From: Candidatus Iainarchaeum sp.
Lineage (GTDB): Archaea > B1Sed10-29 > WALL01 > JAGHAM01
Length of the DNA stretch: 27,252 nt
Assembly: GCA_021161465.1 (NCBI GenBank)
Contig: JAGHAM010000024.1
Location: forward strand, 1-27,252
Reading direction: 5' to 3'
Within the stretch, counting starts at the first letter, position 1. Every line of letters begins with the position of its first letter. The notes below the pieces were generated by a model. It was not told where the DNA came from, did no database searches, and saw only the letters and a program-made list of their open reading frames with translations. The position numbers and the translations under genes are program-made. Positions 1 to 27,252 of the stretch are shown here, one piece after another.

Positions 1-370
1 GTGCATCTGGTTTGCATGGACATTTTTTAATTAGTCCCATACTCACATCTGTCTCAGTGCTGTTTTTGGATATCTCCCCACTACAAGTTAGGTTCCATTC
101 TTCACCATATCTAGTGCAGTTATCCTTACATGACCATAACCACACTGTGTTATTGCAGTGCCCCTCAAGGCAGGCACAGCTTGACTCTTCATGCTTGTAG
201 TTGTTTGTTGGTGGGCTAATTGGGCATAAGGCACAGGCACAAGAAGGTTCTCCATTCCAGCAAAGTCCAGTTTCGCATCCTCCTTTTGGAGGTATACATT
301 CAGATGTGACTTGGGGAATTAACAATAACACAAATGAAATGACAAGTAATAAATGTAGTTTATTCCTCAT
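1..370 (-). CDS. Cysteine-rich secreted protein, 3' end beyond window
   Basis: The minus strand is open from an ATG at 370 to the window edge (123 codons seen, no stop). Residues 1-23 form a Sec-type signal peptide: a short basic start, a hydrophobic core (LLLVISFVLLLIP) and a likely cut after VTS. The mature part has 14 cysteines in about 100 residues, several in C-x-C or C-x-x-C spacing (CACALC, CACLEGHC, CPC), and four N-x-S/T sequons (NNT, NCT, NLT, NST). The ATG lies inside the last codons of the upstream membrane-protein gene (11-nt overlap), so it belongs to the pilus operon. I do not recognise the family. An exported, disulfide-rich, possibly N-glycosylated surface or pilus-associated protein is the best reading. 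Confidence 0.7.
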   Translation of the reverse strand, partial: MRNKLHLLLVISFVLLLIPQVTSECIPPKGGCETGLCWNGEPSCACALCPISPPTNNYKHEESSCACLEGHCNNTVWLWSCKDNCTRYGEEWNLTCSGEISKNSTETDVSMGLIKKCPCKPDA

Positions 371-1370
371 CTTCACCACCCTCCCAGTTTAGGGAAACGA
401 GTTTACCGTGGTACGTATTCTCATACTTTTTTAGTTCCATACTCTCTTTGAATCTCTTTGTATGGGTGTACTCCTCAATTTTTCCTATCCCATCGCAATA
501 TATGATATACCCCTCTTGGATTAGACCTGCTACTGTTGCATTTGGAGAGCTAGTATAATTTCTCTCTAGCCAGTTGACGTATGGAGAAAAGTCACGATAG
601 CTCTTACCCTCTCCAAGTTCTTCTCTAGACATAGATCTATCAAATATGTGATAATATAATATTGGTGTCTCTGATTGATACTCTATTCTGGCACATAACC
701 TACTCTTGCCAAACAGTTCCTTTTCGAATGTATCTGTACACTTATAGTGGGTTATCTTCCTTAAAACTTTGCCAATATAGGTGTTATCCGAGATGCATTT
801 TATAGTAGGTATCTTGCAATCTTCATCTGAACCAATAATTAATGATTTTATTTCAGTGGTTTTATTGTAGCTTTTACCCTTATAAAGCGGAAAGTCAAAG
901 TCGGAGAGGGGTGGAGTGTAGTATATAATAACTTGTTTCCCCTTTAGATCTAATCTTTCTTTTGTTTCATACGGTATTACCCATTCTTTCTCCAGAAGAA
1001 TTCTGCTCTCTTCCTCTTTCACGATTTCTGCATTTTCATCTGTAGTTATATAGCGTGTATAACTGGCTCTTGGGTCTGGTTTGCTGCCATTACTGGAATA
1101 AAATAACACAGTTTCCTTCTCCTTGTTTGGGGCAAGGACTTCAATGGTCTTCACTACCCTCCAGTTACCATCATTGCTTTCGTAGATTAGTTTGGCACCT
1201 ACAGGCAATTTTACTCTATTCACGGTTGTTGGACCTTTGGATACTAGTAAGAACCAGATTAACCCCGCAATTACAGCGATTACAATGAGAACTGCAAGGG
1301 CTACTCTTGTCTTCCTGTTTGAAGTCTTCCATCTCACACGGTTTTTTCCCTTTTCTTCTACTATCTTCAT
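360..1370 (-). CDS. Single-pass membrane-anchored surface protein, unknown family
   Basis: 336 aa. A basic N-terminal tail (residues 1-21) is followed by one strong membrane segment at about 22-43 (VALAVLIVIAVIAGLIWFLL). The remaining ~290 residues are hydrophilic, with a few cysteines (EDCKIPTIKC, YKCT, LCARIE, IYCDG) and scattered N-x-S/T sites, so the bulk is predicted to face outside. It starts 6 nt after the stop of the large pilin-like gene and overlaps the next gene by 11 nt, which places it in the pilus operon. No catalytic motif is visible. It may be a pilus-associated or anchoring protein; the function is unknown. Confidence 0.7.
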   Translation of the reverse strand: MKIVEEKGKNRVRWKTSNRKTRVALAVLIVIAVIAGLIWFLLVSKGPTTVNRVKLPVGAKLIYESNDGNWRVVKTIEVLAPNKEKETVLFYSSNGSKPDPRASYTRYITTDENAEIVKEEESRILLEKEWVIPYETKERLDLKGKQVIIYYTPPLSDFDFPLYKGKSYNKTTEIKSLIIGSDEDCKIPTIKCISDNTYIGKVLRKITHYKCTDTFEKELFGKSRLCARIEYQSETPILYYHIFDRSMSREELGEGKSYRDFSPYVNWLERNYTSSPNATVAGLIQEGYIIYCDGIGKIEEYTHTKRFKESMELKKYENTYHGKLVSLNWEGGEDEE

Positions 1371-1376
1371 CAGCTC

Positions 1377-2675
1377 CTAACAGTTATTACATTTTGATGC
1401 GACTACGTGTATGGTGTTGGCATGCATCTCAGGTAGGCTAATGGTTATAGTTGAGTTGTCTACCCTGACAACATCAAGTGTCTGCAGCTGGTTTAGGTTT
1501 ATGTAGAATGGGACCTCCTCCCCACTGCCTGTTTTGTGGCTGGTTGAATTGGAGGAGTACCAGCTACTGTACCCACAGCTGCTATTTAGGGCTTGCTCGT
1601 GATTCACATTATATGGTAAGTCAGTTAACTCAGTATAATTTGCATATGGTTGGCTCATCACTTCTATCGTTGTACTGTTCTTTGAATAGTAACGGAGTTC
1701 CACTGCAGTCACAGTTATATTCCCAGCTGGTTCATTAGTGCTTAAGGTTGGGGTGTACTCAAACATACCAGCAGCGTCCAGCGCCCCAGTGGTTCCTTCT
1801 GTGTCATAGTTAGCTGCGGTTGCCATCTTGCTCTCTCTTGTGAATGTTACTCTCACAGGCACGTTTACTGGATTCCCATCTGCATCTTTAACGGTTACTA
1901 CTACCTTTATTGGTTCTCCCCTTAGGAAGTGCTTCCTTGGCACCCAACCTGAACCTTCACCTTCGGTTCCAAGATTTACCTGCAACTGATTGACATGGAT
2001 AATCTTGCTCTTCTGCTCACTCGTGTTGGTATCGGTTATGTTAAGTGTCCAGTTGCCACCCTCATCAGCCACGAAGCTCCCAGTAGCATAATAATTTTGC
2101 AGTTTATGGTTTTGTGTATCCTTGAGTGTGCTGCCAAGCCATGCGCTGAAATTAACTACATCATCACTCCACCCGGTGATTTTGTAGTAGACTGTATCAT
2201 TAATGTTGAAAGTGTCGGACTCTGTTGTATAATCAGAGTCGGAATAAGTCTTTATATCAAAGGCAATGGTATAAGAGTGGGCAAATGCCACAGTCACGTT
2301 CCCTTTTCTCCCGGTTAGATTTAAGCTACAGTTGAGGATGAAAGTTGGGTACTGGCTTGGATAGCTGCCATTTTCAGTTTCAGTGCAACTGGTGTTGAGT
2401 TGGAACCCACGTTCACTGGTTTCATTCTGGAATATCGGCACATATGTGGTCACATTTTTGCCTGTGAATGGCTTCTCCTCGAGTATCTTCATCATCTCAC
2501 TTTCTATCTGGGTAGCTATCTTGGTTGCCTGGTCAGATGGTGTTTTGGCCTCCTTGGAGGTTCTGCCCGTTTCCACAGCATAGTAAGCAAGACCAACTAT
2601 TATGACAATCATAAAGACTAGGATTATCAGAAAGAATTGTGCTCTCCTACCCATACCTTTTTTTCCTAGTACCAC
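1377..2675 (-). CDS. Large pilin-like or surface protein with Ig-like domain
   Basis: 432 aa. The N-terminus resembles a class III (prepilin-type) signal: GKKGMGRRAQ then a hydrophobic stretch from about residue 14 to 35 (FFLIILVFMIVIIVGLAYY), with possible processing before QFF. The rest is Thr/Ser/Asn-rich with roughly twenty N-x-S/T sequons, so heavy N-glycosylation is plausible. Residues ~240-345 (KVVVTVKDADGNPVNVPVRV and following) look like a bacterial Ig-like/invasin-type beta domain. A few cysteines near the C-terminus (NSSCGYSS, KCNNC) could form disulfides. It overlaps the preceding small pilin-like gene by 10 nt. It is probably a major extracellular component or tip adhesin of the pilus; that role is inference. 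Confidence 0.65.
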   Translation of the reverse strand: MVLGKKGMGRRAQFFLIILVFMIVIIVGLAYYAVETGRTSKEAKTPSDQATKIATQIESEMMKILEEKPFTGKNVTTYVPIFQNETSERGFQLNTSCTETENGSYPSQYPTFILNCSLNLTGRKGNVTVAFAHSYTIAFDIKTYSDSDYTTESDTFNINDTVYYKITGWSDDVVNFSAWLGSTLKDTQNHKLQNYYATGSFVADEGGNWTLNITDTNTSEQKSKIIHVNQLQVNLGTEGEGSGWVPRKHFLRGEPIKVVVTVKDADGNPVNVPVRVTFTRESKMATAANYDTEGTTGALDAAGMFEYTPTLSTNEPAGNITVTAVELRYYSKNSTTIEVMSQPYANYTELTDLPYNVNHEQALNSSCGYSSWYSSNSTSHKTGSGEEVPFYINLNQLQTLDVVRVDNSTITISLPEMHANTIHVVASKCNNC

Positions 2676-3088
2676 ACCTGCACCTCCGCTTTTACTTTAG
2701 TATCACCCTTGGCAAGCAGGCAGGATGACGTTATCACAGATGCTTTTTCAGGCAAGGGGTTCCCTACAATCTGCATAATCGATCCATCAGTGACATTGAT
2801 TGTCACTAACCTGTGCCTTAACTCTGGTGGGGAAACATAATTCATAGTATCATTTATCTCATTTAGAGAGCCATTCAGCAGTATGGTTTGCCTGTCCTTC
2901 TCAGAGTTGCATATCATGGTTTTCATATCCGTGGCATACCTATCTAATATTTGAAGATTTTCCTTGAAGACCGTAGTGGGTGTTATGCTTTGTGTTACTG
3001 TTGTTACCAGTGCAAACAGGATGACCAAAACTAGAACTAGCTCAAGAATTCTGCTAAATGCCCTATCACTTAGTTTTAAGCAGCCCAT
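2666..3088 (-). CDS. Small pilin-like protein
   Basis: 140 aa. A short polar N-terminus (MGCLKLSDRAFSR) leads into a hydrophobic helix at about 16-33 (LELVLVLVILFALVTTV), the layout of archaeal class III signal peptides in which a Glu sits near the mature N-terminus. The C-terminal part is a small, mostly beta-predicted domain with cysteines at MICNSE and SSCLLAK that could pair. It overlaps both neighbours (13 nt upstream, 10 nt downstream), typical of a translationally coupled operon. It is likely a minor pilin of the system encoded here. The sequence family is not recognised beyond the N-terminal pattern. Confidence 0.6.
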   Translation of the reverse strand: MGCLKLSDRAFSRILELVLVLVILFALVTTVTQSITPTTVFKENLQILDRYATDMKTMICNSEKDRQTILLNGSLNEINDTMNYVSPPELRHRLVTINVTDGSIMQIVGNPLPEKASVITSSCLLAKGDTKVKAEVQVWY

Positions 3089-3549
3089 GCTTCTAGCACA
3101 CCCGGCTTATATGAGTTATTCTCGAAGTAGATGTATATAAATCTTTTTATGATAACACCTTTTTTTGGCGGGTTGTTGCACGCCCACTCACCATACTGGC
3201 TTGTTACCTTGAACCCAAAGCTCATCCCAGTGAGCACACCCGGTTTGAGGGCTTCACAATCTGTGGAGTTAGAGTAATCAAGCTTCTTCTTATCAACTAT
3301 ATTAAGATGGGTTCTCCCATTGCCATAATATGCGAGCCCGAAATCCGAAGGATTTGTTTCCCAGTTTGGCGGCTCGCCTGGGTTTTTTATTATGTATCCG
3401 GAGTAAAATTGAATTATTGGCTGCCTTGTGTCTTCCCGGATGGGTTCGCTTGTGAACATCTCTGATACCTGGAGAAAGATGTACCAAAATGCAATTAGGA
3501 ACAAGGTGACTGCTATCACAAACTCAAATCCCGTTGATGCTCGTTTCAT
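3076..3549 (-). CDS. Pilin-like membrane-anchored protein
   Basis: 157 aa. The N-terminus MKRASTGFEFVIAVTLFLIA fits a class III prepilin signal: basic start, small residues, Gly then FEF with Glu close to the predicted new N-terminus, followed by a hydrophobic helix to about residue 28. The remainder is a soluble domain with a cysteine pair (DCEALKPG, WACNNPP). It begins 4 nt after the stop of the second platform protein and overlaps the next pilin-like gene by 13 nt. It is probably a minor pilin. The call rests on the N-terminal pattern and operon position. Confidence 0.6.
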   Translation of the reverse strand: MKRASTGFEFVIAVTLFLIAFWYIFLQVSEMFTSEPIREDTRQPIIQFYSGYIIKNPGEPPNWETNPSDFGLAYYGNGRTHLNIVDKKKLDYSNSTDCEALKPGVLTGMSFGFKVTSQYGEWACNNPPKKGVIIKRFIYIYFENNSYKPGVLEAWAA

Positions 3550-3553
3550 TTAC

Positions 3554-4837
3554 TTACTCACCCTCTGCAGTTGTGAACTCAATCCTGTACTTCTCTCCAG
3601 TGAACCTGACTTTGTATTTCACGGATGTTGACTCTGCTACCTTAACTTTGTCAGCTGATACTGTTATCTTCCCTTCAGTGCATGGTATGCACTGGCCAGG
3701 TACCGCGAAGAATTCTATTTCTTCGGCCCTCACATCCTTGTGCGTGGGGTAATCCCTTTCTTTCGCAAGCTCGCGTACCTTTTGTGCAAGCATTTTATTG
3801 TCAAAGGAGCTCGCCAGGTAAGTCATAGTTTCGTAACTCTCTGCTGATGCACCTTTTGTGTGTGGCATCTCAAGTACGGACTCTGCCATTTTGTTTATGG
3901 CAGGGGTTGGTGGCACCAGCTGGAATGCAAGCACAGTTATTAGGACTAGCACTATGGAGTGCTTTATTCCTGCTGTAATCCTACCTTCGCCCATGTCACC
4001 TGAGATTAAACCAGCGAAGAAGGCTTCTATCAGAGTGACATGGAACAAAAGAGTCCTGAACTCATATTCAGTTATGCCTCCACCGGTTGAACCGCCAAGG
4101 AACTTACCGGATGCCTGGATTTTAGGCACCTGTGGAACAAACGAAAACATGAGCATTATTATGATAAGCAAAAGCAGCAGATAGATGGCGTATATGGTTA
4201 TTGTATAAACTGAAAGCTTGCTTTTGCGCTCCTTCTCAATTTCCTTGAGCTTCCTTAGGTCAGCAGCGACAGTTTCAAGGACACTTGTTACCTCCCCACC
4301 ACTCTCCTGTGCTTCAACTATTATGGAAACCGCCCTGTTGATTACGTGGCTTCCAGTCCTCTTGGCGAATTTCTCAAGGGATTTCTGGAAAGGTATCCCC
4401 CACGAAAGCTCAAGTGCTATCTTCCTGACTTCCATACTCAGCTTCCCGTAATCATTTTTAGTTGTTGACTGTATTGCCCTATTCAATGGCATCCCAGAGC
4501 GCTTGAACTCGGCTATGTCTCTCAGGAAATTTGGGAATTGCTCTTCATAGCTCTCAATCCTTTCTTGCTTGAAGTAAAGGTATACTGCAATCGGCATTGA
4601 TATTGCGAAAAAAATCAAGGTTATTATCACTGCTATGTTTATGCTAGGTGCTGTTAGTGCAATCCCCACCACCAACAGTGACAGAAATACTGAAACAGCC
4701 ATCGGCTTCCAGTAGTTCTTTTGTAATTCCCTTTTCGCTATCGCCGTCAGGGTTAATTTTGCACCGGTTTTACTATCTTTGGTCTCTATACCCAGCCATT
4801 CCAGAAGGCTTTTCAAAGTGCTTGGCTTCTTTTTCAT
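3554..4837 (-). CDS. Type II/IV secretion platform protein, TadC/ArlJ-like, with C-terminal extension
   Basis: 427 aa. T2SSF-type inner-membrane platform that couples the assembly ATPase to pilin polymerisation. The cytoplasmic loop (about 92-205) carries family-like features: FPNFLRDIAEFKRSGMPLNRAI, LSWGIPFQKSLEKFAKRT and VEAQESGGEVTSVLETVA. Predicted membrane segments lie near 46-64, 66-88, 210-235, 262-280 and 289-308. Unusually, ~118 residues follow the last segment; they include a CxxC (CIPC, 383-386) and a predicted beta-rich tail. By simple alternation this tail would be outside the cell. It starts 3 nt after the paralogous platform gene, giving a TadB/TadC-like two-gene arrangement rather than one fused ArlJ of about 550 aa. 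Confidence 0.85.
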   Translation of the reverse strand: MKKKPSTLKSLLEWLGIETKDSKTGAKLTLTAIAKRELQKNYWKPMAVSVFLSLLVVGIALTAPSINIAVIITLIFFAISMPIAVYLYFKQERIESYEEQFPNFLRDIAEFKRSGMPLNRAIQSTTKNDYGKLSMEVRKIALELSWGIPFQKSLEKFAKRTGSHVINRAVSIIVEAQESGGEVTSVLETVAADLRKLKEIEKERKSKLSVYTITIYAIYLLLLLIIIMLMFSFVPQVPKIQASGKFLGGSTGGGITEYEFRTLLFHVTLIEAFFAGLISGDMGEGRITAGIKHSIVLVLITVLAFQLVPPTPAINKMAESVLEMPHTKGASAESYETMTYLASSFDNKMLAQKVRELAKERDYPTHKDVRAEEIEFFAVPGQCIPCTEGKITVSADKVKVAESTSVKYKVRFTGEKYRIEFTTAEGE

Positions 4838-4840
4838 CTG

Positions 4841-5722
4841 TTACACTCCTGAAGGTTTTGTTGTTTCTATTATCAATATAAACGCTATCGATGCAATTGG
4901 AATAAGGAAGTAGGTGGTCACTTTCAGCACCAGGCCAGTTGGCAATGGCAATCCACCTATTATCCCCATCATAGCAACAAGCACGAAGATTACTACCACA
5001 CCAGCCACAAAGACAGTAGAGTATATCTCAGCGAGCATTGATAGTGTTTCAATGTATTTAGCCTCGACACGGCGCTCATCTTCTATAAGGGTTTTTGCTC
5101 TAAGCAGTAGCATCTGCCTAAGGTCGCCTCCACTTCTTATTACAGCAACTATGCTCCACAGGAGGTCTCTGAAAGTGTTTGATGGCGTCCTTTGTGCCTC
5201 CTTCGAAACTGCACTTATGGTGTCATACCCAAGCACAGATATGTCCCGATATATCTCCCTGCAGGTTTTTGAGACTTCCCCATACTCCTTGAATTCTCCA
5301 ATCATCTTGAAAATCACATGAGGTGGCACACCAGTGCCTGCTATGGTTGCCATATGCATAGCTGCAAATGGTATGTGCTTATCCAGGGCATTCTTCAGGG
5401 AATCTACTTTGTATGCAGGATAAGCTGAATAAAGGGCAAATATGGCAGCGAAGATAAGTGCTGCAATAACAACTGTGAGCATAACTGTGATAAGGATATC
5501 GATATGTGCAAATGTTACCAGGTAAAGCAAGCCAATCAGCGTCAGCCCAGGAACAAGTATGGCTGATGTAAGCAGGAATGAAGCAACATACTCCTCAATG
5601 TTTACCTTCATCCTTGCTTTTTCAAGTGATATCTTTATATGTGAAAAGTATGGCAGGAGTTTGGGCACTATCGGCTGGAAAATGGAATATGCAAGGACGC
5701 TATATTTTTCAGTAAATATCAA
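4841..5722 (-). CDS. Type II/IV secretion platform protein, TadB/ArlJ-like
   Basis: 293 aa T2SSF-domain membrane protein, the other half of the pilus platform. Membrane segments are near 47-69, 74-99, 235-257 and 266-285. The cytoplasmic domain at 103-230 has the expected pattern (ALDKHIPFAAMHMATIAGTG, GEFKEYGEVSKTCREIYRDI, WSIVAVIRSGGDLRQML, EAKYIETLSMLAEIYSTVFV). The start is a TTG at 5722, supported by an upstream GAGGTGGTAGG purine stretch and by the lack of a nearby in-frame ATG before residue 38. It lies 12 nt downstream of the ATPase gene and 3 nt upstream of the second platform gene. Its partners are expected to be both of those proteins. Confidence 0.85.
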   Translation of the reverse strand: MIFTEKYSVLAYSIFQPIVPKLLPYFSHIKISLEKARMKVNIEEYVASFLLTSAILVPGLTLIGLLYLVTFAHIDILITVMLTVVIAALIFAAIFALYSAYPAYKVDSLKNALDKHIPFAAMHMATIAGTGVPPHVIFKMIGEFKEYGEVSKTCREIYRDISVLGYDTISAVSKEAQRTPSNTFRDLLWSIVAVIRSGGDLRQMLLLRAKTLIEDERRVEAKYIETLSMLAEIYSTVFVAGVVVIFVLVAMMGIIGGLPLPTGLVLKVTTYFLIPIASIAFILIIETTKPSGV

Positions 5723-5734
5723 TTACCTACCACC

Positions 5735-8700
5735 TCACGTAATCTTCTTTAACAGCCCCTCTGGGTCAGAGTAGTATCTTTGTATTATCCTTCCAACATC
5801 TTTGTAGTATCTGATATTCTCCTTTAACATCCACTCAAGAACCTTCACCCTCCTTTGTATCTCTTTCCAGACCTCACTTTCCGGGATGCCTTTTTCTTTT
5901 ATTATCTCCTCAAGGACATACGACTTGTCTGATGAGAATTTGAAGGTTTCATCAGCAGGGTTCCATTCGAAAAGCGTGTTGGTTATTGGCTCCTGCTCGT
6001 GCGTTAAGCCTACAACTTCAACTATCTGCTTTGCCCTTCTGACTTCAACACCCTTGACTTTTGCCCTTGCCAAGATAATCATTATATCCAGATGCTGTAA
6101 CAGCCCTGGTGATAAGTTTATTGGTGGAGTTTGCAGCCTGTGGATGACAGAGTCAACGGAGTCACCGTGGATAGTTGCCATCCCAGCGTGGCCAGTGTTG
6201 TGTAACATTATTCCACCAAATCCACCTATGAAATTCTCTGTTGTAGGTACACACAAGTCATATACAGGTTCAGGAGTTTTAAGTTTGATTTCTCTTATTG
6301 ATTTTATTGGGTCACAATACACGTCACCATGAACCCGTGGATTTGGCCTTCCAACTCTAACTAATTTAGGTTTCTTGTTCACAGGTTTGACGTATCTCAT
6401 GAATTCTTTCATCTCCTCCTCCCTGTAAAATTCTATTCGGTGGATATCCTGATTTTTATAGCAGTGTGCAACTATCCCATATGACAATAGCAGGTACATC
6501 AAATCATCAGCTAGTTGTCTTGATTTTGTGCTGTACTGGAAGTTGTCAGGACCAAGGTAACCATCACCAGCGTATAATCCACTTAGGAATTCACCAATCC
6601 TTTCCTTTGACAATCCAAAGATGAAATCCGGGACTCTCTTGTTTGAGGAACCTACGCCACATAGCTGTTTCAAGAACTCAAATAATACCTTATGGCTGGT
6701 AGAGAGTTCTTTGCTCTTCCCATAACCATGCACTTCACGTTCTCTTGGCGCTTTACCTGTCACAGCTCTGATGCATTTTCTCATATCTTCAAGAACTCTC
6801 TTATCCCCATTGTAAAGCTGTATTGAATTGTTTTTCTTTGCTGTATTCAGTGAGCCTTCCGAAATGTAATACCCAATTAATCTCAATAGTTCATCAGTTA
6901 CTTTTAGTTTTGCAGGGAGCCTTTCGCTTTTTCTATCGAATTTTACGGATATCTTATCCAAGCTGTTATGGACTCCGGCAGTTGCAAGGAGTTTATGATA
7001 GCTTTCTGCGTGTAGCGCGGACATGTTTTTGCCATAGTAGTCAGAGATAGTCTTAACGCCACATAGTTCACCAGCCTCTTTCCATCCAAGGATTTCCACA
7101 GCTTTTCTGATGTAGTTTGGTGCAACCACTCTGATGCCTTTTAGAAGTCTTGTCAAGTCCAACCACTTGACATTGGCGTATCCGCTTGGTATCTTCCTTG
7201 GCACTATTATCTTGCTACCTGTTTTCAGGGTTTTAACTTCAGCTTCAGTTATCTTTCCGTCCTTCATGACGAAAACTGAGTGGTCTCCTGTTAACTGTAT
7301 CCTCCTCCCAGTTGACGTTACAATTTCATACAGTTTTTCCCTTGGAGGATGTTGGACACATGCTCTCAGAGGGAGTAGCTTGACCTGCCCAGTCTTTGGG
7401 TCTATGGTTGTTGCTTTGTAGCCGTCAAGCTTCTTTCCTATAAGGTTTGATATTGGCTCTCTGATGGTGTGGCCTTCCTTATCCACAAGCAGGACTTTTT
7501 CATTTCCACGTATAGAGGCCATTCCCTGGAATAGCACGTATGCTTCCTTGCCCCTGACTTCTCCCACTATTATCTCGTCAGGCCTTTCCCTTAAAGCTGC
7601 GCGCAGAAGGTCATACATGGTTACCTCTCCCTGCTTCCTTCCGGTTATGTCTTCCCTGCCAAAACCGCTTCTGACAACCTTCTGAACCCAGTGCTCGTGT
7701 GGGAGCCTAACTTCAGGTGTGTCCTCTATGCTGACTATCTTGGCGTCGGCTGGAAGGAACATCGACAGCGAGCCTAACAGGCAGGTCTTGCCTGTGGCAG
7801 TTCCACCAGCTACAAGTATAGAATGGTTGTATTCTATTGCAAGCCAGAGGTATGCAGCTATCAGTGGGGGCAGTGTCCCAAATTTCATTATATCGGTTAT
7901 CGTCAGTGGGTCTTTCGTGAATTTCCTGATAGTGAATGTAGACCCATGCATGGCTATGTCCATATGCGAGGAGAATGTGGCCTGAACCCTCGAGCCATCC
8001 GGAAGCGCGCCGTCAAGCAGAGGCTCTGCAACTGATATGTGCCTCCCGCACCTCTGGGCCAGCCTTATGACGAATTCATTCAGCCTTTCCCCATCGGTGA
8101 AGCTTATGTTAGTTGGCAGTGAGCCATACTTCCTGTGGTAAACGTAGATAGGTATCCCAACACCATCGCATGAGATGTCCTCAAGATTGGCATCGTGCAT
8201 CAGTGGCTCTATCTCCCCAAGCCCAAGGAAGTCCCTGAAGACGTAATAAAGTATCTCATCGTACTGGTCTTTTGTCAGGTGGATTCCATAATCCTTCATG
8301 ACAACGTCCACTTTCTCTTTAAGCGACTTTTTTATCAGCTTTGGTTCCTTTACCTCAAATAGGTTGATGTCAAGCAGGTCTATTGCCCTCTCTTTTATTA
8401 GTGTGAGCTGCCGCTTTTGCTCTTCAGTCACAAAAGGCTCCAGCACATAGTATTCAAGTCTCGCCCTGGCTGGGTTCCATTTCAGGTTTGCCATAGAAAA
8501 CGGCTTTATCAGGTAGTACTTCTCGTCAACCTGCGTGAACTCTGGTGGCTTCCAGGCCGATGACATAGTCTTCAGGTATTGTGTTGGTATTTTGTGGGCT
8601 TTTACCGGGGCGTTCCTTAGCTCGCTTGCTTCCCTCTCTATCTCAGGAGCTTCTGTTGCTGATATATCCATTGGAGTTGACTCTTTCATTGGGGTGGTTG

Positions 8701-8899
8701 AAACCATGGAGAAGTCAAGGACCTCTGGCGGCTTTACATCCACAGTCCTCTTAACCGTTAGTTCTCCACTTGATGACACTTTTTCAATCTCTCTTTGTTG
8801 TGTCTCCGACTCTTTCTTGATGGTGTCTAAGCCCCGCTCACGCTCCCGTATTCTCTCGGCAGCTTTCCTGAGTAATCTCCTCGATAGTGCCATTTTCAT
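5735..8899 (-). CDS. FlaI/VirB11-like pilus assembly ATPase interrupted by an intein
   Basis: 1054 aa precursor; removing the intein (462-901) leaves 614 aa. The extein is a secretion-superfamily ATPase that powers pilus assembly at the cytoplasmic face. Residues 1-110 are a charged, probably disordered extension. An N-terminal domain follows (LGLGEIEPLMHDANLEDISC), then Walker A GGTATGKT (365-372), the Asp-box region SIEDTPEVRLPHEHW (390-404), Walker B DEIIVGEVRG (441-450) and, after the intein, the His-box TGHAGMATIHGDSVDSVIHR. The start ATG at 8899 overlaps the upstream stop as TGATG; a second in-frame ATG is two codons on. The FlaI-type sequence TPPINLSPGLLQHLD confirms an archaeal relative. 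Function depends on protein splicing, because the intein separates Walker B from the His box. Confidence 0.92.
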   Translation of the reverse strand: MKMALSRRLLRKAAERIRERERGLDTIKKESETQQREIEKVSSSGELTVKRTVDVKPPEVLDFSMVSTTPMKESTPMDISATEAPEIEREASELRNAPVKAHKIPTQYLKTMSSAWKPPEFTQVDEKYYLIKPFSMANLKWNPARARLEYYVLEPFVTEEQKRQLTLIKERAIDLLDINLFEVKEPKLIKKSLKEKVDVVMKDYGIHLTKDQYDEILYYVFRDFLGLGEIEPLMHDANLEDISCDGVGIPIYVYHRKYGSLPTNISFTDGERLNEFVIRLAQRCGRHISVAEPLLDGALPDGSRVQATFSSHMDIAMHGSTFTIRKFTKDPLTITDIMKFGTLPPLIAAYLWLAIEYNHSILVAGGTATGKTCLLGSLSMFLPADAKIVSIEDTPEVRLPHEHWVQKVVRSGFGREDITGRKQGEVTMYDLLRAALRERPDEIIVGEVRGKEAYVLFQGMASIRGNEKVLLVDKEGHTIREPISNLIGKKLDGYKATTIDPKTGQVKLLPLRACVQHPPREKLYEIVTSTGRRIQLTGDHSVFVMKDGKITEAEVKTLKTGSKIIVPRKIPSGYANVKWLDLTRLLKGIRVVAPNYIRKAVEILGWKEAGELCGVKTISDYYGKNMSALHAESYHKLLATAGVHNSLDKISVKFDRKSERLPAKLKVTDELLRLIGYYISEGSLNTAKKNNSIQLYNGDKRVLEDMRKCIRAVTGKAPREREVHGYGKSKELSTSHKVLFEFLKQLCGVGSSNKRVPDFIFGLSKERIGEFLSGLYAGDGYLGPDNFQYSTKSRQLADDLMYLLLSYGIVAHCYKNQDIHRIEFYREEEMKEFMRYVKPVNKKPKLVRVGRPNPRVHGDVYCDPIKSIREIKLKTPEPVYDLCVPTTENFIGGFGGIMLHNTGHAGMATIHGDSVDSVIHRLQTPPINLSPGLLQHLDIMIILARAKVKGVEVRRAKQIVEVVGLTHEQEPITNTLFEWNPADETFKFSSDKSYVLEEIIKEKGIPESEVWKEIQRRVKVLEWMLKENIRYYKDVGRIIQRYYSDPEGLLKKIT
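6197..7516 (-). mobile_element. Intein with LAGLIDADG homing endonuclease inside the pilus ATPase
   Basis: 440-residue intein, precursor residues 462-901, inserted in-frame as GMA|intein|TGHAG. Block A starts at Ser462 (SIRGNEKVLLVDKEG). Block B has T-x-x-H at 537-540 (TGDHSVFV). Block F is VYDLCVPTTENFIGG (879-893), where the usual block-F His position is Glu888. Block G is GIMLHN (896-901) with penultimate His900, terminal Asn901 and Thr902 as the +1 nucleophile. A dodecapeptide (DOD) endonuclease is present, with LIGYYISEG (Glu681) and FLSGLYAGDG (Asp779), both acidic residues intact. Splicing and homing therefore both look functional. Joining the flanks restores the conserved ATPase motif, which fixes the boundaries exactly. 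Confidence 0.93.
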
Positions 8900-9345
8900 C
8901 AGCAGGTTACGTTGATATGGTATTTAGTGTCTCTGGATATTGTCAAGCATAGCTTTGGGGGGTAGCTTATGCGCGAGTTTACTTCAACTTCAGTTGAATT
9001 CAAGTAGAGGGGATACCTTGTTGTTATCTTCCATTGTGTAGCTTTTACGGTTACGAAAAGCCCGCCATTTACACTCTCAATTGTTACAGCATAGGGCTGT
9101 GTTGTGGACTCTCGAAATACTGGTAGCCTGATAGTCTTCTTTACAGTCTGGTTAGGCTGTATGTTCTCCATGGTGCCCAGTATTTGTCCGCCTATATACC
9201 TGGCTGTTATGGTAATGGTCTTTTCCTGTTCCCCTTTTTTCATCGAGTCAGCCATGTTCAGGACGGCGTAAGATAAACCAACTATAAGAATAAAGCCAAC
9301 AGCAGTTCTAGCAACAAACCCAACGCTTAGCTGCCCTCTTAGCAT
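8899..9345 (-). CDS. Pilin-like protein upstream of the ATPase
   Basis: 148 aa. The start MLRGQLSVGFVARTAVGFIL looks like a class III prepilin signal, with a possible cut after RG (giving QLSVGF) and a hydrophobic helix to about residue 30. The C-terminal part is beta-predicted, with two cysteines near the end (KLCLTIS, NVTC) and sequons NQT, NST and NVT. It overlaps the upstream pilin-like gene by 7 nt and the ATPase gene by 1 nt (TGATG). It is likely a pilin subunit. The family is not identified beyond the N-terminus. Confidence 0.65.
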   Translation of the reverse strand: MLRGQLSVGFVARTAVGFILIVGLSYAVLNMADSMKKGEQEKTITITARYIGGQILGTMENIQPNQTVKKTIRLPVFRESTTQPYAVTIESVNGGLFVTVKATQWKITTRYPLYLNSTEVEVNSRISYPPKLCLTISRDTKYHINVTC

Positions 9346-9935
9346 ACAGAAACCTCCACCTTTGGCTTGCTGGTACTGTGGTTATAACCAATCTTCCTTA
9401 GCGTTACAGTGGCTCTTGGGCCACCCCTGCCAGCGCACTCAGGGTCTTTGACTATGTCCACATTATCAAAGCAAACAACTATCTCGACCCTCTGGCTTTG
9501 CCCACCCGTGCCGCTTCCTCCCCTGAACACATCTGTACCTGAAATCCTGCTCATCTTAATTAGCGTTTCATTGTCTTCGATGGCATATGTATCAGAGCTA
9601 CACTGGGTAGGCAGGCCTGTTTCGCTTATCTCACCAGGATATGGGCTTCCCAGGATTGTTGCCGTATATTTTATCCAGTCTTTGTCTTCATCAACCTCTA
9701 TGACACCTTTGTTGTATTTCACCTCAAAATACATAGTTGAGTTGATATCGCCCCCAGCTACATTGTGGACCATATCATCCATTGTCATCATCTTTGTTTC
9801 AACCTGGTGTACAAGGGGGGTTTCCTTAAGTTTGGCTACCTCATACTGTGCCCATATGAATGCAAGTACGGCGACAGTTACCCCAATCATCAATATTAAG
9901 ATATAAGACACAGCTGGAGCAACACCCTTCTTCAT
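9339..9935 (-). CDS. Archaeal type IV pilin-like protein, first gene of the pilus operon
   Basis: 198 aa from the ATG at 9935. An open frame extends 20 codons further upstream, but the internal start gives the classic archaeal pilin N-terminus MKKGVAPAVSYILILMIGVT (compare K/R-K/R-G then V/I-S/A-P), with a cut expected after KKG and a hydrophobic helix to about residue 28. GGGATTAAT lies just before this ATG. The mature domain holds cysteines at QCSSD, VVCFD, PECAG and the C-terminal VSVC, and a glycine-rich loop (GGSGTGGQ). It is the promoter-proximal gene of the operon, with a TATA-like element near 9970-9980. It could be the major pilin; that is inference. Confidence 0.75.
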   Translation of the reverse strand: MKKGVAPAVSYILILMIGVTVAVLAFIWAQYEVAKLKETPLVHQVETKMMTMDDMVHNVAGGDINSTMYFEVKYNKGVIEVDEDKDWIKYTATILGSPYPGEISETGLPTQCSSDTYAIEDNETLIKMSRISGTDVFRGGSGTGGQSQRVEIVVCFDNVDIVKDPECAGRGGPRATVTLRKIGYNHSTSKPKVEVSVC

Positions 9936-9966
9936 ATTAATCCCTTTTCGATGAGATATACAAACT

Positions 9967-9987
9967 AGGTAAATATAATAGTTACCT
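9967..9987. promoter_or_regulatory. Inverted repeat spanning the pilus-operon TATA box
   Basis: AGGTAA (9967-9972) and TTACCT (9982-9987) form a perfect 6-bp inverted repeat with a 9-nt AT-rich centre (ATATAATAG). On the minus strand the centre reads TATTATATTTA, a plausible TATA box 40 nt before the ATG at 9935. TAGGTAAA recurs at 10068-10075. A dimeric repressor covering the TATA box would be a natural control of the pilus operon. This is based on pattern only. Confidence 0.4.
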
Positions 9988-10015
9988 TGAGGCACGGCGC
10001 CATTTTGGTAGTTTG

Positions 10016-10110
10016 GTTAGTCTGATACTCATACAACGATAGGATATTTTGGGTCATCTTTGTATTTTAGGTAAAACTCAGTTAGTCTGATACTCATACA
10101 ACGATAGGAT
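10016..10110. repeat. Two identical 30-bp direct repeats with a 35-bp spacer
   Basis: A 30-bp sequence beginning GTTAGTCTGATACTC and ending CAACGATAGGAT occurs at 10016-10045 and again, base for base, at 10081-10110. The identity stops exactly at both ends. The 35-nt spacer (10046-10080) is unrelated to the repeat. The pair sits between the divergent pilus operon and the cis-prenyltransferase gene. The dimensions match a one-spacer CRISPR unit, but there is no third copy, no cas gene and no obvious leader, and an operator pair or a local duplication is equally possible. Confidence 0.75.
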
Positions 10111-10128
10111 GCAGGAAATATAGAAAAA

Positions 10129-10137
10129 TTTAATAAA
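10129..10137 (+). promoter_or_regulatory. TATA box for the cis-prenyltransferase gene
   Basis: TTTAATAAA, preceded by an A-rich BRE-like GAAAAA (10123-10128), is centred 26 nt before the ATG at 10159. That is the spacing expected for a leaderless archaeal transcript. It lies 18 nt past the second 30-bp repeat. Confidence 0.5.
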
Positions 10138-10158
10138 GTCTTTTGAGTGAATATGCGT

Positions 10159-10830
10159 ATGCTTCACTCTATAGCGTTTATACCGGATGGAAACAGGCGC
10201 TATGCTACAAAGAATGAGATATCCTTGCTTGAGGCATATTCTCTGGGTTTCAACAAGGCAAAACAGGCTGTCGAATGGTCATTCCAGCAGCCTAAAGTTG
10301 ATGAGGTCACCATCTGGGGCTTGTCAACAGAGAACCTTAATCGCTCTGAGTCCGAGCTTTCTGCCTTCACCCTTCTGCTAAAGAACAGGCTTTCTGAAGT
10401 TCTTAAAAGTGAGCTGGTTCACGAGAAGGAAGTTAGGGTTAATATAGTTGGCAGGCTTAGCTTGCTCCCTGCATCGGTGCGGAAGGTAGCAGATGAAATA
10501 ACTAAATCAACTAAAAGCTATTCCAAGCGCGTCATCAATCTGTGTATAGCATATGGTGGCAGGGCTGAGCTGGTTGATGCAGTGAACCGTCTGGTGCGCG
10601 CAGGCAAACCAATAACAGAAAGTGAGCTTGCTAAGGCGCTTTATCTTGATACAGAGCCAGATTTAGTTATACGCACGGGCAATGCTCAGCGTTTGTCAGG
10701 TTTTCTCCCTTGGCAAACTGCTTACTCAGAGCTGTTTTTCTCAAAGAAACTCTGGCCGGAATTTGAGGAGTCTGATTTTATAGAGGCAGTCAAGGATTTC
10801 AACCTGAGACAGAGAAGATTTGGGAAGTAA
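10159..10830 (+). CDS. uppS: Polyprenyl (undecaprenyl-type) diphosphate synthase
   Basis: 223 aa cis-prenyltransferase. It condenses isopentenyl diphosphate units onto an allylic primer to make the long polyprenyl diphosphate used, as dolichyl-type phosphate in archaea, to carry glycans. Family motifs are all present: SIAFIPDGNRRYA with the catalytic Asp at residue 10, GLSTENLNRSESEL (54-67), VNIVGRLSLLP, LCIAYGGRAELVDA (129-142) and the C-terminal signature LVIRTGNAQRLSGFLPWQ. Length is a little short but normal for archaea. In-frame GTG 10147 and ATG 10153 are alternative starts; ATG 10159 is preferred because of the TATA spacing. It runs into the carbamate kinase gene (4-nt gap) and is probably cotranscribed. 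Confidence 0.93.
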   Translation: MLHSIAFIPDGNRRYATKNEISLLEAYSLGFNKAKQAVEWSFQQPKVDEVTIWGLSTENLNRSESELSAFTLLLKNRLSEVLKSELVHEKEVRVNIVGRLSLLPASVRKVADEITKSTKSYSKRVINLCIAYGGRAELVDAVNRLVRAGKPITESELAKALYLDTEPDLVIRTGNAQRLSGFLPWQTAYSELFFSKKLWPEFEESDFIEAVKDFNLRQRRFGK

Positions 10831-10834
10831 AAAA

Positions 10835-11734
10835 ATGATACGCACGATAGTTATTGGTCTTGGAGGAAACGCTCTAATCAAGCCTGGTGAGGAAGGGACG
10901 GCAAAACAACAATTGCGAAACATAGGGGACACAGTCAAGCAAATATGCAAGTTGGTTGAGGAGGGGCACAAAATAATCCTTACACATGGAAACGGCCCTC
11001 AGGTGGGAGCAATCTTAATTCAGCAGGAAGAGGCAAGGAGGAAGGTTCCTCCAATGCCTTTGGATGTCTGTGTTGCCCAGAGCCAGGGTGAGATAGGTTA
11101 TATGTTGCAGCAGACTTTTGCCGGCAGGAGCGATAAGTCTGTGGTCACTGTTGTGACACAAGTGCTTGTTGATGGAAAAGACCCCGCATTTAAGAAGCCA
11201 ACGAAGCCAATAGGGCCGGCTTACACCGAACCCATAAAGGGAATACCGATGGTTAAGACACACAAAGGCTACAGGCGCGTTGTACCATCCCCTGACCCAA
11301 AGGACATAATTGAAAAAAGCGTCATACATGATTTGATAGATAACCACATAGTTGTTGCCTGTGGCGGTGGTGGAATCCCTGTGGTGAAGAAGGGGACTAA
11401 GCTGAAGGGCGTTGAGGCAGTCATTGACAAGGATTTAGCTGGGGAGAAGCTTGCAGAGGAAGTGAACGCAGAGCTGTTTGTCATACTCACAGATGTTGAT
11501 TATGTCTATCTTGATTATGGAAAGCCCAGCCAGAAACCTGTTAAGGTGCTTAGCCTGAAGGATGCAAAGAGATATATGAAGGAGGGGCAGTTCCCTGCCG
11601 GAAGCATGGGGCCAAAGGTGAAAGCAGCTATAAGATTTTTAGAGTGGGGTGGCGAGGCAGTCATAATAACATCGATAAACTCTTTACATAAGGCTATGAA
11701 AGGCCATGCAGGCACTGTCATCAGGCGTGCTTGA
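10835..11734 (+). CDS. arcC: Carbamate kinase
   Basis: 299 aa amino-acid-kinase-fold enzyme interconverting carbamoyl phosphate + ADP and carbamate + ATP. Motifs: IVIGLGGNALIKPGEEGTA at the N-terminus, ILTHGNGPQVG (48-58), VVACGGGGIPVV, AVIDKDLAGEKLAEEVNAE, FVILTDVDYVYLDYGKP and FPAGSMGPKVKAA. Length is close to the ~310 aa family norm. The ATG at 10835 gives the expected N-terminus; a TTG at 10820 would add five residues and overlap uppS. No arginine deiminase or carbamoyltransferase gene is adjacent, so the carbamoyl-phosphate source is not shown. A fermentative ATP-generating role is the usual one for archaeal homologues. Confidence 0.92.
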   Translation: MIRTIVIGLGGNALIKPGEEGTAKQQLRNIGDTVKQICKLVEEGHKIILTHGNGPQVGAILIQQEEARRKVPPMPLDVCVAQSQGEIGYMLQQTFAGRSDKSVVTVVTQVLVDGKDPAFKKPTKPIGPAYTEPIKGIPMVKTHKGYRRVVPSPDPKDIIEKSVIHDLIDNHIVVACGGGGIPVVKKGTKLKGVEAVIDKDLAGEKLAEEVNAELFVILTDVDYVYLDYGKPSQKPVKVLSLKDAKRYMKEGQFPAGSMGPKVKAAIRFLEWGGEAVIITSINSLHKAMKGHAGTVIRRA

Positions 11735-11764
11735 GATATAGTCACGGAGCTATTGGTGATAAAA

Positions 11765-12835
11765 CTAAAGTGGAATCAATGTAATGTATTTCGCAAGTTT
11801 GGATAAAAGCCTTGGCTTTCCGAGCAGGTGCTTGGCAAGTGTTGACACCTTATCCATATCACCATAGTCCTCTATCAGTTTGGGAATTCCCTCTGAGATT
11901 GCCAGGTCAAATAACTCATCCAACTCATTCTCAGGTATCTTAGCCATCGAATCGTGAACCTTTCTGTGGAGACTAAGCTCTTTCTTGAACTCCCGTTTCC
12001 AGAGCTCGTCGTATTCTCTAAGGTCCAAGCCTTTCCCAATGACCTCTCCGGCGATTCTGGCGCAGAATCCACCTATTGCTATGCCCCCGCCAGTGGTTGC
12101 CTTTACCTGGTCGGCAGCGTCGCCGATTAGGATGGTGTTCTTTTCTGGAAATGTAGTTGGCTGGTTATTGTACAGGGGTATCAACCCCCCAGTTTGTTTC
12201 TCGGCCTTCACGTTGATACCCTTCTCTTTCATGAACTTTCTTAGTGCTGTTACCGGGTCACCATTCTCAACGCCTATACCTATCCTGCATTTGTTGTTTC
12301 CCTCTGGTATTACCCAGGCAAAGAACCCTGGAGCCCATTTACCAAAGTGAAGCTCCACGAAATCCTCATCTCTCTCAAGCTTCCCTGTAATCTGGAATGC
12401 CTTGATAAACTCTTTCTTGTTTCCTACTGAACGGGCTATGAGCGAGTTAGCCCCATCCGCCCCAACAAGTATATCCCCTGTTTTTCTGGTTACCCTTTCA
12501 CCAGTTATTATCTGCGCGCCCTCAGCAGTTGCTTCCTCTGCGATAAGTTGGTCAAACTTTGGCCTGTCAAGGACAGCTGCCTGATACTGGTTACGCTTTA
12601 ATTCAATCATCTTTCCAGACGGTGAGAATACCCTTGCACCAGAACACTCATTGAGCACAGCTTCCTTATAGTCAACCCCAAGGTCGTCCAGGCCTTTTTT
12701 AGATACAAGCCCTGAGCACTGGCTGGGATAACCAATTCGCTCGTGCTCTTCAAAAACTATCACGTTTCCTCCATTAAATGCAATCTCCTTCGCGCAAAGT
12801 AGCCCGGCAGGGCCACCACCAATAATACTAATCAT
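11765..12835 (-). CDS. Geranylgeranyl reductase family flavoprotein
   Basis: 356 aa FAD-dependent oxidoreductase of the GGR family, which in archaea saturates the geranylgeranyl chains of ether lipids. Visible motifs: the dinucleotide-binding MISIIGGGPAGLLCA, the GGR-type YPSQCSGLVS (36-45), GADGANS (125-131) and TILIGDAADQVKATTGGGI (the second FAD motif, from about 234). It is slightly shorter than typical GGRs (~390 aa). The ATG at 12835 places the Rossmann strand at the very N-terminus; a TTG three codons earlier is the alternative. It is convergent with carbamate kinase and divergent from the RHH fusion gene. The substrate could be archaeal lipid, menaquinone or polyprenol; membrane-lipid saturation is the default inference. 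Confidence 0.88.
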   Translation of the reverse strand: MISIIGGGPAGLLCAKEIAFNGGNVIVFEEHERIGYPSQCSGLVSKKGLDDLGVDYKEAVLNECSGARVFSPSGKMIELKRNQYQAAVLDRPKFDQLIAEEATAEGAQIITGERVTRKTGDILVGADGANSLIARSVGNKKEFIKAFQITGKLERDEDFVELHFGKWAPGFFAWVIPEGNNKCRIGIGVENGDPVTALRKFMKEKGINVKAEKQTGGLIPLYNNQPTTFPEKNTILIGDAADQVKATTGGGIAIGGFCARIAGEVIGKGLDLREYDELWKREFKKELSLHRKVHDSMAKIPENELDELFDLAISEGIPKLIEDYGDMDKVSTLAKHLLGKPRLLSKLAKYITLIPL

Positions 12836-12858
12836 TAGCTTCAATTACTGTCCTAACA

Positions 12859-12868
12859 CATATAAAAA
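12859..12868. promoter_or_regulatory. Shared TATA element between divergent genes
   Basis: ACATATAAAA on plus (TTTTATATGT on minus) is the only TATA-like run in the 59-nt divergent gap. It is centred ~29 nt from the minus ATG at 12835, with a GGAAG BRE-like flank on that strand, and ~31 nt from the plus ATG at 12895. It may drive one or both genes. Confidence 0.4.
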
Positions 12869-12894
12869 CTTCCTTTTACAAAAACATCTGTGCT

Positions 12895-13713
12895 ATGAAA
12901 AGGGAAAGAATCACGATTACACTCTCGAAACAGCTCTTGGATAGGATAGATTCCATCATTGATGGAAGCAATATAAGGAATCGCTCGCACGCAATAGAGA
13001 GCCTTGTGGAGAAGTCTATTGGTTCAACTGTTAGCTCCGCGCTGATAATCTCAGGTGACAGGAAGATTCGAATACATCCGCTGGCCAGGAGGATTCCAAA
13101 GCTATTAACGCCGGTTAAGAAGAAAACTCTTGCAGAGCACATGATAAACTGGATGAGGGAAAACGGCCTGGTGAGAATAATTGTTGGTGCGGGCTACAAG
13201 AAGGACAAGATATCAGAACAGCTTGGTGATGGCTCTAAATGGAAAGTTAACATCACTTATGCTAATGGTGCTGGTAAAGTTCCTGGGGATATGGATTATC
13301 TGCTTGGGGCAAGGGAGCAGCTTATGGGTGGCCGCTTTGTCCTGGTAGAGGGCGATGTGGCTACCCAGCTGAATCTGAAAGGCATGCTTGACTTTCACGA
13401 GAGGAACAACGCACTTGTTACCATAGCTGTAAAAAGCGTTCCAAAGCCAGTTTCGGATGTTGTCGAGCTTGAAGGGTTCAGAGTAGTTGACATAAAGCAA
13501 AAGCCAGGCAAGGAATTTAAATCAAATCTGGTTTATGCGGGGGTGTGCATCATGGAGCCAAAAGTATTTGATTATCTCGGTAATAAACCTGCAAAGAAGG
13601 ATTTCCTTTCGCTGGTTGCCTCTGAGGGCGAGCTTTATGGTTATCCCTTTACAAGTCCATGGGTGCGGATTTTAAATGTGAATGATGTTAAGTTAGCTGA
13701 AAAGGTGTTTTAA
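12895..13713 (+). CDS. Ribbon-helix-helix domain fused to a degenerate sugar nucleotidyltransferase
   Basis: 272 aa. Residues 4-43 match a CopG-type ribbon-helix-helix: beta strand RITITLS, helix LLDRIDSIID, turn SNIRNRS and helix HAIESLVEKSI. Residues ~48-270 follow the NDP-sugar pyrophosphorylase fold: the loop region is IISGDRKIRIHPLARRIPKL then LTPVKKKTLAEHMINWM, aligning with the usual GG-x-G-T-R...PKPL.PV.GKPL pattern, and VEGDVATQLNL (Asp154) matches the metal-binding strand. The GG-x-G-x-R loop is altered to SGDRKIR, so catalysis is doubtful. Its stop abuts the next gene's ATG with no gap. It could be a DNA-binding regulator that senses a nucleotide sugar, or a non-catalytic partner of the enzyme next door. 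I know of no named family for it. Confidence 0.75.
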   Translation: MKRERITITLSKQLLDRIDSIIDGSNIRNRSHAIESLVEKSIGSTVSSALIISGDRKIRIHPLARRIPKLLTPVKKKTLAEHMINWMRENGLVRIIVGAGYKKDKISEQLGDGSKWKVNITYANGAGKVPGDMDYLLGAREQLMGGRFVLVEGDVATQLNLKGMLDFHERNNALVTIAVKSVPKPVSDVVELEGFRVVDIKQKPGKEFKSNLVYAGVCIMEPKVFDYLGNKPAKKDFLSLVASEGELYGYPFTSPWVRILNVNDVKLAEKVF

Positions 13714-14751
13714 ATGAAAGCAATAGTCCTAGCTGGTGGTTATGCAAAGAGGTTCTGGCCAGTTACTATCTATAGGCCGAAGCCACTTTTGCCGGTTGGC
13801 GGAAAGCCAATAATGGATTTCATAATGGAGAGGCTGGAGGAGGTTCCTGAGATTGATACAGTGTATATCTCAACCAACTCTGCTTTTGAGGACAGGTTTA
13901 AAGAGTGGCTTGATGAAAGGAAATTCAGCAAGAGGGTTGAGCTAATCATAGAGCCGACGCACAAGGAATCTGAGAAATTTGGGACTATCAAGGGTGTTGA
14001 GTATGCAATCAAGAAAAAGAGAATCAATTCTGATTTGCTTGTGGTTGCGGGGGATAACATATTCTCATTCGACTTGAAGAAGTTTGTGCACTCCTTCCCG
14101 GATGACCCGCGTTTGATAGTTTATGACATGAAGGACCCATCCAGGTGCAGCAGGTATGGGGTTGTTGCTTTGGATGATTCAATGCGTGTGGTTGACTTCA
14201 AGGAGAAGCCAAATAAGCCAAAATCTTCGCTTATCAGCACTGCTTGTTATGTTTTTCCGAAGAAAACAGTGCACCTATTCAAGGATTACTTAGCTACTGG
14301 CAGCTCGGGGGACAACATGGGATTCTTCCTTGAGTGGCTTTACAAGAGGACCACCGTAAGGGGATTTGTCACCGAGGGTTACTGGTATGACATAGGGAAC
14401 AAGCACTATTACATACAGGCTAACGTTGACCTGATGGAGAATGCACCAGATGGCAGCTTGATTTTTGGAAAAACTTCGCATTCCAGAATCACCCGTTCGT
14501 ATATCGGAAAAAACACACTGATAAAGAACTCGGCCATAAAGGAATGTGTCATCTTTGACAACGTCCACATAGAGAATTGCTCTCTTAGAGGGTGTATAAT
14601 AGATAACAATGCGATAATCGTTAATGTTGACCTGAACGACTCGCTGATAGCGGCTTACACCAAGCTCGAGAAGAGGAAGATAATAGCCAGCAGGCGCTTC
14701 TTCCTGCCACCAGTTACAGGCCAGGAGATTCTAAAGCCAAACTATGACTAG
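13714..14751 (+). CDS. Sugar-1-phosphate nucleotidyltransferase with left-handed beta-helix tail
   Basis: 345 aa. It makes an NDP-sugar from a sugar 1-phosphate and NTP (GlmU/RfbA/GMPP-like). The N-terminal motif is IVLAGGYAKRFWPVTIYRPK followed by PLLPVGGKPIMDF; the usual GTR is AKR here. Further motifs are LVVAGDNIFSFD (Asp114, metal), DFKEKPNKP (161-169) and GYWYDIGNKHYYIQAN (222-237). Residues ~245-312 form imperfect hexapeptide repeats of a left-handed beta helix (SYIGKNTLIKNSAIKECVI). Which sugar and which nucleotide cannot be read from the sequence. It is cotranscribed with the RHH fusion gene and probably supplies glycan precursors for cell-surface or pilin glycosylation. Confidence 0.88.
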   Translation: MKAIVLAGGYAKRFWPVTIYRPKPLLPVGGKPIMDFIMERLEEVPEIDTVYISTNSAFEDRFKEWLDERKFSKRVELIIEPTHKESEKFGTIKGVEYAIKKKRINSDLLVVAGDNIFSFDLKKFVHSFPDDPRLIVYDMKDPSRCSRYGVVALDDSMRVVDFKEKPNKPKSSLISTACYVFPKKTVHLFKDYLATGSSGDNMGFFLEWLYKRTTVRGFVTEGYWYDIGNKHYYIQANVDLMENAPDGSLIFGKTSHSRITRSYIGKNTLIKNSAIKECVIFDNVHIENCSLRGCIIDNNAIIVNVDLNDSLIAAYTKLEKRKIIASRRFFLPPVTGQEILKPNYD

Positions 14752-14808
14752 GCCCACGGAGGTACAGATAAGAAAAAGGCAGAGATTCTAAAACGAGCTA
14801 TGACTGAT
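14723..14808 (+). repeat. Imperfect direct repeat of the preceding gene's 3' end
   Basis: GAGATTCTAAA...CTATGACT occurs at the very end of the nucleotidyltransferase gene (about 14725-14749) and again downstream (about 14782-14805). Eleven and then eight bases are identical, flanking a differing 5-6 nt core. It looks like a partial tail duplication in the 75-nt gap before the PLP-enzyme gene. Confidence 0.45.
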
Positions 14809-14826
14809 GGTTAGTGGAATGATGGA

Positions 14827-16008
14827 ATGAGCAATATGAAATTAAAGTTTGACTCAAAGGCAATTCATGCAGGTGAGAGCAAGGGCGAGCACAAGGATGC
14901 TGTAGTTGTCCCAATCTACCAGACTTCTAATTTCTCGTTCCCAAGCGTGGAAGAGGCTGAGGCGAGGTTCCAGCTGAAGAAGCAAGGCTACGTCTACACT
15001 CGTGGAAGAAATCCAACGGTTGAAGTGCTTGAGAAGAAGATGGCTGAGCTTGAGGGAGGGGATAAAGCTATCGCGCTTTCATCCGGCATGGCAGCGATAT
15101 CCACGCTGGCGCTTTCCCTGCTGAAGAAGGGCGACCATGCACTGTGTTCTGATGTGGTTTATCGCTCAACCTGGGAGCTTTTCCATGACTTGCTCCCAAA
15201 GTTTGGCGTGGAAACAAGCCTGGTAGATACCTCAAATCCAGAGCTGGTCAAGAACGCGCTCAAGCCGAACACAAAATTAATCTTCATAGAAACCCCTTGC
15301 AACCCGACGATGAAGCTCTCGGATATACAGGCACTGGCGAAGCTAGCTCACGAGCATAACGCGCTTCTGGTAGTGGATAATACCTTCATGACACCTTATT
15401 TCCAAAAGCCGTTGAAGCTTGGTGCTGATATTGTAGTTCACAGCATGACGAAATTCCTGAACGGTCATAGCGACGCGCTTGGCGGCGTTATAGTTTGCCC
15501 GGAGAAACTGCATGCTCAGCTATGGGAGGACTTATGCATAATTGGTGGGACTCTCGACCCATTTGCTGCCTGGCTTATACTGCGCGGCATGAAAACTCTT
15601 GGAGTCAGGATGAAGAAGCATGAGGAAAACGCCTTACGCATGGCTAAGTTCCTTGAGTCACATCCCAAAGTACTTGCTGTCAACTATCCCGGCCTGGAAA
15701 GCTTCCCGCAACACAAGCTGGCGGAAAAGCAGATGAGTGGGTTTGGTGGGATGATATCCTTCAGGGTCAAGGGTGGGGAAAAGGCAGCCCGGAAGCTTGT
15801 GAACAATGTAAAGCTTGTCACTCTTGGAGTTAGCCTTGGCGGAGTCGAGTCGCTGATAGAGCACTCAACCACGATGGTCCATTCATCCATGTCAAGGGAA
15901 GAGCAAGAGTCTGTTGGGATAACTCCTGACTTAATCAGGATTTCCGTAGGCCTTGAGGATGCTGATGACCTAATAGCTGATTTGAAGCAAGCCCTGAGCA
16001 AAATCTAA
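14827..16008 (+). CDS. PLP-dependent trans-sulfuration enzyme (cystathionine gamma-lyase/synthase family)
   Basis: 393 aa, full family length. Cys/Met metabolism PLP enzyme acting by gamma-elimination or gamma-replacement on homoserine or cysteine derivatives. Motifs: YTRGRNPTVEVLE (57-69; Arg and NPT contact PLP phosphate from the partner subunit), ALSSGMAAIST (83-93), VYRSTWELF (111-119; Tyr112 keeps the stacking tyrosine although the usual GGT is RST), FIETPCNPT (153-161), VVDNTF with Asp184, and HSMTKFLNGHSD with Schiff-base Lys209. The C-terminal substrate loop has GVSLGGVESLIEHSTTMVHS. Cystathionine gamma-lyase, gamma-synthase, O-acetylhomoserine sulfhydrylase and methionine gamma-lyase cannot be separated by eye; the methionine gamma-lyase cysteine is absent. 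A methionine-cycle role would fit the MTA salvage operon nearby. Confidence 0.9.
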   Translation: MSNMKLKFDSKAIHAGESKGEHKDAVVVPIYQTSNFSFPSVEEAEARFQLKKQGYVYTRGRNPTVEVLEKKMAELEGGDKAIALSSGMAAISTLALSLLKKGDHALCSDVVYRSTWELFHDLLPKFGVETSLVDTSNPELVKNALKPNTKLIFIETPCNPTMKLSDIQALAKLAHEHNALLVVDNTFMTPYFQKPLKLGADIVVHSMTKFLNGHSDALGGVIVCPEKLHAQLWEDLCIIGGTLDPFAAWLILRGMKTLGVRMKKHEENALRMAKFLESHPKVLAVNYPGLESFPQHKLAEKQMSGFGGMISFRVKGGEKAARKLVNNVKLVTLGVSLGGVESLIEHSTTMVHSSMSREEQESVGITPDLIRISVGLEDADDLIADLKQALSKI

Positions 16009-16017
16009 TCTTCACAA

Positions 16018-16155
16018 AAGCGAATATTATGTACCTTGATAAGATTCCTGGAATTTCGCTTGTTATAAAGGACTATCTATCTAAAATTTAATCATAGTTT
16101 AATTTTAGTATGGAAAATCTTAAATATGAGTTAAATAAAAGTTTAACACATAAAG
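16018..16155 (+). promoter_or_regulatory. AT-rich intergenic region with dyads before the first DUF4143 gene
   Basis: Three inverted repeats lie here: AAGCGAA (16018) with TTCGCTT (~16054), CTAAAATT with AATTTTAG across 16081-16108, and GTTAAA with TTTAAC around 16130-16146. The GTTAAATAAAA run is a candidate TATA box that would start a transcript about 30 nt before the ATG at 16189. The dyads may bind a regulator. AT-richness makes chance matches likely. Confidence 0.35.
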
Positions 16156-16188
16156 TTCAAACCAAACATTAAACTTATAGGTATTTAC

Positions 16189-17370
16189 ATGCTATACGTT
16201 CGAAGAGACCTGGAAAAAACATTCGAGAAAGTACGTGAGTCTTATGGTATGATTGTCATAGTTGGAGCCAGACAGGCAGGGAAGACCACCCTACTAAAGA
16301 GAAAGCTAGAAGAACATGGTGGAACTTACGTTTCGCTTGATGATCCCGATGCAAGAGAATTGTTCAACGAAGACATAAAAAAGTTTGAGAAACAATGGGT
16401 TCAAGGGAACAAAATTACGGGAATCGATGAAGTGCAGTATGGGGAAGATGCAGGCATAAAATTAAAGTACCTTGTGGACAAAGGATACAAACTTTGGGTT
16501 ACTTCTTCCTCAGAGATAATCTTAGGAAGGGACGTCCTTTCATATTTGGTTGGAAGAACATCCATACTAAGACTCTTTCCCTTTTCTCTAAACGAGTTTT
16601 TGAGGGCTGGGGACATCAAAGTCCTAACAGGTAAAATCAAAACACGGGCTGTCTGGGAACATTTGAACTGGGGAGGTTATCCTAAGGTTGTTTTAACTGA
16701 TGATTCTGAAATGAAAAAAATTTTGCTTAGGGATTTAATTGATACTATGTTGTTGAAAGATGTTTCCAAGAATTTTTCCATAGAAGATTTAGGCACTTTG
16801 GAGAATCTAGTTAGATACCTTGCTGTGAATGTTGGTGGTATAATTTCTTATGAGAACATCACCTCTATGCTTGGAATTTCATTTCAAACGTTGAAAAAAT
16901 ACCTCAACGCCCTTGAGAAGAGTTATGTGGTAACAAGGGTTTTGCCTTTCTACACCAATAGATCCAAGGAGTTAACTAAAAGGCCAAAAGTTTATTTCAT
17001 AGATGCTGGCTTGAGGAACGTTGTTGCAAACGAAATCAGCACGGAAGTAAAAGGGGACATCTTTGAGAACTACGTGCTGACAGAGCTCCTTAAGTTAGGT
17101 TTTACGCCAAAGTACTGGAGAACAAAGTCAAAAGCAGAAGTTGATTTTGTGGTTGAGAGAGAAAGTTCTGTTGTGCCCATAGAAGTGAAGATAACCGCAA
17201 CCAAGACACCAAAAAGTTTGAAGTCTTTCATAAGGTCGTACAAGCCAAAAGAAGCTCTGGTTGTTTTCCATAAGGGGAAGCCAAAGGAATTGAAAGTGGA
17301 TGGATGTAAAGTCATGTTTACAGATGTTTTGGGTTTGGAAGAGTTTTTTGGGGTAAAATTGGATAGCTAA
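16189..17370 (+). CDS. AAA ATPase, DUF4143 family
   Basis: 393 aa. N-terminal P-loop AAA_14 domain: Walker A GARQAGKTT (26-34), VSLDDPDA, Walker B ITGIDEVQ (76-83), sensor-like LWVTSSSEIIL and the family motif LVGRTSILRLFPFSLNEFL (120-138). A winged-helix-like linker follows at ~205-255. The C-terminal DUF4143 domain has KVYFIDAGLRN, GDIFENYVLTEL and a PD-(D/E)XK-like pattern (AEVDFVV, then PIEVK, 316-334), so it may bind or cut nucleic acid. A weak AGGT precedes the ATG. Such ATPases are common, often multicopy and mobile in archaea, and their function is unproven. A paralogue lies at 25046-26332. Confidence 0.88.
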   Translation: MLYVRRDLEKTFEKVRESYGMIVIVGARQAGKTTLLKRKLEEHGGTYVSLDDPDARELFNEDIKKFEKQWVQGNKITGIDEVQYGEDAGIKLKYLVDKGYKLWVTSSSEIILGRDVLSYLVGRTSILRLFPFSLNEFLRAGDIKVLTGKIKTRAVWEHLNWGGYPKVVLTDDSEMKKILLRDLIDTMLLKDVSKNFSIEDLGTLENLVRYLAVNVGGIISYENITSMLGISFQTLKKYLNALEKSYVVTRVLPFYTNRSKELTKRPKVYFIDAGLRNVVANEISTEVKGDIFENYVLTELLKLGFTPKYWRTKSKAEVDFVVERESSVVPIEVKITATKTPKSLKSFIRSYKPKEALVVFHKGKPKELKVDGCKVMFTDVLGLEEFFGVKLDS

Positions 17371-17373
17371 TCT

Positions 17374-17383
17374 TTTTATATAC
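17374..17383 (+). promoter_or_regulatory. TATA box, leaderless spacing
   Basis: TTTTATATAC is centred about 26 nt before the ATG at 17404. Transcription would therefore start at or next to the start codon. Confidence 0.55.
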
Positions 17384-17403
17384 AATTGCAGTAACCACGT
17401 TGC

Positions 17404-17934
17404 ATGGTTAGATATAGAGCTCCAACAGAGGAAGAAAGAGAATTGCTTGTGAAGCACTTTGGTGAAGAAATTGGGAATAAGCCCAGGGCCTTTGACCATC
17501 ACATAAGGGCAGCCAGGGCGCTAGAGGAGAAACTGAAGAGCATGCCAAAAGAGGAGCTGCTTAACAGGATTTCAAACTACACTGCAATACAAAGAGCTGT
17601 TTCAACTATAATGGAGAGAAAGAGGAAAATCTACAAAGAAAAATCTGAAGAGGATATAGCCCCCTTCAAGGAGGTAACTAACTTCTTCTCTTTTGAAAAG
17701 GCAAAACTTGAAATGGAAGCACTTAGGAAGGGTATCGGAACCAATGAAATTGATGGAGCATACAAAAACATACCGCAGGAAAAAATAGATAACATACGGT
17801 TAAGGCTGGATAGTGTTATAACAAAAAGACCTGGCAAGCTTGGCAGATTTATCAATGAGTTTTTAGAGCACCTTGAGCCCCACCGCGTGGATGAAGCCCT
17901 TGACATGCTTGAACTAAATAGGAAAAAAGCATGA
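17404..17934 (+). CDS. Hypothetical charged helical protein
   Basis: 176 aa, rich in Lys, Glu and Arg and predicted mostly helical, with no membrane segment, signal or cysteine cluster. There are heptad-like stretches around 38-52 (RALEEKLKSMPKEELL) and 62-78 (AIQRAVSTIMERKRKIY). I do not recognise a family. It has its own promoter with a leaderless TATA spacing. Its stop codon at 17932-17934 directly abuts the stop codon of the convergent winged-helix gene (17935), leaving no spacer. Coding status is supported by length, codon structure and promoter; no function is assigned. Confidence 0.65.
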   Translation: MVRYRAPTEEERELLVKHFGEEIGNKPRAFDHHIRAARALEEKLKSMPKEELLNRISNYTAIQRAVSTIMERKRKIYKEKSEEDIAPFKEVTNFFSFEKAKLEMEALRKGIGTNEIDGAYKNIPQEKIDNIRLRLDSVITKRPGKLGRFINEFLEHLEPHRVDEALDMLELNRKKA

Positions 17935-18531
17935 TTACTTTCTGGTCCCTTCCAGTATCTTATCTATCTTCTTCTCTAAGTTCTCAGTGAATACACTGGC
18001 GTTCCAGTTGCTAAGGTTCCACAAGTCAACGTAAATCTGGCCTATTGGGATGGTCTTGAACTTCTTCAGGTGCTCGTCAATCTGCACGACTATGAGATTG
18101 GCTTCCTCGAATTCAGGTTCTCCAAATTTATCCTCGAACGCTTTTTCCTCCCCATACACCCAGACTTCTGAGTAGTCTGCTGGCATCTCATTGAATGTAA
18201 GCTTAAATCCCGAGTACGCTGTAAGAAGAGAACCTTTTGGAACCATGCCCTCTATCTCATCCACTTTTTTTGGAACCCGTGTTTTGTAAACCACGTGGTC
18301 TTTTGGATTCCATATTGTAGCCCAGTAGTTCAAAAGCTTTTTTGGCTCGGTTACCTCAAAGCCATCAGATGTCCTTTTTATGACTTCAATCCCTTCAAGC
18401 CGCTGTGTGGCATAGTTAATAGCCTCCATAGACGACCCATCGCCTGCATCCAGCTCTTTCAGTGTGAAGTGATATTGGTTCTTCTCGAGGATTCCATACA
18501 TAATCTCTCTGTAAACCCATCCAACATCCAT
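17935..18531 (-). CDS. Orphan winged-helix protein, paralogue of the antitoxin-like gene at 19232
   Basis: 198 aa from the ATG at 18531. The frame extends 14 codons upstream, but alignment to the paralogue (MDVGWVYREIMY versus MKIEWVYREIMY) and a TATA box 26 nt away fix this start. Beyond the N-terminus the two proteins match closely (KKLLNYWAT, TAYSGFK, NEMPADYSEV, FGEPE, HLKKFK, IPIGQIYVDLWNLSNW). The HTH segment at ~22-45 differs: the paralogue has a regular LARECNISIGTVNYALQRLE, whereas here it is LDAGDGSSMEAINYATQRLE. No nucleotidyltransferase gene follows it, so it looks like an antitoxin or regulator without its toxin. It may bind other DNA or have lost DNA binding. Confidence 0.75.
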   Translation of the reverse strand: MDVGWVYREIMYGILEKNQYHFTLKELDAGDGSSMEAINYATQRLEGIEVIKRTSDGFEVTEPKKLLNYWATIWNPKDHVVYKTRVPKKVDEIEGMVPKGSLLTAYSGFKLTFNEMPADYSEVWVYGEEKAFEDKFGEPEFEEANLIVVQIDEHLKKFKTIPIGQIYVDLWNLSNWNASVFTENLEKKIDKILEGTRK

Positions 18532-18552
18532 ATGCCTACTTACGTGTTTTTC

Positions 18553-18561
18553 ATTTATAAA
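18553..18561 (-). promoter_or_regulatory. TATA box of the orphan winged-helix gene
   Basis: Minus-strand TTTATAAAT, followed by GAA, is centred ~26 nt upstream of the ATG at 18531. The same element stands at the same distance before the paralogue at 19831, so promoter and gene were probably duplicated together. Confidence 0.6.
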
Positions 18562-18648
18562 CCATGAGGCCAAGACTGGTAGTACCTAGCTTGAAATACC
18601 CAAGTGTAAATTGCCAATGAGAAACCTCCGCAAGTTTTGGATGCGCCA

Positions 18649-19263
18649 TCAGCCAAGTTTTTCTAGGTAATACTTTTTCAGGGTTTTTACCTCCCCTGGA
18701 GTTTTGCCACCAACTTCCTTGAATTCCTTAGAAGAGGACCTTACAAGCCTCTTTAGCTCTTCCTTGTAGTGCCTTAACCCATACTCTTCGACTAATTCCA
18801 GATAGCCCTTAAAATCCACGTTTCCGAAAAGTAATAAAGAAACTATGTCTATTCTATCTTTTCTGCCTTTTACACTGTTTCTCCTGTTTATCTCTGCTTC
18901 TTGCTTTAGTATCAGCAGAGCCTCAGGCCTGGGCAGTTTAAAATTTTCAATAATTATTACATTCCGGGTTATCTCATGAGTTGGGATGACAAATTTCGAG
19001 TAACCCTGCACGTAAATGTCTATATCCACCCCCTCAACCTTTGTCTCATATTTCTTTAGCCTGTCATTTTTCTTGATGTTGAACTTGGTCTTTAGCTTTG
19101 ATAGCTCTTCAAAGTCAATTATCACATCTATGTCCTTGGATTTTAAAGCTCTTGTTAGGAGGTAGGTTGCCCAACCCCCTATCAAAACAAAGTCAAACTC
19201 TGTTTTGAGTGTCTTGAGTAACTCCCAGCTTCTATCTGTTATAATGGGATTCCAGAATTTCAT
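18649..19263 (-). CDS. Nucleotidyltransferase, AbiEii/MNT-like toxin candidate
   Basis: 204 aa. Polymerase-beta-type nucleotidyltransferase fold: FVLIGGWATYLLTRALKS (25-42) with the GG motif, then KDIDVII with Asp44 and Asp46, and a third carboxylate at VDIDIYV (Asp80/Asp82). The C-terminal half has RPEALLILKQEAE and a charged helical tail with KGRKDRIDIVSLLLF, resembling the KxRDxxD region of AbiEii-type toxins. Its start overlaps the upstream winged-helix gene by 32 nt, so the two are translationally linked. By analogy with AbiE systems it would add nucleotides to a cellular RNA such as tRNA; this is inference. It is distinct from the second, more typical AbiEii at 23268. Confidence 0.75.
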   Translation of the reverse strand: MKFWNPIITDRSWELLKTLKTEFDFVLIGGWATYLLTRALKSKDIDVIIDFEELSKLKTKFNIKKNDRLKKYETKVEGVDIDIYVQGYSKFVIPTHEITRNVIIIENFKLPRPEALLILKQEAEINRRNSVKGRKDRIDIVSLLLFGNVDFKGYLELVEEYGLRHYKEELKRLVRSSSKEFKEVGGKTPGEVKTLKKYYLEKLG

Positions 19264-19831
19264 TTATCTTTTCCTCCAGGCTTTCAATGAATGTATTGGC
19301 GTACCAGTTGTTCAAATTCCATAGGTCAACATAAATTTGGCCAATTGGTGCAATTTTAAATTTCTTTAAATGTGCATCAAGTTGCAGGGCTATTAAATTA
19401 GGTTTCTTGGGGGTGGGTTCTCCAAACCTATTCTCAAGACTAGCTTTATCACCATAAACTACTACCTCTGCATAATCTGCTGGCACCTCGTTGAACTTGA
19501 ACTTGAATCCAGAATATGCCGTGAAGATAGAACTTGGAGGGACTTCACTTTCTATTTCTTCGATGCTTTCAGGGAGGGCTGTTTGATAAACTATCCTGCC
19601 CTTCAACTTCCCCATAGTTGCCCAGTAATTTAGTATTTTCTTTGGGTTGATGACTCTGAAACCACGGGATAATTTTTCAATTGCATTTATATCCTCTAAT
19701 CGCTGGAGGGCATAGTTCACAGTCCCTATAGATATATTGCACTCTCTTGCCAGTCCTTTCTGTGTGAATCTATATTTGCCCTTTTCAAGAACACTGTACA
19801 TAATCTCTCTGTAAACCCATTCTATCTTCAT
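19232..19831 (-). CDS. Winged-helix antitoxin-like regulator paired with the nucleotidyltransferase
   Basis: 199 aa. Residues ~4-55 form a winged helix (WVYREIMYSVLEKGKYRFTQ, then LARECNISIGTVNYALQRLE as the HTH, then IEKLSRGFRVI as the wing). The rest is a conserved domain with KKILNYWAT, TAYSGFKFKFNEVPADYAE and PIGQIYVDLWNLNNW. The organisation of a winged-helix protein ahead of a nucleotidyltransferase matches AbiEi-AbiEii logic: antitoxin and autorepressor. The ATG at 19831 has a TATA box at leaderless distance. Its 3' end overlaps the toxin candidate by 32 nt. The orphan paralogue at 17935 is a close homologue. Confidence 0.75.
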   Translation of the reverse strand: MKIEWVYREIMYSVLEKGKYRFTQKGLARECNISIGTVNYALQRLEDINAIEKLSRGFRVINPKKILNYWATMGKLKGRIVYQTALPESIEEIESEVPPSSIFTAYSGFKFKFNEVPADYAEVVVYGDKASLENRFGEPTPKKPNLIALQLDAHLKKFKIAPIGQIYVDLWNLNNWYANTFIESLEEKINEILESHYNR

Positions 19832-19853
19832 GTTTCAATTTATAGTGCTATTC

Positions 19854-19863
19854 ATTTATAAAT
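19854..19863 (-). promoter_or_regulatory. TATA box of the winged-helix/nucleotidyltransferase pair
   Basis: Minus-strand ATTTATAAAT, centred ~27 nt before the ATG at 19831, again implying a leaderless mRNA. The downstream bases resemble those before the paralogue at 18531. Confidence 0.55.
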
Positions 19864-19887
19864 GTTTCAAAGAATTTTGAAACTTTG

Positions 19888-21153
19888 CTAGCTATTTCCA
19901 ATGAGCTCTTTAGCGATTCTCTCACTCTTTTCAAGAATCTTGTCTTCGCCTTCCACTACGCGCTCATCCATCAGCAGCTGTCCGTCACATATTGTGTGGG
20001 TAACCACCGAACCGCTGGCGGAGTAAACGAGATTGCTCACCAGATTGTGGTTTGGTGTCATTTCAGGCCTGTGCAAATCCACTAAAATCAAGTCAGCCAG
20101 TATGCCGGGCTTGACTTCACCAGTGTTTATGCCTAAAGCCTTGGCCCCGTTTATGGTAGCCATCTGCCAGGCTTCCCCAGCTGGCAAAACTGTTGGGTCC
20201 CACCGGTGGGCTTTCTGCAGCAAGGCAGCAACTTTCATCTCCTCAAACATATCCAAATTGTTGTTTGATGCTGCCCCATCAGTACCAAGCCCTATGACCA
20301 CTCCTGCTTCATGCATTTCTTTGTAGGGCATAACTCCACCCGTGGCAAGCTTCATGTTTGAGGTTGGGTTGTGGCTAACCTTCACTCCACGTTCCGCTAG
20401 CGTTCTTACTTCACCTTTCGTAACCCATACACAGTGAGCGGCGATGACATTTTCTCCTAGGAAGCCAATGTTGTCCAGATAAGGAACAGGTCTCTTCCCA
20501 TTAGCATCAACGCAGTCTTCATTCTCTTTGCGGGTTTCGCTTAGATGTATATGCAAAAGAAGCCCCTTCTCATCAGCGAACTCTTTGCACCATTCAAGGC
20601 CTTCCTTAGAAACAGTGTAAACAGCGTGTGGTGCCACTGCTGCCTTAACTCTTTCCAGCCCAAATCCCTCCACAAACTTCACAAACGTCTCAGTCTCTTT
20701 GATTTCCTTTTCGCGCTTCTCCTCTTTGAACAAATCCAGGAAGCCATAGCCAAGGACTGCCCTCAAACCTGAGTCGCGCACCGCTTTTGCGGTTTCCTCC
20801 ATGAAGAAATACATATCATTGAAGCAGGTCGTTCCACTTTTAATCATCTCAAGTGCAGCTAGTCTGGTGCCCCAGTATATATGTTCAGGTTTTAGCTTCT
20901 CCTCGGCAGGCCAGATTTTGGTCGTTAACCAATCATGTAAAAGCATATCGTCCCCGTAGCCCCGCAACAGTGTCATGGCTGCATGGGTATGGGTGTTAAC
21001 AAGCCCAGGCAAAACAGCTTTGCCTTTCGCATCGATAACGTGGTCAGTTTTCCTGCGGGATTTGCTGCTAGCACCTTTACCAACTGACTCTATCTCATTG
21101 CCCTCTACGTAAACGTCCCCAAGGTTTTCAGAGTTTTTTATAAGGATGCTCAC
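19888..21153 (-). CDS. mtaD: 5-methylthioadenosine/S-adenosylhomocysteine (or 5'-deoxyadenosine) deaminase
   Basis: 421 aa amidohydrolase that deaminates adenosine-containing by-products of SAM chemistry (MTA to MTI, SAH to SIH, 5'-deoxyadenosine to deoxyinosine). Motifs: the metal pair in NTHTHAAMTLLRG (His55, His57), LHIHLSETRKE (His203 and catalytic Glu206), AAHCVW (His240), VSHNPTSNMKLATG (260-271) and LGTDGAASNN (Asp292). The C-terminal composite domain has GEVKPGILADLILVDL. Length is normal. It is the last gene of a four-gene operon, 11 nt after the phosphorylase. With that neighbour it supports MTA salvage through methylthioinosine, as known from Methanocaldococcus (DadD plus MTI phosphorylase). 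Exact substrate preference is not visible. Confidence 0.92.
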   Translation of the reverse strand: MSILIKNSENLGDVYVEGNEIESVGKGASSKSRRKTDHVIDAKGKAVLPGLVNTHTHAAMTLLRGYGDDMLLHDWLTTKIWPAEEKLKPEHIYWGTRLAALEMIKSGTTCFNDMYFFMEETAKAVRDSGLRAVLGYGFLDLFKEEKREKEIKETETFVKFVEGFGLERVKAAVAPHAVYTVSKEGLEWCKEFADEKGLLLHIHLSETRKENEDCVDANGKRPVPYLDNIGFLGENVIAAHCVWVTKGEVRTLAERGVKVSHNPTSNMKLATGGVMPYKEMHEAGVVIGLGTDGAASNNNLDMFEEMKVAALLQKAHRWDPTVLPAGEAWQMATINGAKALGINTGEVKPGILADLILVDLHRPEMTPNHNLVSNLVYSASGSVVTHTICDGQLLMDERVVEGEDKILEKSERIAKELIGNS

Positions 21154-21164
21154 TTGCTGGCCCC

Positions 21165-21839
21165 CTATCTAATAAGCTCTTTGATTATCATTTCAATCCT
21201 TGACCTGTTTCTCTTTGCGTTCTCAAGGATTTTTTCATAGGTTGGAACCTCTTTGACTACACCATGTGCATAGTTATCAACACTGCAAATGGCAGCGTAC
21301 TTCAGCTCCAGCTCACTGGCCAGGGTTGCCTCGGATGCAATGGTCATGCCAACGACATCTGCATAGTCCTTCAGGAATTTCACCTCAGCTTTAGTCTCCA
21401 GCCTTGGCCCGGTGGTCTGGATGTAAACCCCTTTCTCATGCACCTTAAGCCCGGTTTTCCCTGATGCTCTTATAAGCCTGTGCCTGATTTGCTCGTTGAA
21501 ACTTGGTGTCACATGCTTTATTTCATCATCGAAGAATGTTGGTATTCCAGTTAGCTGCATAAAATCATTAGGCACAACTATACATGGAGGGGGTATACTT
21601 TTCTTCAGGCTGCCGCAGGAAGCGATGCCCACCACCTCATCCACCTTCATAGCCTTGAATGCGAACACGTTTGCCCGGTGGTTTATCCTGTGTGGTGGAA
21701 GGCCATGGTGCCTATCAATTAGCATTGCATTGTCAAGCATCACTGCCTCAACACTTCCAAATGGCGTTTCAACAGTTTTTTTATTTCCGTTAAATATGCT
21801 AGATTCAAAAAGACTTGTGCCAGCTATTATCCCAATCAT
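21165..21839 (-). CDS. MTAP/PNP family phosphorylase, probably methylthioinosine-specific
   Basis: 224 aa. Trimeric-type nucleoside phosphorylase that splits a purine nucleoside with phosphate into free base and pentose 1-phosphate. Motifs: phosphate-binding GTSLFESS at residues 7-14, RHHGLPPHRINHRANVFAFK (43-62), VVGIASCGSLKKSIPPP, PNDFMQLTGIPTFFDD, GVYIQTTGPRLETKAEVKFL, VGMTIASEATLASEL and CSVDNYAHG. The last motif differs from the TDYDxW of adenine-type MTA phosphorylases, which favours a 6-oxopurine such as methylthioinosine. It is shorter than typical family members (~260 aa). Placement between a deaminase making MTI and a purine phosphoribosyltransferase supports that reading. Specificity remains inference. 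Confidence 0.88.
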   Translation of the reverse strand: MIGIIAGTSLFESSIFNGNKKTVETPFGSVEAVMLDNAMLIDRHHGLPPHRINHRANVFAFKAMKVDEVVGIASCGSLKKSIPPPCIVVPNDFMQLTGIPTFFDDEIKHVTPSFNEQIRHRLIRASGKTGLKVHEKGVYIQTTGPRLETKAEVKFLKDYADVVGMTIASEATLASELELKYAAICSVDNYAHGVVKEVPTYEKILENAKRNRSRIEMIIKELIR

Positions 21840-21850
21840 TTAACCCGCTC

Positions 21851-22507
21851 CTAAACCCACACTGTGGATGCCTTCCACAGGTTCTTTTTACTCTTGATGA
21901 ATTTCCAGTGCTTCATGTCCTCGAGGATTTCATTAAGCTCTTTTCTGGTTAGTTTTATCCCTCTTTCTCTTTTCAGCTCGTTTGCTATCTGGTTAGCCGT
22001 CTTCCACTCATCATTAATTATCTTGGTTATAAACATAGTCAGGTCTTCCATAGTTTCCCATGGGTACAAAATCCAGAGTTTGTGTCTTACCTTCTCGACG
22101 TAGAAGTCAGGCTTGGATATGCTTCCCTCCCTCAGATGCAGGCAGGCCGTTTTCAGCTTTGCCGGCTCCAGTTGCTTAAGGTAGCTCAGGGTTATTTTCA
22201 GGCTTTCCCCGGTGTCGCTTATGTCATCAACCACTAAAACCTTCTTTCCGGTTATATCCAGACCAACTCTTTTTCTTATTTCGGCTTTTCCAGATTTAGT
22301 TGCTGATAACCCCCAGTGGTCAACGTTCACAGTTTCCATATCCTTTACGCGCAGGTAGTCAGCCAGTTCTCTCGCTGGTATCAACCCTCCGCGGGCCAGG
22401 GCAATTATAATATCAGGCCTGTACTTCTTTGCCTTTATTTTCTCGTAAAGTTTCCTTGTCATCTCATGTGCTTCTTTCCAGCTCATCGATGTGCATTTCA
22501 TTTTCAC
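21851..22507 (-). CDS. Purine phosphoribosyltransferase fused to a C-terminal winged helix
   Basis: 218 aa. Residues 1-155 are a type I phosphoribosyltransferase: DIIIALARGGLIPARELADY (32-51), the hood region, the PRPP loop VLVVDDISDTGES (90-102) and WILYPWETMEDL. It would convert hypoxanthine, guanine or xanthine with PRPP to the nucleotide. Residues ~158-218 form a separate helical segment (KTANQIANELKRERGIKLTR, then ELNEILEDMKHWKFIKSKK) that resembles a winged helix. The start overlaps the stop of the upstream cyclo-ligase gene by 4 nt (ATGA). In this operon it could recycle hypoxanthine released by the phosphorylase. The tail might bind DNA or only mediate oligomerisation. Confidence 0.87.
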   Translation of the reverse strand: MKMKCTSMSWKEAHEMTRKLYEKIKAKKYRPDIIIALARGGLIPARELADYLRVKDMETVNVDHWGLSATKSGKAEIRKRVGLDITGKKVLVVDDISDTGESLKITLSYLKQLEPAKLKTACLHLREGSISKPDFYVEKVRHKLWILYPWETMEDLTMFITKIINDEWKTANQIANELKRERGIKLTRKELNEILEDMKHWKFIKSKKNLWKASTVWV

Positions 22508-23106
22508 ACCTCAATAACCCTTTTCTCAGTGATTACTTTTTTAACCTTCTGGTCGTGGGGCTCTTTTGGGAGCCAACGCTTTATCTGACACTCAAATGCA
22601 AGGCCAATTGTCGGTGTTTCGGGCTTCTTTTCGTAGACCTCCCTGAGGAACCTGTCGAAGTAGCCACCTCCAAGACCAAGCCTGTGGCCTTTCTTGGTAA
22701 AAGCAACTCCCGGAACTGCTATCAAATCTATCTCCTCTGGAGGGATTCGCTTGGTATCTACTGGTTCGGGAACCCCAAGCTCGTTTTTCTTCAACTTGTC
22801 TAACTTATCAAGCAGGACCGCGCTCAGCTTCTCACCCTCAACCACTGGAACTACAACGCGCTTCCTTTTCTCTCTTAAAAGCCTCTCCAATAATCTTCTC
22901 GTATCTACCTCACTTCCTATTGACACATACAACATGACAGTTTTAGCATTTTTCCACTCTGGCTGCTCCAGGAGCTTTTCGTGGATGCTCTTGACCTTTT
23001 GGTCAAGCTCTTCACGCGCTGTTAGCTTTCTCTTTTTTAGTGTTCTCTTCCTCAAGAACTTCTTGGTAGCTCCCCTAAATGGCTTGAGTATTTTATTGAT
23101 TGGCAT
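22504..23106 (-). CDS. 5-formyltetrahydrofolate cyclo-ligase family protein
   Basis: 200 aa. ATP-dependent conversion of 5-formyl-THF to 5,10-methenyl-THF, or a related ligase reaction on a pterin such as tetrahydromethanopterin precursors in archaea. The signature VPGVAFTKKGHRLGLGGGYF (131-150) followed by DRFL is intact. Earlier blocks are also recognisable: the basic N-terminal FLRKRTLKKRKLTAREELDQ (17-36), VMLYVSIGSEVDTRRLLERL (57-76) and VVVPVVEG (84-91). It is the first gene of the four-gene operon, with no clear Shine-Dalgarno; the AT-rich stretch near 23163-23196 probably holds the promoter. Functional coupling to purine and MTA salvage through one-carbon metabolism is plausible but unproven. 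Confidence 0.87.
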   Translation of the reverse strand: MPINKILKPFRGATKKFLRKRTLKKRKLTAREELDQKVKSIHEKLLEQPEWKNAKTVMLYVSIGSEVDTRRLLERLLREKRKRVVVPVVEGEKLSAVLLDKLDKLKKNELGVPEPVDTKRIPPEEIDLIAVPGVAFTKKGHRLGLGGGYFDRFLREVYEKKPETPTIGLAFECQIKRWLPKEPHDQKVKKVITEKRVIEV

Positions 23107-23267
23107 CCACTACATCCCTACCCTTCAAGGTCATACAAATCTTGAGTTAGACCATAATGACCAACTAATTAAATCACTTCTTGCATAAATACTATTACGG
23201 AGGACAAAGGCTAAGAACAAGCAAAACCAGCATTGAACTTTGTACTTTAGGGATTCAATAGATGTTC

Positions 23268-24023
23268 TCATGAAATTTCCTTGATTACAGTGGTAGCGAC
23301 CTTCTGATAGTCAGGAATATCTTGCATGAGAGAAGCTAACTCATTGCCCCAGGTTTCCTTTAGTTCAATGATTCTATGATGTATAGTGTTTGAGTCATAG
23401 TTAATGGAGTAATAATCCAGTTTTTTTTGTACCAGCTTCTTATCAAGTTTTGTCTTCTTTCTGAGAAGGAACCAGGTGTCATATAAGTCTCTTGCCTTCT
23501 TTCTCGTTGCTATTGCCCTCATTTTTTCAGCTAGGATTTCCTTAGGTTGCATGACAATTGTAATATAAGGCATGAGATCAGGGTACACAGGAACCACGCT
23601 TACACTTTTTGGTTTTAACAATACTTCCTCCCGGGTGCTTATCTGAAGTGTGATGACTGCCTTGGTTCTCTCACTACCATCATAAAGTGGGCCATTAATG
23701 GCTAATCTGAAGCTTATACCACTTTCCTGCATTTTTTTGTTTCTTAAACTAGCAGGATACCCAAATCTCTCAACGTCATTGATAACCTCGCCTAAAACTT
23801 TGTCCAAATTCAACTCACTATTTAGAGTGAAATCCAAATCTTCAGAGAATCTATTTAGTCCAAGCGTCTTCTGCAGGCAGGTACCTCCCTTGAAAACCAA
23901 CTGGTTACTTACACGTTTGTAGAGAAGCTGGAGAATGAGGTGTTGTAGGTAATCTCTCTCTACTTGGCCAAGGTTGAAACCAAGGATGTTTTGGTAGTTC
24001 ATCAAGGTTTTTTTATCTATCAT
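23268..24023 (-). CDS. abiEii: AbiEii nucleotidyltransferase toxin
   Basis: 251 aa. Type IV toxin-antitoxin nucleotidyltransferase. Motif I is LVFKGGTCLQKTLGLNRFSE (42-61) with DLDF (Asp62 and Asp64 as metal ligands). Motif IV is MQPKEILAEKMRAIATRKKA followed by RDLYD, giving the diagnostic K-x-R-D-x-x-D. This is the standard AbiEii/DUF1814 layout. AbiEii-like enzymes block growth by modifying tRNA with nucleotides, from work on bacterial family members. The ATG overlaps the antitoxin stop by 4 nt. It probably acts in plasmid-like stabilisation or phage/virus defence; in this archaeon that is inference. Confidence 0.9.
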   Translation of the reverse strand: MIDKKTLMNYQNILGFNLGQVERDYLQHLILQLLYKRVSNQLVFKGGTCLQKTLGLNRFSEDLDFTLNSELNLDKVLGEVINDVERFGYPASLRNKKMQESGISFRLAINGPLYDGSERTKAVITLQISTREEVLLKPKSVSVVPVYPDLMPYITIVMQPKEILAEKMRAIATRKKARDLYDTWFLLRKKTKLDKKLVQKKLDYYSINYDSNTIHHRIIELKETWGNELASLMQDIPDYQKVATTVIKEIS

Positions 24024-24730
24024 TCCAACACCTCATTGATGATAAGTTTCCACTCTTTAGCCCTCTCCCCACTCTCCGGGAATAATGGGTTAAGTGGGTC
24101 ATAAGAGCGATTGATCAGCTTCTTGAGTGGGGAGGCATCTATCCCAGAGAGCTCCATAAGATAACCTACTCTTTTAGCGACAACTATAGAGTTCATCCTT
24201 TTGGTGTATCCAATTAGTTTTTCCCTGTCTACTCCTCTTTCAAGGGCTTCTTTAATTTCAGTTAGCGGGCAGTACTGTGGCAGGTAAGCAGCGTCAACTA
24301 TTATCTTTTCCTTGTCACCAACAAAGGCATACCCCATTTCATGTTTATGCTTCTGGTAGCCAAATACCCTCCTTGGGTGTATTTTAATGAATCTTATCTT
24401 TACTCCTTCATAGGCTACCTCTTTTAGGTTTCTATAAGTTACAACATGGAGCGTTTGCGGTATCTGTGTGGTCAGATTGTGGTAAGCCAAACCACCTAGG
24501 AAAGACACGTAGGAGGGTGATAACAGGTTGGAAGCTACAACCTCAGGTCTTGCTTCGGCAAGGCAATATCTAGCCTTTGTTATCCTCCTAATTGTGTCTC
24601 TTTCCTCAAGCCGTTTCAGGTAGACACGGGTGTAGTTTATATTCTTTCCAATGAGCTTTGCAACATCTTTCGAGCTAAATACACCCAACTTTGCTCTCTT
24701 CACCTCTTCTACGAATTCACTTTCCTTCAT
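24020..24730 (-). CDS. abiEi: AbiEi antitoxin and transcriptional regulator
   Basis: 236 aa. The N-terminal winged helix (residues ~5-58: FSSKDVAKLIGKNINYTRVY, then LKRLEERDTIRRITKARYC) is followed by the AbiEi C-terminal domain (YVSFLGGLAYHNLTTQIPQT, VTYRNLKEV, IRFIKIHPRRVFGY and YAFVGDKEKIIVDAAYL). This is the classic cognate of AbiEii. A Shine-Dalgarno-like AAGGTG lies 7 nt before the ATG. It is expected to neutralise the toxin indirectly and to repress its own promoter. The 4-nt overlap with the toxin gene couples translation. Confidence 0.88.
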   Translation of the reverse strand: MKESEFVEEVKRAKLGVFSSKDVAKLIGKNINYTRVYLKRLEERDTIRRITKARYCLAEARPEVVASNLLSPSYVSFLGGLAYHNLTTQIPQTLHVVTYRNLKEVAYEGVKIRFIKIHPRRVFGYQKHKHEMGYAFVGDKEKIIVDAAYLPQYCPLTEIKEALERGVDREKLIGYTKRMNSIVVAKRVGYLMELSGIDASPLKKLINRSYDPLNPLFPESGERAKEWKLIINEVLE

Positions 24731-24782
24731 GTATCACACCTTACTACCTGTTGTCTGTTCCTTGTAACTCTCACTCCTGTAT

Positions 24783-24791
24783 GTATATAAG
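24783..24791 (-). promoter_or_regulatory. Candidate TATA box of the abiEi-abiEii operon
   Basis: Minus-strand CTTATATAC lies about 57 nt upstream of the abiEi ATG. It would give a leader of ~30 nt that contains the AAGGTG ribosome-binding site, unlike the leaderless promoters elsewhere in the window. Confidence 0.45.
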
Positions 24792-24993
24792 CTCTTATGC
24801 GTTGGCCGTTGAAACTTCTGTAGTTTATTTGGAAGGTCTTCTTTTTAAGCTTTTGGTTCTCGTAACATATCATTTTTGATAAGTTGTAGGAGTTAAAAGC
24901 TGATGAAAAACCAAACACGTGAAAAACACTAGTGGTTTAAGTCATGATGCGAGCGGGCTTTCGTTTTATTTTTAGTTTTTATGCAACACCTGC

Positions 24994-25014
24994 AATTTTA
25001 CTAATAGTAAAATT
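24994..25014. promoter_or_regulatory. 21-bp perfect palindrome at the second DUF4143 promoter
   Basis: AATTTTACTA and TAGTAAAATT are perfect 10-bp arms around a single A (25004). The right arm touches the TATA-like TTTAAATATA (25013-25022). A dimeric repressor bound here would block transcription of the ATPase gene. AT-only palindromes occur by chance more often than mixed ones, but two of the arm positions are G/C pairs. Confidence 0.5.
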
Positions 25015-25045
25015 TAAATATATGTTAAAATAATAGGTGAAGAAT

Positions 25046-26332
25046 ATGAAAAACAAACTTTTTCCGCGAGATATCCTCCCAAAACTTTTAAGGTGGATGG
25101 AGAGGAGAGAAATCTACGCCATTAAGGGGCCACGCCAGTCTGGTAAGACCACCCTTCTTCATTTGCTCAAAAATGAACTTGTAAAAAAAGGAGTGGATGA
25201 AGATAAAATAATCTTCTTGAACTTTGAAGACCCAGATGTGCTAGAAGGTTTCTCACGTAACCCAAAAACATACATAAAAAGCTTCATGATGGATAACGGT
25301 AGACATTATTTCTTTATGGATGAATACCAGTATGTTAAGGATGGGGGAAAGAAGCTAAAGTTGCTTTATGATGATATAACCAATGCAAAGTTTGTGATAA
25401 CTGGTAGCTCTTCACTTGAGATCTCTGGTGGGATCGGAAAGTCTCTCGTTGGAAGAGTTTTTTTCTTCGAATTATTGCCTTTTAGTTTTCACGAGTTTCT
25501 GACCGTGAGAAATCCGCGTCTTGCAAGAGTTTACGAAGAACACAACAGTTTAATCAAGAAATTCATTTTAGAGGGAAGGAACTTTCAGTTGTCAGAAGAT
25601 CCATTTACAAACGAATTTTTTCCTTTGTTTGAGGAATATCTTATTTTTGGTGGTTATCCTGAAGTAGTTAAGACAAGGGACAGTGAGACCAAGAAGGTAA
25701 TATTGAAGAATATTTATGATACTTACATCTCAAGAGATGTAATCGGGTTTCTAAGGGTGTCTGATCCACTAGCTTACAGATGCATAGTTAGAGCATTAAG
25801 TGCAACTACTGGAGGCATGCTGGACTACAACAAAATATCCAGTTCATGTGGAAGCAGTTACAGAGAAACTCGAAAAGTGATTTCAATGTTAAGTGAGACA
25901 TATATTCTTCACTTGCTCCCACCATTCTTTAGGAACCCTGTTACTGAGTTGAGGAAAACTAGAAAAGTTTATTTCTTTGATTCAGGTCTTAGAAATCACA
26001 TTATCAATAATTTTAACCCTCTGGATTATAGAACTGATTCTGGAGCTTTAGTGGAGAATCATGTTTTTTCGGGTTTGTTTAGAATGCTAGCTGAAGTCCA
26101 AATGCCGTTGGCTTATTGGAGGACAATTTCAAAAGCGGAAACAGATTTTGTGATCGATGGGAAGATACCCATAGAAGTTAAATATACATTGATTAAGGGA
26201 GTCCCCAAAGGTTTGAGGAGTTTTATCGAGAAATATCAACCCAAGAGGGCGCTTGTCCTTGCCAGAGATTCATGGAAAGAACAAATGGTGGGAAAAACCA
26301 TAACTAAGTTCATCCCCTTGCACTATATATGA
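25046..26332 (+). CDS. AAA ATPase, DUF4143 family (second copy)
   Basis: 428 aa. Walker A GPRQSGKTT (28-36), FLNFEDPDV, Walker B YFFMDEYQYV (88-97), ITGSSSLEIS and SLVGRVFFFELLPFSFHEFL, the family signature also seen in the copy at 16189. The C-terminal DUF4143 domain has KVYFFDSGLRN, GALVENHVFSGL and a nuclease-like AETDFVI then IPIEVKYT. The ATG at 25046 is preferred over the GTG at 25037 because AGGTGA stands 5 nt before it. The two ATPases share layout but only moderate identity, so they are old paralogues or separate arrivals. Function is unknown; a link to nucleic-acid processing or defence is inference. Confidence 0.87.
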   Translation: MKNKLFPRDILPKLLRWMERREIYAIKGPRQSGKTTLLHLLKNELVKKGVDEDKIIFLNFEDPDVLEGFSRNPKTYIKSFMMDNGRHYFFMDEYQYVKDGGKKLKLLYDDITNAKFVITGSSSLEISGGIGKSLVGRVFFFELLPFSFHEFLTVRNPRLARVYEEHNSLIKKFILEGRNFQLSEDPFTNEFFPLFEEYLIFGGYPEVVKTRDSETKKVILKNIYDTYISRDVIGFLRVSDPLAYRCIVRALSATTGGMLDYNKISSSCGSSYRETRKVISMLSETYILHLLPPFFRNPVTELRKTRKVYFFDSGLRNHIINNFNPLDYRTDSGALVENHVFSGLFRMLAEVQMPLAYWRTISKAETDFVIDGKIPIEVKYTLIKGVPKGLRSFIEKYQPKRALVLARDSWKEQMVGKTITKFIPLHYI

Positions 26333-26367
26333 ATGCTGCATACAGATACCCCTGTATTCAACCAACA

Positions 26368-26393
26368 ACTAATCAGTCGCACTAATCAGTCGC
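26368..26393 (+). repeat. Perfect tandem duplication of 13 bp
   Basis: ACTAATCAGTCGC occurs twice back to back (26368-26380, 26381-26393), just after the ATPase stop codon. It could be a target-site or slippage duplication. Confidence 0.7.
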
Positions 26394-26410
26394 TTTATTA
26401 TTTCTTTATT

Positions 26411-26468
26411 GTTTTCTCTTGTTCTATCGAGAAAACACATCCATACATTTTTGTTTTCTGGAGAAAAC
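26411..26468. terminator. Two hairpins with the same arms, in T-rich DNA
   Basis: GTTTTCTC (26411-26418) pairs with GAGAAAAC (26429-26436) across 10 nt. GTTTTCT (26453-26459) pairs with AGAAAAC (26462-26468) across two G. The upstream DNA is T-rich (26393-26423), as archaeal terminators are. The repeated arms could instead be operator sites or the remains of an inserted element. Confidence 0.4.
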
Positions 26469-26581
26469 AAAATTACTGTAGGACAATGCTATCGCAACCA
26501 AAAGTAAAACTAGATTGCCAAAATAATCACTTATTGTCTCATTATCAGCAGTTAAGTGTTTCCACCAAAACACATAAATAA

Positions 26582-26692
26582 TGTCGTGAGTATCTAGGAA
26601 AAGCCGATGGTGACCCAGAGAAGGCAAGTGTTTTGTATCTAGAAGATGCTAAAAGGTATCAAAGGGGACACTCAGAATTCTTCAGATTGTGA
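26582..26692 (+). pseudogene. Short coding remnant without a start codon
   Basis: The frame is open from just after a TAA (26579-26581) to TGA at 26690-26692. It encodes CREYLGKADGDPEKASVLYL and then EDAKRYQRGHSEFFRL. Composition looks protein-like (balanced charge, aromatic spacing, no low complexity), yet there is no usable start codon. It may be the 3' end of a lost gene. I do not recognise the family, and chance is possible at 36 codons. Confidence 0.3.
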
Positions 26693-26743
26693 GTTTTTTA
26701 AGCTGTAGATACTCCCACCCCACCTCTCATCCTCCGGCAAGAT

Positions 26744-26751
26744 TTTATAAA
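26744..26751 (+). promoter_or_regulatory. TATA box for the flippase gene
   Basis: TTTATAAA centred ~26 nt before the ATG at 26773, the same spacing as the other leaderless starts in this window. Confidence 0.6.
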
Positions 26752-26772
26752 GCATTCCATTAAACTTAATGG

Positions 26773-27252
26773 ATGCCTTCATCCAGATCAAAACCAGGTT
26801 TCCTACGTTCCACGATAAACACAATATCATCACACGAAACTATCAAGGAAGTAGCTAAAAACCAGCTGGCCAAGCTCAAAGGCAAGTCTTCCATCACAAT
26901 GGCTAAGCTCAGAGACAAGTCCTCTCTCACGCGTCAGTTCCTGGAAAACCTATCGTTCCGGATGCTTGCCAACATGTTGATGAAGGGTGTTTCCTTCCTG
27001 CTTATACTCTGGCTGACGCGAGTCCTGACATCGGATGACTTCGGCCTTTACTCCTTTGCCATAAGTCTTGCATCCTTGTTTGCTGTCTTTGGAAACCTTG
27101 GCGTTACCGGAGCTTTGCTGAAAGTGGTCCCCGAGAAGCTCGCCAGGGACGACAAGAAAGGTGCGGCCTCCTGGATACTTGGTGGCCTGAAACTCCTTAC
27201 TTTTGGCTCGTTGGCAATCTTCCTCTTCCTCTTCATCACCTCACCCTACCTA
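26773..27252 (+). CDS. Polysaccharide/lipid-linked oligosaccharide flippase, 5' part
   Basis: 160 codons from the ATG at 26773, open to the window edge. After a basic, cytoplasmic N-terminus of ~60 residues (with a tandem AKLKGKSSIT / AKLRDKSSLT) comes the Wzx/RfbX-type start: FRMLANMLMKGVSFLLILWL, then TRVLTSDDFGLYSFAISLAS and LFAVFGNLGVTGALLKVVPE. The phrase LTxDDFGLYSFA and the following GNLGVTGALLK are typical of MATE-like polysaccharide transporters, which flip lipid-linked glycans across the membrane. Two membrane helices are complete and a third is under way at the edge. It may handle the polyprenyl-linked sugars made with the UppS and nucleotidyltransferase seen earlier. Confidence 0.85.
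   Translation, partial: MPSSRSKPGFLRSTINTISSHETIKEVAKNQLAKLKGKSSITMAKLRDKSSLTRQFLENLSFRMLANMLMKGVSFLLILWLTRVLTSDDFGLYSFAISLASLFAVFGNLGVTGALLKVVPEKLARDDKKGAASWILGGLKLLTFGSLAIFLFLFITSPYL

Follow-up and report, generated by a model that had tools for sequence, protein, structure and literature searches.

Does the gene at positions 12895-13713 encode a sugar-nucleotide enzyme that has become a DNA-binding sensor, and does it control its own expression? The window, meaning the whole 27,252-nucleotide stretch of Candidatus Iainarchaeum sp. DNA that was analyzed, holds at this place a gene (gene A) described in an earlier note as a ribbon-helix-helix (RHH) domain joined to a sugar-nucleotidyltransferase (NTase) fold with a broken catalytic loop. 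The note read it as an enzyme turned sensor, possibly forming a self-regulating NDP-sugar module with an intact NTase that follows with no gap (gene B). Gene A is organized as follows.

12895..13713, + strand: gene A, an RHH domain fused to a sugar-NTase fold; 272 aa, ATG to TAA
12895..13029, + strand: RHH domain, residues 1-45, with the reading strand R5-x-T7-x-T9, helices at 12-20 and 30-42, and an RNRSHAIE motif
13036..13710, + strand: NTase-fold domain, residues 48-272, from Pfam (49-229) and PDB matches

The NTase fold of gene A is certain. Pfam NTP_transferase (PF00483) matched residues 49-229 above the cut-off (E 4.7e-15), and sequence searches of the PDB returned sugar pyrophosphorylases with E-values down to 5.9e-18. 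Foldseek searches with the gene A model also returned sugar pyrophosphorylases (best 8x7s, E 1.9e-20), and structure alignments showed about 18-27% identity to these relatives. The RHH domain is weaker when judged from the window sequence alone. Pfam RHH_1 scored 20.0 bits on residues 5-39, slightly below its cut-off of 20.5, NCBIfam NikR models matched the N-terminus at E about 1e-4, and phmmer gave a weak alignment of residues 4-43 with residues 2-41 of NikR (1q5v, E 0.16). The assignment is supported by conserved relatives and by the helices predicted with AlphaFold2. This monomer prediction, made from a 61-row family alignment, reached a mean pLDDT of 90.6 and a pTM of 0.84, and placed both helices ahead of the NTase fold. 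The beta strand of an RHH domain pairs only within the dimer and does not form in a monomer model. The C-terminal nickel-binding domain of NikR is absent from gene A, in which the C-terminal part is the NTase by both Pfam and Foldseek. The proposed fusion was therefore confirmed by Pfam, Foldseek, the NikR models and conserved relatives, and structure prediction agreed. Conservation across many phyla ruled out a chance fusion or a mis-called start.

Gene A was then compared to family members with an intact active site, and residues were matched by motif to the catalytic residues of a GDP-mannose pyrophosphorylase structure. In that structure a Glu-Lys pair and both Asp residues are described as critical for catalysis, the sugar is bound by an Asn, and Gly, Thr and Arg of the loop touch citrate at the pyrophosphate site (PMC9168903). 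Four changes stand out in gene A.

13051..13071, + strand: degenerate signature loop SGDRKIR, residues 53-59; family consensus AGGxGxR
13498..13500, + strand: Q202, replacing the Glu of the EKP motif
13534..13536, + strand: Y214, replacing the sugar-binding Asn of the NAG motif
13666..13668, + strand: R258, replacing the second metal-binding Asp of the WxD motif

The broken loop is thus present as claimed, with GG changed to GD and the fourth-position G to K, though the loop Arg (R59) is retained. K69, D154 and K203 are also retained, D154 being the only one left of the Asp pair. Where an active enzyme would carry a GGxGxR loop, the EKP Glu and two metal-binding Asp residues, gene A has GD-R-K-I-R, Q202 and R258. 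Judged by these motifs, the NTase domain is more broken than the earlier note stated, because Q202, Y214 and R258 have changed as well. Among 14 active-site positions scored, the window copy keeps 7/14 and its sister in genome G001 keeps 8/14, a similar degree of erosion; in the tree, the window copy sits on a long branch (0.82, compared to 0.22 for the sister). The idea that the broken loop is unique to the window copy was ruled out because loop changes occur throughout the family.

The genes on either side of gene A are the following.

13714..14751, + strand: gene B, an NTase (Pfam NTP_transferase, E 1.8e-40) with left-handed beta-helix (LbH) matches; its loop, AGGYAKR, keeps the Arg
11765..12844, - strand: divergent geranylgeranyl-reductase-like FAD enzyme, from a profile match; a neighbour only

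Gene B begins at 13714 with zero gap after gene A, as the earlier note had it, and by position the two genes are predicted to share one transcript. The A-B pair is adjacent in the window genome (G000), G001 and G009, while in G002 some 1.1 kb separates the two genes. The gene A counterparts of G001 and G004 likewise have a similar divergent reading frame upstream. This arrangement raises the possibility, in our view an unlikely one, that gene A is a dead NTase paralogue that binds an NDP-sugar and tunes enzyme B by contact, with the RHH domain serving mainly for dimerisation or localisation. The adjacency of A and B in three genomes, a pocket eroded in A and intact in B, and a window promoter with no operator all fit such a regulatory subunit. 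There is also a precedent in GMPPA, which has no catalytic activity itself but, as a paralogue able to bind GDP-mannose, inhibits GMPPB (PMC11228364). However, most family members have no gene B homologue beside the fusion, the RHH reading strand is kept although dimerisation alone does not need it, and putative operators are present in the wider family. The proposed NDP-sugar module with an adjacent NTase holds within the window's order and essentially not beyond it.

Several other loci in the window were noted. A type II/IV secretion (PilB3-like) ATPase at 5735-8899 (-) is interrupted by an intein that contains a LAGLIDADG domain (Pfam Intein_splicing, LAGLIDADG_3). An AbiEii-type nucleotidyltransferase (Pfam) at 23268-24730 (-) adjoins an upstream gene with no Pfam match, and the two are a possible type IV toxin-antitoxin pair. 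At 17935-19831 (-), a DUF6036 nucleotidyltransferase overlaps a winged-helix gene, with a winged-helix paralogue next door; these may be a second such module. Two AAA_14/DUF4143 ATPase genes lie at 16189-17370 and 25037-26332 (+).

The whole genomes of 61 relatives were searched for the fusion, and then a wider sequence collection. Full-length fusions were found elsewhere in the order and across the domain. The collection search found 193 relatives, of which 80 loci were retained, from Diapherotrites, Aenigmatarchaeota, Altiarchaeota, Micrarchaeota, Nanoarchaeota and many CPR phyla. In total, 88 distinct fusions from DPANN and related archaea and from CPR/Patescibacteria were analyzed. The earlier note had named absence of the fusion from all relatives as an outcome that would overturn its reading; this is decisively not the case. 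The reading-strand residues R5, T7 and T9, whose counterparts we take to read bases in NikR, are kept in 82, 79 and 81 of the 88 fusions, respectively. The RNRSHAIE motif is near-invariant in a sample that favours RHH-bearing relatives, because RNRSHAIE was one of the two search patterns. RHH_1 was matched by 18/61 members at E 1e-3. Fusion rows cluster on the tree (2 label changes, compared to 20.3 in shuffles), a pattern compatible with a single origin of the fusion.

There is large variation in the active site across these members. The loop Arg is kept in 27/88 fusions and lost in 61/88, with replacement by K (24), N (19), Q (6) or various other residues; the Asp of the GD pair is kept in 87/88. 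Distribution of the Arg on the tree requires 5 changes. Many of the 27 Arg-bearing members also retain other active-site residues, which is what would be expected if members were active pyrophosphorylases that also bind DNA, the window copy being an odd active or decaying version. The model for such moonlighting would be PutA, in which an RHH domain is fused to an enzyme and the protein acts as repressor of its own regulon (PMC5293562). In CPR members, however, K, N or Q has usually replaced the loop Arg, which is lost there, and both the window copy and its sister have lost several active-site positions. We hold this account to be unlikely. One CPR genome (that of L080) has a second RHH-NTase gene, at L176:668-1468 (-); its loop is altered, and a perfect operator lies 32 nt ahead of it.

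Sequences of 150 nt before the fusion genes were searched for candidate operators, using dinucleotide shuffles and downstream sequences as controls. The most enriched hexamer was GTATGA/TCATAC. GTATGA occurred in 43/87 fusion promoters, compared to 6.3 expected from shuffles and 3/88 downstream controls. Same-strand pairs were most often spaced by 10 bp (20 times), then by 20, 30, 40 and 50; spacings of 37, 47 and 57 were also seen in a few cases. The pair GTATGA-N4-GTATGA was perfect in 18 loci (0.0 expected), had one mismatch in 12 (0.1 expected) and two mismatches in 15 (1.3 expected). GTATGA is the half-site of E. coli NikR, whose operator is GTATGA-N16-TCATAC (PMC7055735). The sites overlap or adjoin TATA/start regions in archaea and a -10-like sequence in CPR. 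The presence of this specific sequence at many of the family's own promoters supports the self-regulation proposed in the earlier note, at the level of the family. Likewise, the notion of an enzyme turned DNA-binding sensor has good support at family level from the conserved fusion, the retained reading residues, the frequent loss of the Arg and the predicted operator. A different RHH protein could occupy the GTATGA sites.

The upstream GTATGA is missing from about half of the fusion genes, including the window's. Eight Roizmanbacteria/Microgenomates fusions (L077, L086, L098, L099, L102, L114, L123 and L128) have no GTATGA and have in common a TTTGAC-N5-TCAA-like promoter sequence, possibly a switched operator or merely a -35 element. 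In two Doudnabacteria genomes (L174, L175), triple GTATGATA-type repeats were seen near the fusion locus.

GTATGA pairs were also found before genes other than the fusion. In four archaea, exact non-self pairs precede gluconeogenic operons: FBPase-GAPDH-PGK (G002), FBPase-PGK (G069), PGK-GAPDH-TIM-FBPase (G090), and both GlpX FBPase-aldolase and GAPDH-PGK in G058, the GAPDH, TIM and some PGK assignments having been made in part by eye from the sequence. Among CPR genomes, pairs that are perfect or carry a single mismatch lie ahead of galE-galT-galK, PRPP synthetase genes, a PfkB kinase, a GH13 gene followed by glycerate kinase, and six hexokinase genes of one family, five of them 61-68% identical to the L266 copy. 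In several archaea, divergent PGM/PMM or GHMP sugar kinase genes share the regulator's promoter. Site architecture covaries between the fusion gene's own promoter and the PGK promoter in two genomes: half-sites are 20 bp apart in both promoters of G079, and AATATTACGAAGTATTAC is common to both in G086. Among fusion genomes, a pair with at most one mismatch was present upstream of 5/22 PGK genes (4 exact) and 2/11 FBPase genes, the G069 site counting under both; upstream regions (up to 1,500 nt) of PGK in 16 genomes with no detected fusion gave 0/16 at the same threshold.

Some sites have no evident sugar target and lie by phosphoribosyltransferase, S-layer-like or unannotated genes. Several gene calls adjoining operators have no Pfam match, and some exact sites are beside unrelated genes. 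Related S-layer-like genes have sites some 185-215 nt ahead of them at L136:1501-1516 (G001, exact) and L312:438-453 (G009, one mismatch); the S-layer-like genes of G000, G002 and G004 showed no operator.

The promoter of the window copy lies in the space shared with the divergent gene.

12836..12894, no strand assigned: divergent promoter region, with no GTATGA/TCATAC operator

A TATA-like sequence, ATATAAAAAC, is present at 12860-12869, about 26 nt ahead of the gene A ATG. The best GTATGA pair at this promoter has 5 mismatches in 12, and the best at the G001 fusion promoter has 4, neither better than shuffles. Self-regulation, supported for the family, was thus not borne out for the window copy. 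No operator was found at the gapdh, gapn, tpi and fbp promoters of the window genome, and the promoters of gene A, gapdh, gapn and tpi revealed no shared motif. In G000:C35 a one-mismatch site was rejected as an operator, being inside an ORF and of a kind outnumbered by the reversed-pattern control.

By these comparisons the window copy is an eroded family member: its RHH motif is complete, and no operator can be recognised at the promoter of the gene. Its long branch, eroded pocket and operator-less promoter would all suit a decaying gene with no function. This seems improbable, however, since the reading frame is unbroken, nothing of the RHH motif is lost, the AlphaFold confidence is 90.6, and A and B still stand head to tail. 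The protein probably still dimerises. It may read another DNA site, act on gene B as a partner or be decaying.

The account we favour, and consider probable, is that of an enzyme-derived, autoregulated family of sugar-metabolism regulators of which the window copy is an eroded member. Its members would be one-component regulators with a NikR/CopG-type RHH domain fused to a sugar-1-phosphate nucleotidyltransferase. RHH dimers would read GTATGA half-sites repeating every 10 bp, and this phasing suggests that adjacent dimers sit on the same side of the helix. Because core promoters are overlapped or closely approached by the sites, binding would in most cases probably repress the regulator's own gene together with gluconeogenesis or sugar-phosphate genes. 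The NTase domain would bind a sugar-1-phosphate, an NTP or an NDP-sugar and thereby tune DNA affinity; these ligands are proposed because the fold binds them and many targets make or use them. Archaeal members with a full active site may be enzymes doubling as regulators, and CPR members without the loop Arg probably act as nothing more than sensors. The window copy would be the eroded end of this series from enzyme-like to catalytically dead members. A broader view, toward which we lean only slightly, is that this is a carbon regulator common to CPR bacteria and DPANN archaea. The RHH-NTase fusion would read the same operator in both domains of life, and the level of sugar-1-phosphate or NDP-sugar would set gluconeogenesis in the archaea and the use of galactose and hexoses in the bacteria.

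The control of central carbon flow in the ultra-small cells of CPR and DPANN is little understood, and a single family with a recognisable operator names target operons for which a binding assay is feasible. No description of an RHH-nucleotidyltransferase fusion or its operator was found in a literature search that covered mainly open-access journal articles, and this family from tiny archaea and bacteria is apparently undescribed. The kind of regulator is already known, because PutA (PMC5293562) and NrtR (PMC6800001) are enzyme-derived regulators.

Comparison to known systems shows where the family departs from each. RmlA, MurU, Arch_glmU and GMPase have the same fold and motifs as the NTase domain of gene A; the fusion adds an N-terminal RHH domain, and many members have lost the signature loop and other catalytic residues. 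NikR has an N-terminal RHH domain that aligns at the reading strand and the same half-site (PMC7055735), but it senses through a nickel-binding domain instead of a sugar-NTase fold. Its half-sites form GTATGA-N16-TCATAC, whereas those of the family are mostly 10-bp direct repeats with targets in sugar metabolism. Trifunctional PutA also places an RHH domain N-terminal to a metabolic enzyme and is the repressor of its own regulon (PMC5293562), but its enzyme fold and pathway are unrelated and it retains catalysis. This architecture is present in gene A, and an own-promoter operator is found in the family, with none found at the window's. GMPPA (PDB match 7d72) is a sugar NTase that has lost catalysis and is paired with an active paralogue (PMC11228364), as gene A may be with gene B, but GMPPA has no DNA-binding domain, acts by protein contact and has a beta-helix domain missing in gene A. 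NrtR is an auto-repressor in which a nucleotide-metabolism enzyme fold is reused as a one-component sensor (PMC6800001), and a member of its family controls arabinose use (PMC4666351). Its fold and DNA-binding domain both differ from those of the RHH-NTase fusion. The DNA-binding domain of NrtR is a winged helix. If the proposed account is true, a sugar-nucleotide enzyme has been turned into a transcriptional sensor in parallel to NrtR, which derives from a Nudix enzyme, and the members would grade from enzyme-like to dead.
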